From Paralysiella testudinis (lineage in GTDB: Bacteria > Pseudomonadota > Gammaproteobacteria > Burkholderiales > Neisseriaceae), in contig NZ_CP069798.1 of assembly GCF_016894345.1 (NCBI RefSeq), positions 1,013,385 to 1,077,384 on the forward strand: a stretch of 64,000 nt of DNA. The letters are read 5' to 3'. The position numbers and the translations under genes are program-made. Positions 1 through 64,000 of the stretch are shown one piece after another. The notes below the pieces were generated by a model that made no database searches, was not told the origin of the DNA, and worked only from the letters and a program-made list of their open reading frames with translations. Positions within the stretch are counted from its first letter, which is position 1. Each line of letters starts with the position of its first letter.

Positions 1-279
1 CAAACCACGCTGCTGGTGGCCGGCTTGCTTACCGCAGCGCAAATGTTTGTGGGCAATGTGCTGGAGCCGAACATGATTGGCAAACAGGTGAATTTGTCGC
101 CGTTTGTGGTGCTGGTGTCGTTGTCGTTGTGGTCGTCGCTGTGGGGCGTTGCCGGTGCCATTTTGGCGATTCCCCTCACTTCCATGCTGGTGATTGTGCT
201 GGCGGCATTTCCGGCCACGCGGCCGTTGGCAATTATGCTGGTGGAAGACGCCAGTGCTTATGCGCAGTTGCCCAAGTAA
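1..279 (+). CDS. AI-2E family transporter (PerM/YdiK-like), C-terminal part
   Basis: This is the 3' end of a polytopic inner-membrane protein whose start lies left of the window; the frame is open from base 1. The visible 92 residues contain LEPNMIGKQVNLSPFVVL followed by a hydrophobic stretch ending in AIPLTSMLV. That block is the conserved C-terminal signature of AI-2E exporter/PerM family proteins, which export small molecules or ions. It ends 76 bp before the aldolase gene. Substrate cannot be told from this fragment. Confidence 0.8.
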   Translation, partial: QTTLLVAGLLTAAQMFVGNVLEPNMIGKQVNLSPFVVLVSLSLWSSLWGVAGAILAIPLTSMLVIVLAAFPATRPLAIMLVEDASAYAQLPK

Positions 280-293
280 TCGTTTCAGGCAGC

Positions 294-322
294 CTGAAGC
301 ATCCGCTTAAAACTGCTATAAT
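294..322 (+). promoter_or_regulatory. Predicted sigma-70 promoter of fba
   Basis: A perfect -10 hexamer TATAAT lies at 317-322, with a weak -35 (CTGAAG, 294-299) at 17 bp spacing. The -35 falls inside an uptake-sequence-like GGCAGCCTGAA. The aldolase start codon is 33 bp downstream. Confidence 0.5.
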
Positions 323-355
323 TGCCCGCGAATAAACCCACCTTCGGAGAGAAAC

Positions 356-1420
356 ATGGCTCTTGTGTCTTTACGCCAGCTGCTGGACCACGCCGCCGAG
401 CACCAATACGGCTTGCCCGCGTTTAATGTCAACAACCTCGAACAAATGCGCGCCATTATGGAAGCGGCCAGCGAAGTAGACGCGCCGGTAATCGTGCAAG
501 CCAGCGCCGGTGCGCGCAAATATGCCGGGGCGCCGTTTTTGCGCCACCTGATTTTGGCCGCCATCGAAGAATTTCCGCATATTCCGGTGGTGATGCACCA
601 AGATCACGGCACAAGCCCGGCCATATGCCAGCGCGCCATCCAATTGGGTTTTTCTTCGGTGATGATGGACGGCTCGCTCAAAAGCGACGGCAAAACCCCG
701 GCCGATTATGCCTACAATGTGGATGTAACTCGCACCGTAGTGCAATTTGCCCATGCTTGCGGCGTGTCGGTGGAAGGCGAAATCGGCGTATTGGGCAATT
801 TGGAAACCGGCATGGCCGGTGAAGAAGACGGCGTGGGTGCCGAAGGTGTGCTCGACCACAGCCAATTGCTCACCGGCGTAGACGAAGCCGTGCAGTTTGT
901 GAAAGACACCGGCGTAGACGCGCTGGCCATTGCCATCGGCACCAGCCACGGCGCCTACAAATTCTCACGCAAGCCCGATGGCGACGTGCTGCGCATCGAC
1001 CGCATTAAAGAAATCCACCAGCACCTGCCCAACACCCACTTGGTGATGCACGGCTCCAGCTCCGTGCCGCAAGAATGGCTGGCCATCATCAACGAATACG
1101 GCGGCAACATCGGCGAAACCTACGGCGTGCCGGTGGAAGAAATTGTGGAAGGCATTAAGCACGGCGTGCGCAAAGTCAACATCGACACCGACTTGCGCTT
1201 GGCCAGCACCGGCGCCATCCGCCGCTTTTTGGCGCAACACCCGGCCGAATTCGATCCGCGCAAATACCTGGCCGCCAGCGTAAAAGCCATGAAAGACGTG
1301 TGTATCGATCGCTACACTGCGTTTGGCTGCGCCGGCCAAGCCGCCAAAATCAAACCCATCCCGCTGGAAAAAATGGCCGACAAATACGCCGCCGGCGAGC
1401 TGGTGCAAATCGTTAAATAA
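356..1420 (+). CDS. fba: Fructose-bisphosphate aldolase, class II (Calvin-cycle subtype)
   Basis: Cytosolic zinc enzyme that interconverts fructose 1,6-bisphosphate with glyceraldehyde 3-phosphate and dihydroxyacetone phosphate in glycolysis and gluconeogenesis. The 354-residue protein has the class II landmarks: [10 protein letters not shown] near the N-terminus, the catalytic and zinc motif [10 protein letters not shown] (about 80-90), a second zinc-ligand region [11 protein letters not shown] (about 139-150), and the phosphate-binding KVNIDTDLR (about 270). Length matches the CbbA-type subgroup used by Neisseria. The ATG follows the leader motif GGAGAG. A DUS hairpin ends the transcript. 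Confidence 0.95.
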
Positions 1421-1437
1421 ACCGCCAATGCCATACC

Positions 1438-1482
1438 AAAGGCTGCCTGAAACCAAAATAGAAGGTTTCAGGCAGCCTTTTT
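1438..1482 (+). terminator. DUS inverted-repeat terminator after fba
   Basis: AGGCTGCCTGAAACC (1440-1454) pairs with GGTTTCAGGCAGCCT, followed by TTTTTATT. Uptake sequences in inverted pairs acting as rho-independent terminators are typical of Neisseriaceae. Confidence 0.8.
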
Positions 1483-1593
1483 ATTGTATGGGTGTTGGCG
1501 TTTGCCGTATGGTGTCAATTGTGTAGGGTGCACCCCGCGCACCGACAAAACAACATCTATATTATATTAAAGGTATAAAGGAAGGAAACCCGA

Positions 1594-2646
1594 ATGGAGC
1601 AAAGAGTCTTAGGCAATACCGGCATCGCCGTTAGCAAAATCTGCTTGGGCAGCATGACCTGGGGCGAGCAAAACAGCGAAGCCGAAGCCCATCAGCAACT
1701 GGATTACGCCCTCGCGCACGGCGTGAATTTTATCGACACCGCCGAAATGTATCCGGTGCCGCCCAATGCCCAAACCTACGCCACCACCGAGCGCTATATC
1801 GGCAGCTGGCTCAAAGCACGCGGCAAGCGCGATGATGTGGTACTGGCCAGCAAAATCGCCGGCCCCACCGGCAACAATAATCTAGACAGCTACATCCGTG
1901 GCGGCAATAACTTTAGCCGCGCCCAGATTTTTGCCGCCTGCGAAGCCAGCTTGCAGCGCCTCAATACCGATTATCTAGACTTATACCAACTGCACTGGCC
2001 GGAGCGCCAAGCCAACTTTTTTGGCCGCTTGGGTGTGCACAGGCTGCCTGAAAGCGAAACCTTCACCCCGTTTGCCGAAGTATTGGGCGCATTGGGTGAG
2101 TTGGTGCAGCAAGGCAAAGTCCGTGCGGTAGGCCTGTCCAACGAAACCCCGTGGGGACTAATGCAATACCTTAATCTACACAGCCAAAACCCAGCCTTGC
2201 CGCGTGTGGCCAGCGTGCAAAATCCGTATAACCTGCTCAACCGCAGCTACGAAGTGGGCTTGGCGGAAATGTCCTTGCGCGAACAAGTTGGCCTTTTGGC
2301 CTACTCGCCGCTGGCTTTCGGCATGCTCAGCGGCAAATACCGCAGTAAGCCCTGGCCGCAAAATGCCCGTCTCACTTTATTTAACCGCTTTACCCGCTAC
2401 ACCAAACCGCAAGCCTTCGTCGCCGTAGAGCGCTATGCCGCCATTGCCGAAGCCGCCGGCATTTCACTGGCCACCTTGGCGCTGGCTTTTGTAAGCCAAC
2501 AAAGGTTTGTGGCCAGCAATATCATCGGCGCCACCAACCGCACCCAATTGGCCGAAAACATCGCCAGCGCCCAAATCACACTAAACGAAGACACCTTGGC
2601 CGCCATCGATGCCGTCCATGCCGACATCAGCAACCCGTGCCCTTAA
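1594..2646 (+). CDS. tas: Aldo/keto reductase, Tas-like
   Basis: NADP(H)-dependent oxidoreductase of the AKR superfamily (TIM barrel, cytosolic). The 350-residue protein begins LGNTGIAVSKICLGSMTWGEQN and has FIDTAEMYPVPP (catalytic Asp/Tyr of the AKR tetrad), ASKIAGP (Lys) and YQLHWPERQ (His). It also has a C-terminal coenzyme-binding IIGATNRTQLAEN. The PVPP after the catalytic Tyr and the full length match E. coli Tas. The natural substrate is unknown. It follows GGAAGG 8 bp before the ATG and is transcribed alone. Confidence 0.88.
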   Translation: MEQRVLGNTGIAVSKICLGSMTWGEQNSEAEAHQQLDYALAHGVNFIDTAEMYPVPPNAQTYATTERYIGSWLKARGKRDDVVLASKIAGPTGNNNLDSYIRGGNNFSRAQIFAACEASLQRLNTDYLDLYQLHWPERQANFFGRLGVHRLPESETFTPFAEVLGALGELVQQGKVRAVGLSNETPWGLMQYLNLHSQNPALPRVASVQNPYNLLNRSYEVGLAEMSLREQVGLLAYSPLAFGMLSGKYRSKPWPQNARLTLFNRFTRYTKPQAFVAVERYAAIAEAAGISLATLALAFVSQQRFVASNIIGATNRTQLAENIASAQITLNEDTLAAIDAVHADISNPCP

Positions 2647-3053
2647 AGAGCCTGAGTACAATAAAAGATTGTGAACAGGCTTTAAGGCTTCAGGCAGCCT
2701 GAAACGCCGGCTTTGTGAATGATTACGGCCGGACATGCAGCAGGCGCCTTATCGCGCAATTTCGATTGTGTGCTAAAAACGCAACAGTGTTGTGAAAATG
2801 GTCTGATACGGATATTTGTGTGGTTGGTTTAATAAAATCATTGATTATTTTGTGTTTTTTATAAAAATAAGCGATGGTTGGGTATGGGAAAGCACGGTTT
2901 TACTGCCGCTGCGGGGATTTAGATTTGTTTTTTTGCAACTAAGGCATTATATTGACGCCATGGAATCGCTAACGCGGCGATTAACGCAAGAACTTGGAAA
3001 ATCGCACAGTGATTTTTAAGTTTGTTTTTTCGACATAGAAAAGGAATACAGCA
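2647..3053. other. Intergenic region upstream of porin
   Basis: No gene is visible. The region holds an uptake-sequence palindrome TTCAGGCAGCCTGAA at 2689-2703, then AT-rich leader DNA. A possible porin promoter has TTGTTT at 2925-2930 and TATATT at 2948-2953 with a 17-bp spacer; the -35 is poor. AAGGAA at 3041-3046 is the porin Shine-Dalgarno. Confidence 0.45.
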
Positions 3054-4154
3054 ATGAAAAAAACCCTGATTGCTCTGACTTTGGCTACTCTGCCTGTTGC
3101 CGCTATGGCTGAAGTTGTTTTGTACGGCCAAATCAAAGCCGGTTACGAAGCTTCTTCTTCAAAGGTTGCTAGTGGTGATCGTTCACCTTATACCAACGGC
3201 ATTGCTGATTTTGGTTCACGCATCGGCTTCAAAGGCTCTGAAGACTTGGGCAATGGCTTGAAAGCCATTTGGCAAGTAGAATCCAAAACTTCAATTGCCG
3301 GTACTGATTCTGGCTGGTCTAGCCGTGACTCTTTCATTGGTTTGGAAGGTGGCTTCGGTAAGGTTCGTGCTGGTCATTTGAGCAACCAAATGAATTCAAA
3401 CATGGATACTCCGGATGCATGGGAATACTCTAACGAAGCTTTGGGCTTGGCTAAATACACCCGTACCAGTCAGCGTTACGCTGGTGTTCGTTATGACTCT
3501 CCTGATTTTGCTGGTTTTAACTTTAACGTATTATTCTCTCCGCGCGATAACAATGCCGCGGAAGAGGGTGGGGTGCGTGCTGGTGCTACTCATGCTAAAT
3601 ATGGTTTCGGTTTGAACTATGAAAACTCTGGTTTCTTTGCTAAATACGGCTTTGACTTCTTGAAAAACAGCGCTGGTTATAATCTTGATGGCCAAGTACA
3701 CCGTTTAGAGGGTGGCTATGATGCGAATAACCTGTTTGTTGCGTTGGGTTATCAAAATGCTAAAAATACCAGTACTTATGCTAGTACAGCAGTAAGTAAT
3801 TATGTTGCTTTGCATAATGCAGATCCTGCTAATGCTAATGATCAAATTAAATATTCAGCAAAAGATGCGATTAATTTTCGTGGTCAAGAAGTTGCTTTGA
3901 CAGCTGGTTATCATTTCGGTAATGTATTTCCAAAAATTTCCTATGCTCATGGCTGGAATGTAAAAACTACTGATGGCGAAAAGATTAGTGTTGGTAATAC
4001 TAAATACGACCAAATCGTGTTAGGTGCTGACTACGACTTCTCTAAACGTACCACTGCCATGGTTTCTGCTGGCTGGTTGAGCGAAGGTTTGGGCGAAGGC
4101 AATGGCAAAGCCAAGACCACCGCTCTGGGTGTTGGTATGAAACACAAATTCTAA
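3054..4154 (+). CDS. Gram-negative porin (PorB/Omp-type), major outer-membrane porin
   Basis: Trimeric beta-barrel diffusion porin of the outer membrane. The 366-residue precursor has a signal peptide MKKTLIALTLATLPVAAMA with cleavage before EVVLYGQ. It continues with the family pattern of early strands: VLYGQIKAGYE, DFGSRIGFKGSEDLGNGLKA and FIGLEGGFGKVRAGHL. It ends in an aromatic C-terminal strand, GVGMKHKF, whose terminal Phe is the BAM recognition signal. Codon use differs from its neighbours, with many T-ending codons such as GCT and GGT, which suggests very high expression. The loop at residues about 240-265 (TSTYASTAV and following) looks like a variable surface loop. Confidence 0.95.
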   Translation: MKKTLIALTLATLPVAAMAEVVLYGQIKAGYEASSSKVASGDRSPYTNGIADFGSRIGFKGSEDLGNGLKAIWQVESKTSIAGTDSGWSSRDSFIGLEGGFGKVRAGHLSNQMNSNMDTPDAWEYSNEALGLAKYTRTSQRYAGVRYDSPDFAGFNFNVLFSPRDNNAAEEGGVRAGATHAKYGFGLNYENSGFFAKYGFDFLKNSAGYNLDGQVHRLEGGYDANNLFVALGYQNAKNTSTYASTAVSNYVALHNADPANANDQIKYSAKDAINFRGQEVALTAGYHFGNVFPKISYAHGWNVKTTDGEKISVGNTKYDQIVLGADYDFSKRTTAMVSAGWLSEGLGEGNGKAKTTALGVGMKHKF

Positions 4155-4173
4155 TCTAGCTTAGATTGGTCTT

Positions 4174-4199
4174 AAAAAGCCCGCTTCGGCGGGCTTTTT
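4174..4199 (+). terminator. Rho-independent terminator of the porin gene
   Basis: AAAAAGCCCGC, loop TTCG, GCGGGCTTTTT, 19 bp after the stop codon. A strong GC stem with a UUCG tetraloop and T-tract. Confidence 0.95.
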
Positions 4200-4296
4200 G
4201 TTTGCCTGTGATTTTTGCAAAAAACCACGCCTATGGCTTATTGCTAGCAATCACGATAGGGTACGCACCGCGCCCCCTACGTTTGGCATGGTAAGC

Positions 4297-4395
4297 GTAG
4301 CGTGGGCTATGCCCACGAATATCCATGTAAAACACCATAAGGCAAGGCGGTTTGCAAGCACACATTTTATGCTACGCGGTCATAGCCCACGCTAC
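4297..4395. repeat. Inverted repeat, GTAGCGTGGGCTATG family
   Basis: GTAGCGTGGGCTATG (4297-4311) and CATAGCCCACGCTAC (4381-4395) are perfect 15-bp inverted copies about 70 bp apart. They lie in the 537-bp gap between porin and bioB. No protein-like reading frame is convincing here. The sequence resembles short degenerate repeats of Neisseriaceae intergenic DNA. A related GGGTGCACCCCGCGCACC-like string occurs near 1527. Confidence 0.55.
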
Positions 4396-4691
4396 CTGAA
4401 AATGAATTACCAAATGAGGCTTGCAATAACGGGTTCGATGGTTTCAGGCAGCCTTATTGCCCGCCATTGCGGTAAGATGCGTGGTGCACAGCGGGCTTGG
4501 GTAAGGCGGTGCGCAGGGCGCGTCCTACGATAGTTGCGGTTGCGTGCTTTTGTGCTGGTATGGGCTTAAGCGTTAGTGCTTGCTGCTCGCTGCGGGGATG
4601 ATTTTTTTGCCATAACGTGCAGGCAACATTGTGTTGTTTGTTTCGTGTCGGTGTCATTGTGCCACCGCGAAAAACTGAAAGAGTTGAATTT

Positions 4692-5696
4692 ATGATTGCC
4701 ACTGTTCAGGGTATGCAGCCGCTTACCCGTTTGCAAAGCCATGCGGTTAGCCAATATTGGCGTAAGTGCCAGATAGAGGAGTTGTTTGATTTGCCGTTTC
4801 TGGATTTGGTGTTTCAGGCAGCCCAGGTGCACCGGCAGCATTTTAATCCGCAGCAAATCCAGCTTTCTACCTTGTTGTCGATCAAAACCGGCGGTTGTCC
4901 GGAGGATTGCGAATATTGTCCGCAATCGGCGCATTACAGCACTGGGGTGGAGAAGCAGCAGATTTTGGATGTGGCTGAAATTGTGGCCAAGGCCAAGATT
5001 GCGCAAAGCCGGGGTGCCAGCCGTTTTTGTATGGGCGCGGCTTGGCGCGGCCCGAAGCCAGATGATGTCAAACAGGTGGCCGAAATTATTGCGGCGGTGA
5101 AAGCGCTGGGCTTGGAAACCTGCGGCACATTCGGCATGTTGCAAAACGGCATGGCCGAAGATTTGAAGCAAGCGGGGCTGGATTACTATAACCACAACTT
5201 GGATACTGATCCGGAGCGCTACAGCGATATTATCCACACCCGCGCGCATGAAGACCGCATGGATACGCTGGCTAAGGTGCGCGATGCAGGGCTGAAGGTG
5301 TGCTGCGGCGGCATTGTGGGCATGAACGAAACCCGTGCCGAGCGGGCCGGGCTGATTGCCAGCTTGGCCAATCTGGATCCGCAGCCGGAAAGTGTGCCAA
5401 TCAACCAATTGGTGAAGGTGGAGGGCACGCCTTTGGCCGATGCCCAAGATTTGGACTGGACGGAATTTGTGCGCACCATTGCGGTAGCGCGCATTACCAT
5501 GCCGCAAAGCTATGTGCGCTTAAGCGCCGGGCGCGGGCAGATGCCGGAAGCGATGCAGGCGATGTGTTTTATGGCCGGTGCCAATTCGATTTTCTACGGC
5601 GACAAATTGCTGACCACCGACAATCCGCAGCAAGACCATGACCAATTATTGATGCACAAGCTGGATTTGCAGCCTTTGGTGCTGGAAAAGGCGTAG
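4692..5696 (+). CDS. bioB: Biotin synthase
   Basis: Radical-SAM enzyme that inserts sulfur into dethiobiotin to make biotin. The 334-residue protein has the radical-SAM cluster motif CPEDCEYC (about residues 60-67) followed by PQSAHY, then the [10 protein letters not shown] block. It also has the conserved [13 protein letters not shown], and [24 protein letters not shown] containing the Arg that ligates the [2Fe-2S] cluster. The start at 4692 is chosen because the protein alignment begins near the second residue block; an open frame upstream to 4617 reads as leader. No other bio gene is adjacent. Confidence 0.93.
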
Positions 5697-5740
5697 CCGC
5701 CAATGGACTGTGTGATTTAGGCTACCTGAAATAGAAATGG

Positions 5741-5785
5741 ATTGCCGCATCAAGTGCGGCAATGCCGGTTGTACATTTCAGGCAG
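5741..5785 (+). terminator. Hairpin after bioB
   Basis: ATTGCCGCA/TGCGGCAAT (5741-5763) is a 9-bp stem with a 5-nt loop. It is flanked by an AGGCTACCTGAA uptake variant at 5719-5730 and by TTTCAGGCAGTCT downstream, so the outer arms can also pair. There is no clear T-tract directly after the inner stem. Confidence 0.45.
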
Positions 5786-5944
5786 TCTTGACAAGTGGGC
5801 GCGTAATTTCAGTTATCCGCTTGCCACGTTAAACAGCAAACCCCAATACCGGCCAATGTATGATTCTGCCTGTGTTGGGGTTTACTGATATGTCGGGTTT
5901 GTTTTCAGGTAGCCTGAAAATGGGAATATTTTAGGAGCAATAGG

Positions 5945-6508
5945 ATGGAAAAACAGGATGGCCGCGATATTCGCTATTTGGCCGAGCACTTGCTGCATAC
6001 GGATTTGGCCGGCTTGTCGCGGCGTGAAGTAGGGCATTTGGTGCGCATTTCGCGTAAATTGCAAGCCGCACCTCGTGCCGAAGGGGCGGTGGTGCAGGCG
6101 GAGCTAACGCTGGGCGAGCGCCTGGCCGACCGGGTGGCGGAGTTTGGCGGCTCGTGGATCTTTATCATGTTGTTTGCGTTGTTTATGGGCTCGTGGGCGC
6201 TGATTAATACGGTGGTATTGGGTTTGCGTGCTTATGATCCTTACCCGTATGTTTTTTTGAATCTGATTTTATCGATGTTGGCGGCGATTCAGGCGCCCAT
6301 TATTATGATGTCGCAAAACCGGCAAGCCACGCGCGACCGGCTTACTATGTTGCGTGATTTTGAAGTGAATTTGAAAGCGGAAAATGCCATTGCGGGCTTG
6401 CACAAGCGCCTTGATCACCTAGCTTGGCAAACCTTGCAAGGCATGGATGAGTTAAAGCGTTTGCAAGGCAGCAAGGTGGGTGATCATCAAAACGGCGCTG
6501 CGCCATAA
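5945..6508 (+). CDS. DUF1003 family inner-membrane protein
   Basis: The 187-residue protein matches the DUF1003 layout. A soluble N-terminus is followed by LGERLADRVAEFGGSWIFI, which leads into a first membrane helix (about 72-95). YDPYPYVFLNLILSMLAAIQAP makes the second helix, followed by the hallmark IMMSQNRQATRDRL. A soluble C-terminal tail is rich in charged helices. The family's biochemical role is not established. It stands alone, with AGGAGCAATAGG just upstream of the ATG. Confidence 0.88.
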   Translation: MEKQDGRDIRYLAEHLLHTDLAGLSRREVGHLVRISRKLQAAPRAEGAVVQAELTLGERLADRVAEFGGSWIFIMLFALFMGSWALINTVVLGLRAYDPYPYVFLNLILSMLAAIQAPIIMMSQNRQATRDRLTMLRDFEVNLKAENAIAGLHKRLDHLAWQTLQGMDELKRLQGSKVGDHQNGAAP

Positions 6509-6571
6509 GGGCGTTGACGAATTGGTGCTTTACCCAAAATACCGCTTTATCTGAGTTGGCATTGCCCGCCG

Positions 6572-7033
6572 TTAAAACTGCTTTTTGGAATCCAGCAGAA
6601 TGGTAACCGGGCCGTTGTTGTTCAGGCTTACTTGCATATGGGTTTGGAAATGGCCGGTTTTCACTTTCAAGCCCATGTCGAGCAGATGGTCGGTGAGCTC
6701 GTGATACAGCATGCGTGCATGCTGCGGATCGGCGGCTTGGGTGAATGAGGGGCGGCGGCCATGGCGCATGTCGCCAAACAGGGTGAATTGGGAAATCAGC
6801 AGGATTTCGCCGTCGATGTCTTGAACCGAATGGTTCATTTTGCCATCGTCATCGGCAAAAATGCGCATGTAGGCCAATTTGTCGGCGATATAGGCGATGT
6901 CGGTGTGGTTGTCGTCTTTGCCGATGCCCAGCAGTGCCACTAGGCCTCGGTCGATGTGGTTGACGTGTACCAGATCAACGTTGTTGACCACTTCAATATC
7001 GGCTTCCAATACTTTTTGTACCACTGCGCGCAT
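6572..7033 (-). CDS. dtd: D-aminoacyl-tRNA deacylase
   Basis: Hydrolyses D-aminoacyl-tRNA (also Gly-tRNA-Ala), preventing misuse of D-amino acids. The 153-residue protein is full length and has the two family active-site motifs: SQFTLFGD (about 80-87) and NNNGPVTILLDS (about 137-148, containing the cross-subunit Gly-Pro element). It lies 41 bp downstream of the ThiF-like gene on the same strand and is probably co-transcribed with it. Confidence 0.95.
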   Translation of the reverse strand: MRAVVQKVLEADIEVVNNVDLVHVNHIDRGLVALLGIGKDDNHTDIAYIADKLAYMRIFADDDGKMNHSVQDIDGEILLISQFTLFGDMRHGRRPSFTQAADPQHARMLYHELTDHLLDMGLKVKTGHFQTHMQVSLNNNGPVTILLDSKKQF

Positions 7034-7074
7034 GTATTGCCTTTGCTTATTTGTTGGTTGTGTTTGTGGATATT

Positions 7075-7833
7075 TTATTGGTTTTTAGTATGTATCGAGC
7101 AGGCCGGGCATTGCGGGTTGCGTTGGGCGCGAAACGATTGCCACTGGCCGCTTAAGCCCTGATATTGCTGCAATACGCCGGTTTGCATATCGCCGATGCC
7201 GAGCAAAAAGCGCAAGGCCATGGCTGCTTGGGCGGTGCCGATAATGCCCACCAGCGGTGAAAAAACGCCAAACAAGGCACAGTTGCCATCGTTAAACGGC
7301 TCGTCGCCAAACACGCAGGTATAACAAGGGCTGTTGTTGTGCTGCGGGTTGTAAAAACACAATTGCCCGGCAAAGCGTACGGCGGCGCCGGATACCAGCG
7401 GCGTTTGGGTGGCGATGCTGGCCAGATTGATGGCGCGGCGGGTGGCGAAGTTGTCGCTGCAATCCAGCACCACATCGGCTTGGCGCATGAGGGTGTGCAA
7501 AGCGGTGTCATCCAACCGAGTAACGTGCGCATCGACGCGGATACTGCTGTTGAGCCTTTGCAGGTATTGCTGCATGGCGGCCGCTTTGGGGCGGCCGATA
7601 TCGGCCTCGGTGTAGGTGATTTGCCGTTGCAAATTGCTTAAATCGACATGGTCGTTGTCGGCAATCATTAGGTGGCCAACACCGGCGGCAGCCAGATAGG
7701 GTAGGGCGGCCGCACCCAAGCCGCCGCAGCCCACCACCAAAACACAGGCCTGTTGCAGGCGCTGCTGGCCTTCAATGCCGATTTCATCCAGCAAAATATG
7801 GCGGCTGTAGCGCAGCAATTGGGTGTCGTCCAT
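7075..7833 (-). CDS. ThiF/MoeB/HesA-family adenylyltransferase
   Basis: E1-like enzyme that adenylates the C-terminus of a sulfur-carrier protein (ThiS or MoaD type). From the chosen start at 7833 the protein has 252 residues: RYSRHILLDEIG, the ATP-binding GCGGLGAAALPYLAAAGVG, the DLSNLQRQ substrate block and CSDNFATR. Zinc-binding pairs are CYTC and CPAC. The likely catalytic Cys is in GNCALFGVFSPLVGIIG. Further upstream in-frame starts exist to 7887 but add nonconserved residues. ThiF and MoeB cannot be separated without partner genes, and none is adjacent. Confidence 0.88.
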   Translation of the reverse strand: MDDTQLLRYSRHILLDEIGIEGQQRLQQACVLVVGCGGLGAAALPYLAAAGVGHLMIADNDHVDLSNLQRQITYTEADIGRPKAAAMQQYLQRLNSSIRVDAHVTRLDDTALHTLMRQADVVLDCSDNFATRRAINLASIATQTPLVSGAAVRFAGQLCFYNPQHNNSPCYTCVFGDEPFNDGNCALFGVFSPLVGIIGTAQAAMALRFLLGIGDMQTGVLQQYQGLSGQWQSFRAQRNPQCPACSIHTKNQ

Positions 7834-8149
7834 GGCTTGTGGGCTCCGGGTTGAGGTCGCTATTGCTGGTGGGATGAGCATCGCCATCTGATACGGTTTA
7901 ACGGGGCGGCCGGCAAAAGCGGCTTATTTTATGCTATTTTGATATTTGTGGGTAGAATAAATTAGATGATATATACTAACACAATCATCATTGACATTAA
8001 ACCAGTGCCGGTTTGGTGGATTGGAACGATGTTGTTGATGGGCTCAAAGCGTTGCGGATGGCTGCAGTTATGGCTGTTGTATGATGCTGTGGATTGTGGC
8101 CGAACGTTTTTTCGCTTACAATTGAAGCCTTTGTTTTCAAAGAACACAT

Positions 8150-8176
8150 GGCCACCATAGGTGTGGCCTTTATTTT
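8150..8176 (+). terminator. Hairpin GGCCAC/GTGGCC with T-rich tail
   Basis: GGCCAC (8150-8155) and GTGGCC (8163-8168) enclose a 7-nt loop and are followed by TTTATTTT. It is terminator-like on the + strand although no gene lies directly upstream on that strand. Confidence 0.5.
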
Positions 8177-8177
8177 G

Positions 8178-8206
8178 AGCCCCTGCGGCTAATCGCCGCA
8201 GGGGCT
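8178..8206. repeat. 12-bp perfect hairpin
   Basis: AGCCCCTGCGGC (8178-8189) and GCCGCAGGGGCT (8195-8206) form a perfect 12-bp stem with a 5-nt loop. There is no T-tract on either side, so it is a structural element rather than a simple terminator. Confidence 0.6.
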
Positions 8207-8363
8207 GGTAACGATTCATGTTTTATTGATATAAAAGACTGAGTTCAGGCAGCCTTTGGCGGCTTTAGCCTGCTTGTATTTTTGCTTCTGTTGTATTGCT
8301 GCCTTGGAATAGGCAATGGCAGCAAGCGCCACATTTTTACTATATTGATTGGAATGAACACCA

Positions 8364-9140
8364 ATGGCAGCGTTTAATGTACAAAAAGTTTTGTCGGTAC
8401 ACCACTGGACCGATGCGTATTTTAGCTTTACCTGCACCCGCGATGAGCATTTGCGCTTTGACAACGGCCAGTTTGTGATGGTGGGGCTGATGGTAGACGG
8501 CAAGCCTTTGATGCGTGCCTACAGCGTGGCCAGTGCCAATTGGGAAGAGCATCTGGAATTTTTTAGCATTAAGGTGCAAGACGGCCCTTTGACCAGCCGT
8601 TTGCAGCATTTGCAGGTGGGCGATGAGGTGCTGATTAGCAAGAAGCCCACCGGCACGCTGATTTGCGGCGACTTAAACCCAGGCAAAAACCTGTATTTGC
8701 TCTCCACCGGCACTGGCTTGGCGCCGTTTTTGAGTGTCACCAAAGACCCGGAAGTGTATGAGCAGTTTGAGAAAGTGGTGTTGGTGCACGGGGTGCGCTA
8801 TGAGAAAGATTTGGCGTATTACGACCATTTCACCCAAACCTTGCCGCAACACGAATACTTGGGCGAGCTGATTCGCGAAAAGCTGATTTATTACCCGATG
8901 GTGTCGCGCGAAGCTTTTATGCATCAAGGGCGGTTAACCGATGTGATGCGTTCGGGCAAGCTGTTTGCCGACATCGGCCTGCCGCCCATCAATCCGCAAC
9001 ACGACCGCGCCATGATTTGCGGCGGCCCCGGCATGCTTAAAGACACTTGCGATGTGTTGAATGAGTTTGGCTTGAAAATTTCGCCCAAAATGGGTCAGCG
9101 CGGTGATTATGTGATTGAGCGTGCGTTTGTGGCGCAATAA
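8364..9140 (+). CDS. fpr: Ferredoxin--NADP(+) reductase
   Basis: FAD enzyme moving electrons between NADPH and ferredoxin or flavodoxin. The 258 residues match bacterial subclass Fpr: FDNGQFVMVGL, the FAD-binding RAYSVASA (about 52-59), FFSIKVQDGPLTSRL, and NADP-binding LLSTGTGLAPFLSV (about 110-123). A VHGVRYEKDLAYY block and MICGGPGMLKD follow. The C-terminus GDYVIERAFVAQ ends near the flavin. Transcribed alone; a DUS hairpin follows. Confidence 0.95.
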   Translation: MAAFNVQKVLSVHHWTDAYFSFTCTRDEHLRFDNGQFVMVGLMVDGKPLMRAYSVASANWEEHLEFFSIKVQDGPLTSRLQHLQVGDEVLISKKPTGTLICGDLNPGKNLYLLSTGTGLAPFLSVTKDPEVYEQFEKVVLVHGVRYEKDLAYYDHFTQTLPQHEYLGELIREKLIYYPMVSREAFMHQGRLTDVMRSGKLFADIGLPPINPQHDRAMICGGPGMLKDTCDVLNEFGLKISPKMGQRGDYVIERAFVAQ

Positions 9141-9177
9141 GCATCAATCAACATGATGTTGTTGGCGAACAAACTTC

Positions 9178-9209
9178 AGGCTGCCTGAAACGGTTTCAGG
9201 CAGCCTTGT
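9178..9209 (+). terminator. DUS inverted-repeat terminator after fpr
   Basis: AGGCTGCCTGAAAC/GTTTCAGGCAGCCT with a minimal loop, followed by TGTTTG. Confidence 0.7.
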
Positions 9210-9270
9210 TTGATTGTGATGGGTTTATTTTCAGATTTTATATTATTGGGACAAGGAATCTATCGGCGAT

Positions 9271-10185
9271 ATGGACAGCTTTATTACCTTGGTGTCAATT
9301 TTACTGCCCTTGTTTGGCGGTTTTTTTATCCGATTGCAGCCGCGCTGGATTTACTATGTAAACCATCTGCTCAATGTATTGGTGTATGTGATTCTGGCGC
9401 TGATTGGTTTGTCGTTGGCGCGGGTGGACAATTTGGGCGCGCAAATCGGCTTTATCGGCTGGGCGGCAGCGGTGTTGTTTGCCTGCATTATGGGTTTGAA
9501 CCTAGCGGTGCTGATGTGGTTCGACCGCCGCCATCCGTGGCGGCGCCGCCGCGATGTGCATCAAACCGGCGGCCAAAGCATCAGCCTAGCGGGCAGTGCC
9601 AAACAAATTGCCTGCGTGTTGGCCGGTTTTGCCTTAGGGCTGGCGTTGCCGCGCGGTTGGCTGCCGCCGGCGGCCACCGGCAATTATGCGCTGATGTTGA
9701 TGGTGTTTTTGGTGGGCATCCAACTGCGCAGTAGCGGCATTACTTTGCGCCGGGTGTTGATTAACAAGCGGGGAGTGCAAATCAGCACTTTGTTTGTGTT
9801 GTCTTGCTTGGTGGCGGGGGTGCTGTTTGCGGCGCTGATGCCGGATGTGAGTTTGTCCAAAGGGCTGGCACTCAGCTCCGGCTACGGCTGGTATTCGCTG
9901 TCGGGCATTGTGATGACGGCCGCCTACGGGCCGGTGTGGGGCAGTGTGGCGCTGGTAAACGATTTGGCGCGCGAATTTTTTGCGTTGGTGTTTATTCCTT
10001 TGCTGATGCGGCAGCATCCTTCGGCGGCGGTGGGCAGCGGTGGTGCCACCAGCTTGGATTTCACCTTGCCGGTGATTCAATCGTCGGGCGGGATTGAGGC
10101 GGTGCCTTTGGCGATTAGTTTCGGTTTTATTGTGAACGTGGTGTCGCCGATTTTGATGGTGGTGTTTTCCACGGCTCAGTTTTAA
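9271..10185 (+). CDS. lysO: LysO-family lysine exporter (YbjE/DUF340-like)
   Basis: Inner-membrane protein of 304 residues with about eight hydrophobic segments and the family's conserved cores: LMVFLVGIQLRSSG, SSGYGWYSLSGI, YGPVWGSVALVNDLAREF and TSLDFTLPVIQ. In E. coli LysO (YbjE) exports L-lysine and its toxic analogue thialysine. Residues 90-115 form a basic loop (RRRRDVHQ) that separates the two halves. The start ATG at 9271 is the first in frame. Its nearness to the lysine-type catabolic cluster at 25-32 kb is not close enough to imply linkage. Confidence 0.85.
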   Translation: MDSFITLVSILLPLFGGFFIRLQPRWIYYVNHLLNVLVYVILALIGLSLARVDNLGAQIGFIGWAAAVLFACIMGLNLAVLMWFDRRHPWRRRRDVHQTGGQSISLAGSAKQIACVLAGFALGLALPRGWLPPAATGNYALMLMVFLVGIQLRSSGITLRRVLINKRGVQISTLFVLSCLVAGVLFAALMPDVSLSKGLALSSGYGWYSLSGIVMTAAYGPVWGSVALVNDLAREFFALVFIPLLMRQHPSAAVGSGGATSLDFTLPVIQSSGGIEAVPLAISFGFIVNVVSPILMVVFSTAQF

Positions 10186-10311
10186 CCGGGCAGGCTTTTC
10201 AGGCAGCCTTTAGCGGCGGCGATGCTATTCCGCTGTATGAAACCCGGCTTGCGCGGAAACGAACATTGATGCACAATGGTTTTCACTTTTTATCATAATT
10301 GGATGTGAATC

Positions 10312-11091
10312 ATGCTCAACCGCACCCCGCGCCACGAAAAAATCATTCAGTTAATCCGCGAAAGCGGATTTATGCCGATTGACGAATTGGCACGGGTGCT
10401 CGACGTAACGCCGCAAACCATCCGCCGCGACATCAACCAGTTGTGCGAAGAAAATATTTTGCGCCGCTACCACGGCGGCGCTTCTTTGGGCAGCAGTGTG
10501 GAAAATGAAGATTATTTTTCGCGCAAAAACAAACTGCAAAGCGAAAAAGCCCATATTGCCGATGTGATTGCCGCACACATTCCCGACAATGCTTCTTTGT
10601 TTATGAGTATCGGCACCACCATCGAAGCGGTGGCACTGGCCTTGGTGAAAAGCCATAAAAACCTGAGCATCATTACCAACAACATCCATGTGGCTTCGAT
10701 TGTGTCCAGCCGCAGCGACTACACCGTGATGATTACCTCCGGCGTGGTGCGCGCGGTAGATGGCGGCATCACCGGCGTGGCCACCATTGATTTTATTAAC
10801 CAATTTAAAGTGGATTACGCTGTATTGGGCGCTTCCAGCATTGAACAGGACGGCTCCTTGCTCGATTTCGACTATAAAGAAGTGAGCGTGATGCAGGCGA
10901 TGATGAAAAACGCACGCATCCGTTATCTGGCAGTAGACCACAGCAAGTTTGGCCGCAATGCGCTGGTGCGGATGGGCGACATCACCGAATTCCACGCCCT
11001 GTTTACCGACGAAGAGCTTTCGGCGGCGCTGGGCAAAAAATTGGCCGATCATGGCGTGAAATGGTATTTGGCCGATAAAGAAGACGAATAA
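10312..11091 (+). CDS. DeoR/GlpR-family transcriptional repressor
   Basis: The 259-residue protein has an N-terminal HTH_DeoR domain (HEKIIQLIRESGFMPIDELA ... DVTPQTIRRDINQLCEENILRRYHGGA). The DeoRC ligand-binding domain follows: IGTTIEAVALAL, ITNNIHVASIV, FDYKEVSVMQAM and DHSKFGR. Such proteins usually sense phosphorylated sugars or glycerol 3-phosphate. No target operon is adjacent, so the ligand is unknown. The stop codon abuts a Correia-like element directly (next base). Confidence 0.88.
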   Translation: MLNRTPRHEKIIQLIRESGFMPIDELARVLDVTPQTIRRDINQLCEENILRRYHGGASLGSSVENEDYFSRKNKLQSEKAHIADVIAAHIPDNASLFMSIGTTIEAVALALVKSHKNLSIITNNIHVASIVSSRSDYTVMITSGVVRAVDGGITGVATIDFINQFKVDYAVLGASSIEQDGSLLDFDYKEVSVMQAMMKNARIRYLAVDHSKFGRNALVRMGDITEFHALFTDEELSAALGKKLADHGVKWYLADKEDE

Positions 11092-11192
11092 TACCAATTC
11101 GAAAAAATAACCTAACTGCGTTGGCTCGCCTAGCCGTACGTGTGTACTGTCTTCGGCTCTCCGCCTTGTTATCTTATTTTTTCGAATTGGTA
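11092..11192. mobile_element. Correia-like miniature element, copy A
   Basis: Terminal inverted repeats TACCAATTCGAAAAAATAA and TTATTTTTTCGAATTGGTA bound a 101-bp core (ACTGCGTTGGCTCGCC, TACTGTCTTCGGCTC, CCGCCTTGTTATC). That core strongly resembles Neisseria Correia (CREE/NEMIS) elements. A TA follows the right end, consistent with TA target duplication. It begins on the base after the deoR-type stop codon. Confidence 0.75.
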
Positions 11193-11212
11193 TAATTGCC
11201 GCTGTTGATATT

Positions 11213-11243
11213 AAAGGCTGCCTGAAGGTTTCAGGCAGCCTTT
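11213..11243. terminator. Bidirectional DUS terminator between deoR-type gene and amgK
   Basis: AAAGGCTGCCTGAA and TTCAGGCAGCCTTT are separated by 3 bases. It serves convergent transcripts from both sides. Confidence 0.75.
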
Positions 11244-11262
11244 GTGTTATGCATGCAACAGC

Positions 11263-12267
11263 TTAAAACGTATAGCCGGTTTGCAATTCTTCATCGCCCA
11301 CCAACTCCACCAGTAGCGCATACAAAGGCGCCAGCGCTTTGTAGCGGCGGCTGCTGCGGCGCAGGTAGTTTAGAAAGCGCGGGATTTCGCTGCGGTATTT
11401 GCCTTTACCGTCGCGGTGGTAGAGGCGGGCAAAAATCCCGGCCACTTTCAAATGGCGCTGCACGCCCATCCATTCGAAATCGCGGTAAAAGGCATCGAAG
11501 TCGGCATTTACCGACAAGCCGGCCGCGCGGGCTTTTTCCCAGTAGCGAATCACCAAATCCAGCACAAATTCTTCTTCCCACTCGATAAAAGCATCGCGCA
11601 GCAAAGACACCAAGTCGTAGCTTATCGGGCCATAGAGTGCATCTTGAAAATCCAAAACACCGGGGCGCGCGCGGGTGAGCATTAGGTTGCGCACGATAAA
11701 GTCGCGGTGCACATAGACTTGCGGCTGGGCGGTGAGGGTGGGCAATAAGGTGTCCAGCGTTTGCTGCCACAGCTGCTGTTGTTTGAAATTAAAGCTTTGG
11801 CCGAGCTCCTTGGCCACAAACCAATCGGGGAAGAGCTGCATTTCGCGCCGCATCACTACCGCGTCGTATCCAGGCAGCACGCCGGCGCGGCTGCCCAGCT
11901 GCAATTGCACCAGCTCGTCGATGGCGTCCAGCAACAGGGTTTTGTGTACCGGCAGGCGCGGGTCGTGTTGCAGGGCGGCCAGATAGGTGATTTGCCCCAA
12001 GTCTTCCAAGGCCATAAAGCCTTGCGCTTCGTCGGCGGCCAAAATGGCGGGCACATGCACCATGTCAAACAATTGCTGCACTTGGATATAAGGGGCGATG
12101 CTCATTTTGTCCGGTGGGGCGTCCATGCACACCACGCTACGCCCATCGGCAAACACGGCGCGGAAATAACGGCGGAAATCGGCGTCGGCGGCGGCAAAGG
12201 CCCAATCAAAGCTTTGGGCGGGATAATGGGCGGCCAGCCATTTTTTTAATGCGGCTTCTCGTTGCAT
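11263..12267 (-). CDS. amgK: Anomeric MurNAc/GlcNAc kinase (AmgK-like), phosphotransferase family
   Basis: Cytosolic sugar kinase of the aminoglycoside-phosphotransferase fold. It phosphorylates recycled N-acetylmuramate at C1 in the anabolic peptidoglycan-recycling route. From ATG 12267 (MQREAALKKWL) the protein has 334 residues. It shows the phosphotransferase Brenner motif VHRDFIVRNLML (catalytic Asp, about 192-203) and the metal motif GVLDFQDALYGPISYDL. The usual partner murU is not adjacent. It is divergent from lptD with a 60-bp gap, an arrangement seen in Neisseriaceae and Pseudomonas. Start codons further upstream would overlap the lptD leader. Confidence 0.87.
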   Translation of the reverse strand: MQREAALKKWLAAHYPAQSFDWAFAAADADFRRYFRAVFADGRSVVCMDAPPDKMSIAPYIQVQQLFDMVHVPAILAADEAQGFMALEDLGQITYLAALQHDPRLPVHKTLLLDAIDELVQLQLGSRAGVLPGYDAVVMRREMQLFPDWFVAKELGQSFNFKQQQLWQQTLDTLLPTLTAQPQVYVHRDFIVRNLMLTRARPGVLDFQDALYGPISYDLVSLLRDAFIEWEEEFVLDLVIRYWEKARAAGLSVNADFDAFYRDFEWMGVQRHLKVAGIFARLYHRDGKGKYRSEIPRFLNYLRRSSRRYKALAPLYALLVELVGDEELQTGYTF

Positions 12268-12327
12268 GATGTCTTTTCGGGTTAAAATAAACGCTATTTT
12301 AACTGGCAATTGCGCGCAGGTGATACT

Positions 12328-14625
12328 TTGTCCCGTTTGTTTTGTTTGAAACCGCTGGTTTTGGCTTTGGCCACCGGCTTTGCCGCTTCAGGCAGCCTGG
12401 TGGCCGCGCCGTCTTTGTCTTTGGGCGATGCGGCGGTTTGCCATGCACCCGATGCGCCGCAACAAATGGTGGCGGCGCCCCAAAGCAGCGGCGAAGGTGC
12501 GGTGCCGCCCGGTGCCACGCGGGTGAATGCCGACAGCCTCAACGGCCAATCGCAAACCCGTGTGCACGCCAAAGGCGATGTGGTGGTGGAGCGGGGCACG
12601 CAAACCCTGAATGCCGATTGGATTGACTACGACCAGCAAAGCCAGCAGCTGAAGGCGGGCGATGCGTTTACCTTGGCCGACGGCAACAGCCGCGTGTCGG
12701 GCAGCAATCTGGCTTACAATCTGGGCAGCCAAGAAGGTGAGGCCGAAGCGGCACGCTTTGAAGCCGAAAATGACAACCGCCGTTTGCAAGGCGTGGGCGA
12801 GAAAATCCAGATGGCGGGTAAAAACCGCTACCGTTTAAGCCAGGCCAAATTCAATACCTGTAATCCGGGTGACGACAGCTGGTATATCGAAGCGGCCAGC
12901 ATTGATGCCGATTACGACAAAAACATCGGCGTGGCGCGCAACGCCAAATTTGTGTTTGGCGGTGTGCCTTTAATGTACACACCGTGGATTGATTTTCCGC
13001 TTAATGGCGACCGCAAAAGCGGCCTGATGACCCCCACGGTGAAAATCGGCAGTGATGGCTTTGAGTTGGGTGTGCCGTATTATTTCAACTTGGCGCCCAA
13101 TTACGACGCTACCGTGAAGCCGCATTTTATCAGCCGCCGCGGCCTGCAATTGGGCGGGCAGTTCCGCTATTTGCAACCAAAGTATCAAGGCAGCGTTAAC
13201 GGCGAATGGCTGCCGGACGACCGCGCCAGCGAACACCACAACCGCTACAAGCTCGATTGGCAACACCGGCATCAATTCAGCACTAAGCTTAGCGGCGGCA
13301 TTGATTTTCATCAGGTGTCCGACAACGATTATTACCGCGACTTGATGGGCAGCAGCACCAGCAGCAACGTTAACCTCAACCGCCAGCTGTGGCTAGATCA
13401 CCAAACCGAAGCTTGGGGCGGGCGCTTGAGCAGCTATTTCACTCTGCAAAAATACCAAACACTGGCCTCCAGTAGCGGCTACAAAGATCCGCCCTATGCT
13501 ATGCTGCCGCGCCTGAGCAGCAACTGGAGCCGCCATTTCAACGATACCTACAGCGCCAATGTGCTGGCACAAGCCACTTATTTCAGCCACCGCGACAAGC
13601 AAGAAGGCGCACGTGTGGTGCTCAACCCCAGCTTTATGGCCGACTTCCACAACGATTGGGGTTTTGTGCGCCCCAAAGTGGGCGTACACGCCACTTATTA
13701 CGATTTGCGCGCCTTTGAAGGCGAACGTGCGCGCCATGTCAGCCGTATTCTGCCTACGTTTAGTGTCGACAGCGGCATGGTATTTGAGCGGCCGTGGCGC
13801 TGGCGCGATGAAGGCTTAATCCAAACTTTGGAGCCGCGCCTGTTTTACACTTATATCCCTAAGCGCAGCCAAAACGATTTGCCCTTGTTTGATGCGTCCG
13901 AAAACAGCTTCACTTATGAGCAGCTGTTCCGTGAAAACCGCTTTTCCGGCCAAGACCGCATCAATGCCGCCAACTTCATCACCGCCGCCCTGCAAACGCG
14001 ACTCTACGACGACAAAACCGGTGCCGAGCGTCTGAGCGCCGGTGTGGGGCAGCGTTATTACTTTAATAAAGACACGGTGCTGTTGGATGGCAGCATTGCA
14101 AAAACCGAGCGTGACCGCTCCGATATTTTGGTGTTTGCGCGTGGCAATATCAACGACCAATGGCGCGTGGAAGCCAATTGGCACTACAACGAAAACCTGA
14201 AAACCAGTGAAAATTTCGATGCCGGCTGGCGTTACAGCCCGGAGCCGGGCAAGGCGGTGTCGATGCGCTATAAATTCGGCCGTTATGAAGAAATTTATGA
14301 TGGCAATTACGGTAAAATTAGGCAAATTGATGCGGCGGTGCAGTGGCCAATCCGCCGAAACTATTATATTGTTGCACGGCAAAATTACGATTTAACCCAC
14401 AGCCGCAGCTTGCAGCAGCTATTGGGCATCGAATACCAAAGCCCGTGCCGTTGCTGGAGCGCCAGTGTGGTGGGGCAGCGCTATATTACTGGTATCAACG
14501 AAAGTAAAAACGCGGTGTTTTTCCAGCTGCAATTGCGCAACTTAACCAGCGTGGGCAATAATCCGTTTGAACAGCTGCGTACCGCCATTCCCGGCTACAG
14601 CAGCATTTATGAGGTGAAGCATTGA
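12328..14625 (+). CDS. lptD: LPS-assembly protein LptD
   Basis: Outer-membrane beta barrel that, with LptE, inserts lipooligosaccharide into the outer leaflet. The 765-residue precursor starts at a TTG (12328): the Neisseria homologue aligns from SRLFCLKPLVLALA, AGGTGA sits 4 bases upstream, and no ATG fits. A periplasmic OstA jellyroll follows (RVHAKGDVVVERGTQTLNADW). After it come the barrel entrance (FNTCNPGDDSWY, VPLMYTPWIDFPL) and the C-terminal SPCRCWSASVVGQRY, with Cys residues positioned for disulfides. An uptake sequence is embedded in frame in the signal peptide (about 12,387). Heads lptD-surA. Confidence 0.93.
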   Translation: MSRLFCLKPLVLALATGFAASGSLVAAPSLSLGDAAVCHAPDAPQQMVAAPQSSGEGAVPPGATRVNADSLNGQSQTRVHAKGDVVVERGTQTLNADWIDYDQQSQQLKAGDAFTLADGNSRVSGSNLAYNLGSQEGEAEAARFEAENDNRRLQGVGEKIQMAGKNRYRLSQAKFNTCNPGDDSWYIEAASIDADYDKNIGVARNAKFVFGGVPLMYTPWIDFPLNGDRKSGLMTPTVKIGSDGFELGVPYYFNLAPNYDATVKPHFISRRGLQLGGQFRYLQPKYQGSVNGEWLPDDRASEHHNRYKLDWQHRHQFSTKLSGGIDFHQVSDNDYYRDLMGSSTSSNVNLNRQLWLDHQTEAWGGRLSSYFTLQKYQTLASSSGYKDPPYAMLPRLSSNWSRHFNDTYSANVLAQATYFSHRDKQEGARVVLNPSFMADFHNDWGFVRPKVGVHATYYDLRAFEGERARHVSRILPTFSVDSGMVFERPWRWRDEGLIQTLEPRLFYTYIPKRSQNDLPLFDASENSFTYEQLFRENRFSGQDRINAANFITAALQTRLYDDKTGAERLSAGVGQRYYFNKDTVLLDGSIAKTERDRSDILVFARGNINDQWRVEANWHYNENLKTSENFDAGWRYSPEPGKAVSMRYKFGRYEEIYDGNYGKIRQIDAAVQWPIRRNYYIVARQNYDLTHSRSLQQLLGIEYQSPCRCWSASVVGQRYITGINESKNAVFFQLQLRNLTSVGNNPFEQLRTAIPGYSSIYEVKH

Positions 14626-15575
14626 TGAAGCAATTAACACAAGGAGTGGGCATCATTGCCCTAGCTTTGGCGTTTCAGGCCGCCGTAGCTGGCGATATCA
14701 AGCCGGTGGACAGCATTGTGGCGGTGGTAGACAACGCGGTGATTACCCGTCAAGACTTAAGCAATGCGGTTAACCAAATTCAGCGCCAGCAGCCCAAAGG
14801 CAGCAAAGCGGATCAAGCTGCCTTGCAACAACAGGCATTATTGCAGCTGGTAAACCAAAGCCTATTGGTACAGGCAGCGCAACGCAGCGGCTTGAGCGTG
14901 AGCGAAGCGGAAATCGATGCCGAAGTGGCACGCATTGCACAGGCGCAAAAATTAACCGTGGCGCAGCTGTATCAGCGGGTGGCCAAAGAAGGTGCCAACC
15001 GCAGCGCACTGCGCCGCACCATTGCCAATAATCTACTGGCGCAAAACATGCAAAAAAGCATCACCATGGAGCAATCCCGGGTAAGCGATGCCGAAGTGGA
15101 TGCCGCCATTGCCCGTGCACAGCAGCAAGGTTTAACGCTGCCTGAAGGCGTCACCAGCCATCAGTACCATGTTCAGCACATCTTGATTAAAGACGACACC
15201 GAAGCCTCACGCAAATTGATTAACCAGCTACAAAAACAAGCCCGCAGCGGCACTGCGTTTGCACAGCTGGCACGCCGGTATTCGCAAGACGGCAGCGCGG
15301 CGCAAGGCGGTGATTTGGGCTGGATTGCCGAGGGTCAAACGGTGGCGCCGTTTGAAGCGGCGGTTAAAGCGTTGCAACCCGGCCAAGTGAGCCAGCCGGT
15401 GCGCAGCCAGTTTGGCTGGCACATTATCCGGCTGGTGGAAATCAAAAGTGCCGATACCCCGCAAGAGCGTTTGCGCAACGGCATGCGTGCGGCGCTGAGC
15501 GAAGAGAAATCGGCACAGGCCTTGCAAAATACCTTGCGCCAATTGCATGAGCAGGCGTTTATTCAGGTGCGTTAA
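14625..15575 (+). CDS. surA: Peptidyl-prolyl cis-trans isomerase SurA, periplasmic chaperone
   Basis: Periplasmic chaperone for outer-membrane proteins, including LptD encoded just upstream. The 316-residue precursor has a signal peptide ending AAVAGD, a SurA N-terminal domain starting DSIVAVVDNAVITRQDL, and a single parvulin domain (YHVQHILIKDD ... GGDLGWI ... VRSQFGWHIIRL). E. coli SurA has two parvulin domains, so this is the shorter Neisseria-type architecture. The ATG overlaps the lptD stop (TGATG), indicating translational coupling. Confidence 0.92.
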   Translation: MKQLTQGVGIIALALAFQAAVAGDIKPVDSIVAVVDNAVITRQDLSNAVNQIQRQQPKGSKADQAALQQQALLQLVNQSLLVQAAQRSGLSVSEAEIDAEVARIAQAQKLTVAQLYQRVAKEGANRSALRRTIANNLLAQNMQKSITMEQSRVSDAEVDAAIARAQQQGLTLPEGVTSHQYHVQHILIKDDTEASRKLINQLQKQARSGTAFAQLARRYSQDGSAAQGGDLGWIAEGQTVAPFEAAVKALQPGQVSQPVRSQFGWHIIRLVEIKSADTPQERLRNGMRAALSEEKSAQALQNTLRQLHEQAFIQVR

Positions 15576-15688
15576 ACCACCTGCGTGGCTAGGCCACACA
15601 CCCAATCTGTATCCGTTTTTTATGTATTCCACTTTATTTGTTCAGGCAGCCTTTTAATAAGCAAATGCATTATTGAGTAGTTGAAGCC

Positions 15689-15717
15689 TTCAGGCAGCCC
15701 GTTTGAGGCTGCCTGAA
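15689..15717. terminator. DUS inverted-repeat hairpin before pdxA
   Basis: TTCAGGCAGCC and GGCTGCCTGAA enclose a 7-nt loop, 19 bp before the pdxA start. A further single copy lies at about 15,640. It can end the lptD-surA message or attenuate read-through into pdxA. Confidence 0.55.
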
Positions 15718-15735
15718 TGATTTGGAGGGCAGGCA

Positions 15736-16755
15736 ATGCAAACATTACCGTGGCTGGCGGTAACCAGTGGTGAGCCAGCAGGCATCGGGCCGGACGTGTG
15801 CTTGGATTTGGTCGGCGCCGATGCGCCCTATCGGGTGGTGGTGTTGGGCGATAAAGCCGTATTGCAGGCACGGTCGCAGTTGTTGGGTAAAAACGTGTAT
15901 CTGCGTGATTATCAGCCGGATGCGGCACCCAAAGCCGGGGTGTTGGATGTTTACCATTTGCCGGTGGCAGCGGCGGTGGTGCCGGGGCAGTTGGCGGCGG
16001 CCAATGCGGCGTATGTGCTGGATTTGCTTGATGCGGCTTATGCAGGCGTGGCGACCGGTGAGTTTGCCGCCATGGTGACCGCGCCGGTGCACAAAGGCAT
16101 TATCAACGATGCCGGCGTGCCGTTTAGCGGCCACACCGAATACCTGGCCGCCAAAAGCCACACCGAACAAGTGGTGATGATGTTGGCCGGAGGCGGTTTG
16201 CGCGTGGCCTTGGCCACCACCCACTTGCCCTTGCGTGCGGTGGCCGACGCCTTGAATCCTGCCTTATTACAGCAAGTGCTGGCGACTCTGGAACACGATT
16301 TGCGCACTAAATTCGGCATCGCCGCGCCGCGCATTCTGGTGGCGGGGCTGAATCCACATGCGGGCGAGCAAGGCCATTTGGGGCACGAAGAAATCGACAT
16401 CATCACGCCGGTGATTGCCGCTTGCCAACAGCAGGGCATGGCGGTGCAAGGGCCGTATCCGGCGGATACTTTATTTCAGCCCTTTATGTTGCAACACGCC
16501 GATGCGGTGCTGGCGATGTACCACGACCAAGGCTTGCCGGTATTGAAATACGCCAGCTTTGGCCGCGGCGTGAACATCACCTTGGGGCTGCCGTTTATCC
16601 GTACTTCTGTGGATCATGGCACGGCACTGGATTTGGCCGGCAGTGGCCGCGCTGATTCAGGCAGCCTGCAAGCGGCATTGGCGTGTGCTTGGGAGATGGT
16701 GGCGGCGCAAGCGGGTTTTGCTGCGTTGCAAAAAGGTCACGCCGCAAGTAAATAA
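15736..16755 (+). CDS. pdxA: 4-hydroxythreonine-4-phosphate dehydrogenase
   Basis: NAD-dependent enzyme of the DXP-dependent pyridoxal-phosphate route. The 339-residue protein shows [12 protein letters not shown] at the N-terminus, [13 protein letters not shown], the metal-ligand [37 protein letters not shown] and the [16 protein letters not shown] end block. The lptD-surA-pdxA order is conserved across proteobacteria; rsmA/ksgA, the usual next gene, is absent here. GGAGGG lies upstream of the ATG. Confidence 0.95.
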
Positions 16756-16868
16756 GGGTAAGGCCGGTGCCGGCGGCGGCGATTCGTTTGCTTATTGGGC
16801 ATTGCTCTTTTAGAATGTACAGCCCTGTATGTAAAGGTGGTTGCGCCCAGGCTCAGCCGATTAAACAG

Positions 16869-17666
16869 ATGAGCACCCCGTTTATTGAAATGAAAGACGT
16901 GGCCTTTGCCTATGGCGAGCGCCCGATTCTGAGCAACATCAATTTCCATGTGGAACAAGGCCGCTTTGCGGCGATTATGGGCGGCTCTGGCAGCGGCAAA
17001 ACCACTTTGCTGCGGCTGATTACCGGTCAAATCCACCCGCAACAAGGCGAAGTGCGCGTTAATGGCCGCAACTTGGCCGCATTCAGCCGCGAAGAATTAC
17101 ACGAGCACCGCCGCCATATGGGCGTGCTGTTTCAATTTGGCGCTCTGTTTACCGATTTGTCGGTGTTTGACAACGTGGCTTTTCCGCTGCGCGAACACAC
17201 TAGGCTGCCTGAAGACATGATTCGCGATTTGGTATTGCTCAAGCTCAACGCCGTGGGTTTGCGCGGGGTGGAAAGCCTGATGCCGGCTGAATTGTCTGGC
17301 GGGATGGCGCGGCGGGTGGCACTGGCGCGCACCATTGCGTTGGATCCGGAATTGATGCTCTACGACGAGCCGTTTACCGGCTTGGATCCGATTTCTCTGG
17401 GGGTGATTGCTTCCTTGGTGCGCCGTGTGAACAAAGCCTTGCGCGCCACCAGCGTGATGGTAACGCACGACATCACCCAATCGCTGGAAATTGCCGATCA
17501 GGTGATTTTCTTGGCGCACGGCGAAATCCTGTTTTCAGGTAGCCCGACAGAAATGCGCCAGCTCGATTCGCCGTGGATCAACCAATTTATCCATGGCAAG
17601 GCCGATGGGCCGGTGGCCTTCCGTTATCCGGCGGCCACCACTTTGCAGCAAGATTTGCATCTGTAG
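16869..17666 (+). CDS. mlaF: Mla phospholipid transport ATP-binding protein MlaF
   Basis: ABC ATPase that drives phospholipid traffic between inner and outer membranes with MlaE, MlaD and MlaB. The 265 residues hold Walker A GGSGSGKTTLL (about 38-48), Q-loop LFQFGALFTDLSVFDN, signature LSGGMARRVALAR, Walker B LMLYDEPFTGLDP and switch VTHD. The start at ATG 16869 gives MSTPFIEMKDV; the frame stays open upstream without conserved sequence. First gene of mlaFEDCBA. Confidence 0.95.
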   Translation: MSTPFIEMKDVAFAYGERPILSNINFHVEQGRFAAIMGGSGSGKTTLLRLITGQIHPQQGEVRVNGRNLAAFSREELHEHRRHMGVLFQFGALFTDLSVFDNVAFPLREHTRLPEDMIRDLVLLKLNAVGLRGVESLMPAELSGGMARRVALARTIALDPELMLYDEPFTGLDPISLGVIASLVRRVNKALRATSVMVTHDITQSLEIADQVIFLAHGEILFSGSPTEMRQLDSPWINQFIHGKADGPVAFRYPAATTLQQDLHL

Positions 17667-17694
17667 TGCACGATTTGGAAACCAAAGCAAACTC

Positions 17695-18471
17695 ATGAAT
17701 GTGTTTACCCTTTTGGGTCGTAAAACCCTGAATTTTTTAGGCCAGCTCGGTGCGGTGGTGCTGTTTTTGCTCGCCATCTTGCGGCGCAGCGCTGCGGTGC
17801 TGAAGCGGCCTCGGCTCAGCGTGCGGCAAATGTATTTCGCCGGGGTGTTGTCGATCATCATTATTGCCGTGTCCGGCCTGTTTGTGGGTATGGTGTTGGG
17901 CTTGCAAGGCTATACTCAGTTGTCCAAATTCAAGGCTGCCGATGCTTTGGGCTATATGGTGGCGGCGGGCTTGCTGCGCGAGCTGGGGCCGGTGCTGGCG
18001 GCGATTTTGTTTGCCAGCAGCGCCGGTGGCGCCATGACCAGTGAAATCGGTCTGATGAAAACCACCGAGCAGCTGGAGGCCATGAGCGTGATGGCGGTAG
18101 ACCCGGTGTCACGCGTGGTGGTGCCGCGCTTTTGGGCCGGTGTGCTGTCGATGCCGCTGTTGGCGTCTATTTTTAATGTGGCCGGGATTTACGGCGCCTA
18201 CTTGATTGGGGTGCAGTATTTGGGGCTGGACGGCGGCATTTTTTGGGCGCAAATGCAAAGCAATATGGACTTTCATTACGATGTGGTGAACGGTTTGATT
18301 AAATCGCTGGTGTTTGGTGTGGCAGTCACGCTGATTGCGGTATACCAAGGCTTTCATGCTACCCCCACTTCCGAAGGCATTTTGCGAGCCAGCACCCGTA
18401 CGGTGGTGTCCAGCGCGCTTACAGTGTTGGCACTGGATTTTGTGCTGACGGCACTGATGTTTACCGAATAA
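17695..18471 (+). CDS. mlaE: Mla phospholipid transport permease MlaE
   Basis: MlaE-type permease, 258 residues, with five to six hydrophobic segments. Conserved blocks are FVGMVLGLQGY, RELGPVLAAILFASSAGGAMTSEIGLMKTTEQ and VDPVSRVVVPRFWAG, then the C-terminal GILRASTRTVVSS. The start ATG at 17695 is 28 bp after mlaF. The frame upstream of it overlaps mlaF and is not conserved. A miniature element sits between this gene and mlaD. Confidence 0.94.
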   Translation: MNVFTLLGRKTLNFLGQLGAVVLFLLAILRRSAAVLKRPRLSVRQMYFAGVLSIIIIAVSGLFVGMVLGLQGYTQLSKFKAADALGYMVAAGLLRELGPVLAAILFASSAGGAMTSEIGLMKTTEQLEAMSVMAVDPVSRVVVPRFWAGVLSMPLLASIFNVAGIYGAYLIGVQYLGLDGGIFWAQMQSNMDFHYDVVNGLIKSLVFGVAVTLIAVYQGFHATPTSEGILRASTRTVVSSALTVLALDFVLTALMFTE

Positions 18472-18479
18472 CTGAATAA

Positions 18480-18543
18480 TACCAAACCTAAAAATAACCT
18501 AGCTGCCTTGGCTTACTTTGCTATCTTATTTTTAGATTGGGTA
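18480..18543. mobile_element. Correia-like miniature element, copy B (deleted, 64 bp) inside the mla operon
   Basis: TACCAAACCTAAAAATAACC and the facing ATCTTATTTTTAGATTGGGTA are the terminal repeats. The middle is reduced to a short CTGCCTTGGCTTACTTTG segment. It is the smallest copy in the window and fills most of the 89-bp mlaE-mlaD gap. Confidence 0.65.
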
Positions 18544-18560
18544 TAACAACAGGTAAGAAA

Positions 18561-19073
18561 ATGAAAAAAAACGGTTTGGAAATGATGGTTGGCCTGTTTG
18601 TGGCTTTAGGCTTGGCTGCGGTGGTGTTTTTATCGTTCCGGGTGGCCGGCGGCGGCAGCTTTCTGGGCGGCGCCCAGCCGACTTATACGGTTTACGCTTC
18701 GTTTAGCGATATCGGCGGCTTGAAAGTAAAAGCACCGGTGAAGGCGGCTGGTGTGGTGGTGGGCCGTGTGGGCAAGATTGAGCTGGATTCGCAAAGTTAT
18801 TGGGCGCGGGTGACTTTAAATCTGGACCAACAATACCATTTCAGTACCGATGTATCGGCGCAAATCCTTACTTCCGGCTTGTTGGGCGAGCAATACATCG
18901 GCTTGATGCAGGGCGGCGACCCGGATGATTTGGCCAATGGCGACACCATCACCATCACCAGCTCGGCCTTGGTGCTGGAGCAATTGATTGGTAAATTTAT
19001 GACCAATTTCGCCGAGGGCAATGCCCATTCTAAAGCGGCCAGTGATGCCTCCGAAACACCGTCAACCCCATAA
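18561..19073 (+). CDS. mlaD: Mla outer-membrane lipid asymmetry protein MlaD (MCE domain)
   Basis: Inner-membrane-anchored MCE protein forming the periplasmic hexameric ring of MlaFEDB. The 170 residues start MKKNGLEMMVGLFVALGLAAVV (one membrane helix). The MCE domain follows: YTVYASFSDIGGLKVKAPVKAAGVVVGRV and TSGLLGEQYIGLMQGG. Start chosen at 18561, with AGGTAAG upstream; the longer frame begins inside the miniature element. Confidence 0.94.
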   Translation: MKKNGLEMMVGLFVALGLAAVVFLSFRVAGGGSFLGGAQPTYTVYASFSDIGGLKVKAPVKAAGVVVGRVGKIELDSQSYWARVTLNLDQQYHFSTDVSAQILTSGLLGEQYIGLMQGGDPDDLANGDTITITSSALVLEQLIGKFMTNFAEGNAHSKAASDASETPSTP

Positions 19074-19143
19074 AATAAATCGGTTCAGGCAGCCTGAATC
19101 AAGGCAATACCCATATTAATAAACCATTAAAAGGAAAACCACG

Positions 19144-19743
19144 ATGAAAAAATCAGCCTTTATCGGCGCCGTCACTATGGCGGTGATGAGCATTAGCTTG
19201 GCTTTGGCCACCCCGCAGCAGGCGGTTACCCAAGTGCGTGGCAATGCTACCCAAGTATTGAGCATCTTAAGCAAGGCCAATGGCGCCAATGACGCCCAAG
19301 TACGCCGCCAAGCCGAAAACTACGCTATTCCCTATTTTGATTTCGAACGCATGACCGCCTTGGCCGTAGGCAACCCATGGCGCAATGCCAGTGTGGCACA
19401 AAAGCAGGCGCTCACACAGGAATTTAAAACCCTGTTGATTCGCACCTATTCCGGCACCATGCTGAAATTCAAAAATGCCAAAGTCACCGTACGTGACAAC
19501 CCGGTGGTGAACCGTGGCGGCCAAGAAGTGATTGTGCGTGCCGAAGTGGTGGCCGCTGGCGGTGGTAAACCGGTGAACATGGATTACACACTCTATCAAA
19601 GCGGCGGCAAATACCGTGTGTATAATGTGGCGGTGGAAGGTGCCAGCTTGGTTACCGTATACCGCAACCAGTTTGGCCAAACCATCGGCCAAAAAGGCAT
19701 TGACGGCCTGATTGCCGATTTGAAATCAAAAAACGGCCAATAG
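19144..19743 (+). CDS. mlaC: Mla periplasmic phospholipid-binding protein MlaC
   Basis: Periplasmic shuttle between MlaA and MlaFEDB. The 199-residue precursor has a signal peptide (KKSAFIGAVTMAVMSISLALA). The MlaC fold follows: YFDFERMTALAVGNPWRNAS, EFKTLLIRTYSGTMLKF and VYNVAVEGASLVTVYRNQF. It lies in the operon 70 bp after mlaD, with an uptake-sequence palindrome in the gap near 19,084, and 3 bp before mlaB. Confidence 0.94.
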   Translation: MKKSAFIGAVTMAVMSISLALATPQQAVTQVRGNATQVLSILSKANGANDAQVRRQAENYAIPYFDFERMTALAVGNPWRNASVAQKQALTQEFKTLLIRTYSGTMLKFKNAKVTVRDNPVVNRGGQEVIVRAEVVAAGGGKPVNMDYTLYQSGGKYRVYNVAVEGASLVTVYRNQFGQTIGQKGIDGLIADLKSKNGQ

Positions 19744-19746
19744 CAC

Positions 19747-20034
19747 ATGAATATTGAGCGCAACGGCGGTGTGGTGGCCTTGCAGGCAGCCGTGACCATG
19801 GCCACGGTGGATGCCGCGCAATACCGCCGTTTTTGTCAGGAAATGGCCGACAGCTCGGTGCATACGCTGGATTTGGCGGCGGTGAGCCGTGCCGACTCCG
19901 CCTGCGTGGCCTTGTTGCTGGCGGCCATGCGCATAAAACAAGCGCAACAGCAAACATTGAAGCTGGCGCATATGCCCGCCGATTTGCGCATGCTCACGGC
20001 TTTGTACGAGATTGACCCATGGATAACGGAATGA
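19747..20034 (+). CDS. mlaB: MlaB-like STAS-domain protein
   Basis: 95-residue single STAS domain (VHTLDLAAVSRADSACVALLLAAMR). MlaB binds MlaF and controls ATPase complex assembly and activity in the cytosol. Sequence identity is low, as usual for MlaB, so the call rests on the STAS pattern (Asp-Ser-x2-Leu region) and on its place between mlaC and mlaA. Its TGA overlaps the mlaA ATG (ATGA). Confidence 0.85.
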   Translation: MNIERNGGVVALQAAVTMATVDAAQYRRFCQEMADSSVHTLDLAAVSRADSACVALLLAAMRIKQAQQQTLKLAHMPADLRMLTALYEIDPWITE

Positions 20035-20948
20035 AAAAACAATTGTGCGTGGCGGTGCTGGCGGTGGCGGTGGTGTCGCCGGTATGGGCGGACGGCGCTT
20101 ATCAAGACCCGTATCAGGGCTATAACCGCTTTATGTTCCGCGTGAACGACACGCTGGATCGGCATGTTATGGTGCCGGTGGCCAAGGGCTACCGCAAGGT
20201 AACGCCTTCGCCGGTGCGCACGGGTGTGCGCAATTTTTTCAACAATCTGCGTGATGTGGTCAGCTTTGGCAGCAATGTACTGCGTTTGGATATCGAAAAA
20301 GCCAGTACCGATTTGGTGCGGGTGGGCATCAACAGCACCTTCGGCTTAGGCGGCCTGATTGATATTGCCGGTGCCGGACAAATGCCGAACAACAAAAATA
20401 CCCTCGGCGATACCTTTGCTTCGTGGGGCTGGAAAAACAGCAATTATTTCGTTTATCCGCTCACCGGCCCTTCTACTGTGCGCGACAGCATAGGCAATAC
20501 TATTTTGTATGCCTATCCGGTGCAAAAAGTGGTGTTTACCGATCCCGGCGCACGTTATGGTGCCTCTGTACTGGGTACTGTTTCCCGCCGCGAGGCTTTG
20601 TTGGATTTGACTTCCGGCCTAGATGAAGCGGCATTGGATCGCTATGCCTATGTGCGCGATATTTTTATGGATATGCGCAATCGCCAAGTGGGCAATACCG
20701 GCGCTACTGCTACTGAAGATATTGATATCGACAGCCTGGTACCAGCAGAAAACGACGGTGCCGATGGCGACACATCGGCAGCGGCAGATACTGCCGAGTC
20801 TGCGGATTTGGCCAAACCGGCCGCTTTGGATGCGGCTGCTGTTGATTTGCCATTGGCCGAAGCCGTGTCGGCACCGGCAAAGACCTTGGCATGGACATCT
20901 GCGCATGAAAAATACCTTAACTATTGGCCGGTAGAGTCGGTACAATAA
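20031..20948 (+). CDS. mlaA: MlaA/VacJ family outer-membrane lipid asymmetry protein
   Basis: Outer-membrane component that removes mislocalised phospholipid. 305 residues from ATG 20031, overlapping mlaB by ATGA. The VacJ core is clear: DPYQGYNRFMFRVNDTLDRHVMVPVAKGY, then VRTGVRNFFNNLRDV, GLGGLIDIAG and TFASWGWKNSNYFVYPL. Two oddities stand out. The signal peptide ends VSPVWADGA with no lipobox Cys, although the E. coli protein is a lipoprotein. There is also a C-terminal acidic/Ala-rich tail of about 80 residues beyond the core. Confidence 0.92.
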   Translation: MKKQLCVAVLAVAVVSPVWADGAYQDPYQGYNRFMFRVNDTLDRHVMVPVAKGYRKVTPSPVRTGVRNFFNNLRDVVSFGSNVLRLDIEKASTDLVRVGINSTFGLGGLIDIAGAGQMPNNKNTLGDTFASWGWKNSNYFVYPLTGPSTVRDSIGNTILYAYPVQKVVFTDPGARYGASVLGTVSRREALLDLTSGLDEAALDRYAYVRDIFMDMRNRQVGNTGATATEDIDIDSLVPAENDGADGDTSAAADTAESADLAKPAALDAAAVDLPLAEAVSAPAKTLAWTSAHEKYLNYWPVESVQ

Positions 20949-20991
20949 GGCCATGCGCCGAATAGCGGCCGTTTTTAATCAGGAGCAAGCC

Positions 20992-21354
20992 ATGTATGAA
21001 GTAAACCGCAGCGTCTTTTTGCTGATGCCTTTAGAGCCGTTTTGGTACTGGCTGCAGTCTTTGCCTGATGTGGATTTGGAAGATTTTACCTTGGCCGATT
21101 TGCAGCAAGACGCCAATGCGTATTTGGTGAGCCCTTGTGAAGATGTGGAAGAAGTATGGGCGGAAATCGAAGCGCGGGTAGAAGAAATTTTTGCCGCAGA
21201 GCTGGGCGACTGGTGTGAAGACGAAAGCCTGTGGCCGGATTTGCATCCGGATATTTTCAACGAATGGTTTGATATCCAGCTCTCCACCGTGGTCACCGAT
21301 TTGGCGGCGCAAGATTTGGCCCGCGATGCTTTCCAACCGATAACCTTGAATTAA
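20992..21354 (+). CDS. Conserved-looking acidic hypothetical protein
   Basis: Unrecognised 120-residue, strongly acidic soluble protein (MYEVNRSVFLLMPLEPFWYW at the start; many Asp/Glu such as CEDVEEVWAEIEARVEEIF). No signal peptide or membrane helix. AGGAG lies 7 bases before ATG 20992, which supports this start over the longer frame from 20953. It follows mlaA by 43 bp and may be the last gene of that transcript. Function unknown. Confidence 0.75.
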   Translation: MYEVNRSVFLLMPLEPFWYWLQSLPDVDLEDFTLADLQQDANAYLVSPCEDVEEVWAEIEARVEEIFAAELGDWCEDESLWPDLHPDIFNEWFDIQLSTVVTDLAAQDLARDAFQPITLN

Positions 21355-21437
21355 ATTGTATTTGCGGCCTTTCAGGCAGCCTATAATGATGAGCCGGTGC
21401 CGGTAACGGCATCGGTTTTTTACTGTTTGTTTATTTA

Positions 21438-21639
21438 TACCAATTCTCAAAAATAAGATAACAAGGCGGAACTGATTTATTTGGTGCTTCAGCGCCGTAG
21501 TAAATCGTTCTCTTTGAACTGAGTCGAAGACAGTACACCCAGTACGGAACAGAGTTTGTTGGTGCTTTAGCACCTTACAAAATCGTTCGCGTAGCGCGTA
21601 GGCGAGCCAACGCAGTTAGGTTATTTTTTAGAATGGGTA
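21438..21639. mobile_element. Correia-like miniature element, copy C (full-length, 202 bp)
   Basis: Ends TACCAATTCTCAAAAATAAGATA and TTATTTTTTAGAATGGGTA. The interior has TTTGGTGCTTCAGCGCC, AAATCGTTCTCTTTGAACTGAG, GACAGTACA and AGGCGAGCCAACGCAGTTAGG. These are the segments of the long form of Neisseria Correia elements, in inverted orientation to copies A, D and E. It sits 19 bp before the thioesterase gene, so it may supply promoter or RNase III processing signals to it. Confidence 0.78.
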
Positions 21640-21657
21640 TGACAACGAGGAAATATC

Positions 21658-22065
21658 ATGCACCACACTGCCATACGCGTACGCGGCTATCATTTGGATG
21701 TGTTCCAACACGTTAACAATGCGCGCTATCTGGAATTTTTGGAAGAAGCGCGCTGGTCGTATTTTGAAGATACCGGCTTAACGCCGCTGTTTCTGGATGT
21801 GGGGCTGGGCATGGCGGTGGTAAACATCAACATCAATTACCGCCGCGGTGCGGTGTTAAACGATGATTTGGTGGTGCGCACCCGTTTTGAATCGGTGCAA
21901 CAACGCAATGCGGTGCTGGCACAGGAAATCGTGCTGAAGGGCAGTGATACCGTGGTGGCCGATGCCAAAATCGTGTTTGTGGCGGTGGATCAAAAGGCGG
22001 GCAGGGCGGTGGCGTTTGACGGCGCGCTCAAAGCAAAATTGGATGAGCTGGTGGCCGCTGTTTAA
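21658..22065 (+). CDS. Acyl-CoA thioesterase, 4HBT hotdog fold (YbgC/FadM-like)
   Basis: 135-residue single hotdog domain. It shows the 4-hydroxybenzoyl-CoA thioesterase signature YHLDVFQHVNNARYLEFLEEARW with catalytic Asp (DVFQHVNN) and INYRRGAVLNDDLVVRT. The likely substrate is a medium- or long-chain acyl-CoA; specificity is not evident. GAGGAAAT precedes the ATG. Followed after 32 bp by a TlpA-like gene and then a second 4HBT protein on the same strand. Confidence 0.88.
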   Translation: MHHTAIRVRGYHLDVFQHVNNARYLEFLEEARWSYFEDTGLTPLFLDVGLGMAVVNININYRRGAVLNDDLVVRTRFESVQQRNAVLAQEIVLKGSDTVVADAKIVFVAVDQKAGRAVAFDGALKAKLDELVAAV

Positions 22066-22097
22066 GGTTGCGGTTGCGCACAGATAAGGAAAGCGAG

Positions 22098-22589
22098 ATG
22101 AAAAAAACGGCTATGTGGTTGGTGCCGCTGGTATTGGCGGCTTTGTTGGCGTTGGTGTTGTGGCCGCGTGCCGAAGCCGCCCCCGATTTTGCCTTGAAAG
22201 ATTTGCACGGCAACAGCCTCACCCAGCAAAATCTGCACGGCAAGGTTACCCTGATTAATTTTTGGTATCCCTCTTGCCCCGGCTGCGTGAGCGAAATGCC
22301 CAAATTGATTAAAATGGCGCACGATTATCAGAGCAAGCCGGATTTCCAGCTAATTGGCATTGCCCTGCCTTATGACCCGGAAAGCAGCGTGCGCAATTAT
22401 GTAGAGAGCCGGCAAATTCCGTTTACCGTGGCCATTGACACCGATGGCAAGGTGGGCAAAAGCTATCAGGTGCAATTGGCGCCGATGTCGTTTCTGGTAG
22501 ACCAAAACGGCAAGGTACACAAAACCTATTTGGGCGAGCCGGATTTTGGCGAGCTGTACCGCCAGGTAGACGGCTTGCTGGCAAAATAA
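22098..22589 (+). CDS. TlpA-like thiol-disulfide oxidoreductase
   Basis: 163-residue membrane-anchored or secreted thioredoxin-fold protein. N-terminal hydrophobic segment MKKTAMWLVPLVLAALLALV, then APDFALKDLHGNSLT (AhpC-TSA/redoxin start) and the active site NFWYPSCPGCVSEMPKL with CPGC. It also has the cis-Pro region VQLAPMSFLVDQNGK. It probably reduces periplasmic disulfides. Start at 22098 supported by AAGGA upstream. Confidence 0.88.
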   Translation: MKKTAMWLVPLVLAALLALVLWPRAEAAPDFALKDLHGNSLTQQNLHGKVTLINFWYPSCPGCVSEMPKLIKMAHDYQSKPDFQLIGIALPYDPESSVRNYVESRQIPFTVAIDTDGKVGKSYQVQLAPMSFLVDQNGKVHKTYLGEPDFGELYRQVDGLLAK

Positions 22590-22612
22590 AGCCCTCTTTG
22601 TTCCATTTTGTG

Positions 22613-23044
22613 ATGAAAGCCAACGCCATGCCGAGCACTGCTGCCGATATTTACCGCCAACACATCGTAGTGGCGGAAGCCGATTTGGACGAGATGCGCC
22701 ATGTTAACAATGTGCGCTATCTGCAATGGCTGCAAGACGGCGCCATTTTGCATTGGCAGCAATTGGCGGATGAGGCTTTGCGCACGCAGTATGCGTGGGT
22801 GGCGCGCCACCACAGCCTAGACTATCTGGTGGCGGCATGGCTGGGCGATGAGTTATTGCTGGAAACTTGGGTAGACGAATGCCGCGGTGCCTTGAGTACC
22901 CGCCATTACCGGCTGAGCCGGCTCAGCGACAAGCAAACCGTGGTGCAAGCGCACACGCAATGGTGTTTGCTTAACCGCAGCAGCTTAAAGCCGGTACGTA
23001 TTCCGGCGGCGGTGGCGGCTTTGTTTCGGCACAGGGAAGGATAA
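22613..23044 (+). CDS. Acyl-CoA thioesterase, 4HBT family
   Basis: About 143-residue hotdog protein with the motif EADLDEMRHVNNVRYLQWLQDGAI, and HSLDYLVAAWLGDELLLETWV. This is a second paralogue in this small cluster, only distantly similar to the one at 21658. The start is uncertain: ATG 22613 or ATG 22628, neither with a clear Shine-Dalgarno. Specificity unknown. Confidence 0.82.
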   Translation: MKANAMPSTAADIYRQHIVVAEADLDEMRHVNNVRYLQWLQDGAILHWQQLADEALRTQYAWVARHHSLDYLVAAWLGDELLLETWVDECRGALSTRHYRLSRLSDKQTVVQAHTQWCLLNRSSLKPVRIPAAVAALFRHREG

Positions 23045-23070
23045 ATAGTGTTGGGTTGTGCCAAAACGGT

Positions 23071-23220
23071 GTTTTAGCTGCGCAGAAACTGGGGTTTTTA
23101 GGCAGCCTTGTCGTAGCCGTCAGACTCAAGAATCCGATCTACAAGGCCGTATAGAAAAGATGTTTTAGCTTCGCAGAAACTGCGTTTTAGCTTCGCAGAA
23201 ACTGCGTTTTAGCTGCCTGA
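23071..23220. repeat. 22-bp tandem/interspersed repeats GTTTTAGCTTCGCAGAAACTGC
   Basis: Two perfect adjacent copies at 23162-23183 and 23184-23205, a diverged copy at 23071-23091 and a partial copy from 23206 that merges into an uptake-sequence-like GCTGCCTGAA. There are no spacers of even length and no cas genes, so this is not a CRISPR array. Confidence 0.7.
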
Positions 23221-23250
23221 AAAAGCCGCCAAATTTTGGCGGCTTTTTTT
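23220..23250. terminator. Bidirectional terminator downstream of livJ
   Basis: AAAAAGCCGCCAAA/TTTGGCGGCTTTTTTT. The stem lies 18 bp beyond the livJ stop on the minus strand. Confidence 0.85.
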
Positions 23251-23267
23251 CAATGCCACACAGTATT

Positions 23268-24467
23268 TTAAAAGTTAATCACTTCAAAATTTACCAATTT
23301 GCCTTCTTGCACTTTAAATAGCGAGCTGGCGCCTTTTTTCATATCGCCGTTTTCATCAAAGGCAATATTGCCAATCACGCCTTCAAAGTTAACCTTGGGC
23401 ATGGCTTTGGTGATGTCTTCGCGTTTGACCGAGTCGGCCAGTTTCATGGCTTCCACAATGGCAAAGGTGGCGTCATAGGCAAACGGTGAGAAGGTGAGTG
23501 CCTGTTTGCCGGGGAAGGTTTTTTCGTATGCGGCTTTGAACTGGGTGCCTTTGGGCATTTTTTCCAGCGGCACCGGTTGCGAGCACACGGTGCCTTCGGC
23601 GGCGGCTCCGGCCAATTGCACAAAGCGTTCGCTGCACACGCCGTCGTCACTCACCAGCTGCGATTTCAGCCCCAGCTCTTTTAATTGTTTGGCCAAAATG
23701 GCGGCGGTGTCGTCCATGCCGCCCCAGAAGACATAATCCGGATTTTTGGCTTTAATGGTGGTGAGGATGGCTTTGAAGTCGGTGGTTTTGTCGGTGGCGG
23801 AATCGCGATGCACCACGTTGGCACCGGCTTGTTGCAGGGTTTTGGCCACTTCGTCGGCAATGCCTTTGCCGTATTGGGTGGCATCATCCAGCACTGCCAC
23901 GGTTTTGCCGCCGTTTTTCAGCATGTATTGCGCCAACACCGGCGCTTGGCGCGAGTCGGTGAGAATGGTGCGGTAGGCGCTAACCAAGCCGCCGGCTGTT
24001 TTCACGCTTTTGAGGGTGTAGTCGGGATTGGTGGAAGCAGGGGCGATTTGCACCATGCCCGCTTCGGCATAAACTTTGTTGGCGGGGATGGAAACGCCGG
24101 AATTAAAGTGCCCCACCACGCCCACCACGGCGCTGTCGACCAGTTTTTGCGCCACCACCGGGCCTTGTTTAGGGTCGGCGGCATCGTCTTCGCTCACCAG
24201 CGCCAATTTCACTTTTTTGCCGCCAATCATGAGATTGCCTTGGGCATTGATGTCGTTGATGGCCAATTGCACGCCGCGCTGGGTATCCAAACCCGATTCG
24301 GCAATGCCGCCGGTTAACGGCCCCGCGCTACCAATTTTGACGCAAATTTCCCCTTCGGCCAGCGTGCCGCAGCCGCCATCGGCTGCGGTGACTTGGCTGT
24401 TTTGATTACACGCCGCCAAAGCCAATACCAGCGCCAGCGGCATCCATTTGCATGTTGGGGTAGTCAT
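23268..24467 (-). CDS. livJ: Branched-chain amino-acid-type ABC substrate-binding lipoprotein
   Basis: 399-residue type I periplasmic binding protein of the LivJ/Leu-Ile-Val-binding family. Lipobox LALAAC near residue 20 makes it a lipoprotein. Family blocks are KIGSAGPLTGGIAESGLDTQRGVQLAINDIN, LALVSEDDAADPKQGPVVAQKLVD, GVVGHFNSGVSIPA and FWGGMDDTAAILAKQL. GAGGAAAA precedes ATG 24467; the longer frame to 24599 is leader. No LivHMGF permease or ATPase genes are adjacent. Ligand could be an amino acid; proximity to the lysine-like cluster is suggestive only. Confidence 0.9.
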   Translation of the reverse strand: MTTPTCKWMPLALVLALAACNQNSQVTAADGGCGTLAEGEICVKIGSAGPLTGGIAESGLDTQRGVQLAINDINAQGNLMIGGKKVKLALVSEDDAADPKQGPVVAQKLVDSAVVGVVGHFNSGVSIPANKVYAEAGMVQIAPASTNPDYTLKSVKTAGGLVSAYRTILTDSRQAPVLAQYMLKNGGKTVAVLDDATQYGKGIADEVAKTLQQAGANVVHRDSATDKTTDFKAILTTIKAKNPDYVFWGGMDDTAAILAKQLKELGLKSQLVSDDGVCSERFVQLAGAAAEGTVCSQPVPLEKMPKGTQFKAAYEKTFPGKQALTFSPFAYDATFAIVEAMKLADSVKREDITKAMPKVNFEGVIGNIAFDENGDMKKGASSLFKVQEGKLVNFEVINF

Positions 24468-24783
24468 GGTGTTTTTCCTCAATCTGATTTTGGCAGCATC
24501 AATGAATGTGCAAAATCGTTTGTTAAAAAATGATGAAACATGCGCTGATTTAAAACCAGATGCCTTGGCTTGGCAAACGAACTTAAGTTCTAACGTCATT
24601 CCATAATGGAATCAAATATAGTGAAATGCATAACAAAGTGCTACGGCGTTGCTGCGCCTTGCCGTACTATCTGTACTGTCTACGGCTTCGCGCCTTGTAT
24701 CACTTTATTCTTCATTCCACTATAGCATCGGCATTTGCTGCTAGAATTTGGCGTATGCGGTTATTTATGAGACGGGGTAAGGT
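24468..24783. other. 316-bp divergent intergenic region
   Basis: Lies between livJ (minus) and the Ldh2-family gene (plus). It holds a Correia-like element (24617-24724). The remaining 150 bp next to livJ are AT-rich and should hold its promoter. No reading frame stands out. Confidence 0.5.
24617..24724. mobile_element. Correia-type element, copy F (canonical-like TATAGTG ends, 108 bp)
   Basis: Begins TATAGTGAAATGCATAACAAAG and ends TTCATTCCACTATA. The core (ACGGCGTTGCTGCGCCTTG, CCGTACTATCTGTACTGTC, TACGGCTTCGCGCCTTG) is almost the textbook Neisseria Correia core. Ends differ from the TACCAAT family (copies A-E), so two end-types share one core in this genome. Confidence 0.82.
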
Positions 24784-25791
24784 ATGAAAACGGATTTAAA
24801 TGAATTAAGGCAGCTGTGCCAAGCGATTTTGGCGCGGCATGGTTTTTTGGTCGAGCACCAGCACAGCATCACCGAAACTTTGCTCACCGCGCAGCAAGAC
24901 GATTGCCATTCGCACGGCGTGTGGCGCTTGTTGGGCGTGCTGGATACTTGGCGGCAAGGCAAGCTGGCGGCGGATGTGTTGCCCTACATCAGCCATGAAG
25001 CCGGAGCGGTGGTGAAAATAGACGCCCGCATGGGGCCGGCGCCCACCGCTTTTGCCTTGGGGCTGCCCAAGCTGATGGCGTGCGCCCGCCGTTTCGGGGT
25101 GGGTATTTTGGCGATTAACCACTGCGTGCATTTTTCGGCATTGTGGGTGGAAATCGAGCAGCTTACCCGCGCCGGGCTGGTGGCGCTGAACATGACCCCC
25201 AGTCATGCTTGGGTGGCACCGGCGGGCAGCACCAAGCCGTTGCTTGGCACCAATCCCATTGGCTTCGGCTTTCCGCGTGCCAATGCCGATGAGCCTTATG
25301 TGTTTGATTTTGCTACCAGTGCCAGCGCGCGTGGTGAAATCCAGCTGCGCCAGCGTGCAGGCCAGCCGCTGGAAGCGGGCTGGGCGATTGATGCGCAAGG
25401 CCAGCCCACGCTGGATGCCACTGCCGCCTTGGCCGGTGCCATGCTCACCTTTGGCGGCCACAAAGGCTCGGCCTTGGCCACCATGGTGGAGCTGCTGGCC
25501 GGGCCCTTGATTGGCGACTTAAGCAGCCAAGAATCGATGGCCTTTGCCGACGGTACCGCCACCTTGCCTTATGGCGGCGAAATCATCATTGCCATTGATC
25601 CCGCCTTTTTGTTGGGTGATGAAGCAGATGCCCATTTGGCACGGGCGGAAGCGCTGCTGGATCAGTTCAACCCCGCTGGCGCCCGCCTGCCTTCGCAGCG
25701 CCGTTTTCAGGCGCGGCAGCGCAACCGTGAGCAAGGCGGCGTGGTGGTGGATGAGTCGGTATTGGCGGAGCTGAGGGCTTTGTTGGATTGA
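24784..25791 (+). CDS. Ldh2-family NAD(P)H oxidoreductase (possible delta1-piperideine-2-carboxylate reductase)
   Basis: 335-residue member of the malate/L-lactate dehydrogenase 2 family, which uses NAD(P)H in an unusual fold. Motifs are DDCHSHGVWRL, GILAINHCVHFSALWVEIE, NMTPSHAWVAPAGSTKPLLGTNPIGFGFPR and FGGHKGSALATMVELLAG. Members include DpkA, which reduces delta1-piperideine-2-carboxylate to L-pipecolate, as well as malate and ureidoglycolate dehydrogenases. The nearby ALDH7-type and AmaA-like genes favour the DpkA role. That is inference from context; the sequence alone gives the family. Confidence 0.8.
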   Translation: MKTDLNELRQLCQAILARHGFLVEHQHSITETLLTAQQDDCHSHGVWRLLGVLDTWRQGKLAADVLPYISHEAGAVVKIDARMGPAPTAFALGLPKLMACARRFGVGILAINHCVHFSALWVEIEQLTRAGLVALNMTPSHAWVAPAGSTKPLLGTNPIGFGFPRANADEPYVFDFATSASARGEIQLRQRAGQPLEAGWAIDAQGQPTLDATAALAGAMLTFGGHKGSALATMVELLAGPLIGDLSSQESMAFADGTATLPYGGEIIIAIDPAFLLGDEADAHLARAEALLDQFNPAGARLPSQRRFQARQRNREQGGVVVDESVLAELRALLD

Positions 25792-25806
25792 ATAAAATGA
25801 TGGATT

Positions 25807-25845
25807 AAGGCTGCCTGAAAATATTTGTTTTCAGGCAGCCTTTTT
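25807..25845. terminator. Bidirectional DUS terminator
   Basis: AAGGCTGCCTGAAAA and TTTTCAGGCAGCCTT with a 6-nt loop and T-runs on both strands, between convergent genes. Confidence 0.85.
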
Positions 25846-25854
25846 TACTGGGCA

Positions 25855-27519
25855 TTAACCAGCCGCAGCACGCAATTGGCTTAAGGTGGTGGTGGGTGAG
25901 AGGGTTTCTTGCTCTAAGATGCAGTGCAAAATGGCCGGTTTGCCGCTGGCTTTGGCGGCAAGGTAGGCGGGCAGGAAGTCTTGATCCAACTCGATGCGGG
26001 CGCCAAAGCCGCCGAAAGCTTGGGCGTAGGCGGCAAAATCGGGGTTGTGCAGCGCGGTGGCGCATTCGCGCAAAGGATAGTGGCGCTCTTGGTGCATGCG
26101 GATGGTGCCGTACATGCTGTTGTCGAAAATAATCACCATAATCGGCAGTTGATATTGCACAGCGGTGGCGAATTCCTGCCCGTGCATCATAAAGCAGCCG
26201 TCGCCCGCAAAGCAGATCACTTCGCGCTCGGGGTGTTGATTTTTGGCGGCCACGGCGGCGGGCAAGCCGTAGCCCATGGAGCCGGAGGTGGGCGCCAGCT
26301 GGGTGCCGAAGCCGCCGTAGCGGTAGAAGCGGTGCAGCCAGGCGGCGTAATTACCGGCGCCATTGGTGATGATGGCATCGGCGGCCAGCTGGGTTTGCAG
26401 GGTGCGGATGATGTTGGCCGGATTCATTTTGCCGCTTACCTGTACCGCGCCGGTGTCGGACCAAGCTAGGTAATTTTGGCGGCCTTGTGCCAGCCAGTCG
26501 GCATGGTGGGTTTTCACTTGGGTGTGGGCGGCCAGCGCGTTGGCTAAGTAAGCGGCGGTGGTGTTGATGGCCACATCGGCGGCATACACGCGGTGCAGTT
26601 CCAGCACATCCGGGTGGATATGCACCACTTTTTTGGCCGCGCCGCCATTGAGTAAGGTGTAGTTTTGCGACGGCACTTCAGGCAGCCTGCCGCCCAGCAG
26701 CACAATGCAGTCGGCTTGTTGCACATAGGCCAGTAATTTGGGGTTCAGCCCCAGGCCGATGTCGCCCACATAGCAAGGATGGTGGGCGCTGAGCAGCATT
26801 TGGCGCCGAAATTCCACCGCCACCGGCACTTGGTGCGCCGCCGCCCAATCGGCAAACGCCGCTGTGGCATCGGCCTGCCAAGTGCTGCCGCCCAAGATAA
26901 ACAGCGGGCGCTGCGCTTGGTTGAGCACGCTTTCGAGCTGTTGCCATTGAGTGGCTGTGGGTGCCATTTCAGTGGCGTGGCAGGGCGGTGCGTCGGCCAC
27001 GGCGGCCATTTCGGTGAGCATGTCTTCGGGCAAGGCCACCACCACCGGGCCGGGGCGGCCGGACAGGGCGGTGTGAAAGGCACGATGAACGATTTCGGGA
27101 ATGCGCTCGATGCAGTCGATTTCCACCGCCCATTTGGTTTGGCTGCCAAACACACTGGCGTAATCCATTTCCTGAAACGCCTCCCGCCCTTTGGTGTCGC
27201 GCGCCACTTGGCCGACAAACAAAATCATCGGCGTGGAATCTTGCTTGGCAATGTGCACGCCGGCATAGGCATTGGTGGCACCCGGGGCGCGCGTCACCAT
27301 ACAAATGCCCACTTCGCCGCTGAGTTTGGCCGCAGCCTCCGCCATCATCGCCGCGCCGCCTTCTTGGCGGCATACGGTGATGTTGATGTCGGTGTCGTAG
27401 AGCGCATCCAACACGGCCAGATAGCTTTCGCCGGGCACGCAATACACTTGGCGCACGCCCTGATTGCGCAGTTGCTGCACCAAAATTTGCCCACCACTGC
27501 GCTGCGTTTGCGTGCTCAT
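25855..27519 (-). CDS. Thiamine-diphosphate-dependent enzyme, acetolactate-synthase-like
   Basis: 554-residue three-domain ThDP enzyme. N-terminal Pyr domain: VYCVPGESYLAVLDALYD and the catalytic Glu in CRQEGGAAMMAEAAAKL. Central domain with PLFILGGSTWQ. C-terminal PP domain with the ThDP motif GDGCFMMHGQEFATAVQYQLPIMVIIFDNS. It resembles IlvB/benzoylformate-decarboxylase relatives, but no regulatory IlvN subunit lies next to it. The true substrate is unknown. It is divergent from the ALDH7-type gene across a 345-bp gap, so joint control is possible. Confidence 0.85.
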   Translation of the reverse strand: MSTQTQRSGGQILVQQLRNQGVRQVYCVPGESYLAVLDALYDTDINITVCRQEGGAAMMAEAAAKLSGEVGICMVTRAPGATNAYAGVHIAKQDSTPMILFVGQVARDTKGREAFQEMDYASVFGSQTKWAVEIDCIERIPEIVHRAFHTALSGRPGPVVVALPEDMLTEMAAVADAPPCHATEMAPTATQWQQLESVLNQAQRPLFILGGSTWQADATAAFADWAAAHQVPVAVEFRRQMLLSAHHPCYVGDIGLGLNPKLLAYVQQADCIVLLGGRLPEVPSQNYTLLNGGAAKKVVHIHPDVLELHRVYAADVAINTTAAYLANALAAHTQVKTHHADWLAQGRQNYLAWSDTGAVQVSGKMNPANIIRTLQTQLAADAIITNGAGNYAAWLHRFYRYGGFGTQLAPTSGSMGYGLPAAVAAKNQHPEREVICFAGDGCFMMHGQEFATAVQYQLPIMVIIFDNSMYGTIRMHQERHYPLRECATALHNPDFAAYAQAFGGFGARIELDQDFLPAYLAAKASGKPAILHCILEQETLSPTTTLSQLRAAAG

Positions 27520-27864
27520 CAGTTGATTCCTTGTGTTTGAAAATGGGAGATATTAAAAGGGCGGTATTCAGGCTGCCTGAAACGGCCAGATTAGCAGGGG
27601 AAAATATAAATAGCGGCCTGTGCGGCGGCAAGCGAAAAATGGGATGGGGAATATTCCGTTTTGGAATGAGTAGGGTTGCGGTGGTGGGATGGGTTTCAGG
27701 TAGCCTTTGCCAACACTGCTGCCCTGTTGTTCAACAAGAAAAAATGGAATTACCCACTTCGTTTTATTCGTTTGTAACAATCCCGCCACCCGCCGTACTA
27801 TTTTTGCCATACAGCGGCGGCTTGCTTGGCTGCGGCACGGTTTTTTACACGCAGGAGTGAACAA
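27520..27864. other. Divergent promoter region with two uptake-type sequences
   Basis: 345 bp without a gene. AGGCTGCCTGAA lies at 27571-27582 and a TTCAGGTAGCCT variant at 27695-27706. Promoters for both flanking genes must lie here. A possible binding site for the LysR-type regulator encoded at 32447 is not obvious. Confidence 0.4.
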
Positions 27865-29358
27865 ATGATTCAGGCATTGATGAACCAAATGGGCGTGGCA
27901 CCCGCGCAATACCAAAACGGCACCTTGGCGGTGCATTCGCCGATTGACGGCAGCCTACTGGGCAAAGTGGCGCAACACAGCCAGGCCGATGTGGATGTGC
28001 AAATCGAGCAGGCGCAGCAGGCATTTACACAATGGCGCAATGTGCCTGCGCCGCGCCGTGGCGAGCTGGTGCGCTTGTTGGGCAATATTTTGCGCGAGCA
28101 CAAGCAAGCACTGGGCGAGCTGGTGTCGTGGGAGGCGGGCAAAATTACCCAAGAAGGCTTGGGCGAAGTGCAGGAAATGATTGATATTTGCGACTTTGCC
28201 GTGGGCTTGTCGCGCCAACTTTACGGCCTCACCATCGCTTCCGAGCGCCCCGGCCACCATATGCGCGAAAGCTGGCATCCGCTGGGCGTAGTGGGGGTGA
28301 TTTCGGCATTTAATTTTCCGGTGGCGGTGTGGTCGTGGAATACCGCGCTGGCGCTGGTGTGCGGCAATGCGGTGATTTGGAAGCCGTCGGAAAAAACCCC
28401 GCTCACCGCATTGGCCTGCCAAGCGCTGTTTGAGCAAGCCGTGCAGCAATTCGGTGCCGATGCGCCGCCGCATTTGTCGCAAGTATTGGTGGGCGATGCG
28501 GCCATTGGCGACCAATTGGTGTGCGATGCGCGTGTGCCGCTGATCAGCGCCACCGGCAGCACCCGCATGGGTAAAATTGTGGCGCCCAAAGTGGCCGAGC
28601 GCTTTGGTAAATGTATTTTGGAATTGGGCGGCAACAACGCCATGATTTTGGCGCCCAGTGCCGATTTGGATTTGGCCGTGCGCGGCATTTTGTTTTCCGC
28701 CGTGGGCACTGCCGGACAGCGTTGCACCAGCTTGCGCCGCTTGATTGCACACGAATCGGTGCAGGCCGAAGTGCTGGAAAAATTGAAAAAGGCCTATCAA
28801 TCGGTGGCCATCGGCAACCCCTTGCAAGGCAATTTGGTGGGCCCTTTGATTGACCGCCACAGCTTTGAGCAAATGCAGGCCATGCTGCAAAAGGCTCGCG
28901 ATGCGGGCGGGCAGGTATTTGGCGGTGAGCGCGTGCTGGCGGCCGAATATCCCGACGCCTATTATGTGCAACCGGCCATTGTGCAAATGAGCAGCCAAAA
29001 TACGGTGGTGCAAACCGAAACCTTCGCCCCAATTCTGTATGTGCTGAGCTACCGCGATTTTGACGAGGCGCTGGCGATGCAAAACGATGTGCCGCAAGGT
29101 TTGTCGTCTTGCATTTTCACCAACGACATTCGCGAAGCCGAGCAATTCTTAAGCGCCAGCGGCAGCGATTGCGGCATTGCCAATGTGAACATCGGCACCA
29201 GCGGTGCGGAAATCGGCGGCGCTTTTGGCGGCGAAAAAGAAACCGGCGGCGGCCGCGAATCCGGCTCGGATGCGTGGAAAGCTTATATGCGCCGCCAAAC
29301 CAATACCGTGAACTATTCGCGCGAATTGCCGCTGGCACAAGGGATTAACTTCAGTTGA
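27865..29358 (+). CDS. amaB: Aldehyde dehydrogenase, ALDH7 type (alpha-aminoadipate-semialdehyde dehydrogenase, AmaB-like)
   Basis: NAD(P)-dependent dehydrogenase, 497 residues from ATG 27865 (GCAGGAG upstream). Landmarks: the NAD-binding FNFPVAVWSWN and WKPSEKTPL, then ATGSTRMGK and the catalytic Glu in LELGGNNA. The catalytic Cys lies in GTAGQRCTSLRR. The substrate-specific C-terminus CGIANVNIGTSGAEIGGAFG followed by GGGRESGSDAWKAYMRR is diagnostic of the ALDH7A1/AmaB group. That group oxidises alpha-aminoadipate semialdehyde from lysine or pipecolate breakdown. Followed by transporter and oxidase genes on the same strand. Confidence 0.9.
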   Translation: MIQALMNQMGVAPAQYQNGTLAVHSPIDGSLLGKVAQHSQADVDVQIEQAQQAFTQWRNVPAPRRGELVRLLGNILREHKQALGELVSWEAGKITQEGLGEVQEMIDICDFAVGLSRQLYGLTIASERPGHHMRESWHPLGVVGVISAFNFPVAVWSWNTALALVCGNAVIWKPSEKTPLTALACQALFEQAVQQFGADAPPHLSQVLVGDAAIGDQLVCDARVPLISATGSTRMGKIVAPKVAERFGKCILELGGNNAMILAPSADLDLAVRGILFSAVGTAGQRCTSLRRLIAHESVQAEVLEKLKKAYQSVAIGNPLQGNLVGPLIDRHSFEQMQAMLQKARDAGGQVFGGERVLAAEYPDAYYVQPAIVQMSSQNTVVQTETFAPILYVLSYRDFDEALAMQNDVPQGLSSCIFTNDIREAEQFLSASGSDCGIANVNIGTSGAEIGGAFGGEKETGGGRESGSDAWKAYMRRQTNTVNYSRELPLAQGINFS

Positions 29359-29387
29359 TGCTTTTGAATCGGTTTTGATTCTCAATC

Positions 29388-29425
29388 GGCTGCCTGAAAG
29401 CATGCCCAATGATTTCAGGCAGCCT
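29388..29425 (+). terminator. DUS inverted-repeat hairpin after the ALDH gene
   Basis: GGCTGCCTGAAA and TTTCAGGCAGCC enclose a 14-nt loop. No strong T-tract, so termination may be partial and permit read-through to the transporter. Confidence 0.55.
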
Positions 29426-29601
29426 AATACAGACTTCTCTTCTTTTAAAACAAATAATCTGCATGGATTCCGCTTGGCTGGCCACCTGTCCGCCGGGCAT
29501 GGCTATGGGAAGAAATTCAATTATTTTCAGGTGTTTATTGTCATTATCTGATTGATTTCTTTGCTCTATGCCGGTGCAGATGGCATAAAAGGAATGTCCG
29601 C

Positions 29602-31068
29602 ATGTCTGATTTAAACAATCCCCAACATTCGCCCGCCAACGAGCCGACAAGCTTGCCGCCGAGCGGCTCGTTTTTACTCGACATTGCGCCTTTGGTGCTC
29701 ACCACCATTTTGTTGATGGTGCAGTTTTTTGTGTTTAAGGATTTTACGCCGCATATTCCGCTGGCTTGCGGCATTGTGATTACTGGGATGTTTGTTTGGC
29801 TGCGCAAGGGTAAGTGGAACGACATGGAAAGCCACTTTCTCAAGGTGATTAAAATCGGCTTGCCGGCGGTGATGATTTTGATGGGCGTGGGCATGCTGAT
29901 TGCCGCCTGGATTGCGGCCGGCACCGTGCCCACTATTTTGTATTACGGCTTTAGCTTCTTTACGCCGTCTAATTTTCTGTTTTTCCTGTGCCTGATTTGC
30001 GCGGTGATTTCCTTGGCCACCGGCACTTCTTGGGGCACCGCCGGTACGGTGGGGCTGGCGATGATGGGCATTGGCGAAGGGCTTGGCATTCCGCCGGCCA
30101 TCACTGCCGGTGCGATTGTGTCGGGCGCTTTTTTTGGCGACAAAATGTCGCCCTTGTCGGAAACCACCAACCTCACCCCGGCGGCGGCTGAAATCGGCCT
30201 GTGGGAACACATCAAAGGCATGTTGCCCACCACCCTGCCCGCCATGCTGATTGCCCTAGGTTTATATGCTTGGCTGGGCTACGGCTACAGCACCAGCGGC
30301 GTGGATATGGGGCTGATCCAACAAGTGCAAGACACCATGGCCGCCAATTACAAACTCAGCTTGATTACCTTGCTGCCGGCGGTGGTGGTGATTGCCGCGG
30401 CGATGATGAAAATGCCGGCCATGCCCACGGTGTATGCCGGGGTGGTGGTGGCCGCAGCCGTGGCTTTTGTGGTGCAGGGCAGTACGGTGCCGGAATTGTT
30501 TAATGTGTTGCAAAACGGCGTGGTCAGTGCCACCGGCTTTGAAGTGGTGGACAAACTACTGTCTAAAGGCGGGGTGATGTCGATGACATGGGTGGTCACG
30601 CTCACCATGTTTGCCTTGGGCTTTGTGGGGGCGCTGGAATACTACGGCACCTTGCGTTCGGTGATGAATAAAATCAACCATTTGATTCGCAGCCGCTTTG
30701 GCTTGTTGGGCGCCACTTATACCAGTGTTTTGGGCACCGGCGTGCTGGTGGGCGATGTGTATACCACCTTGGTGCTACCTGCGCGGCTGATGAAAGACAA
30801 ATACGAAGAGTTGGGCTACAAAAAAACCACGCTCACCCGCTCGATTGAAGACTGCGGCACCTTGCTCTCGCCGCTGATTCCGTGGAATATGGGCGGCAGC
30901 TTTATCGCCGCCACCTTGGGCGCCGCCACCTTTGCCTATGCGCCGTATGCCTTTGCTTGCTGGCTGTCGCCATTGATTGGTTTGGTGTGGATGGTTACCG
31001 GCAAATTCATTCCCAAAGTGTCGCCGCAAGAGCGTCGCCGCCGGCCGCCGAAATGGCAAGGTTTATAA
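29602..31068 (+). CDS. nhaC: NhaC-family Na+/H+ antiporter-like transporter
   Basis: 488-residue inner-membrane protein with about eleven hydrophobic segments. NhaC/ion-transporter family blocks are ATGTSWGTAGTVGLAMMGIGEG, then AFFGDKMSPLSETTNL, TYTSVLGTGVLVGDVYTTLVLPARLM and SIEDCGTLLSPLIPWN. Some members exchange metabolites (malate/lactate, amino acids) rather than protons. Placement between amaB-like and amaA-like genes suggests uptake of a lysine or pipecolate-type substrate coupled to Na+; that is inference. Followed after 28 bp by the FAD oxidase. Confidence 0.87.
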   Translation: MSDLNNPQHSPANEPTSLPPSGSFLLDIAPLVLTTILLMVQFFVFKDFTPHIPLACGIVITGMFVWLRKGKWNDMESHFLKVIKIGLPAVMILMGVGMLIAAWIAAGTVPTILYYGFSFFTPSNFLFFLCLICAVISLATGTSWGTAGTVGLAMMGIGEGLGIPPAITAGAIVSGAFFGDKMSPLSETTNLTPAAAEIGLWEHIKGMLPTTLPAMLIALGLYAWLGYGYSTSGVDMGLIQQVQDTMAANYKLSLITLLPAVVVIAAAMMKMPAMPTVYAGVVVAAAVAFVVQGSTVPELFNVLQNGVVSATGFEVVDKLLSKGGVMSMTWVVTLTMFALGFVGALEYYGTLRSVMNKINHLIRSRFGLLGATYTSVLGTGVLVGDVYTTLVLPARLMKDKYEELGYKKTTLTRSIEDCGTLLSPLIPWNMGGSFIAATLGAATFAYAPYAFACWLSPLIGLVWMVTGKFIPKVSPQERRRRPPKWQGL

Positions 31069-31096
31069 GTGGCTTATCATTGAAGAGGCATACAGC

Positions 31097-32380
31097 ATGT
31101 TGCAAGAGCAAATTTTGTGGCACACCTTGGTGGATGCACCGGCGCGCCAGCTGCATCTGGCCGGCACCCTGCAAGCAGATGTGTGTGTGATTGGCGCGGG
31201 CTACACCGGCTTGTCGGCGGCGGTGCATTTGGCCGAAGCGGGGCGGCGGGTGGTGTTGCTGGAAAGCAGCCACATCGGCGCAGGTGGCTCCGGGCGAAAT
31301 GTGGGGTTGGTGAATGCGGGCACTTGGGCGCGGCCGGATGATTTGAACAAATACCTGGGCGAAGCCGTGGGCGAAAAGCTCACCGCTGCGCTGGGTGCCG
31401 CGCCCAAGCTGGTGTTCGACACCATCGACCGGCTGGGCATTGATGCGCAAGACACCCGCACCGGCAATCTGCACATGGGGCACAATGCCGTCGGTGAAGC
31501 CGATGTAGACGAGCGCTTTGCCCAGCTTAGCCGCCGTGGTGCCGATGTGCAGGTATTGAGCGGTGCCAAATGCCACGAATACTGCGGCACCACCTCGATT
31601 AACAAAGCCCTGCTCGACAAACGCGCCGGTACCATCAACCCCTATGCCTATGTATTGGGGCTGGCCGCCGCCGCCATGCGCTTGGGCGTGCAGTTGTTTG
31701 AAGACAGCGCGGTAAACGGCATTGAAAAGCAGGGCAGCAGCTGGCTGGTGAAAACCGCCACAGGCAGCGTGGCCTGCGATAAAGTGGTGATTGCCACCAA
31801 TGCCTACACTGAAGGCGAATGGACCAAATTGCTGCAAACCATTTATTTTGTTTGCTACTACCAAATCGCCACCGAGCCGCTCAGCGGTGCCGCCGCCGAG
31901 CGCATTTTGCCGCACCGCAACGGCTCATGGGATACGCGCCAAGCATTATCCAGCATCCGCCGCGACCAAGACGGCCGCCTGCTGCTGGGCACTGTGGGCT
32001 TGTCGGACAACAAAGAAGCGCTGTATTTGCTGTGGGCCAACACCATGCTGCACAAATATTTTCCCGACTTGGGCAAAGTGAATTGGCAATACCGCTGGTG
32101 TGGCCGCTTTGGCTTTACCGACGACCATATTATGCGTATTTTCGAGCCGGCACCCGGCATCGTGGCCGCCACCGCCTACAACGGGCGCGGCATCACCACC
32201 GGCACATTGATTGGCAAAGCCTTTGCCGATTATTTGCAAACCGACAACCGCGATGCCCTACCGCTGCCGTTTCGCGTGCTGGAAGAGTGCACCGTACCCT
32301 ACCGCGAGCTGCGCGCCACTGTTTACGATGCTGGCTTGGCGCTGTATCACGCCGGGCAGTGTTTGCGGATTATTGCCTGA
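31097..32380 (+). CDS. amaA: FAD-dependent oxidoreductase, DAO family (AmaA-like L-pipecolate oxidase)
   Basis: 427-residue flavoprotein from ATG 31097 (GAAGAGG upstream). N-terminal Rossmann FAD site VCVIGAGYTGLSAAVHLAEAG ending with the acidic ribose ligand in LLES. Then SGRNVGLVNAGTW, VVIATNAYT, and the C-terminal FAD contact TAYNGRGITTGTLIGKAFADY. Length and the GRNxGLVN block match AmaA, which oxidises L-pipecolate to delta1-piperideine-6-carboxylate, the precursor of the amaB substrate. A gamma-glutamylputrescine oxidase role is the main alternative. Confidence 0.78.
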   Translation: MLQEQILWHTLVDAPARQLHLAGTLQADVCVIGAGYTGLSAAVHLAEAGRRVVLLESSHIGAGGSGRNVGLVNAGTWARPDDLNKYLGEAVGEKLTAALGAAPKLVFDTIDRLGIDAQDTRTGNLHMGHNAVGEADVDERFAQLSRRGADVQVLSGAKCHEYCGTTSINKALLDKRAGTINPYAYVLGLAAAAMRLGVQLFEDSAVNGIEKQGSSWLVKTATGSVACDKVVIATNAYTEGEWTKLLQTIYFVCYYQIATEPLSGAAAERILPHRNGSWDTRQALSSIRRDQDGRLLLGTVGLSDNKEALYLLWANTMLHKYFPDLGKVNWQYRWCGRFGFTDDHIMRIFEPAPGIVAATAYNGRGITTGTLIGKAFADYLQTDNRDALPLPFRVLEECTVPYRELRATVYDAGLALYHAGQCLRIIA

Positions 32381-32397
32381 TATTTATCGGCGTATAA

Positions 32398-32448
32398 AAA
32401 GGCTGCCTGAACGGTTTTGTTGTGTAAAAAACCGTTCAGGCAGCCTTT
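32398..32448. terminator. Bidirectional DUS terminator, 21-bp perfect stem
   Basis: AAAGGCTGCCTGAACGGTTTT faces AAAACCGTTCAGGCAGCCTTT with a 9-nt loop. It ends the amaA-like gene on one side and the LysR-type gene on the other. Confidence 0.9.
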
Positions 32449-33343
32449 ACAGCCGCGCCTGAATCCACTCAATCAGCGTGCGCACTTTGGGTGTGGTTTC
32501 CATATTGGTGGGGTGCACCAGATAATAGGCGCCGTGTTGCTGCTCATGATGCGGCCACGCCAATTGCAAGCGGCCGTCGGCCAGCTCTTCCTGCACCAAA
32601 ATATGCGGCACCAGCCCAATACCGCAGCCGCATTCGGCGGCATGAATCACCGCGTAAAAAGAATCGAAGCGCGGGCCGTTAAAGGTGCCGGCCCATTCTT
32701 GGTTTTGCGCCTGAAAATAAGCCTGCCAAGCGCGTGGGCGCACGCGTGATTGAATCAAAATGCTGCTGGGTTGTTTGGCCACATCGTCCAAGGGTGCCGG
32801 GGTGGCATGCGGCGCGCACACCGCCACAAAATGGCCGTCGAAGAGCTTAATGCTGGTGAGCCCCGGCCACACACCGTCGCCGTGCAAAAAGCCGATGTCC
32901 ATATTGGGATTGAATTCGGCGCAAAAATCGCCCAAGGCATCGTGCACATCCAGATGAATATGCGGATGCGCTTTGCCAAAGCCTTTTAGCGCCGGAATCA
33001 GCCAGCGAGCGCCAAAAGTGGGATGGGTAAAGATGCGCAGGGTTTCCGCCTCGCTGCCGTGCGCCAGAATATTGAGCACCGATTGCTCCAAGCTGCTGAG
33101 AATTTCCTGCGCCTGGCGCAAAAACAGCTTGCCGGTGGGGGTGAGTTGCAGCCGGTGTTGCAGGCGGTTGAACAGGGCATTGTTGAGGCTGTGCTCCAGC
33201 TGCGCCACTTGCTTGCTCACCGCGCTTTGGGTCATGTGCAATTCCTGCGCGGCTTTGGTAAAGCTAAGGTGGCGTGCCGAGGTTTCAAAGCATTGCAAAG
33301 AGGCAATGGAGGGGAATTTTTTGGCGGCGAGTTTTTTCATCAT
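32447..33343 (-). CDS. LysR-family transcriptional regulator (GcvA-like)
   Basis: 298-residue LysR-type regulator. HTH at residues about 12-70 (SLQCFETSARHLSFTKAAQELHMTQSAVSKQVAQLEHSL), then the periplasmic-binding-like effector domain (LRIFTHPTFGARWLIPAL, GCGIGLVPHILV). The GcvA/AmpR subgroup is suggested by the FPSIASLQCFE start. Convergent with the amaA-like gene, which it may regulate along with amaB; the effector could be lysine or pipecolate. A TACCAAATCC fragment upstream (33,356) resembles a miniature-element end. Confidence 0.9.
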   Translation of the reverse strand: MMKKLAAKKFPSIASLQCFETSARHLSFTKAAQELHMTQSAVSKQVAQLEHSLNNALFNRLQHRLQLTPTGKLFLRQAQEILSSLEQSVLNILAHGSEAETLRIFTHPTFGARWLIPALKGFGKAHPHIHLDVHDALGDFCAEFNPNMDIGFLHGDGVWPGLTSIKLFDGHFVAVCAPHATPAPLDDVAKQPSSILIQSRVRPRAWQAYFQAQNQEWAGTFNGPRFDSFYAVIHAAECGCGIGLVPHILVQEELADGRLQLAWPHHEQQHGAYYLVHPTNMETTPKVRTLIEWIQARL

Positions 33344-33429
33344 GCGCCGATTTTATACCAAATCCAAAAGGCAGATAATAATTGATGCGCTGGGATGAAG
33401 AACCGCCAGTGATGAGCTGTTTTTAAATT

Positions 33430-33470
33430 AAAGGCTGCCTGAAAGCGGAAATGTTTTCAGGCAGCCTTTT
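33430..33470. terminator. DUS terminator downstream of pabBC
   Basis: AAAGGCTGCCTGAAA and TTTCAGGCAGCCTTTT with a 9-nt loop, 24 bp beyond the pabBC stop. Confidence 0.8.
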
Positions 33471-33493
33471 AACGCATACTGGGGTTGGCTGTA

Positions 33494-35365
33494 TTAGGGT
33501 GCAGACAGGCCTGGCAGTGCCATGGGCACTATCCGGCTTACCCGCATCACGCCGCGCAGGGCGTTGGTGAGGACGATTTGCTCGGCGGTGGCGATTTGGC
33601 GGTAGTGCAAATGGCTTTCGCTGATGCGGCTGCAGCCGAGATGGGTTTGCGGGTCGGCAAGAATAGCTTGGCGCATCACGCCGTTGAGCAGTGGCAAGCT
33701 GGCGGCGGGGGTGTGCCAGTGGCCGTTGAGGCGCACAAACACATTGCTGCGCCCGCCTTCGAGCAGGTGGCCGTGGTGGTCGAACAGCAGGGTGTCGAAG
33801 GCATGGTGGGCGGCGGCGTGTTGCCAAGCGGCATCGTAGGCGGCGCGATGGCTGGTTTTGTAGCGGCTTAAAAAATCGGCACGGATGCGGTTGTGCGGGT
33901 GCAGCAACACGGCAAGGGTGCTTGGCAGCGGCTCGAGCGGGGCGTGTTGTTGCTGCCAGTGGCCGTTGGGCTGAAGCTGCACTTTGAGGCGGAAACGGCC
34001 TTGTGCGGGCACGGTGGCGATGGCTTGGGTGAGCAGTTGGGCGATGTGCTCGGCGCTGGCATCAAAATGCAGTTCGTGGGCGGCGCGGCTGAGGCGCTGT
34101 TGATGCAGCGGCAGCAGCGGGCAATGGCCGTGTTCAATGGCCAGCGTTTCAATTAGCTCGAATTGGGGCGGCAGGCCGGTGAGGAAGCCGCTTTTCCATT
34201 GGCATTCTTCGTATTCGGCTTGCGGCTGGCTGTCGATAACGATGCCGGAGCCCACGCCCATGCTGCCGTGGTAATGCTGTTGCTCGTGTTGGTGTGCTTG
34301 CAGTTGCAGGGTGCGGATCACCACATTGAGGCTGCCTGAAAAGCCCAAGCCGCTGCGGCAGGGGGCGATGTGGCCGATGCTGCCGGTGTAAAGCCCGCGC
34401 GGGCTGGCTTCCAGCGCTTGGATAATCTGCATGCTCATGCGTTTGGGTGCGCCGGTAATCGAGCCGCAAGGGAAGGTGGCGCGCAGGATGTCGGCCATGC
34501 CGGTGTTGGGGCGGGCTTGGGCGGTAACGGTGCTGGTCATCTGCCACACGCTGCCAAAGGCGGTAACATCAAAGGCGTGCGGCACTTGCACTTGGCCGGT
34601 TTGGGCGATGCGGCCCAGGTCGTTGCGCAGCAAGTCGACAATCATCACGTTTTCGGCGCGGTTTTTGCTGTCGTGGCGCAAGGCTTCGGCGCGGGCTTCG
34701 TCGTGGCCGTCGTGCAGGATGGGGGCGGTGCCTTTCATCGGCCGGGTGTGGATTTGGCCGCCGGCGTCTATTTGCAAAAACAGCTCCGGCGACAGGCATA
34801 AGGTCCACAACGGCGGCTGTGTGTCGTTTTGCGGCAGGCAGGCCAGCGCGGCGTAAGGCACCGGCTGGCGTGCGCGCAGGCGGCGGTAGAGGGCGGCGGG
34901 GTGGCCGTAGGCATCGAAATGCCAACGGGTGGTGTAGTTGATTTGGTAGGTGTCGCCGCGGCGGATGGCTTGGTGGATGGTGTCGATGGCAGCCAGATAA
35001 TCGCGGTGATTGGTGTCGCTGCGGGTGTGGGCGATGCCGGCGGGTTGATCCGAGCCTTGCTGCGCCAGCCAGTGCTCGGTTTGGGCGCTGTTGAGCACGC
35101 TTTGGCGGGCAAACCAGAAAATGCTTAAATGGGTGTTGGCGGTATCCGCTGTGTTTTCAGGCAGCCTGTGTAGGGCGCTGCCGAATTCATAGGGCAGCCA
35201 CAACACGGCATGCCAGCCTTGCTGCCAGCCGTGGTGTAGTTGTGCATCGAGTTGCTCCAGCGCGGTGGGCAGCAGCCGGGTGGCTGCCTGAAAGTGGGTA
35301 AACAGGCGGGCGTGGTTGCCGGTGGCGTTGTCCAGCAGCACGAAGTAATCGTTGGGTGTATGCAT
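33494..35365 (-). CDS. pabBC: Fused aminodeoxychorismate synthase component I / 4-amino-4-deoxychorismate lyase
   Basis: Bifunctional 623-residue folate-pathway enzyme. Residues about 1-390 are the chorismate-binding PabB part: YQINYTTRWHF, RPMKGTAP (the PIKGT-type Lys that marks PabB over TrpE), DLLRNDLGR, FPCGSITGAPK and SGIVIDSQPQAEYEEC. Residues about 400-623 are the class IV PLP fold of PabC, with the PLP Lys in SRYKTSHR, then LLEGGRSNVFV. The fusion makes p-aminobenzoate from chorismate with a separate glutamine amidotransferase (PabA), which is not in the window. Such fusions are known in Neisseria. Confidence 0.93.
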   Translation of the reverse strand: MHTPNDYFVLLDNATGNHARLFTHFQAATRLLPTALEQLDAQLHHGWQQGWHAVLWLPYEFGSALHRLPENTADTANTHLSIFWFARQSVLNSAQTEHWLAQQGSDQPAGIAHTRSDTNHRDYLAAIDTIHQAIRRGDTYQINYTTRWHFDAYGHPAALYRRLRARQPVPYAALACLPQNDTQPPLWTLCLSPELFLQIDAGGQIHTRPMKGTAPILHDGHDEARAEALRHDSKNRAENVMIVDLLRNDLGRIAQTGQVQVPHAFDVTAFGSVWQMTSTVTAQARPNTGMADILRATFPCGSITGAPKRMSMQIIQALEASPRGLYTGSIGHIAPCRSGLGFSGSLNVVIRTLQLQAHQHEQQHYHGSMGVGSGIVIDSQPQAEYEECQWKSGFLTGLPPQFELIETLAIEHGHCPLLPLHQQRLSRAAHELHFDASAEHIAQLLTQAIATVPAQGRFRLKVQLQPNGHWQQQHAPLEPLPSTLAVLLHPHNRIRADFLSRYKTSHRAAYDAAWQHAAAHHAFDTLLFDHHGHLLEGGRSNVFVRLNGHWHTPAASLPLLNGVMRQAILADPQTHLGCSRISESHLHYRQIATAEQIVLTNALRGVMRVSRIVPMALPGLSAP

Positions 35366-35389
35366 TATTGTGTGTGCCGGACGCAGCCT

Positions 35390-35788
35390 TTAGCAAGCAG
35401 TGCCGTCTTCGGCCTGTGGGCGGATGTCGGCCTCGCGGGTGAGGGCGCGGGCGCGGATTTCTTCGTCGCTTAAGGGTTGTTGTGCGTAGGTGAGCACGTC
35501 GTCTACCGAGTTTTCAATCACCAATTCGCGCTCTTCGGCTTCCATTTCGTCGGCGCTGGTGGGGGCGTGGCAAGCCGATAGGCTTTCGGTGTTGACGGTA
35601 ACTTGTGGCCGGATTGTGTCTTGCGGCGGCAAGGGGGTGGCCGGGGCGTCTTGCTGCTCGGCCACGGCGGCTTGGCGGGTGAGATAATCGTCGCAGCGGT
35701 CGTCTTGCACCAAGGCGCGTTCTTCGGCTTCCATTTGGGTGGCGGGGGTGAGATCGCAGGTATCGTTTTGGGGGTGTTTGGGGTTCAT
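35390..35788 (-). CDS. Acidic hypothetical protein with two internal repeats
   Basis: Unrecognised 132-residue protein, strongly acidic, without signal peptide or membrane helix. It contains a duplicated unit: MEAEERALVQDDRCDDYLT (about residues 19-37) and MEAEERELVIENSVDDVLT (about 82-100). Each unit is followed by a Gln/Ala/Pro-rich linker. A third, weaker echo may be SDEEIRARALTREADI. AAGGAGC lies upstream of the ATG. It is 24 bp upstream of pabBC on the same strand and downstream of a Correia-like element. Function unknown. Confidence 0.7.
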   Translation of the reverse strand: MNPKHPQNDTCDLTPATQMEAEERALVQDDRCDDYLTRQAAVAEQQDAPATPLPPQDTIRPQVTVNTESLSACHAPTSADEMEAEERELVIENSVDDVLTYAQQPLSDEEIRARALTREADIRPQAEDGTAC

Positions 35789-35807
35789 GCTGTGCTCCTT
35801 AAAGTAA

Positions 35808-35908
35808 TACCAATCCTAAAAAACAACCTAACTGCGTTGGCTCGCCTTGCCGTATATTTATACTGTCTGCGGCTCGCCGCCTTGTTATCTTATTTTTTAG
35901 AATTGGTA
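35808..35908. mobile_element. Correia-like miniature element, copy D (101 bp)
   Basis: TACCAATCCTAAAAAACAACC to TATCTTATTTTTTAGAATTGGTA, same length and orientation as copy A. Core ACTGCGTTGGCTCGCCTTGCC, TACTGTCTGCGGCTCGCCGCC. Lies 19 bp upstream of the 132-residue protein's start, between it and amiC. Confidence 0.8.
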
Positions 35909-35959
35909 TAAGTACAGGATGGTGGGCTTCAGGCTGCCTGAAAGCTTGGCGGGGTGAAA

Positions 35960-37264
35960 TCAACGCCGCGCCAATACGGCGGTGGCCAGATAGCTTTGCA
36001 CGCCGCTGGCAATGGCACCGGCCGCCTGCTGGCGGAAACGGCTGCTGGCCAGCATTTTTTCTTCGGTGGGGTTGGACAAAAAGGCGGTTTCCACCAAAAT
36101 CGACGGGATGTCGGGTGCGCGCAATACGGCAAAGTTGGCTTGGTCGACATGGCCTTTGTGCAGTTTGTTTAGCTTGCCCAGCTCGGTTAACACGCCGCGC
36201 CCGAGTTTGAGGCTGTCGTTGATGGTGGCGGTTTGGGTGAGGTCGAACAAGGTGTTGTTGACATTTTTGTCGGCCGAATAACGCACGCCACCGATTAAGT
36301 CGGCATCGTTTTGGGTTTGCGCCAAAAAGCGGGCGGCGGCGCTGGTGGCGCCTTTGGGGCTGAGCGCATACACGCCGGTGCCGCGCGCGCTGGGGTTGGT
36401 GAAGGCGTCGGCGTGGATGGAAACAAACACATCAGCTTTCAGGCTGCGTGCCTTGGCCACACGCACGCCTAGCGGAATAAACACGTCTTCGTTGCGGGTC
36501 ATGTGGGTTTGGAAGCCCATGGCGTCGAGCCGTTTTTTGGTTTCGCGCGCAATGGCCAATACCACGTCTTTTTCGCGCAGGCCGGACGGGCCGATGGCGC
36601 CGGGGTCTTCGCCGCCGTGGCCGGGGTCGAGCACGATAATCGGGCGGCGGTTGGGGCGCGTGGGCGTGGGGGTGCTGATGGTGGGTGTGGTGGTAGTGGG
36701 CGGCGTGGTGCGCACCGGCGGGGTTTGCACTTGGGCGCTGGCTTGGGTGGTGCCGTCGCTGTTTACCTTACCACGGCTGTAGTCTTGCAGCAGTGCCATT
36801 AAAGGGTCGTTTTGTTCTTGCGCCAGCGCCACGGAGGTGCTGGGGTATAAATCCACCACCAGCCGGTGTTTGAAATCGGCCACCGGGCGCAGGGTGAATA
36901 CCTGCGGGTTAACGCCGGTTTTTAAGTCCAGCACCACGCGGATGGTGTCGGCATTAAATTGGCCTACGCGCACGCTGGCGATATACGGATCCAGCGGCAG
37001 CACTTTTTGCGGCAGGGTTTGCAATACGCTGTTGAGGCTGGCGCCTTGAATGTCCACCACCAGCCGGTTGGGATTGGCCAGGGTGAATTGCTTGTATTGC
37101 AAAGCGCTGTCCGATTCCAAAGTCATGCGGGTGTAGGCTGTGGCCGGCCAAATACGCACTGCCACCATTTGGGCGGCAGCCCGGGCCCAAGCGGTGGGAC
37201 TGATGCTGAGCAAGAGGCTGCCTGAACAGGCGCCAAGCAAGGTTCTGCGGGTTATTTTTGCCAT
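35960..37264 (-). CDS. amiC: N-acetylmuramoyl-L-alanine amidase AmiC (AMIN + Amidase_3)
   Basis: Periplasmic zinc amidase that splits septal peptidoglycan so daughter cells separate. 434 residues: twin-arginine signal (ITRRTLLGACSGSLLLS), AMIN domain (about 35-150; VRIWPATAYTRMTLESD, RLVVDIQGA) and a Thr/Pro-rich linker (about 175-205). The Amidase_3 domain follows: VLDPGHGGEDPGAIGPSG with zinc His and Glu, SIHADAFTN, and the catalytic Glu in ILVETAFLSNPTEE. Overlaps tsaE by 13 bp, implying coupled translation. Confidence 0.95.
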   Translation of the reverse strand: MAKITRRTLLGACSGSLLLSISPTAWARAAAQMVAVRIWPATAYTRMTLESDSALQYKQFTLANPNRLVVDIQGASLNSVLQTLPQKVLPLDPYIASVRVGQFNADTIRVVLDLKTGVNPQVFTLRPVADFKHRLVVDLYPSTSVALAQEQNDPLMALLQDYSRGKVNSDGTTQASAQVQTPPVRTTPPTTTTPTISTPTPTRPNRRPIIVLDPGHGGEDPGAIGPSGLREKDVVLAIARETKKRLDAMGFQTHMTRNEDVFIPLGVRVAKARSLKADVFVSIHADAFTNPSARGTGVYALSPKGATSAAARFLAQTQNDADLIGGVRYSADKNVNNTLFDLTQTATINDSLKLGRGVLTELGKLNKLHKGHVDQANFAVLRAPDIPSILVETAFLSNPTEEKMLASSRFRQQAAGAIASGVQSYLATAVLARR

Positions 37265-37743
37265 ATGCTTAAATCAAGAGGGTGCAAACACGCGGCGGCG
37301 TGTGCGCTGTGGGCGGAAAGGGTGAGTTGGCGGCCGGGCTCGGCATGGCTTAAAGCCAGCCGTAAATCGGCGGCGGGCACATGGCTGCCGCCTTGTTGCG
37401 GCCATTCAATCAGACAAACGGCTTCGGGGTGGAACAGCTCGTCTAAGCCTGCGTCAACCCATTCGTCGGGATGGGTGAAGCGGTAGAGGTCGAAATGGTT
37501 GATTTCCATGCTGTTATTTGGCGGGCGGTAGCTTTCCACCAGCGCATAGGTGGGGCTTTTTACTGCGCCGTGGTGTCCCAAGCCGCGCAAAAGGCCGCGC
37601 ACCAGCGTGGTTTTGCCGGCGCCCAAATCACCTTCCAGCCACACCACCAACGGCGCGGCCAAGTGGGCGGCCAAGGCTTGCCCCAAATTCAAGGTGGCGG
37701 CTTCATCGGCCAAAAAACAATCGTATTGTGCAACAACAGCCAT
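37252..37743 (-). CDS. tsaE: tRNA threonylcarbamoyladenosine biosynthesis ATPase TsaE
   Basis: 163-residue P-loop ATPase needed with TsaB and TsaD to make t6A37 in ANN-decoding tRNAs. Walker A GDLGAGKTTLVRGLLRGLGH (about 38-57), then VKSPTYALVESY, the HFDLYR block and CLIEWPQQG. The tsaE-amiC neighbourhood is widely conserved. Length is slightly above the usual about 150 because of a C-terminal tail. Confidence 0.93.
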   Translation of the reverse strand: MAVVAQYDCFLADEAATLNLGQALAAHLAAPLVVWLEGDLGAGKTTLVRGLLRGLGHHGAVKSPTYALVESYRPPNNSMEINHFDLYRFTHPDEWVDAGLDELFHPEAVCLIEWPQQGGSHVPAADLRLALSHAEPGRQLTLSAHSAHAAACLHPLDLSIWQK

Positions 37744-37944
37744 GGCAAACCATCAAAATGCTTGATAATGTGTAAATTATGCGTGAATCAACACGAAATA
37801 GAAACCCCTGCGGCGGCTTTAGCGGCGTGCCGGCGGGCGGTTTTTGCAGTTCTTAACATGCATGGCCGCCCCGTGTCCGGGTTTTGATGGTGGTACAATA
37901 CGCGTTTTCAGGCAGCCTGAAGCAAGGTTGGGGATACAGCAGGC

Positions 37945-38754
37945 ATGAGCAGGGTACAACACAGGCCGATTGGCGTTTTCGATTCCGGCGTGGGCGGTTT
38001 AACCGTGGTGCGCGCGCTGATGGAGCGGCTGCCCAATGAAGACATCGTTTACTTTGGCGACACCGCCCGCGTGCCCTACGGGGTGAAATCGCGCAACACC
38101 ATCGAAACCTTCAGCGCCCAGATTGTTGATTTTTTGATGCAGCACGATGTAAAAGCGCTGGTGATTGCCTGTAACACCATTGCGGCGGTGGCCGGGCAGC
38201 GGGTGCGGCAAATGGCCGGTGCCATGCCGGTGCTTGACGTGATTGCCGCCGGTGCCGAAGCAGCATTGCAAACCAGCCGCAACGGCCACATCGGCATTAT
38301 CGCCACCAGCACCACCGTAAACAGCAATGCCTATGCCCGCGCCATCCACCGCCACAACCCGGCGGCCAGGGTGTTGTCGCAAGCCTGTCCTTTATTGGTG
38401 CCGCTGGTGGAAGAAGGCTGGCTGGATCACGAAGTAACCCGCTTAACCGCACGCGAATACCTCAAGCCCCTGCTGGCCGAAGACATCGACACCTTGGTGC
38501 TGGGCTGCACCCACTACCCCTTGCTCAAGCCTTTATTGCGCCAAGAAGCGCCACAACTGGCGCTGGTAGACTCCGCCATCACCACCGCCCAAGCCACCGC
38601 CGCCGCTTTGCAGGCGGCCGATTTGCTCAACCCTAATGCCAACGGTGCCGATTACCGCTTTTATGTGAGCGACATTCCGCTGCGTTTCCAAACCATCGGC
38701 GAGCGCTTTTTGGGGCGCAGTTTGGAGCAGTTGGAGATGGTGTCGCTGGGTTAA
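37945..38754 (+). CDS. murI: Glutamate racemase
   Basis: Cofactor-independent racemase supplying D-glutamate for peptidoglycan. 269 residues with IGVFDSGVGGLTVVRAL, YFGDTARVPYG, catalytic Cys in VIACNTIAAVAG (about 75-86) and the second Cys in LVLGCTHYPLL (about 185-195). Divergent from tsaE. An uptake-sequence palindrome (about 37,907-37,921) lies in the leader region. Confidence 0.96.
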   Translation: MSRVQHRPIGVFDSGVGGLTVVRALMERLPNEDIVYFGDTARVPYGVKSRNTIETFSAQIVDFLMQHDVKALVIACNTIAAVAGQRVRQMAGAMPVLDVIAAGAEAALQTSRNGHIGIIATSTTVNSNAYARAIHRHNPAARVLSQACPLLVPLVEEGWLDHEVTRLTAREYLKPLLAEDIDTLVLGCTHYPLLKPLLRQEAPQLALVDSAITTAQATAAALQAADLLNPNANGADYRFYVSDIPLRFQTIGERFLGRSLEQLEMVSLG

Positions 38755-38772
38755 GCCATACACAAGTTATTT

Positions 38773-39402
38773 ATGAAAAACATTGTTATTTTAATTTCTG
38801 GTCGTGGCAGCAATATGCAGGCATTGGTGCAGGCCGCCATTCCCGGTGCGCAGGTAGCGGCGGTTATCAGCAATCGCGCCGATGCCGCCGGTTTGGCGTG
38901 GGCGGCAGCGCAAGGCTTGGCCACCGCCAGCTTGAGCCACCGCGATTACCCCAGCCGCGAAGATTACGACGCCGCCTTAATGGCGTTGATCGACACTTAC
39001 GCGCCCGATTTGGTGGTGTTGGCCGGGTTTATGCGCATCCTCACGCCTGCGTTTTGCCGCCATTATCAGGGGCGTTTAATCAATATTCACCCGTCTTTAT
39101 TGCCCGCGTTTACCGGGCTGGACACGCACCAACGCGCGCTGGAAGCGGGCTGCCGCGTGGCCGGCTGTACCGTGCATTTTGTAACGCCGGAGCTGGATTG
39201 CGGCCCGGTGATTGTGCAAGGCGCGGTGCCGGTGTTGGATCATGACACCGCCGCCACGCTGGCCGAACGCGTCTTGGCGGTGGAGCATCAAGTATTGCCG
39301 CAGGCGGTGGCCGATTTTGTTTCAGGCAGCCTCAGTATTCGCGGCAACCGCGTTTACCGTGTTGAAAATACCGTTGACGCAACAGCACAACTTATTATTT
39401 AG
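38773..39402 (+). CDS. purN: Phosphoribosylglycinamide formyltransferase
   Basis: Third step of purine synthesis: transfers formyl from 10-formyl-THF to GAR. 209 residues with ISGRGSNMQAL (phosphate loop), VLAGFMRILTP, and the catalytic block LINIHPSLLPAFTGLDTH containing His, preceded by the RMR/PDL pocket. It also has VTPELDCGPVIVQGAV with the catalytic Asp. 18 bp after murI; an uptake sequence is embedded in frame near the C-terminus (FQAASV/SGSL region). Confidence 0.95.
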   Translation: MKNIVILISGRGSNMQALVQAAIPGAQVAAVISNRADAAGLAWAAAQGLATASLSHRDYPSREDYDAALMALIDTYAPDLVVLAGFMRILTPAFCRHYQGRLINIHPSLLPAFTGLDTHQRALEAGCRVAGCTVHFVTPELDCGPVIVQGAVPVLDHDTAATLAERVLAVEHQVLPQAVADFVSGSLSIRGNRVYRVENTVDATAQLII

Positions 39403-39415
39403 AAAGGATATCAGT

Positions 39416-40105
39416 ATGACTGCACTGTCTTTGGTTTCCCGTTTCGCGCCTTTGCCGCTGGCCTTGCTTTTGGCCGCACCTTTGGCACAGGCTGCCGACT
39501 TTCCCGCCAGCGCCGAATTGCAATATGTCGGCCCCTACGGCGTGCCCGCCACCATGACGTTTAACCGCAGCGGCAGCAATTACAAAGTGGTGGCCAGCAT
39601 CAACGTGCCCATGTACCAGATGCGTTTTGAGTCTTCAGGCAGCATCAACGGCAATACCTTGCAACCGGCGGTTTACACCGACACCCGCAAAGGTAAACCT
39701 TATGCACAAGCGCGCTTTTCCGGCAGCAGCGTGCGCTACGGCAAGGCCGGGGAAACCGCGCAAACCGCTGCGGTAAAAGGCCCCACCTTCGATTTGTTTA
39801 CCTTGGCCTGGCAATTGGCCATGAACGAAGGCAAACTGCCCACCGGTTTGCAGATTACCAACGGCAAGCGGCTGTATCCGGTGTCGGGCATTCGCAGTTT
39901 GGGTGCCGCTAAATACCGTGTTAGCGGCGGCGACACCACCATCAACCGCTACCGTGTGCAGCGCGGCGGCGACACCATCGACTACGCGTTTGCGCCCGAA
40001 TTTCACAATATCCCCGCCCAAATCACCTATGTGGATGACGGCAAAACCTACACCTTGAAGCTCAAAAGCATCAAAATCAATGGCAAGGCCGTGCAACCCA
40101 AATGA
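39416..40105 (+). CDS. DUF3108 domain periplasmic protein
   Basis: 229-residue secreted protein. Signal peptide APLPLALLLAAPLAQAADF; the mature part is beta-rich (ELQYVGPYGVPATMTFNRSGSNYKVVAS, RFESSGSINGNTLQP, TYVDDGKTYTLKLKSIKING) and matches DUF3108, function unknown. AGAAAGGA precedes ATG 39416. TGA overlaps the start of rsmB (ATGA), so the two are coupled. The frame upstream of 39416 overlaps purN and is not real. Confidence 0.85.
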   Translation: MTALSLVSRFAPLPLALLLAAPLAQAADFPASAELQYVGPYGVPATMTFNRSGSNYKVVASINVPMYQMRFESSGSINGNTLQPAVYTDTRKGKPYAQARFSGSSVRYGKAGETAQTAAVKGPTFDLFTLAWQLAMNEGKLPTGLQITNGKRLYPVSGIRSLGAAKYRVSGGDTTINRYRVQRGGDTIDYAFAPEFHNIPAQITYVDDGKTYTLKLKSIKINGKAVQPK

Positions 40106-41364
40106 TGAACCCAATGCAGCTTAAACACACCGCCGCCGTTTTGGCCGATGTGCTTACTTTCAGGCAGCCTGCTGATGCGGTGGTGTCGGCGTATTTCCGC
40201 CGCGAGCGTAAACTGGGGCGGCAAGACCGCCATGAAATTGCCGAAACCGTGTTTGCCGCCGTGCGCCACGGCCAGAAAATCAGCGCCGTGTTGCCCAAGC
40301 CGCACACCCAGCCGCGCCGCGCCGCCTTAGTGGCACTGGTGTTGGGGCGCAGTGTGAATCTCAGCGCCTTGGCCGATGTGGCCGATGAAGACGACATGGC
40401 TTTTTTGGCAGAGGTGAAAGCCCGCAAAAGTGAATTTTCAGACAGCCTAAACACCGCGGCCGAGCTGCCGCAATGGCTGATTGACACCATGCGCGCCGAC
40501 GGCTTTGATGACGACGCCGTGCTGGCATTTGGCCGTAGCGTGGTGCAGGGCGCACCGCTGGATGTGCGCGTGAACACCCTTAAAGGCCGCCGCGACAAAG
40601 TACTGGCCGCCTTGCAAGCCGAAGGGCTGGCGTGCAGCCCCACACCGTATTCGCCGTGGGGCATCCGCTTTGCCGACAAACCCGCGCTCAACAAACACCC
40701 GCTGTTTCTGGACGGCACGCTGGAAGTGCAAGACGAAGGCAGCCAACTGCTGGCTTTGCTTACCGGTGTGAAGCGCGGGCAAATGGCAGTGGATTTCTGC
40801 GCCGGCGCCGGCGGCAAAACCTTGGCCATGGGCGCGATGATGCACGGCAGCGGCCGTTTGTATGCGCTGGATGTGGCCGAAAAACGGCTGGCCAATCTGA
40901 AGCCGCGCATGGTGCGTGCCGGGCTCACCAATATCCACCCACAGCGCATCGAAAGCGAGCACGATGCCCGCATTGGCAAATTAAGCGGCAAAGCCGATTG
41001 TGTGCTGGTGGACGCGCCGTGTTCCGGCCTTGGCACCTTGCGCCGCAACCCCGATTTGAAATACCGTCAAAGCGCCGATAGCGTGGCCGCTTTGCGCGCG
41101 CAGCAGCACAGCATCTTGCAGGCTGCCGCCCGTTTGGTGCAGCCGCAAGGGCGGCTGGTGTATGCCACTTGCAGCATTCTGCCGCAAGAAAACGAAGCGC
41201 AGATTGAGCGCTTTTTGGCCGAAAACCCCGGCTGGCAGCCGCGCGATTGCCGCCTAATCCTTGCGGATAATAAAATAGACCTCAATACCGGCGTATACTT
41301 GCGCCTGAACACCGCCGCGCACGGCAGCGACGGCTTTTTTGCTGCCGTATTGGAGCGCAGTTGA
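40102..41364 (+). CDS. rsmB: RsmB/NOP-family rRNA m5C methyltransferase
   Basis: SAM-dependent methyltransferase, 420 residues. It has an NusB-like N-terminal region (AVLADVLTFRQPADAVVSAYFR, containing an in-frame uptake sequence near 40,160). The catalytic domain shows VNTLKGRRDKVLAALQ, SAM motif VDFCAGAGGKTLAMGAMM, the first Cys in VLVDAPCSGLGTLRRNPDLK and the catalytic Cys in VYATCSILPQENE. E. coli RsmB modifies C967 of 16S rRNA; exact target here is inferred from family. Confidence 0.88.
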   Translation: MMNPMQLKHTAAVLADVLTFRQPADAVVSAYFRRERKLGRQDRHEIAETVFAAVRHGQKISAVLPKPHTQPRRAALVALVLGRSVNLSALADVADEDDMAFLAEVKARKSEFSDSLNTAAELPQWLIDTMRADGFDDDAVLAFGRSVVQGAPLDVRVNTLKGRRDKVLAALQAEGLACSPTPYSPWGIRFADKPALNKHPLFLDGTLEVQDEGSQLLALLTGVKRGQMAVDFCAGAGGKTLAMGAMMHGSGRLYALDVAEKRLANLKPRMVRAGLTNIHPQRIESEHDARIGKLSGKADCVLVDAPCSGLGTLRRNPDLKYRQSADSVAALRAQQHSILQAAARLVQPQGRLVYATCSILPQENEAQIERFLAENPGWQPRDCRLILADNKIDLNTGVYLRLNTAAHGSDGFFAAVLERS

Positions 41365-41522
41365 GGTGATTTGATTTAAGGTGGTGCATGGAATGCGCCT
41401 TGGCGTATCGGCAGAAAATACACACAGTGGCTAAGCATAAGCAGCTTGTTTTCAGGTAGCCTATCAATCCCATACCGTTTGTTTAAGCAATGGATTTATT
41501 TTAATTAAAAAAGGAAATCATC

Positions 41523-41831
41523 ATGAGTGCACAAGCACAAATCAAAGAAATCGTTAGCGCCAACCCGGTGGTGCTGTTTATGAAAGGCACCAAACAATTC
41601 CCGCAATGCGGCTTTTCCGCTCGCGCGGTGCAGATTTTGCAAGCCGTGGGCTGCCATGATTTTGTGACCGTGAATGTGCTGGAAGACGAAGCCATCCGCC
41701 AAGGCATCAAAGAATACGCCAATTGGCCCACCATTCCGCAGCTGTATGTGAAGGGCGAATTTTTGGGCGGCTCCGACATCATGATGGAAATGTTTGAAGC
41801 GGGCGAGTTGCAGGCAGCCTTGGCAGAATAA
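41523..41831 (+). CDS. grxD: Monothiol glutaredoxin, Grx4 type
   Basis: 102-residue monothiol glutaredoxin that carries and transfers [2Fe-2S] clusters. Motifs: VVLFMKGTKQFPQCGFSARAVQ with the CGFS active site, WPTIPQLYVKGEFLGGSDIM for GSH binding. AAAGGAAA precedes the ATG. Its stop is 4 bp from the next gene's start. Confidence 0.95.
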   Translation: MSAQAQIKEIVSANPVVLFMKGTKQFPQCGFSARAVQILQAVGCHDFVTVNVLEDEAIRQGIKEYANWPTIPQLYVKGEFLGGSDIMMEMFEAGELQAALAE

Positions 41832-41835
41832 GGCC

Positions 41836-42480
41836 ATGCGCTGGCTCAAAAAAGGGTGCCGCTGCTTGCTGGCACCGTTTTTTGTGCTGCTGGCTTATTT
41901 GGCCGCGGCGTTGGTGTTGGGGCTAATTCCCTCGCACACGCCCATACCCACGCCGACGGCGGCGGCCGATTATCCGGTGTATTTGGTCAGCAACGGTGTG
42001 CACATCAATTTGGTGTTGCCGCTATATAACGACATTGCCGATTGGCGCGACAGGCTGCCTGAAAGCGAGCCGGGCGATTGGGTGTATATCGGCTGGGGCA
42101 GCCGCGCGTTTTATACCCAAGTGCCCACCTGGGGCGATTTAACCGTGCCTTTGGCCGCCAAAGCTTTGTTGTGGGACGACAGCGTGCTGTTTGTACGCGG
42201 CGGTGCCGCCCCGTTGCCCGGCAGCGGGCAAGTGCGTAAAATCCGCCTCAATGCCGCGCAATACCGGCAATTGAATGCCGATATCCGCCGCCAATTTGCC
42301 GCCGCCACGCCCTTGCCGGATTACCCCCATTTTTATGCCGCCCGCGGTGCTTACCAGCCTTTGCAAACCTGCAACGAATGGGTGCGCCGCCGCTTACAGC
42401 CGCTGGGCGTTACCGTGCCTTTGTGGTCGCCGTTTGACCGGCCCTTGTTGTGGCACCTGCCACGCGAATACCAATCCTAA
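41836..42480 (+). CDS. DUF2459/TIGR02117 family protein
   Basis: 214-residue protein with one N-terminal membrane segment (CLLAPFFVLLAYLAAALVLGL). The TIGR02117 pattern follows: VYLVSNGVHINLVLPLYN, YIGWGSRAFYTQVPTW and TCNEWVRRRLQPLGVTVPLWSPFD. The putative Cys-dependent pocket suggests a hydrolase-like fold, but the function is unknown. The final residues YQS and the stop codon come from the left end of a Correia-like element (TACCAATCCTAA), so the native C-terminus may have been longer or different. Confidence 0.85.
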   Translation: MRWLKKGCRCLLAPFFVLLAYLAAALVLGLIPSHTPIPTPTAAADYPVYLVSNGVHINLVLPLYNDIADWRDRLPESEPGDWVYIGWGSRAFYTQVPTWGDLTVPLAAKALLWDDSVLFVRGGAAPLPGSGQVRKIRLNAAQYRQLNADIRRQFAAATPLPDYPHFYAARGAYQPLQTCNEWVRRRLQPLGVTVPLWSPFDRPLLWHLPREYQS

Positions 42481-42591
42481 AAACAACCTAACTGCGTTGG
42501 CTCGCCTTAGCTCGAAGAGAACGATTTTGTAAGGTGCTAAAGCACCAAATAAGCCAGTTCCGCCTTGTTATCTTATTTTTTATGATTGGTA
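42469..42591. mobile_element. Correia-like miniature element, copy E (123 bp)
   Basis: TACCAATCCTAAAAACAACC to TATCTTATTTTTTATGATTGGTA with core ACTGCGTTGGCTCGCCTTAGC, GAGAACGATTTTGTAAGGTGC, CCGCCTTGTTATC. Intermediate length between copies A/D and C. The left end overlaps the coding end of the DUF2459 gene; the right end lies 40 bp before upp. Confidence 0.8.
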
Positions 42592-42631
42592 TAAACTCCA
42601 TCCAAATCTTGCAAAATCTGTAGAGACATCC

Positions 42632-43264
42632 ATGAACATCACCATTATCGAACACCCGCTGGTGCGCCACAAGCTGAGCCTGATGCGCGAAGCCGATTGC
42701 AGCACCTACCGCTTCCGCACCCTTACCAAAGAGCTGGCGCGGCTGATGGCCTACGAAGCCAGCCGCGATTTCGCCACCGAGGTTTTTACCCTGCAGGGCT
42801 GGTGTGGCGACATCGAAGCGCACCGCATCAAAGGCAAAACCGTCACCATCGTGCCGATTTTGCGTGCCGGACTGGGTATGCTGGACGGCGTATTGGATTT
42901 GATTCCCACCGCCAAAATCAGCGTGGTGGGTTTGCAGCGCGACGAAGAAACCTTGCAGCCGGTGTCGTATTTTGAAAAATTTGTCGACGATATGGACAAA
43001 CGCCCGGCTTTGATTATCGATCCGATGCTCGCCACCGGCGGATCTATGGTGGCCACCATCGATTTGTTGAAGAAAAAAGGCTGTAAAAACATCAAAGCGC
43101 TGGTATTGGTGGCCGCGCCCGAAGGTGTCAAAGTGGTGAACGAAGCACACCCGGACGTAACGATTTACACCGCCGCACTCGACAGCCATTTGAACGAAAA
43201 CGGCTACATCATCCCCGGCTTGGGTGATGCGGGCGACAAAATTTTCGGCACCAAGCACGAATAA
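42632..43264 (+). CDS. upp: Uracil phosphoribosyltransferase
   Basis: Salvages uracil with PRPP to UMP. 210 residues with [13 protein letters not shown], the [13 protein letters not shown] block, and the PRPP-binding loop [21 protein letters not shown] (about 128-148). The C-terminal uracil-binding [16 protein letters not shown] is also present. Full length. Its nearest upstream sequence is the right end of a Correia-like element. Confidence 0.96.
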
Positions 43265-43343
43265 TATCGGCCAGAGCCGGGGTGTTGTTGCCTTTAATCC
43301 GCGCCAAATATTTGCCTTTGCGCAAATTAAGCTATTTTTTCCC

Positions 43344-43374
43344 ATCAAGGCACCTAAACGGGTGCCTTGATTTA
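43344..43374 (+). terminator. Terminator of upp
   Basis: ATCAAGGCACC/GGTGCCTTGAT with a 6-nt loop followed by TTAT, 80 bp after the stop. Confidence 0.75.
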
Positions 43375-43555
43375 TGTTATGTTTTCGGGTATTACTTTAA
43401 TTGCATAAGCTTGATGCCGAATGCAATGAACAGTTTTTATTTTGATGGATTCGAATGCGGTTTATTATTTTTTAGATTCGGTATTTTGATTAAGGCTGCC
43501 TGAAAACAAAAGGCATACTGCCACTGCTGCCGTAATGGCCTAGCTGGGAGATACA

Positions 43556-43915
43556 ATGAGAAATCAAGCAATTTTGGCGATATTGCAAAATCTGAATGCC
43601 GCACGTGATATTAATGCTTCGGCGGTGGTGTCAGTCGATGGCTTGTCGATGGCTTCTGCATTTCCGATGGATATGGATGAAGACCGCATCGGAGCGATGT
43701 CGGCAGCCATGGTGTCGTTGGCGGTACGGGTGGCCAAGGAAGTGATACAGGGGCGCTTGGATCATGCGATTGTGAATACCGACAATGGCTATATGCTGTT
43801 TTTTCAAGTTAACGAAAGTGTTTTGCTGGTTACCACTACACCGGCAGATGCCAAATTGGGGTTGGTTTTATACGATAGCCAAAATGCACTGCAAAGCTTG
43901 GCTGCGGTGCTGTAA
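43556..43915 (+). CDS. Roadblock/LC7-domain protein, paralogue 1
   Basis: 119-residue single Roadblock/LC7 domain: ILQNLNAARDINASAVVSVDGLSMASAFPMDMDEDRIGAMSAAMVSLAVRVAKEVIQGRLD, VNTDNGYMLFFQVN. Such proteins dimerise and bind small GTPases (for example MglB with MglA) or act as regulatory platforms. No MglA-type GTPase is in the window. GGGAGAT precedes the ATG. Separated by 697 bp of repeat-rich DNA from a clearly related paralogue at 44613. Confidence 0.88.
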   Translation: MRNQAILAILQNLNAARDINASAVVSVDGLSMASAFPMDMDEDRIGAMSAAMVSLAVRVAKEVIQGRLDHAIVNTDNGYMLFFQVNESVLLVTTTPADAKLGLVLYDSQNALQSLAAVL

Positions 43916-44612
43916 ACACAATGCTGCAAATCAATAACTGAAGATACGCACCCGTATCCAGTGTCACTATAGTTAAGGCTGCCTGAAGCATACAAATGGA
44001 TTGTCGGACCCGGTTCGGTCTTAAAAATCTATTGCATCTACGAAGGCAGATGCCTAGGCTGTGTCCTCATTTTAAATCTTGTTGAAAAATGACCCAATAT
44101 TTTGGCTATCTTGGCAATTTTCCAAAAGACAAACCATCGTTGTACGTCAATTTTTTGGCCTTTTGAGTGCAAAAAGGCCTATTTTCGTCTTCCTCCACAA
44201 ATGAGGACACACTCTAGTCTGAAGCAAGACTTCTGCTTCACGGCATACATCTATTACTTTTAATAACTGAAGATACGCACTCATTATAAGGCTGCCTGAA
44301 GCCCTCCACGGGTATTTCCGTTACACCTACGTAGGCAAGTACCCAGTTCAAAACACCGCTTTGATTCTAATAAAACAACGGAAGCCTTGCTTCAGACTGC
44401 GTATCTGCTTAACACAGGTGCAGCGGACACGGTAGCACAAGAATTTCAGTCAGCCTTAGCTGATATACTTAGCATGCAGTAGTTCATTAGGCCGTAAAAC
44501 AGAAAATTTGACTATCCTCAAGTAGGTATTGAAAATACCATGATAGTATGAATTCCTTTTTTCGTTTTGATTAAATGGCTAATATATTGTCATATTTTGG
44601 GATATTTAAATT
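43916..44612. other. 697-bp repeat-rich region between the two Roadblock genes
   Basis: No gene. It holds two copies of AATAACTGAAGATACGCAC (43933-43951 and 44262-44280), each followed within about 50 bp by an uptake sequence. A MITE-like element lies at 44054-44216. The last 100 bp are AT-rich and should carry the promoter of the second Roadblock gene. A third, diverged copy of the repeat (TGACTGAAGTTACGCAC) is at 46367-46383. Confidence 0.55.
44054..44216. mobile_element. Putative MITE or IS remnant with CTAG-GTGTCCTCATTT ends
   Basis: CTAGGCTGTGTCCTCATTT (44054-44072) and AAATGAGGACACACTCTAG (44199-44217) are inverted repeats matching at 17 of 19 positions. They bound about 163 bp with no coding capacity. 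CTAG at both outer ends could be a target duplication. The interior (TTTTTGGCCTTTTGAGTGC, AAAAGGCCTATTTTCG) looks like the ends of an insertion sequence whose transposase has been lost. The family is not recognised. Confidence 0.6.
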
Positions 44613-44978
44613 ATGAGTGATTCTGTTTTAAACGATATCCTGCAAAAATTGAACCAATCTGGCGAGATTGTTTCTTCCGCAGTGGTGTCCACCGATGGCT
44701 TACCTATTGCCGCCGCTTTGCAGACTGGGGTAGATGAAGACCGCATCGGTGCCATGTCTGCCGCCATGTTGTCGCTGGGCACTCGCTCAGCCAAAGAGGT
44801 ATTGCAAGGTACCCTCAACCATTCCATCATCCACACCGACAACGGCTATATGTTGCTGTTTCAGGCAGCCGATTCCATTTTGCTCACCATCACCACCACC
44901 CGCGATGCCAAGCTGGGCTTGGTGCTGTTTGAAGCCAAGCGTGCGCTAAAAGACATTGCCCGCCATTTTGGTGAGTAA
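44613..44978 (+). CDS. Roadblock/LC7-domain protein, paralogue 2
   Basis: 121 residues, same domain as the gene at 43556, with shared blocks SAVVSTDGLPIAAALQTGVDEDRIGAMSAAML, AKEVLQGTLNHSIIHTDNGYMLLFQ and TTRDAKLGLVLFEAKRAL. Heads a probable operon with a PAS protein (81 bp on) and a PhnD-like binding protein. An in-frame uptake sequence encodes part of LLFQAAD. Confidence 0.88.
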   Translation: MSDSVLNDILQKLNQSGEIVSSAVVSTDGLPIAAALQTGVDEDRIGAMSAAMLSLGTRSAKEVLQGTLNHSIIHTDNGYMLLFQAADSILLTITTTRDAKLGLVLFEAKRALKDIARHFGE

Positions 44979-45058
44979 GCCACCCATTGTTGTTTTCTTC
45001 CAGCATTGCAGGCTTTCTTTGCCTGCTTTAAATTCGATAACAAAAAGACGATACACAC

Positions 45059-45565
45059 ATGAACATTCATGATTTACAACCACCGCGGCCCACTGGCGGC
45101 ACAGTGGTTGAAAAAACACTGCATTACTTCAACGACAGCACGGCCCGCACTGTGTATGTTACCGATATCGAATTTCCCTATCCCGATGGCGAGCTCATTG
45201 TGTCGCGCACCGACACCAACGGCATTATCACCCATGCCAATCAGGTATTTGTGGACATCAGCGGCTGGCAGCGTGAAGAAATCATTGGCGCCCCGCACTG
45301 TATTTTGCGCCACCCCGATATGCCCAAAGCGGCCTATGCCGATTTATGGGCCACCATCCAGCGTGGTGAGCGCTGGATGGGCTATGTGAAAAACCTGCGC
45401 AAAGACGGCGGCTTTTATTGGGTGTACGCCACCGTGCTGCCCAATATTCGCCAAGGCAAGGTAATCGGCTACAGCTCCATCCGCCGCAAGCCATGCCGCA
45501 ACCAAGTGGCCGAAGCGGAAGCTTTATATGCCGCCATGCGCGCACAGGAGGGCAGCCATGTTTAA
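45059..45565 (+). CDS. PAS-domain protein, Aer-type sensor module
   Basis: 168-residue soluble protein with one PAS domain. It resembles the aerotaxis receptor Aer: ELIVSRTDTNGIITHANQVFVDISGWQREEIIGAPHCILRHPDMPKAAYADLW, then KNLRKDGGFYWVYATVLPN. Aer PAS domains bind FAD and sense redox; here there is no HAMP, membrane or signalling domain, so output must go through partners. Its end overlaps the PhnD-like gene by 8 bp. Confidence 0.87.
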   Translation: MNIHDLQPPRPTGGTVVEKTLHYFNDSTARTVYVTDIEFPYPDGELIVSRTDTNGIITHANQVFVDISGWQREEIIGAPHCILRHPDMPKAAYADLWATIQRGERWMGYVKNLRKDGGFYWVYATVLPNIRQGKVIGYSSIRRKPCRNQVAEAEALYAAMRAQEGSHV

Positions 45566-46304
45566 GATGATGGTGGTGCCGGACTACATGCCGGATCAAT
45601 TCAGCGCTTGGTATATGCTCAATACCCATTTGCAAAAAACCGCCGACATCAATATCGGCTTGGTGATGCCCGAATCGTTTGCCGAGGTGGCGCAGTTGCA
45701 AAAAGCCACCCCGGCGGCGATGATTTATGCCAACCCGTTTGATGCCGGCCATTATGTGCGCGACCAAGGTTACCGTCCGCTGGTGCGTCCGCGCGAGCAG
45801 TTCGACGAAGTGGTGTTGGTGTGCCCGGCGGATGCCGCCTATCAGCGCATCGAAGACTTACAGACTCCGCTGCGCTTGGCGGTATCGCACAACGAAGATG
45901 CCAACTTTATCGGCCAACGCCTGCTCGAGCCTGCCGGGCTGCCTGAAAGTGATGTCGAGCGCCAACACAAAGACAATTTTCTAATGGTGGCCTCTGCGGT
46001 GGCGCGCGGCCAGGCCGATGTGGGCATTGTGTCGGCGGATGTGTATGCGCAATTGAGCGACATTACCCGCAGTCGGCTTAAAGTATTGCTGCAAAGCCGC
46101 ATCAACGAAATCAGCCATGTGTGGCTTTACCTGCCGCAATGGCAAGCCGAAGCCGATGCCTTGCAGCCGATACTCACCGAGCTGCACACCGATGAACCGG
46201 GCCGCCGGATTTTAACCAGCTTGGGTATGCCTGCGGGCTTTGAAATCCTAGATGAAGAAAGTATGGAATTTATGATTGATTTGGTGGATACCCTGCGCGA
46301 TTAA
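45558..46304 (+). CDS. PhnD-like (phosphate/phosphite/phosphonate-type) binding protein without signal peptide
   Basis: 248 residues from ATG 45558 (GGAGGG upstream; overlaps the PAS gene). A type II periplasmic-binding fold of the PhnD/PhnD-like group: AEVAQLQKATPAAMIYANPFDAGHYVRDQGYRPLVRP, then IEDLQTPLRLAVSHNEDANFIGQRLL, ARGQADVGIVSADVY and LTSLGMPAGFEILDEESM. No signal peptide or lipobox, so it appears cytosolic and may act as a ligand sensor rather than a transporter component. No ABC permease is adjacent. Confidence 0.82.
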   Translation: MFKMMVVPDYMPDQFSAWYMLNTHLQKTADINIGLVMPESFAEVAQLQKATPAAMIYANPFDAGHYVRDQGYRPLVRPREQFDEVVLVCPADAAYQRIEDLQTPLRLAVSHNEDANFIGQRLLEPAGLPESDVERQHKDNFLMVASAVARGQADVGIVSADVYAQLSDITRSRLKVLLQSRINEISHVWLYLPQWQAEADALQPILTELHTDEPGRRILTSLGMPAGFEILDEESMEFMIDLVDTLRD

Positions 46305-46314
46305 AGGCTGCCAG

Positions 46315-46358
46315 AAAAAACGGTGCTGTGTGCTCTAGGGAGATACAGCACCGTTTTT
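46315..46358 (+). terminator. Terminator of the Roadblock-PAS-PhnD operon
   Basis: AAAAACGGTGCTGT and ACAGCACCGTTTTT with a 15-nt loop, 10 bp after the stop. Confidence 0.85.
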
Positions 46359-46457
46359 GATTTTGTTGACTGAAGTTACGCACCTGTTTATCAAGGCTGC
46401 CTGAAATGTAAAACCGTTATTGCCGAATCCGGTTCGGCAATGACAGATTCGATGGTT

Positions 46458-47852
46458 TCAGGCAGCCTTGGATGGCTGCCATAAACCGGCAGGCAAGGCT
46501 AAACACACGCTTAAGCCGCAGGGCGGTTCGGTGTTGTCCACGCTGATGTCGATATGCCACTTTTGGCACAAGGTAGACACAATGGCCAAGCCCAAGCCGC
46601 TGCCGTTTTCGCTTTGCCCGGCCACGCGGTAAAACGGCTCGAAAATCCGCTCGCGCTCGGCTTCTGCCACGCCGCAGCCGGTGTCGCTAACGCGGATGTA
46701 GAGGGTATTCTCAGCCGTGGTGCAGGCCACATCAATGCGGCCGTTTTTGGGGGTGTAGCGGATGGCGTTTTCGAGCAGGTTTTTGAAGATACTGCGCAAA
46801 TCGGCCGGGTCGATGGCCAGTGTGTAGTCGCTGGTGGACAACACGCCCATGTCGAGCTGTTTTTGTTCGGCCAGCGGCAGCAAGTCGGTATAAAGGCCGC
46901 GCAGCAAAGGCAGCATAGCGGTGCCGCTGCCCGGCTCGGTATGTTGGTTTTGCGCCCGAGCCATGTCCAGCAATTGGGTAAGCAATTGCTGGGTACGCTG
47001 TAAGCCGCTGCGGGCTTTGGCCAGCAGGGCGCGGCGGCCGGCTTCATCATCTGTACTGTGCTCCAATTGTGCCAGTTGCAGGGTTAGCGCGGTAATCGGG
47101 GTGCGCAGTTCGTGGGCGGCATTGGCAATAAAGCGTTTGTCGTGTTCTTGGGCTGCCTGAATCTGGATAAATTGGCGGTTAATTGCTTCCACCAGCGGGC
47201 GTACCTCGCTGGGCAGGCTGCGGGTGGGCAGCGGCGACAGTACGTTCTCACGGCGCTGGTCTACTTCATTACTCAATTGTTGCAAGCGGCGGAACAGGCT
47301 GTGGGTAAGCCAGCCGGTGAACAGCCACACCATGGGAATCAGTGCCAGCAACGGCCACATGCTGTTGCGTGCGCTTTCGGTGGCAATATGGTTGCGGTAG
47401 GCGGTTTGCTGGGCAATCACCACGCGGCTGTCGGGATGGTGGAAGGCATGGATGTACACCCGCCACGAGGTGCCACCACTGTTGAAGTCATAAAAGCCGG
47501 GCGCATATTTTTGCAATTGATGCTGAGCAATGGGGCTACCAAAAATCAGATTGAGACGCGGCGAGTTGATGTTTTGCACCACAATATCCGACACGGGAAT
47601 GGTGGCGGTGGATTCGGCCACCATATTTTCATCGCTTTCGGTATCGAGGTCTTGTTTCAATACCGGCTTGTGTGGGTCGAGCAAGCGGGCAATATGGCGC
47701 AACTGCACGTCTTGCAGTTCGTGTGCCTCCTGAAAGGCAGTGCGGTACGACAGCGCACCGGCCACCAATGCCATGGCCGATACCAGCAAGGACAAGCCCA
47801 CGGCCAGCCGCCAGCGCAAGGAGTAAATCAGTTTTTGGGTGCCACCAGCCAT
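46458..47852 (-). CDS. Sensor histidine kinase (QseC/BasS-like)
   Basis: 464-residue inner-membrane kinase. Two membrane segments (about 16-36 and 168-186) bracket a periplasmic sensor loop (about 37-167). A HAMP-like linker follows, then the H-box FIANAAHELRTPITALTLQLAQLE with phospho-accepting His (about 243-266), N-box FKNLLENAIRYTPKNG, and G boxes VSDTGCGVAEAER and GSGLGLAIV. An in-frame uptake sequence lies at about 47,152. Overlaps the response regulator gene upstream. The signal is unknown; MisS and QseC are relatives by architecture. Confidence 0.9.
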   Translation of the reverse strand: MAGGTQKLIYSLRWRLAVGLSLLVSAMALVAGALSYRTAFQEAHELQDVQLRHIARLLDPHKPVLKQDLDTESDENMVAESTATIPVSDIVVQNINSPRLNLIFGSPIAQHQLQKYAPGFYDFNSGGTSWRVYIHAFHHPDSRVVIAQQTAYRNHIATESARNSMWPLLALIPMVWLFTGWLTHSLFRRLQQLSNEVDQRRENVLSPLPTRSLPSEVRPLVEAINRQFIQIQAAQEHDKRFIANAAHELRTPITALTLQLAQLEHSTDDEAGRRALLAKARSGLQRTQQLLTQLLDMARAQNQHTEPGSGTAMLPLLRGLYTDLLPLAEQKQLDMGVLSTSDYTLAIDPADLRSIFKNLLENAIRYTPKNGRIDVACTTAENTLYIRVSDTGCGVAEAERERIFEPFYRVAGQSENGSGLGLAIVSTLCQKWHIDISVDNTEPPCGLSVCLALPAGLWQPSKAA

Positions 47853-48489
47853 CCCAGCCCCGTACGTTTTTAATCACTTCGCTACCCAATTTCTTGCGGA
47901 TGCCGTGGATAATGAATTCCACCGCATTGCTTTCCACTTCTTCATTCCAGCCGTAAATGCGCTCTTCCAGCTGCTGGCGCGAAAAAATAGTGCCCGGCTG
48001 CAATATCAGTGTGTGCAGCAGGGCGTATTCGCGTGCCGACAGGCGCAGGCTGTTGCCGTTGGCAGCGGCTTCACGCGTGGCCGGGTTCAGGCTGATGACG
48101 CCGTTGCCCAACAGGGGCGTGGCAGAACCTTGGCGGCGGCGCACTACGGCGCGGATGCGCGCCAGCAATTCTTCCGGCTGAAACGGCTTGACCACATAAT
48201 CGTCGGCACCCAAATCCAGGCCGTGGATGCGTTCATCCAGCGCATCGCGGGCAGTCACCAAAATCACCGCTGTTGTGCCGCCGCGTTGGCGCAAGCCTTG
48301 TAAAACAGCCAAGCCGTTTTGATGCGGTACGCTGATGTCGAGCAATGCCAGCGGATAGTCGTGGGTTTGCAGGGCGCTGGCGGCGGCATCGCCATCGGCC
48401 ACCCAGTCCACCGCATAACCGGTGGCTTTTAAGGTGTCGCGAAGCGCTTCGGCAATCATGGTGTCGTCTTCAAGCAGCAAAATTCTCAT
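47629..48489 (-). CDS. OmpR-family response regulator with apparent C-terminal frameshift
   Basis: The receiver domain is intact: LLEDDTMIAEALRDTL, phospho-acceptor Asp in ALLDISVPHQNG, Thr in LVTARDA, Lys in DYVVKPFQPEELLARI. The Trans_reg_C winged helix follows (LSAREYALLHTLILQPG, NAVEFIIHGIRKKLGSEVIKNVRG). After NVRG the frame continues with 70 unrelated residues to 47629. One extra base in the G4 run at 47858-47861 would restore the family ending (GLGWLVAPKN then stop at 47828), overlapping the kinase by 25 bp. The open frame shown is the sequence as given; the likely true end is 47828. Confidence 0.85.
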   Translation of the reverse strand: MRILLLEDDTMIAEALRDTLKATGYAVDWVADGDAAASALQTHDYPLALLDISVPHQNGLAVLQGLRQRGGTTAVILVTARDALDERIHGLDLGADDYVVKPFQPEELLARIRAVVRRRQGSATPLLGNGVISLNPATREAAANGNSLRLSAREYALLHTLILQPGTIFSRQQLEERIYGWNEEVESNAVEFIIHGIRKKLGSEVIKNVRGWDGWWHPKTDLLLALAAGRGLVLAGIGHGIGGRCAVVPHCLSGGTRTARRAVAPYCPLARPTQAGIETRPRYRKR

Positions 48490-48592
48490 GATGGATTATT
48501 ATCATCGGCCGCACGCAGCGGCAATGGTGCCAAGCCTACGCGCTTGCCGTAAAAAAGAAAAGCGGTGCAATAAACCACGCAGGCCATGAAAA

Positions 48593-48621
48593 ATACCGCT
48601 TCAGGCTGCCTGAAGCGGTAT
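48593..48621. terminator. DUS-centred perfect palindrome
   Basis: ATACCGCTTCAGGC, one central T, GCCTGAAGCGGTAT: 14-bp perfect arms around an uptake sequence, with a T-run on the minus strand side. Terminator for the Asr-like gene. Confidence 0.75.
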
Positions 48622-48673
48622 AAACACCCTGTGTTTCCAATCGTCTTGGCTGTTGGCAAACAGCGCTTGGCGA

Positions 48674-48907
48674 TTATTTCTTAGCTTCGGTTTTGGCCGC
48701 TGCTTTGGTTTTGTGGTGTTTGTTATGCTGTTTTTTGTGTGTGCCTTTTTCTTTTTTATGGTGCTCTGCTTTATGAGGTGCTGCCTTGGCTGGGGCGGCA
48801 GCGGCGGGTTTGGCGGCGGCCGGAGCGGCAGCAGTGCCTGCGGCAAAAGAGGCTACGGAAGTCATACCCAAAGCGGCGGCCAATAATACGGACATCAGTT
48901 TTTTCAT
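48674..48907 (-). CDS. Small secreted Ala/Lys/His-rich protein (acid-shock Asr-like)
   Basis: 77-residue precursor: signal peptide MKKLMSVLLAAALGMTSVASFA cleaved before AGTAAAP, then an Ala/Pro segment and a basic tail full of Lys and His (KAEHHKKEKGTHKKQHNKHH). Composition and layout resemble enterobacterial acid-shock protein Asr, a periplasmic proton-buffering or chaperone-like protein. Homology is not certain because composition dominates. CAGGAGT lies upstream of the start. It sits upstream of the two-component genes on the same strand and could be a target of that system. Confidence 0.72.
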   Translation of the reverse strand: MKKLMSVLLAAALGMTSVASFAAGTAAAPAAAKPAAAAPAKAAPHKAEHHKKEKGTHKKQHNKHHKTKAAAKTEAKK

Positions 48908-49226
48908 GCGATTAACTCCTGAGAGAAATTGAAATTAGCTGGTAAGCTCAAGCAAAACCGCAGTGGTTTTGTTGGATACAGAATAAGCAGGCAGACTTAG
49001 GCCAAACTTAGCGCCGATGTATATTTGTGTAAATATAGCGGGCGTGCTGGTGATGCACGTGTGCGGGCTGATGGAGATAATTAAATATTTGAATTTGTTT
49101 ATCTAATGATGGAAGTGGTATGTAAGCGAGGTGAATGGATACAGAAAAATGGCGCGAATTTTTTGAAAATTTGACGTTTTTAAATGCAAGAATACGGGCA
49201 AAAAAATAACCGCAGTGTGCGGTTAG

Positions 49227-49273
49227 TGGTGGCAGACCCAGGATCGAACTGGGGACACACGGATTTTCAATCC
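49227..49273 (-). other. 3' fragment of tRNA-Phe(GAA): left attachment junction
   Basis: Read on the minus strand: GGATTGAAAATCC (anticodon arm with GAA and only part of its 5' strand), variable GTGTG/GTC, a T arm CCCAG-TTCGATC-CTGGG, acceptor 3' strand TCTGCCA and CCA. The D arm and 5' acceptor strand are missing; AT-rich unrelated DNA lies there instead. Such a 47-nt 3' remainder is what tyrosine-recombinase integration into a tRNA gene leaves at the distal junction. The restored tRNA and the integrase should lie beyond the right edge. Confidence 0.8.
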
Positions 49274-49411
49274 TATATAAAATAATTAAGTATTTGATTT
49301 TAAATATATGTGATGCTTGCACATACAGCCACATACAGTATAAATCACCTACAGTTAGTCACAAATATGGCACACCGATTTTCGTAGATTTCGAATGATT
49401 GGTAGCACCAG

Positions 49412-49458
49412 AATGCAAATTTAAGCACCTTCGAAGGGTGTTTAAGTTTGCATTTTTT
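49412..49458 (+). terminator. Hairpin with T-run upstream of ssb
   Basis: AATGCAAATTTAAGCACC, loop TTCGAA, GGGTGTTTAAGTTTGCATT (with G-U pairs), then TTTTT, 28 bp before the ssb start. It is a terminator or attenuator of transcription entering the element from the left. Confidence 0.7.
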
Positions 49459-49486
49459 ATGCCCTGAATAAACATGGAGTACGCTC

Positions 49487-49960
49487 ATGACTGTGAACAA
49501 AGTCCAACTTATCGGCCGCCTCGGGCGCGACCCGGAAGTACGCTATATGCCCAACGGCGATGCCGTATGCCATTTTTCCATCGCCACTGAAGAACAGTGG
49601 AAAGACCGTGACGGCAACCGTCAAACCCGCACCGAATGGCACAGCATCGTGTTGTACCGCAAGCTGGGCGAAATCGCCGGGCAATATTTGCGCAAAGGTG
49701 GTTTGGTTTACATTGACGGACGCATTCAGAGCCGTAAATACACCGGCAAAGACGGGGTGGAACGTACTGCGTATGAAATCATCGGTAACGAAATGAAAAT
49801 GCTCGGCAGCAAGGAGCTTGGCGTGAAGGCTGCAAACCGCCCGGCTGAGGAGGCTCAACCTCAAGCTACACCGTCGGCAATGCCGCCTGTTGGTGGTCAA
49901 AGCAGTCAGCGGCCAGCCCCCGTACCTGTGGATGATATTGACGACGACATCCCGTTTTGA
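49487..49960 (+). CDS. ssb: Single-stranded DNA-binding protein (element-encoded)
   Basis: 157-residue SSB. OB fold with VNKVQLIGRLGRDPEVRYMPNGDAVCHFSIAT, WHSIVLYRKLGEIAGQYLRKG; a Pro/Ala/Gln linker; and the acidic partner-binding tip DDDIPF. Typical first gene of conjugative modules, protecting transferred single strands. This is probably a second copy beside a chromosomal ssb. Confidence 0.94.
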   Translation: MTVNKVQLIGRLGRDPEVRYMPNGDAVCHFSIATEEQWKDRDGNRQTRTEWHSIVLYRKLGEIAGQYLRKGGLVYIDGRIQSRKYTGKDGVERTAYEIIGNEMKMLGSKELGVKAANRPAEEAQPQATPSAMPPVGGQSSQRPAPVPVDDIDDDIPF

Positions 49961-50044
49961 GTGGGCTGAAAAGCTGCTCAACTTCTTGCAGACGGGAGTT
50001 CTGCTGAACAACCTTAATTTGAGCCAACCCATAAGGAAGTTTCA

Positions 50045-50812
50045 ATGAAAGATTTTTTTAATGAGGTAAGTCGGTGTTTACGGTATTTTTTAGCACCTGA
50101 TAAATTGATATTTAGAGATACCAGAACCGTATACAAAAATGCTTACTGTGAATTGACCGAAGAAGAAAAATCCAAAATCAATGATGATGCTTTATGGGCT
50201 GCCAGCAGTAATGATCCTGTATTTCTTCGAGCGAAAAGAAAATATTTCACCGCTCTTGAAAAACAGGGGAATTTTTCTTACCGTCAAGAACTGGCGGCAG
50301 AAGGCAAACATCTGCCCAGCGATAAGTTAGAAACCCTCTATCAGGAAACGATTGCATTGATAGGTGAAATCAGCCGCCACATTGCTTGGGGTGCGCTTCT
50401 CTTGAATCAAATCGGTAAATCCAGTCTTTGGGCACATAACGGCATTGATTATGCTCATGATGATGAACGTTCCTATTGGGCAATTTTTGTACAGAACGAC
50501 GATCAGCTGCAACTTGCCCATCATCAACAAATCATCGCCCACGATGTGTATTTCGCCTGTAAAGCTTTAGAAGCGTTGGAAAAGCTGAATTTTGCCAATA
50601 TTGAGCAGCAAAAAATTCACCCGGAAGTTTTTGAAGACATACAAAACCTACTGGATGGCGAATACCCCTGTTTCCGGCTGCCTGAAGAAATCGAGCAAGC
50701 CCTCGGCGCTCAGACCAGTAAAAACGGCTTGAACCGCCTTAAAATCACCGACCGCTTACGGATGCTGCTGCACAATCTGCACCAAATCAATTCATTTGAA
50801 AGTGAACCATGA
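50045..50812 (+). CDS. Hypothetical protein of the conjugative element
   Basis: Unrecognised 255-residue, mostly alpha-helical soluble protein (LYQETIALIGEISRHIAWGALLLNQIGKSSLW; VYFACKALEALEKLNFAN). No signal peptide or membrane helix. AAGGAAG lies upstream of the ATG. Its last codons overlap the virB1 start by 4 bp (ATGA), so it belongs to the transfer operon. A near-match uptake sequence (CGGCTGCCTGAA) lies at about 50,676. Confidence 0.75.
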   Translation: MKDFFNEVSRCLRYFLAPDKLIFRDTRTVYKNAYCELTEEEKSKINDDALWAASSNDPVFLRAKRKYFTALEKQGNFSYRQELAAEGKHLPSDKLETLYQETIALIGEISRHIAWGALLLNQIGKSSLWAHNGIDYAHDDERSYWAIFVQNDDQLQLAHHQQIIAHDVYFACKALEALEKLNFANIEQQKIHPEVFEDIQNLLDGEYPCFRLPEEIEQALGAQTSKNGLNRLKITDRLRMLLHNLHQINSFESEP

Positions 50813-51600
50813 AGCCAACCATCTTCAAACTGCTGCTGCCATGCTTGGCCATCGGCATGGCCAACGCCAACCCACCGACCTTGCAAAAAGCCGTTTACCA
50901 ACCCGCTGCCGCTACTGCCCAGCGGGTTAATTTTAATGAACTGGCCAAAGCCTGCGCACCGGGTGTGCACCACGACACCATGCAGGCGATTGCCCGGGTG
51001 GAGAGCGGTTTCAACCCTTACGCCATCGGCGTGGTGAAAGGCGCATTGAAGCGCCAACCGCGTACCCATGCCGAAGCGGTGGCTGCTGCCAAGATGCTGC
51101 ATGCCCAAGGGCGGAATTTCAGTATGGGACTGGCGCAAATCAACAAATACAACCTGCCCAAATACGGCCTGAATTATGAAACTGTGTTTGATCCCTGTAA
51201 GAACCTGAATACCGGTGCCCAAATCCTCACCGACTGTTTCAACCGTGCCGAAGGCGGCAAGGTAAGCCAGTCAGCATTGCAAAAAGCCTTCTCGTGCTAT
51301 TACAGCGGCAATTTCCGCTTCGGCTTCACCCGCGACTTTGCCGGTCAGCCGTCGTATGTACAGAAAGTGGTCAACAGTGCCGCCGCCAATTCAGCCGCCA
51401 CCACCGTGCGGGTGCCTGCGGTGGATGGCCGCACCCCGGTTGCCGCCGCTCCGGCCAAGGGTAAAACCGGCCGCCCGATGACCGCCACCACTAATGCCGA
51501 AGCACCGGCCACCGCCGGCGTGATTTCCACACCCGCCGCCGCCCCGGCAGTACCCGACCGAGTGCCGGAGCAATGGGATGTATTTTCAGAATTTATTTAA
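50809..51600 (+). CDS. virB1: VirB1-like lytic transglycosylase
   Basis: Periplasmic muramidase that opens peptidoglycan for T4SS assembly. 263 residues: signal peptide (LLLPCLAIGMANA), SLT domain with catalytic Glu in IARVESGFNPYAIGVV, then NFSMGLAQINKYN and the second motif CYYSGNF. A long Ala/Pro/Thr-rich C-terminal tail (about 190-263) may be cleaved as in VirB1*. Coupled by ATGA to the upstream gene. Confidence 0.92.
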   Translation: MKPTIFKLLLPCLAIGMANANPPTLQKAVYQPAAATAQRVNFNELAKACAPGVHHDTMQAIARVESGFNPYAIGVVKGALKRQPRTHAEAVAAAKMLHAQGRNFSMGLAQINKYNLPKYGLNYETVFDPCKNLNTGAQILTDCFNRAEGGKVSQSALQKAFSCYYSGNFRFGFTRDFAGQPSYVQKVVNSAAANSAATTVRVPAVDGRTPVAAAPAKGKTGRPMTATTNAEAPATAGVISTPAAAPAVPDRVPEQWDVFSEFI

Positions 51601-51809
51601 GCAGCTTCTTGTTACTGATAAGGGATTTTCTGTCTTTCTGAATTTCTGATTTCGTAACGTCTATGAACCTGCCGTTTTATTTTCCCGAATCTAATAAATG
51701 GCTTTATCCATTTTTAGTGTTTACCGCCATCAGGCGGTTTTTTTGTATCTGCCGCCTATGTGCGGTTTTTGTTTGATGACTTGTTTTTATCACTTATTTG
51801 GAGATGTAA

Positions 51810-52121
51810 ATGCGTACTTTAAAAAATACCCGCGACTGGGTGCAGGCATTGCTGCTGTGTTCGTTGTTGGGCTTTGCCAATATGGCATTAGCGGCCGGCT
51901 TCGATGAGGTTTCCGATATGGCCAAAACCGTCCGTACCGCTGTTTATGCGTTAGTGGGTGTGGTGGCCGGTCTGTGTTTATTGTGGCAATTCGTACAGGG
52001 CTTTGGCGGGCGCAAGACTTGGACGGATATTCTGGAGACCTCGGCATGGATTGTGGGTGCGGGTGCCGCGATTGCCTTCGCTACTTGGTTGTTTACCAAA
52101 GGCGGCTCAATGAGCTTTTAA
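51810..52121 (+). CDS. virB2: VirB2 major pilin
   Basis: 103-residue propilin: long signal peptide (residues 1-28, ending MALAAGFDE), then two hydrophobic helices (TAVYALVGVVAGLCLLWQF; AWIVGAGAAIAFATWLF) around a short basic loop (GGRKTW). This is the VirB2/TrbC pilin plan. It is 9 bp before virB3; the 209 bp upstream carry no gene. Confidence 0.92.
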   Translation: MRTLKNTRDWVQALLLCSLLGFANMALAAGFDEVSDMAKTVRTAVYALVGVVAGLCLLWQFVQGFGGRKTWTDILETSAWIVGAGAAIAFATWLFTKGGSMSF

Positions 52122-52130
52122 GGATTCGAT

Positions 52131-52565
52131 ATGGCTACCCATAAAACCGAAGACATCCACACAGAGCAGATGACCTTTAACGGGCTGGCACGACAGGCAA
52201 TGGTAATCGGCGTGCCTTTGCCGGCATTGGCCATCTGCGGTTTTACCGGTGTTATGGCCTCAATGGTGGCAATGCCGTTCCTAGAAGGTTCGGCATTGTT
52301 TTTTCTGTTGTTACCTGCGCCGATGATTGCCTTTTTACGCCATATCTGTGCCAACGATGACCAAGCATTGCGCATTATTGTGTCGGAAATGCAATGGTTT
52401 GTTCGCCGCCGCAATGCCAAGCTGTTCAATGGCACCAATACCATACTCGCCACCAAATACGGGAGACAACAAAGTGATTATCAGCGATTTTTTGAGCAAG
52501 GCGCTGAAGGGGCAGCCGGCACAGTCGGACTTTCTGCCCAAAGTCTGCCAACACGTCACCAATAA
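52131..52565 (+). CDS. virB3: VirB3 inner-membrane protein with extended C-terminus
   Basis: 144 residues. VirB3 core: MTFNGLARQAMVIGVPLPALAICGFTGVMASMVA, a second hydrophobic segment (LFFLLLPAPMIAFLRHI) and the family's DDQALRIIVSEMQWFVRRRNA. About 30 residues after KLFNGTNTILATKYG run over the virB4 start in another frame; they are Gln/Gly/Ala-rich and not typical of VirB3. Overlap with virB4 is 92 bp. Confidence 0.88.
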   Translation: MATHKTEDIHTEQMTFNGLARQAMVIGVPLPALAICGFTGVMASMVAMPFLEGSALFFLLLPAPMIAFLRHICANDDQALRIIVSEMQWFVRRRNAKLFNGTNTILATKYGRQQSDYQRFFEQGAEGAAGTVGLSAQSLPTRHQ

Positions 52566-54888
52566 CATCGTCCATTACAAATCCGGCCATGTGGGTTTCA
52601 CCATCCGCATGCAGGGCTTACCTTTTGATGGTGTGGACGACAAGCACCTTTTTACCCAGTTTGTGTCACTGCGCCTATTGTTGGCCGGGATGGGTAAAAC
52701 CCTCGGTAACCGCTTGGCGGTGTGGGGGACATTGCAGCGGCAAAAAATCAATTTTGACCGCCAATACCGCTTTGATACCGCATTTTGCCAACGCTTTACC
52801 GAGAAATATTTGCAGCGTTTCCAAGAAAAAGACTATTTTGAAAACGTCTTTCACTTAAGCGTGGTGATTAAAACCGACAACATCAACAGCGGCATCAAAG
52901 AAGCGGAAGAACAAATCGCCATTTTGATGCGCATGTTGGAGCCGTATGAACCCACCTTATTGAGTGCCTATCAAAACCAAGATGGCGTGGCTTTTTCAGA
53001 AGTGTATGAGTTCTTTGGCAGCCTGATTAACGGCAGCCATCAGCAAATACCGCTGACCAATATAGATGCTTACCAAGCCATCGCCGGTGCCGATTTGCAC
53101 TTTGGTACCGATGTTTGCGAAATCCGTCCACAGGCTGGCAAACGAAAGTTTGCGCAGATGTGGGATTTAAAAGACTACGGCGTCAGCAAACCGAAAATCC
53201 TCACCAATATATTGACCTTGCCGTTTGAGTTCACCTTTACCCAGAGCCTGATTTTTGTAAACCCTTACGATATGCAGGGCACCATCCGCAAACAGTTGAA
53301 CAATCTGGAATCGGCCGGTGATATGGCCAAAGAGCAGATGGAAGAATTGCAGGAAGGACAAGGCAAGTTGGTTACCGGTGAACTGATGTTCGGTGATTAT
53401 CATGCTGTATTGGTGGTATATGGTAAAACGGCAGAACAGGCTGCTGATAACGGTGCCCGCGCGTACTCGGCCTTCCTCAATGCCGGCGGTTACCGCTTCA
53501 CCAAAGCCGGCATGTCGGCACCGGCTACCTTCTTCAGCCAAGTGCCCGGCAGCAAAGAGCGGCCACGCTCGTTTCCCAAAACCACCGCCAATCTGGCCAC
53601 CACCTTCGGCATCCACAACTACTCCTACGGCAAAAAAACCGGCAACCCCTTGGGTGACGGCAGTGCCGTTATGCCGCTGCAAACCGTGTCCAAAACCGTA
53701 TTTGACTTCAATTGGCATTTCTCCAATCCGAAAGAAGACAACATCGGCGAAAAAATTGCCGGCCATACCCTGATGTTGGGTGCCACCGGCACCGGTAAAA
53801 CCACACTGCAAACCGCCATTGTGGCATTTACCGAACGCTTCAATCCCAGCCTGTTTGTGATGGATTTGGATCGGGGCATGGAAATTTTTATCCGTGCGGT
53901 GGGCGGGAATTATTTTGCACTGGAAGCCGGTAAACCCACCGGGCTGAATCCGTTCCAACTGCCGGACAATCCGGCCAATCGTGAGTTTCTGTACACCTTG
54001 GTGGGCATGTGCGGCGAAGATGAAAACGGCAAACTCACTGCCACCGAAGAAAAGCAGATTCAGGTAGCCGTAGACAGCCTGATGAGCCTGAGCTTTGAAA
54101 ACCGCCATTTCAGCCATCTGCTGCAAAACATCCCCATCATTCCCGACCCCAACTCTTTGCGGGTGCGGTTGGAAAAATGGTGCCGCAGTGAAAACGGCCG
54201 TTTTGCTTGGTGTCTGGATAATCCGGTTAACCTGTTTGATCCCGACAACTTTTGGCGGGTGGGCTTTGACCTGACCGAAATCCTCAAAGACAACTACCCG
54301 CCCACCGGGCCGGTGTTTGCCTATATGTTCCATCTGCGCAACCTGATGATGAAACGGGTAGCCGAAATCGACGGTATTTTGGCCACCATCATCGAGGAAT
54401 TCTGGTTTCCGGCACGCTTCAAGGTAACCGAAGAAATGATGCTGAAAATCCTCAAAACCGACCGCAAACTGGGTGGCTGGCTGATTCTGGTGTCGCAGTC
54501 ACCGGAAGACGCCATTGCGTCGTCGATTTTTCCGGCGATTGTGCAGCAGACACCGACCAAGGTGTTTTTGCCCAACCCCGATGCGGAGTATGAAGGCAGC
54601 TACCAACGTTGCGGCCTTACCTACAAAGAGTACGAAGAATTGGCCAAGCTGTCGGTGAATAGCCGCACCTTCTTGGTCAAACAATCGAAGCAATCGGCGT
54701 TTGCCATGCTGGATTTGTACGGTTTTGACGACGACATGCCCTTCTTGTCCGGCTCGTCCGACAATGTGGAGCTATTACATCAGATTATGGCGGAGTACGG
54801 CACCGAACCGCAGCAATGGGAACGGCCGTTTATTGATGCCATTCGGGCGCGTAAAGCGGCGAAGCGCAAGCAGGTGGAGGCGGTTTAA
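52474..54888 (+). CDS. virB4: VirB4 transfer ATPase
   Basis: Main T4SS ATPase, 804 residues, at the cytoplasmic base. A GTG start at 52474 is chosen: GGGAGA sits 7 bases upstream and VIISDFLSKALKGQPAQSDFLP opens the conserved CagE/VirB4 N-domain. The frame upstream is a shadow of virB3. Walker A LMLGATGTGKTTLQTAIVAF (about 430-449), LFVMDLDRGMEIFIRAVGG, Walker B-like ILATIIEEFWFPA, and ILVSQSPEDAIAS follow. A C-terminal helix rich in Lys/Arg ends the protein. Confidence 0.94.
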   Translation: MIISDFLSKALKGQPAQSDFLPKVCQHVTNNIVHYKSGHVGFTIRMQGLPFDGVDDKHLFTQFVSLRLLLAGMGKTLGNRLAVWGTLQRQKINFDRQYRFDTAFCQRFTEKYLQRFQEKDYFENVFHLSVVIKTDNINSGIKEAEEQIAILMRMLEPYEPTLLSAYQNQDGVAFSEVYEFFGSLINGSHQQIPLTNIDAYQAIAGADLHFGTDVCEIRPQAGKRKFAQMWDLKDYGVSKPKILTNILTLPFEFTFTQSLIFVNPYDMQGTIRKQLNNLESAGDMAKEQMEELQEGQGKLVTGELMFGDYHAVLVVYGKTAEQAADNGARAYSAFLNAGGYRFTKAGMSAPATFFSQVPGSKERPRSFPKTTANLATTFGIHNYSYGKKTGNPLGDGSAVMPLQTVSKTVFDFNWHFSNPKEDNIGEKIAGHTLMLGATGTGKTTLQTAIVAFTERFNPSLFVMDLDRGMEIFIRAVGGNYFALEAGKPTGLNPFQLPDNPANREFLYTLVGMCGEDENGKLTATEEKQIQVAVDSLMSLSFENRHFSHLLQNIPIIPDPNSLRVRLEKWCRSENGRFAWCLDNPVNLFDPDNFWRVGFDLTEILKDNYPPTGPVFAYMFHLRNLMMKRVAEIDGILATIIEEFWFPARFKVTEEMMLKILKTDRKLGGWLILVSQSPEDAIASSIFPAIVQQTPTKVFLPNPDAEYEGSYQRCGLTYKEYEELAKLSVNSRTFLVKQSKQSAFAMLDLYGFDDDMPFLSGSSDNVELLHQIMAEYGTEPQQWERPFIDAIRARKAAKRKQVEAV

Positions 54889-54895
54889 CCAACAA

Positions 54896-54926
54896 AGCCG
54901 CCAACATTGCTTGTTGGCGGCTGTTT
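54896..54926 (+). terminator. Hairpin after virB4
   Basis: AGCCGCCAACA/TGTTGGCGGCT with a 5-nt loop followed by GTTTAA, 7 bp after the virB4 stop. Probably partial termination that lowers expression of downstream genes. Confidence 0.7.
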
Positions 54927-54940
54927 AAACGGATAAAGCT

Positions 54941-55057
54941 ATGTGCGATATGAATGTTTTAGAAATAGTTATTGCAGTAATGACTGTCATTTTTGCTCTT
55001 TTGTGTTTAGTGATTGTGATGTTGCTGCTGCTTGGCTGTTACCTTCATAAGATGTGA
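54941..55057 (+). CDS. Putative 38-residue membrane peptide
   Basis: ATG at 54941 opens a 38-codon frame: a short polar N-terminus (MCDMNVLE), then an unbroken hydrophobic stretch (IVIAVMTVIFALLCLVIVML) and a short tail ending HKM. GGATAAAG lies just upstream. It is too short for routine gene callers. Position between virB4 and virB5 matches where entry-exclusion or pilus-accessory proteins sit in related systems, but no family is recognised. Confidence 0.5.
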   Translation: MCDMNVLEIVIAVMTVIFALLCLVIVMLLLLGCYLHKM

Positions 55058-55059
55058 TT

Positions 55060-55089
55060 GAGCGCAGGAGTAATGGCTCTCCTGCGCTC
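55060..55089. repeat. 11-bp perfect inverted repeat
   Basis: GAGCGCAGGAG and CTCCTGCGCTC with an 8-nt loop, 2 bp after the 38-residue frame. It has no T-tract; a transcript stability or attenuation hairpin. Confidence 0.6.
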
Positions 55090-55180
55090 AAGTAACACGG
55101 CAAAAATAGACAGGATGGACAGGGTTGTAGCAATAACCGTTGCACCAATAGTGATGTAATTTAAAACAGTAGGAGATGGC

Positions 55181-55324
55181 ATGGCTTCATGTTTATTTAT
55201 GTGGGCTGCTATTATTTTCGGCCTGATAGCGATTCTTGTCCAGTTGGCGATCATCACCATACTGGCACCCCCCGAGTGGATCGAAGATAGGATTAGCTGT
55301 TGGATGAACCGCTGGATTCGTTGA
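55181..55324 (+). CDS. Putative 47-residue membrane protein
   Basis: ATG 55181 is preceded by a strong AGGAGA at 55171-55176. The 47 residues start MASCLFMWAAIIFGLIAILV, continue hydrophobic to about residue 29, and end in an amphipathic tail PPEWIEDRISCWMNRWIR. One or two membrane passes. Likely a genuine transfer-region small protein (entry exclusion or similar), but unrecognised. Confidence 0.6.
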   Translation: MASCLFMWAAIIFGLIAILVQLAIITILAPPEWIEDRISCWMNRWIR

Positions 55325-55450
55325 TATTGGTGACTTCGATACACACATAGCAATACGCCTAACACTTATTTTTGACAGCCCGGACGCGGGCCTTTGTTTT
55401 ATCCGGCCACCTGCAATGGTGGCATTTTTTATCCTTGCAAGGAGATTCAA

Positions 55451-56107
55451 ATGCAACGTTTTAACAAAAACCGTTTAACCAAATTGGCGGCCATCTTGAT
55501 TTCAGGCAGCCTGATGCTCAGTCCTATTGCTGCTACTGCCGGCATTCCTGTTACTGATGCAGGCAGTATTGCTCAAGCCATTCAGCAGGGCATTCAACTG
55601 AAAGAACAAATCGATAACCAAATCAAGCAGATTACCGAACTGAAAAGCCAGGTACAGGCGCTCACCGGCACCCGCAATATGGGTAATTTGCTCAAAGATA
55701 CGGTGAAAGACCAGGTGCCGGATGAGTGGAAGGATCTGTACAACAGTGCCACCGGCACCAACTACAAAGAATTGCTCAAAGGCAAAGACTACAAGCCTGA
55801 AGATGCACTGAGAATGCTCACCAGTAATTACAGTAATACGATTAAGGCTTTTGAAGACACCAAAAAGCGTCTGAAGAATATTGAAGGCTTGATGAAGGCA
55901 ATTGATGGTGCTCAAGACATGAAAGCGGCTGCCGACTTGCAGAACCGGTTGGCGGCAGAGCAGGCGATTGTTCAAAACAATCAGGTGAAACTGGACATGA
56001 TGGCTCGGTATTTTGAGATGCAGAAAGAAATCCAAAGTGCCCAACGTGTCACCCACACCAACTGCCAGCGTGCCAAGAAATTTGGTTGGGATACTGCGGG
56101 TTGTTAA
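55451..56107 (+). CDS. virB5: VirB5 minor pilin/adhesin
   Basis: 218-residue secreted protein from ATG 55451 (AAGGAG upstream). Signal peptide with an embedded uptake sequence (LISGSLMLSPIAATAG). The helical VirB5 body follows: GIQLKEQIDNQIKQITELKSQVQALTGTRNMG, LYNSATGTNYKELLKG, LQNRLAAEQAIVQNNQVKLDMM. C-terminal Cys residues (NCQRAKKFGWDTAGC) are noteworthy. It is a tip component of the conjugative pilus. Confidence 0.9.
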   Translation: MQRFNKNRLTKLAAILISGSLMLSPIAATAGIPVTDAGSIAQAIQQGIQLKEQIDNQIKQITELKSQVQALTGTRNMGNLLKDTVKDQVPDEWKDLYNSATGTNYKELLKGKDYKPEDALRMLTSNYSNTIKAFEDTKKRLKNIEGLMKAIDGAQDMKAAADLQNRLAAEQAIVQNNQVKLDMMARYFEMQKEIQSAQRVTHTNCQRAKKFGWDTAGC

Positions 56108-56169
56108 TCAGGTTTAAAAACACAGGCTGCTTTAACCGAACACCTTAAAGCAGCCTTCGGGAGCACAAA

Positions 56170-57111
56170 ATGGCTTTTACCTCGGATTTGTTTACCGGGT
56201 TGGCGAATGAATTCACAACCAAGTTGGGTGACAATTTATTCACCAGTGTCGGTTCTTTTATCAGCAATATTGCACCGTTATTTTCTATCGGTTTCGGTAT
56301 CTATATTTTACTGGTGGTGATGAATGCTTATGGCCGGGGTTTTGATGAAAACGTAATTGATTTATCCAAACGGATAGTCGGCTGGTTAATCGTAATTGCG
56401 TTTGCATTCAATGCCGGGCAATATGCAAAATTGGCCAACATTATTTACGATATGCCGGAAGGATTGGCATCCATGTTCAGCCCAAAGCCCTATAATATCA
56501 GTGCTTTTGATGCCAGTGCGGCAAAACTGGAAGAATTGGTCGCCCAGCTTTACAAATTGGATGACAGTGAACCGCCTTGGGAATTCGCTTTCCATATGGC
56601 GGTGAATTTCAGGATTATTCCCATCGTATTGGTGTGCGGCTATATTCTGTTGGGCGCATCATTCGCCTATTATGTTGTGGCCAAAGTCTGCTTGGCCTTG
56701 GTGATTATGGTCGGACCTTTGTTTTTGGGCAGTATGCTGTTTCCTGCTACCCGTCAATACGGCATGAACTGGATAGGCCAATGTTTAAATTATACCGTTA
56801 TGGTGGTGATGTTCACTATTTTGGGCTTGTTACAGACGGCGTATTTCGATCAACAGATAGGCAAATACTTGAACCAAGGTGTGGCCGCGAATATTGTGGT
56901 GGCCGAAGGCCTGCCAAGTATGTTTATTGTCGTGACGATTTTTTTCCTGCTGGTTGCCTGGAAAATCCCTTCTATCACTTCAGCATTAACAGGAGGTGCC
57001 AGCATAGAGGGTGCATTCAGTACAGTAGCACGCATGGTCATGCGGGCAAAATTCGGCGGCTTGGGCGGCGGTGCCGGTCGTGGCGGCGGCAGCATTGCCC
57101 GCGGGCGTTAA
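56170..57111 (+). CDS. virB6: VirB6 polytopic inner-membrane protein
   Basis: 313 residues with about five to six hydrophobic segments in the TrbL/VirB6 pattern: FSIGFGIYILLVVMNAYGRGFDE, IVGWLIVIAFAFNAGQYA, ILLGASFAYYVVAKVCLALVIMVGPLFLGS and FIVVTIFFLLVAWKIPS. The conserved central Trp/Gly region and a Gly/Arg-rich C-terminus (GGLGGGAGRGGG) fit. Forms the inner-membrane arches of the T4SS. CGGGAGC precedes the ATG. Confidence 0.9.
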   Translation: MAFTSDLFTGLANEFTTKLGDNLFTSVGSFISNIAPLFSIGFGIYILLVVMNAYGRGFDENVIDLSKRIVGWLIVIAFAFNAGQYAKLANIIYDMPEGLASMFSPKPYNISAFDASAAKLEELVAQLYKLDDSEPPWEFAFHMAVNFRIIPIVLVCGYILLGASFAYYVVAKVCLALVIMVGPLFLGSMLFPATRQYGMNWIGQCLNYTVMVVMFTILGLLQTAYFDQQIGKYLNQGVAANIVVAEGLPSMFIVVTIFFLLVAWKIPSITSALTGGASIEGAFSTVARMVMRAKFGGLGGGAGRGGGSIARGR

Positions 57112-57136
57112 ACTTTAATTGAGAAAGGATACTGTG

Positions 57137-57304
57137 ATGGCTAAATTCTGGGTAATCAGCTTCTTCGGCTGCGTCGTATTGGCGACTGTTTTGTTCGGTA
57201 CCTACATAGGCGCTGTTTTTGGTTTGTTGAGTGCGCTGACCTTTTTTGGTATGCTGTTTTCGGTATTTACATGGGGTGGTGATTATTACGATGACTATGA
57301 TTAA
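57137..57304 (+). CDS. Small membrane protein after virB6
   Basis: 55 residues from ATG 57137 (GAAAGGA upstream): two hydrophobic segments (FWVISFFGCVVLATVLFGTYIGAVF; LLSALTFFGMLFSVF) and a striking acidic aromatic tail GGDYYDDYD. No lipobox. 25 bp after virB6 and likely co-translated with it. Possible entry-exclusion or assembly factor; no family recognised. Confidence 0.65.
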   Translation: MAKFWVISFFGCVVLATVLFGTYIGAVFGLLSALTFFGMLFSVFTWGGDYYDDYD

Positions 57305-57349
57305 GTAAGCATCGATTGCTCAAAGCGGCCGACAAATGTTAACGGAGTG

Positions 57350-57403
57350 TTACCAGCCCCACGCGCATTACACCCACACCCGCTTTTGCCCAAAGCGGGT
57401 TTT
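57350..57403. repeat. Remnant (third copy) of the end of the type I TA repeat
   Basis: TTACCAGCCCCACGCGCATTACACCCACACCCGCTTTTGCCCAAAGCGGG matches the right-hand ends of the two long repeats at 58147 and 60016. It includes the CCCGCTTTTG/CAAAGCGGG hairpin. The toxin -10 is altered here (TGTAAT on the minus strand), and no peptide frame or antisense region remains. Confidence 0.7.
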
Positions 57404-57434
57404 CTATGCCCCAGCCGGTTTTAAGGATATGGAT

Positions 57435-58148
57435 ATGCAACGCATTAAATACATTGGCCGCGAACTTGCCTTGTTTATCGCGCACAAGATGCGCGATGAG
57501 TTGATTTTCAATATGGCCAAATTGGAGGGCAATACGCTGACGTTTGCTGAGACTCAAACAGTCATTCACGGGATTTCTGTGGCAGGCAAGCGGATGTCGG
57601 AACTGCATCAGATTGAGCATATCCGAGACGGCTGGGATGAAATTATCCGCCAAGTAGAAAGCAACCGCTTTGGTGTAGATAAGGATAATTTTATTCTGAT
57701 CAACAGCATTGTAGCCCGTGGTGAAAATCCGCAATTGGGGCAGTTCCGCACCCGTCCTGTCAGCATATCCGGTACCGAATACATGCCGCCGCTGCCCATG
57801 TTGCTTAGTGATGCATTCCGCAATATGTCGGAACACTATCACCGTACCCCGGGTATGGAGCGTGCATTCGACCTTTTTCTTGATACTGCCCGCAATCAGT
57901 ATTTTGCCGATGGCAATAAACGGACCGGGCAATTGATGATGAATGGCGAATTGATGAGCCGGGGCTATGCCCCGATTACCATTTCACCCAAAAACGAAAC
58001 CCGTTTTCATGAAAATCTAATCGGCTTTTACGAATCAGGGGAGAAGCCGCAGATGATTGACTTTTTGATTGAATGCTTAAATGATCCGCGTTATGCCGTC
58101 ATGCAGCAGGCAGCCGAGCCGGAAAGTGATTGGGATATCGACCGTTAA
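57435..58148 (+). CDS. Fic-domain-like protein with degenerate active site
   Basis: 237 residues from ATG 57435 (AAGGA, 7-bp spacing). N-terminal Fic-type segment KLEGNTLTFAETQTVIHG, then the Fic core helix reading NQYFADGNKRTGQLMMNGEL. Canonical Fic/Doc enzymes have HPFxDGN(G/K)R, where His is the catalytic base; here Gln-Tyr replace His-Pro while DGNKRTG is kept. AMPylation activity by the usual mechanism is therefore doubtful. Function may be structural, or the protein may be a decayed effector. It lies between virB6 and virB7 genes. Confidence 0.75.
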   Translation: MQRIKYIGRELALFIAHKMRDELIFNMAKLEGNTLTFAETQTVIHGISVAGKRMSELHQIEHIRDGWDEIIRQVESNRFGVDKDNFILINSIVARGENPQLGQFRTRPVSISGTEYMPPLPMLLSDAFRNMSEHYHRTPGMERAFDLFLDTARNQYFADGNKRTGQLMMNGELMSRGYAPITISPKNETRFHENLIGFYESGEKPQMIDFLIECLNDPRYAVMQQAAEPESDWDIDR

Positions 58149-58174
58149 AAAACCGCCAAGCTGAAACTTGGCGG
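58147..58174 (-). terminator. Terminator of peptide gene 1
   Basis: On the minus strand: CCGCCAAG, loop TTTCAG, CTTGGCGG, then TTTTTT, 31 bp after the peptide stop codon. Confidence 0.9.
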
Positions 58175-58205
58175 AAACGGATGTTTTTTTGGTTTTGGCA
58201 AGTGT

Positions 58206-58301
58206 CTATTGACTGAGCCACATCAGCAAAGCTAAAATAACCCTCAAGTCAAGTTTCAGCTTGACCCGAAACTTACCTGTGACAATGAGAAGTTTCATCA
58301 T
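58206..58301 (-). CDS. Putative type I toxin peptide, copy 1 (31 residues)
   Basis: The minus-strand frame encodes MMKLLIVTGKFRV then KLKLDLRVILALLMWLSQ, an amphipathic, hydrophobic C-terminus with basic residues before it, as in membrane-acting type I toxins. AAGGAG (58311-58316 on the minus strand) lies 9 bases from the first ATG. A perfect TATAAT is about 80 bases further upstream and a rho-independent terminator follows. The 14-nt CAAGCTGAAACTTG in the coding part is exactly complementary to the terminator hairpin's CAAGTTTCAGCTTG, allowing mRNA fold-back. Family not recognised. Confidence 0.72.
   Translation of the reverse strand: MMKLLIVTGKFRVKLKLDLRVILALLMWLSQ
58209..58238 (+). promoter_or_regulatory. 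Promoter of antisense RNA 1
   Basis: TTGACT (58209-58214), 18-bp spacer, TAAAAT (58233-58238): each hexamer one mismatch from consensus. Located within the 3' part of the peptide frame, firing opposite to it. Confidence 0.75.
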
Positions 58302-58362
58302 GTTAATCCACTCCTTCCGGGGTGGCATGATTCACAAAGCCCCATTGCCGTGGGGCTTTGTG
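58245..58362 (+). ncRNA. Putative antisense RNA antitoxin 1
   Basis: Predicted about 118-nt RNA starting about 7 bases after the -10 at 58238. It ends at the CACAAAGCCCC/GGGGCTTTGTG hairpin (58333-58362), with a second terminator-type hairpin at 58391-58420. It is complementary to the peptide mRNA from its middle codons through the start codon and Shine-Dalgarno to near the 5' end. Its hairpin stem covaries with copy 2 (C-G here, A-T there), supporting a real RNA structure. Confidence 0.65.
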
Positions 58363-58379
58363 TTACCAGCTCCGCGCGC

Positions 58380-58385
58380 ATTATA
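58380..58385 (-). promoter_or_regulatory. -10 element of peptide gene 1
   Basis: Perfect TATAAT on the minus strand (ATTATA on +). The -35 is weak (TTGGAC at 58402-58407, 16-bp spacing), so the toxin promoter is predicted weaker than the antisense promoter. Confidence 0.65.
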
Positions 58386-58420
58386 CCCACAACCCGCTTT
58401 TGTCCAAAGCGGGTTTTTTA

Positions 58421-58678
58421 TTGACAAGCCACCGCGAAACAGGCAGGATAACCGCATCACTTCACTAGCGGTTATCCGCACCCGTCAGCGCGGCTTTTTT
58501 GCGTCTGTTACAAGTATGGTTTGTATTGCGCCATGCTTTTTCAGGCTGCCATTGTTTCAATGGCGGGTCGAGAACGCCGAATACAATACCTTCGGGAAAT
58601 AAGCGTCGCCTACTAGTGAGGTGATTGAAGCCCGCCACCCATCAAGTGGCAATATCAATCAAACACTAGGAGTCAGTT
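58421..58678. other. Phage antirepressor-type leader (degraded)
   Basis: 258 bp with no long frame. It contains GCGCGGCTTTTTTGCGTCTG, GAACGCCGAATACAATACC and AGTGAGGTGATTGAAGCCCGCC before an AGGAG and ATG. The composition and layout resemble the long untranslated leaders upstream of phage antirepressor genes. A similar GCGGCTTTTTCACGTCCG recurs in the second leader at 58890. Confidence 0.4.
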
Positions 58679-58792
58679 ATGACTAAAAATATCATCCCTG
58701 TCTTTTCAGGCAGCCTTCCTGATTCTCAATCTGAAACTCGGAAAAGGCTGTTGATTCGGTGTTGTGGGCCAGCATCTACATTTCAATTTTGA
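58679..58792 (+). pseudogene. Truncated antirepressor-like N-terminus (37 codons)
   Basis: ATG 58679 with AGGAG 6 bases upstream encodes MTKNIIPVFSGSLPDSQSET, then RKRLLIRCC and a stop at 58792. The IIPVFSGSL start resembles N-termini of AntA/Bro-type phage antirepressors, but the rest of the domain is missing. An uptake sequence (TTCAGGCAGCCT) forms codons FSGSL. Probably a broken antirepressor left by recombination. Confidence 0.45.
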
Positions 58793-59078
58793 TTTCGTAG
58801 ATTGATATTGACAGTCTGCCTTCTTGGCGTTAGAGTTCATGTCAGGTGCTGAACACACCTCTCTAGGCGGACGCCGCTCCCGACAGTCAAAGCGGCTTTT
58901 TCACGTCCGTAGGTTTCTCGTTGCTCCGTGATACGGGACAATGGCGTCTATGGCCGGGTAGCGCGCAGCTATACAAGACCCGCAAGGGGAAATCTGCGGG
59001 CCGCCCTAGAGCGGTGTTCAAGTGCCCGGCCGCCTCTCTGAACAGGAGGCGAAATTGAACGATCTCTAGGAGGCCATC
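58793..59078 (+). promoter_or_regulatory. Structured leader of the Bro-N gene
   Basis: GC-rich, gene-free leader. Hairpins CCCGC/GCGGG (58979-59000) and CGCCTC/GAGGCG (59031-59051) lie before AGGAGG and the ATG. GCGGCTTTTTCACGTCCG (58890) echoes the earlier leader. Base composition differs from neighbouring T4SS genes, as expected of phage-derived DNA. Confidence 0.45.
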
Positions 59079-60011
59079 ATGGCTAGTCAAAATCTTCTCT
59101 CTGTGGGTGCCACTTCCGGCGACACCCCTCACCAGACCTTCAACTTCGACCACCTGCCAGTGCGCACCGTCAACCGCGATGGTGAAATCTGGTTTGTTGC
59201 GGCAGATGTATGTGCCGCTCTTGAACTCGCCAACCCTCGCCAAGTTGTCAGTCGTCTCGATGATGACGAAAAGGGTGTCCTTACTGTGGACACCCTTGGC
59301 GGCCCCCAAGAGGTGGTGATCGTCAGCGAGTCCGGCCTATACAGCCTGATTCTGACCAGCCGCAAGGAAGAGGCCAAACGCTTCAAGCGGTGGGTCACGC
59401 ATGACGTGCTGCCCGCCATCCGCACCACCGGCAAGTACGAGGCTAAGCCGGGCCGTGGCCGCCGTGCTGTGACGCAGCAGGCGCGGCAGGTGCCTTTGCT
59501 GCCGGCGCCGCGCAACATCCGCCGCCGCGATGATTTGTCGTTTACCCGGCGCAAGCCAAATGGCAATCTGATCAATTGGACGCCGCCCACCAATGAATAT
59601 GGTTTCTACGATTGGTATGAGGCCTACGGTATTGGCGAGGCTTGGCTGGAAGAAGTCGTGGAATTGAGCAAACACAACCATGAAGAAGCCTATTATGCGT
59701 TGAAAGAAGCAGCCCGCTTAATGTCCCACTATATCCGTGATGTAGGCAGTCAGGGTGCAGGCCATGTGGAAGGTTTTTTTGCCAGAATGGCGCGCTATAC
59801 CTTAGCGGGGATGATTAGCCACCCTAAGGGTGTTTCCTTCCCGTTTGTATTTGAATCCGCAAAAACCGCCACAGACAGTTTGGCTGTATACCTGCAACAG
59901 GCCGCACCGTTAGATCAGGAAGAGCTCAAATGGCAGGCATGGATGTTATCCGAACCGTGCAGGCAGCGTTGTTATGAGCAATCTTTGCATGAATTATTGT
60001 GCGGCCGCTGA
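59079..60011 (+). CDS. BRO-N domain protein (phage antirepressor family)
   Basis: 310 residues. Residues about 20-115 are a Bro-N domain: VRTVNRDGEIWFVAADVCAALELANPRQVVSRLDDDEKG, then ESGLYSLILTSRKEEAKRFKRWVTHDVLPAIR, the classic antirepressor signature with DNA-binding activity in viral BRO proteins. A basic linker follows (KPGRGRRAVTQQARQ). The helical C-terminal domain (about 165-310; FYDWYEAYGIGEAWLEEVVELSKH) is not recognised. Codon use in the first 370 bp differs from the rest, suggesting a chimera made by domain swapping. Flanked by the two long repeats. Confidence 0.85.
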   Translation: MASQNLLSVGATSGDTPHQTFNFDHLPVRTVNRDGEIWFVAADVCAALELANPRQVVSRLDDDEKGVLTVDTLGGPQEVVIVSESGLYSLILTSRKEEAKRFKRWVTHDVLPAIRTTGKYEAKPGRGRRAVTQQARQVPLLPAPRNIRRRDDLSFTRRKPNGNLINWTPPTNEYGFYDWYEAYGIGEAWLEEVVELSKHNHEEAYYALKEAARLMSHYIRDVGSQGAGHVEGFFARMARYTLAGMISHPKGVSFPFVFESAKTATDSLAVYLQQAAPLDQEELKWQAWMLSEPCRQRCYEQSLHELLCGR

Positions 60012-60018
60012 AACTGTT

Positions 60019-60048
60019 AAAAAAAACCGCCAAGCTGAAACTTGGCGG
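60019..60048 (-). terminator. Terminator of peptide gene 2
   Basis: Minus strand: CCGCCAAG, loop TTTCAG, CTTGGCGG, then a run of eight T. Identical stem to copy 1. Confidence 0.9.
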
Positions 60049-60078
60049 AAACGGATGTTTTTTGGTTTTGGCAAGTGT

Positions 60079-60171
60079 CTATTGACTGAGCCACATCAGC
60101 AAAGCTAAAATGACCCTCAAATCAAGTTTCAGCTTGATTGTGAACTTACCGAGGCGAACGGTTAGTTTCAT
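60079..60171 (-). CDS. Putative type I toxin peptide, copy 2 (30 residues)
   Basis: Minus-strand frame MKLTVRLGKFTI then KLKLDLRVILALLMWLSQ. The last 18 residues are identical to copy 1; in that half the two DNA differences (GAC/GAT, GTT/GTC) are both synonymous, which points to selection on the peptide. Shine-Dalgarno AAGGAG (60183-60188) lies 11 bases before the ATG. The same 14-nt complementarity to the terminator hairpin (60031-60044 versus 60123-60136) is preserved. Predicted to insert in the inner membrane. Confidence 0.75.
   Translation of the reverse strand: MKLTVRLGKFTIKLKLDLRVILALLMWLSQ
60082..60111 (+). promoter_or_regulatory. Promoter of antisense RNA 2
   Basis: TTGACT (60082-60087), 18-bp spacer, TAAAAT (60106-60111), identical to copy 1. 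Confidence 0.75.
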
Positions 60172-60236
60172 CGTCGAAACCACTCCTTCCCAGGGTGGCA
60201 TGACTACAAAAAGCCCCGCTCCAACGGGGCTTTTTG
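60118..60236 (+). ncRNA. Putative antisense RNA antitoxin 2
   Basis: Predicted about 119-nt RNA ending at a clear rho-independent terminator: CAAAAAGCCCCG (60207-60218), 6-nt loop, CGGGGCTTTTTG (60225-60236). It covers the peptide's start codon and Shine-Dalgarno in antisense. The two antisense RNAs differ in the region opposite the peptide N-termini, so each may act mainly on its own partner. Confidence 0.68.
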
Positions 60237-60253
60237 CTACCAGCCCCGCGCGC

Positions 60254-60259
60254 ATTATA
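60254..60259 (-). promoter_or_regulatory. -10 element of peptide gene 2
   Basis: Perfect TATAAT on the minus strand within GCGCATTATACCCAC; same context as copy 1. Confidence 0.65.
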
Positions 60260-60340
60260 CCCACAACCCGCTTTTGACCAAAGCGGGTTTTTCTTTTGCC
60301 CGTCGTTTCCCTTACCCCCTTCATATAGGAAAAAAACACC

Positions 60341-60466
60341 ATGAATAAACTACTTGTGCTGCTGGGTGCGGCACTGGTGCTGGCTGCTTGCGCCACCAAG
60401 GCACCCAATCCCTACGGCACTCCGTTTCCAATTAACCCGACAACCTCAGCAGGAGCCGGCAAATGA
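60341..60466 (+). CDS. virB7: VirB7-like lipoprotein
   Basis: 41-residue lipoprotein: signal MNKLLVLLGAALVLAAC with lipobox LAAC (Cys17), then a Pro/Thr/Gly-rich mature part (ATKAPNPYGTPFPINPTTSA). Size, lipobox and position directly before virB8 match VirB7, which stabilises VirB9 in the outer-membrane core. AGGAAAAAA precedes the ATG; the stop overlaps virB8 (ATGA). Confidence 0.88.
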   Translation: MNKLLVLLGAALVLAACATKAPNPYGTPFPINPTTSAGAGK

Positions 60467-61173
60467 GCCAACAACCTCCCAAGCCCGCTAATGCGGCCAA
60501 CAACAAAAAGGCATTGGCGTTTATTCAGGCAGCCAAGCAATTTGAGCAATCCGAGATTGATTCGGTACGACGCAACAATAAAATCGCCTGGCGCATTACC
60601 GCAGTCTGCTTGGTCTTGTCCGGCATGGCCATCGGTGCCGTGGCGGCACTGACCCCGCTTAAAACCACCGAGCCGTTTATGGTACGGGTGGACAACAATA
60701 CCGGTGCCACTGATATTGTGACCACACTGAAGCAGTCTGAAAAATCCTACGGTGAGGTAATCGACAAATACTGGCTGGCTCAATATATCCGCTATCGCGA
60801 AGGCTATGACTGGCAAACCATTCAAGGCAGCTACGATGCCACCATGCTGCTGAGTGCGCCGCCCATCCAAGCCGAGTTTGCCCGGCTTTACAAAGACAAT
60901 CCGCAAGCCCCGCATAAAATCCTGAAAGACCAATTCAAGGTGGTGGCCAAAGTGAAGGCCATCAGCTTTGTCGGCAATATGGTGCAGGTGCGTTTTGACA
61001 AGCAGATGATACCGGTGGCGGGGGATTTGAATAAAACCTTTCCGGCACAGCCGCTGATTGCCACCATGGCCTTTGAATACAGCAACCGGCCGCAAAACGA
61101 AAAAGACCGGCTGGTCAATCCGCTGGGCTTCCAAGTGGTGAGCTACCGTGTTGACCCGGAAACGGCACCATAA
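60463..61173 (+). CDS. virB8: VirB8 inner-membrane assembly factor
   Basis: 236 residues. A cytosolic N-tail and one membrane helix (AWRITAVCLVLSGMAIGAVAALTPL, about 42-66) lead into a periplasmic NTF2-like VirB8 domain. That domain has TTEPFMVRVDNNTGATDIV, LAQYIRYREGYDW and VNPLGFQVVSYRVDPE. Bridges the inner-membrane complex and the core. Overlaps virB7 by 4 bp. Confidence 0.93.
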   Translation: MSQQPPKPANAANNKKALAFIQAAKQFEQSEIDSVRRNNKIAWRITAVCLVLSGMAIGAVAALTPLKTTEPFMVRVDNNTGATDIVTTLKQSEKSYGEVIDKYWLAQYIRYREGYDWQTIQGSYDATMLLSAPPIQAEFARLYKDNPQAPHKILKDQFKVVAKVKAISFVGNMVQVRFDKQMIPVAGDLNKTFPAQPLIATMAFEYSNRPQNEKDRLVNPLGFQVVSYRVDPETAP

Positions 61174-61187
61174 AGGAAATGAATCGC

Positions 61188-62000
61188 ATGAAAATCCAAC
61201 AATTGAGTATGGCGGCCATTTTGGCCGCCTTTGTTTTGCCGGTGTTTGCCGAAGCCGTCCCTAAAGGTTCGGCACGTGACAGCCGTATCCAAACCGCCGA
61301 ATACCATCCCGATCAGGTGTACCGCATCCGTTCGCAAATCGGCCGCGCAGTAATGGTGCAGCTGGAAGCCGACGAACGCTTGAGCGGTGACGCCGCCGCC
61401 TTAGGCATGGGTGATGCCGATGCTTGGAAAGTGGCGGTGCGGGGCAACAACATCATTTTCAAGCCGCAAGCGGCCAGCCCGCAAACCAATATGCTGCTCA
61501 GCACCAATAAACGCAGCTATGCCTTTTCATTGACGATGGGAGCGGGCAAAGCCAATCAGGCTGCCACCTATATTTTACGCTTTACCTACCCCGACAGCAT
61601 CAGCCGCCAGCAAGCCCAAGCCGCTGAAAAACAGGCGCAGGCCATGTCGGTGTTGCAGCAGGCAGGCAGCGGGGCGGATGGGCGCAATACCGATTATTGG
61701 GCTTACGGTCACCGAGCATTGGCACCCACGGCGGCATGGGATAACGGGCGTTTTACTTATTTGCAGTTCAATAACGGTAAAGATTTGCCAGTGGTGTACA
61801 AAATCATGCCCGATGGCACCGAAACCCTGCTGAACTCGCATCTGGAAGGCGATACCGTGGTGATTCATGAAACCGCCAAAAAATTCGTCTTGCGCTTGGG
61901 CAAATCGGTATTGGCGATTGAAAACCGCGGTTACGACAACGTGGGTCAGTTCAACCGTACCGGCACCGATGACAACCGCGCCGTGCGCATTACCAAATAA
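61188..62000 (+). CDS. virB9: VirB9 outer-membrane core component
   Basis: 270-residue secreted protein from ATG 61188, chosen because AGGAA lies 9 bases upstream, whereas ATG 61179 directly abuts it. Signal peptide ends LPVFAEA. The N-domain holds PKGSARDSRIQTAEYHPDQVYRI. The C-terminal VirB9/CagX domain holds NTDYWAYGHRALAPTAAWDNGRFTYLQF, then LPVVYKIMPDGTETLLN and VIHETAKKFVLRLGKSVLAIENRGYD. Forms the outer ring with VirB7 and VirB10. Confidence 0.93.
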   Translation: MKIQQLSMAAILAAFVLPVFAEAVPKGSARDSRIQTAEYHPDQVYRIRSQIGRAVMVQLEADERLSGDAAALGMGDADAWKVAVRGNNIIFKPQAASPQTNMLLSTNKRSYAFSLTMGAGKANQAATYILRFTYPDSISRQQAQAAEKQAQAMSVLQQAGSGADGRNTDYWAYGHRALAPTAAWDNGRFTYLQFNNGKDLPVVYKIMPDGTETLLNSHLEGDTVVIHETAKKFVLRLGKSVLAIENRGYDNVGQFNRTGTDDNRAVRITK

Positions 62001-62011
62001 AGGAGCGAAAC

Positions 62012-63277
62012 ATGGGATTGTTCGCAAAATGGAAGCAAAAACGCCAGCCGGCTGAAACCGCTGCCGGCGACTTCAGGCAGCCTGAACACACATCAATGGC
62101 CGATATCGTGCAAGACGATGATGTTGAAGCAGGCCTGCCCTTAAATGAAGTGTCCGGCAAAAAAGACAATGTGGGCAAAGTGGCCTTGTTGGGCGTGGCA
62201 CTGGTGGCCATCGGCCTGATTGTGGTTGGGCTGATTTACTGGACTTCGGGTGACGACAATGCCGCTGCCGCGCCCAACCCCGAATTGGATTTGGGGGTTA
62301 AAAACAACCAGCCGATGAATTTTGATGCTGATAAGGAAAAATTGGCCTTGGTGGCTGAAACCGAAGCCGAACCCGCTTCGGATGTCGCTTCCTCCGATGA
62401 AAATGTATTACCCGCAGTGGATACCGCTGCTGCCCCGGCGGCAGCTTCGGCGGCAAATAATCCCGCCGACGACATCCGCAACCGCCGCTTGGGTGGTGAT
62501 GTGCTGGTTTCGCTGGATCAGAATAGATTGGGTGGTGGTTCGGCGGGCGGGAATGAGACGGTAACGGTTTCTGGTACCGAAACTTCAACAGGCTTGTTTG
62601 GCGGTGGTAACCGCAGTGAGGGCACCTCATTCGGCAGCCGCTTACAGCCTACGGTGACCGCCGGTGTGGCAGCAGAACGCCGGGGAGATACCACTTTCCT
62701 ACTGGCCAAAGGCACCAACATCCAGTGTGCATTAGAAACCCGCATCATCACCACCCAGCCCGGTTTCACCCGCTGCCAGACGGTACAGGATATTTATTCG
62801 GCGGATGGCAAAGTATTGCTGTTGGAACGCGGCAGCAAAATCATCGGTGAACAAACCGCCGCCTTGGTACAAGGCCAGGCGCGGGTGTTTGCGTTGTGGA
62901 ATGAAGTGGAAACCCCGGTTGGCGTCAAAGTGTCGTTGGCCAGCCCCGGTTCCGGTGCTTTGGGTGAAGGCGGGCATGCCGCAAAGGTCAATTATCATTT
63001 CTGGCAGCGCTTTGGTGGTGCCATCATGATTAGCTTGATTAGTGACTTGAGCGACAACCTCAGTAACCGACAAAAAAGCACCAACGGCAACAACAACACC
63101 ATCACCTATGAAAACTCCAGCGAAGCTGCACAACAAATGGCTACCGAAGCCTTGCGCAACAGCATCAATATCCCGCCCACCGGCACCGTGAATCAGGGCA
63201 GCCTGATCAACATCATGGTGGCGCGTGATGTCGATTTCCGTTCGGTGTACGAAGTGGTGCGCGTGCCTTTGTATTGA
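62012..63277 (+). CDS. virB10: VirB10 core scaffold protein
   Basis: 421 residues spanning both membranes: cytosolic N-tail (with an in-frame uptake sequence at about 62,071, encoding DFRQPE), membrane helix VALLGVALVAIGLIVVGLIYW (about 57-77) and an Ala/Pro/Asp-rich periplasmic linker. The C-terminal TrbI/VirB10 beta-barrel domain follows (LLAKGTNIQCALETRIITTQPGFTRC, LLLERGSKIIGE, RVFALWNEVETPVGVKV, INIMVARDVDF). GGAGCG precedes the ATG. Confidence 0.93.
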   Translation: MGLFAKWKQKRQPAETAAGDFRQPEHTSMADIVQDDDVEAGLPLNEVSGKKDNVGKVALLGVALVAIGLIVVGLIYWTSGDDNAAAAPNPELDLGVKNNQPMNFDADKEKLALVAETEAEPASDVASSDENVLPAVDTAAAPAAASAANNPADDIRNRRLGGDVLVSLDQNRLGGGSAGGNETVTVSGTETSTGLFGGGNRSEGTSFGSRLQPTVTAGVAAERRGDTTFLLAKGTNIQCALETRIITTQPGFTRCQTVQDIYSADGKVLLLERGSKIIGEQTAALVQGQARVFALWNEVETPVGVKVSLASPGSGALGEGGHAAKVNYHFWQRFGGAIMISLISDLSDNLSNRQKSTNGNNNTITYENSSEAAQQMATEALRNSINIPPTGTVNQGSLINIMVARDVDFRSVYEVVRVPLY

Positions 63278-63304
63278 TGCCGTATCTTTGTTTTTAACCT
63301 AGCT

Positions 63305-63325
63305 AGGCCTGCCGTGTGCAGGCCT
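63305..63325 (+). terminator. Hairpin between virB10 and virB11
   Basis: AGGCCTGC/GCAGGCCT with a 5-nt loop followed by ATTTGCTTTTT. A possible partial terminator 27 bp after virB10. Confidence 0.55.
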
Positions 63326-63349
63326 ATTTGCTTTTTACCGGATAGAACC

Positions 63350-64000
63350 ATGTATGACGCCGCAAACAATTTCACCGCCGGTATCCGCCAAGATGCCTCC
63401 GCCCGCAATATGCTTGACCAGCTGGGTATCAGCGATTACCTCAATCGTGACGGTGTTACCGAAGTCTTGATTAACCGCCCGGGTGAAGTATTCTTGGAAA
63501 CGGCCAAAGGATTTGAACGCTTTGAAGATACGCGCCTGCATTTACGTGCATTGGAGCAGCTGGCCAATACCTTGGCCATTCTCAATAAAAAGCACATTTC
63601 TTTTGAAAACCCCATCCATTCGGTCACCTTGCCCGACGGCGAGCGCGGCCACATCATGCTGCCGCCTTCGTGTGAAGACAAAACCGTGGTGTATGCCTTC
63701 CGTAAACCCTCACGCAGCCGTTTCACCTTGGCGGATTACATCAACACCGACCGGTTAACCTCATTCAAAGACGTATCACCGCACAGCAGCGTGGCCATGC
63801 CGACCGACAGCATTGATGTGGGCGGCCGGATTGACGGACGCCATTTCCGCGATGTTTGCGACCGCATGCAACTGCCGTCGGATGTGCCGCTGGCAGATTG
63901 GCAGTATGAATTGCTCACCCACAAAGCCAATCGCGATATGGACGCCTTTTGGCGCTTGGCCGTCAACCGCAAACTCAATATCTGCATGGTGGGTGGCACC
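63350..64000 (+). CDS. virB11: VirB11 ATPase, N-terminal part (cut by window end)
   Basis: Open from ATG 63350 to the last base, 217 codons. The VirB11 N-domain is clear: LDQLGISDYLNRDGVTEVLINRPGEVFLET, LEQLANTLAILNKKHISFENPIHSVTLPDGERGHIMLPPS, VVYAFRKPSRSRFTLADY. The window ends in LNICMVGGT, directly where the Walker A P-loop (GSGKT) is expected. Hexameric traffic ATPase of the T4SS. Confidence 0.9.
   Translation, partial: MYDAANNFTAGIRQDASARNMLDQLGISDYLNRDGVTEVLINRPGEVFLETAKGFERFEDTRLHLRALEQLANTLAILNKKHISFENPIHSVTLPDGERGHIMLPPSCEDKTVVYAFRKPSRSRFTLADYINTDRLTSFKDVSPHSSVAMPTDSIDVGGRIDGRHFRDVCDRMQLPSDVPLADWQYELLTHKANRDMDAFWRLAVNRKLNICMVGGT

Follow-up and report, generated by a model that had tools for sequence, protein, structure and literature searches.

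A conserved Roadblock, flavin-PAS and cytosolic PhnD-like gene set of Paralysiella testudinis as a candidate sensory arm of Group 3 Mgl small-GTPase systems

Here we describe a concrete and widely conserved candidate input to MglA-type switches outside Myxococcus, in which a flavin PAS protein is paired with a binding protein of the cytosol; it is tied to a published host-shift mutation of a bee symbiont. The genes lie in a 64,000-nucleotide stretch of Paralysiella testudinis DNA (contig NZ_CP069798.1, positions 1,013,385 to 1,077,384; hereafter the window), and they belong to a conserved set that extends Group 3 Mgl systems on the sensory side and is undescribed as far as the open literature shows. 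On balance, we favor the reading that the second of two Roadblock proteins (RB2), the PAS protein and the PhnD-like protein act as the sensory arm of a small-GTPase switch of the Group 3 Mgl type. The features of the locus are listed below in window coordinates.

43556-43915, + strand: RB1, Roadblock/LC7 protein of the orphan MglB-3 clade; 119 aa, 3' of upp (Pfam Robl_LC7 3.3e-10)
44613-44978, + strand: RB2, Roadblock/LC7 protein, MglB-3 orthologue; 121 aa (Pfam Robl_LC7 8.1e-13); its Gly78 is the counterpart of the residue mutated in Snodgrassella G78R
45008-45026, + strand: weak terminator-like hairpin in the RB2/PAS gap; consensus match only
45059-45565, + strand: Aer-type FAD-PAS protein; 168 aa, soluble, without output domain (Pfam PAS_3 2e-13)
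45546-45552, + strand: predicted ribosome-binding site of the PhnD-like gene, within PAS; AGGAGGG, 5 nt 5' of the ATG at 45558
45558-46304, + strand: cytosolic PhnD/PtxB-like binding protein; 248 aa (Pfam Phosphonate-bd 1.1e-31); shares 8 nt with PAS

The original prediction, made from the letters of the window, described two Roadblock paralogues, and both their coordinates and their identities hold; the two short proteins score 40 and 48 bits with Robl_LC7 (cut-off 23) and are 58% identical to each other. The overlap described between the last two genes is likewise present (8 nt, 45558-45565, ATGTTTAA), and the PAS and PhnD-like genes look co-translated. The ATG at 45558 is the likely start of the PhnD-like gene, as it fits both the AGGAGGG motif and the family alignment; the longer reading frame from 45528 reflects no more than the mechanical first ATG. 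The proposed operon of RB2, PAS and PhnD stands for its last two genes, while RB2 and PAS are separated by 80 nt containing the weak hairpin, so that these two genes are probably, though not certainly, transcribed together. RB1 probably forms a transcription unit of its own, since it lies 697 nt 5' of RB2 across a gene-free gap; a hidden gene was ruled out there, as the gap, in which a MITE-like insertion lies, contains only short reading frames, uptake-sequence copies and two inverted-repeat elements. An orphan Roadblock gene adjoins upp in a second genome (G035, locus L112) as well. The window gave no match to a known RNA element at the gathering threshold, its Roadblocks and PhnD-like protein matched no curated NCBIfam name, no GTPase gene adjoining the set was recognized among its reading frames, and the immediate neighbors (upp 5' and a two-component system 3') include no ABC permease or ATPase.

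A GTPase encoded elsewhere had been anticipated, and a profile-based search of the genome located an MglA-like GTPase gene at G000:C1:506197-506721 (L004:11192-11728), in an operon with two Roadblock-type proteins. The gene order at this locus, on one strand, is TPR protein, P424, Ras-like GTPase, the large Roadblock-like protein bRB and the Roadblock RB. The Roadblock search of the genome placed a third Roadblock domain at C1:505177; RB scores 63.5 bits, and bRB is a weak match to Pfam (14.3 bits, under the cut-off). The GTPase (178 aa) has matches to MglA of solved structure and to Rab proteins, and scores 305 bits to A4. Its G3 motif is GTPGQE, in which Thr replaces Asp, a hallmark of MglA, and GTPGQ is invariant in 14 homologues. 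Its G5 motif, VDAR, contains the DAR of Group 3, and its G4 motif, TKMD, retains a lysine that is often missing in Group 3. The Group 3 description (PMC4316618) gives DAR in G5 and a deviating G4 often without lysine for this group, and is also the source of the receiver-like and winged-helix prediction for the companion protein. The GTPase and the window genes do not share an operon in this genome but lie about 0.55 Mb apart; what the window contains is accordingly a detached portion and not the complete system.

In order to follow the set in relatives, we searched a class sample of 370 gammaproteobacterial genomes with a profile of the PhnD-like family. Twenty-two genomes scored above 140 bits; besides second copies in those genomes, the next score was 65 bits, which is where ordinary periplasmic PhnD begins. 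A one-strand operon with the order P424-GTPase-bRB-RB-PAS-PhnD was found in 15 more distant gammaproteobacterial genomes (14 class-sample loci and L118). L159 is cut off by a contig end and so starts with the GTPase, the operon at L166 has decayed, and L168-L171, from four of the 22 class genomes positive for PhnD, have a PhnD gene without a nearby PAS or Roadblock. Our second set comprised 80 loci of named GTDB genomes, among at least 494 relatives. Among the matches listed, PAS lies 5' of PhnD in 78 of the 80 named loci, the remaining two being cut by contig ends, a Roadblock gene lies 5' in 65, a GTPase lies within 5 kb of the set in 29, and a second gene order, RB-PAS-PhnD-X-P424'-GTPase-bRB', recurs in many. 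All 18 tabulated operon loci have a same-strand Roadblock 5' of PAS-PhnD. Gene order thus points to a module that is one unit, rearranged in places and separated in Neisseriaceae. That one operon came first and was split later is suggested by the spread of the arrangement and not by a rooted reconstruction. The unity of the operon in relatives indicates that what lies in the window is the sensor half of a Group 3 Mgl system; in Neisseriaceae this half is separated and duplicated. A second PAS-PhnD pair, without Roadblock, is present in the same genome (L102, G000:C1, about 2.153 Mb).

Co-inheritance with MglA is strong. The GTPase is found in 20 of the 22 PhnD-positive class genomes versus 52 of the 348 others (p=9e-14; many families, kinship uncorrected). 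Within Neisseriaceae, MglA is present in all 24 PhnD-positive genomes (p=7e-4), and the six genomes without MglA are all without Roadblock and PhnD; seven genomes have MglA but no PhnD, so that the sensors can be dispensed with. The original prediction had been set against the possibility that the set is common without a GTPase or any co-occurrence pattern; the pattern is clear, but GTPase-free genomes do occur. No GTPase match at 1e-20 was obtained in eight of 22 named genomes tested, and a search for divergent MglA-family GTPases at E<=0.01 found none in seven of these eight and only a 27-residue fragment in the eighth. The seven (three Polaromonas, two Psychrobacter, Stenotrophomonas sp. 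MMGLT7 and an Accumulibacter MAG) retain RB-PAS-PhnD together with bRB'. Genome G189 (L155) has the operon without the GTPase, with both Roadblocks kept and a second PhnD present. Since RB-PAS-PhnD is kept without detectable MglA, the GTPase link is not universal and the set can outlive MglA or work without it. These MglA-free genomes weigh most heavily against the view that the set is purely an MglA regulator.

In the Roadblock phylogeny, where columns are few and bootstrap values rough, RB1 and RB2 fall within a clade (100/100) with orphan Roadblocks of Snodgrassella and Stenoxybacter, apart from the GTPase-coupled ones. RB2 is 71-73% identical to the Snodgrassella Roadblocks adjoining PAS-PhnD, and the window PAS and PhnD proteins each group with the Roadblock-linked Snodgrassella pair (99/97 and 100/100, respectively); the second pair of the genome, L102, groups with a different PAS-PhnD pair. 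The three trees agree, and the RB2-PAS-PhnD cassette has been passed on as a block. The placement of the window Roadblocks in the orphan clade and not in the GTPase-coupled one was counted against the main reading.

One Snodgrassella member of this clade has a published phenotype. In Snodgrassella communis B10998, the mglB-3 mutation G78R (GGA to AGA) swept on honeybee passage, together with motile flares on 0.5% agar, and conferred an advantage in the new host, the honeybee (PMC11112851). The same paper states, by analogy, that the orphan MglB is without GAP activity, and the PAS-PhnD neighbors of mglB-3 are absent from its text, in which neither phosphonate nor substrate-binding occurs. In S. 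communis LMG 28360, the Roadblock beside PAS-PhnD, which is the sole Roadblock match outside the GTPase locus, has Gly78 encoded by GGA; as the paper's strain is B10998, the codons agree between two members of one species and not within a single strain. Gly78 is retained in both RB1 and RB2. Membership in the same clade, the retained glycine and the adjoining PAS-PhnD pair all identify RB2 as the mglB-3 orthologue.

The PAS protein matches the Aer structures 8dik and 31cj (2.5e-39 and 1.7e-39) and scores about 137 bits with Escherichia coli Aer. Residues H53, R57, W70, N85 and R115 contact FAD in Aer (PMC9668731), and they correspond to H80, R84, W97, N112 and R142 of the window protein, which are invariant in 22 members. 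Because all five contacts checked are invariant, PAS very probably senses redox state.

Regarding the PhnD-like protein, absence of a signal peptide had been claimed for the window protein and extends to its relatives: in all 115 family members the possible start lies 2-8 residues ahead of the fold, with no hydrophobic leader, while all eight periplasmic PhnD-type controls have one. An export signal is thereby ruled out, so this family must sense in the cytoplasm. The model of the protein (pLDDT 95.7) predicts a two-lobed PhnD/PtxB fold. PtxB is the best fold match (Z 22.7, rmsd 3.1, 237 aligned), with ArrX, AioX, PhnD and XAC2383 also among the closest. AioX and ArrX serve arsenic regulation, and XAC2383 is reported to be paired with a diguanylate cyclase (Teixeira 2018). 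Such sensory roles offer a precedent for sensing by the PhnD fold, and the family appears to be a clear further case of a binding-protein fold moved from transport to cytoplasmic signaling.

The original reading of the set as a redox- and/or ligand-sensing module is supported. What the genes encode, the location in the cytosol, the shared operon of relatives, co-inheritance and a conserved FAD pocket are all established computationally. We assume an ancestral operon that would have encoded a TPR protein, P424 (with receiver-like and winged-helix-like parts), an MglA-like GTPase, bRB as MglB-1, RB as MglB-2, PAS and the PhnD-like protein. In the window lineage, the half with the GTPase lies apart from the half with the sensors, and the latter is duplicated, as seen in the second PAS-PhnD pair and the extra Roadblock RB1. 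From here, we infer a chain running from FAD and ligand binding through Roadblock contacts to an effect on MglA and a pilus output. PAS would read the cellular redox state via FAD, the PhnD-like protein would read a cytoplasmic small anion or metabolite, and both would alter the control that Roadblock dimers exert on the GTP/GDP state of MglA, the dimers being formed by RB2 and RB1, possibly in combination with the Roadblocks of the GTPase operon. MglA may then adjust type IV pilus-dependent surface behavior.

The specific link to gliding in the original prediction found no support, as the set occurs not only in Alysiella but also in Snodgrassella, Stenoxybacter, Psychrobacter, Moraxella, Xanthomonas, Ottowia and others. 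A shared gliding trait was rejected in view of this spread, which takes in organisms without known gliding, for example Moraxella, Psychrobacter, Xanthomonas and bee-gut Snodgrassella. Our best guess is that type IV pili are a more plausible output, judging from the mglB-3 phenotype (PMC11112851) and from MglA biology. In related bacteria this Ras-like switch is associated with surface movement. The statistical link to pili is weak (pilT in 22 of 22 PhnD-positive versus 295 of 348 other class genomes, p=0.03). Tentatively, and with less confidence than we place in the sensory-arm reading, we suggest that a binding protein of periplasmic type, kept in the cytosol, and a flavin redox sensor may directly regulate a bacterial Ras-like GTPase switch through Roadblock dimers, tuning surface motility and host colonization to the redox state and an internal metabolite. 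If true, GTPase regulation of this kind would be new.

Other explanations have to be weighed against the sensory-arm reading. The MglA-free genomes retaining RB-PAS-PhnD-X-bRB', together with L155, where the GTPase is absent while both Roadblocks and a second PhnD remain, and the orphan-clade membership of RB1 and RB2, would be expected if Roadblock-PAS-PhnD were an independent sensory platform with various partners, MglA being only one of them, and with Roadblock dimers in several lineages regulating another protein or acting as a scaffold. We regard this as rather unlikely given the strong MglA co-occurrence, the shared operons recurring in two gene orders and the fact that PhnD was never found without MglA in the Neisseriaceae tested.

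Alternatively, the module may control transcription and not pili, with P424 and its predicted receiver-like and winged-helix parts as the output. P424 accompanies the GTPase more constantly than any other protein, and a transcriptional output for Group 3 is suggested by Wuichet and Sogaard-Andersen 2014 (PMC4316618), but no DNA-binding Pfam domain was found in P424, and the sole known phenotype for an orthologue of any member is surface spreading and host colonization (PMC11112851), making this improbable. Finally, PAS-PhnD could be an unrelated redox/phosphonate pair that lies beside Roadblock genes by chance in a few lineages, as might be read from the 13 named loci among the matches listed, all from Neisseriaceae, and from the genome's own pair L102, in which PAS-PhnD has no Roadblock. 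The same-strand Roadblock 5' in 65 of the 80 named loci (again among the matches listed) and in 18 of 18 tabulated operon loci, as well as the agreement of the window RB2, PAS and PhnD trees, speak against chance, and gene order across many families appears to have largely refuted this explanation, to which we assign hardly any likelihood.

Our search of the open literature returned nothing relevant joining Roadblock with PhnD or phosphonate. Like AioX, ArrX and XAC2383, the PhnD-like protein has a fold used in sensing, but those proteins are periplasmic, whereas this family is without an export signal; it shares its fold with PhnD of ABC transporters, but neither the signal peptide nor the adjacent ABC permease and ATPase. 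The window PAS shares all five checked FAD contacts with E. coli Aer, but is free-standing, without membrane anchor, HAMP or chemoreceptor signaling part. The Snodgrassella mgl locus has an orphan mglB-3 orthologous to RB2, and the window genome additionally has RB1. The MglA/MglB/MglC system of Myxococcus xanthus, with RomR/RomX and SgmX, also combines a Ras-like GTPase, Roadblock regulators and a second Roadblock paralogue; it belongs to Group 1, in contrast to Group 3 here, and is not known to include a PAS or PhnD-like subunit. The GTPase operon here begins with a TPR gene, and a TPR protein is an MglA effector for pili in M. xanthus, according to PMC7519303. The available part of PMC4316618 gives P424, MglA and one or two MglB as Group 3 members, without mention there of PAS or PhnD. 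L004 resembles this group in the MglA-type Thr of G3, the DAR of G5, the coupled MglB-type Roadblocks and a companion in the place of the receiver-like/winged-helix protein, while the window genome differs from the group, so far described, in adding PAS and a cytosolic PhnD and in having part of the set lie apart. The actinobacterial conservon (Cvn), as described in PMC13343842, joins Roadblock, MglA-family GTPase and sensor protein in one operon; the sensor there is histidine-kinase-like, whereas here it is a soluble flavin PAS together with a binding protein.

Two distant genomes encode a fusion protein in which a Ser/Thr protein kinase domain precedes the MglA-like GTPase (loci L118:7937-9436 and L152:2892-4622); the kinase possibly provides a phosphorylation input into the same MglA-type switch. 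The operon of genome G189 (L155) is devoid of the GTPase gene, and the bRB and RB genes there are separated by one for an additional, divergent protein with a PhnD domain (L155:7484-8701). In genome G339 (L166:2577-6361) the operon is disrupted by several frameshifts or stops in the GTPase, bRB, PAS and PhnD genes, indicating either a copy in decay or a poor assembly. A Moraxella-like operon is also present in a 2.8 Mb genome under the title Streptomyces cinereus JCM 3040 (L221, BMPS01000005.1); since its Roadblock protein clusters with Moraxella, this record is apparently mislabelled.

The genome of P. testudinis itself encodes a second PAS-PhnD pair, in a chromosomal place common to Snodgrassella (L111, L113), and no Roadblock gene was found close to the pair at that locus. 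This pair and the sequence elements around the RB1-PhnD locus are as follows.

L102:6052-7298 (contig C1, about 2.153 Mb): second PAS-PhnD pair
Window 44054-44217: MITE-like element between RB1 and RB2
Window 43493, 43976, 44289, 46394: examples of AGGCTGCCTGAA sites
Window 43936, 44265, 46368: AACTGAAGATACGCAC motif, close to uptake sequences

The MITE-like element was recognized by its 19-nt imperfect inverted ends (CTAGGCTGTGTCCTCATTT / AAATGAGGACACACTCTAG) and the CTAG on its flanks, and is the sole copy within the 64-kb window. The AACTGAAGATACGCAC motif occurs three times versus 0.03 expected (one copy with 2 mismatches). AGGCTGCCTGAA is present in 45 copies in the 64-kb window versus 0.02 expected, and appears to be a Neisseriaceae dialect of the DNA uptake sequence.
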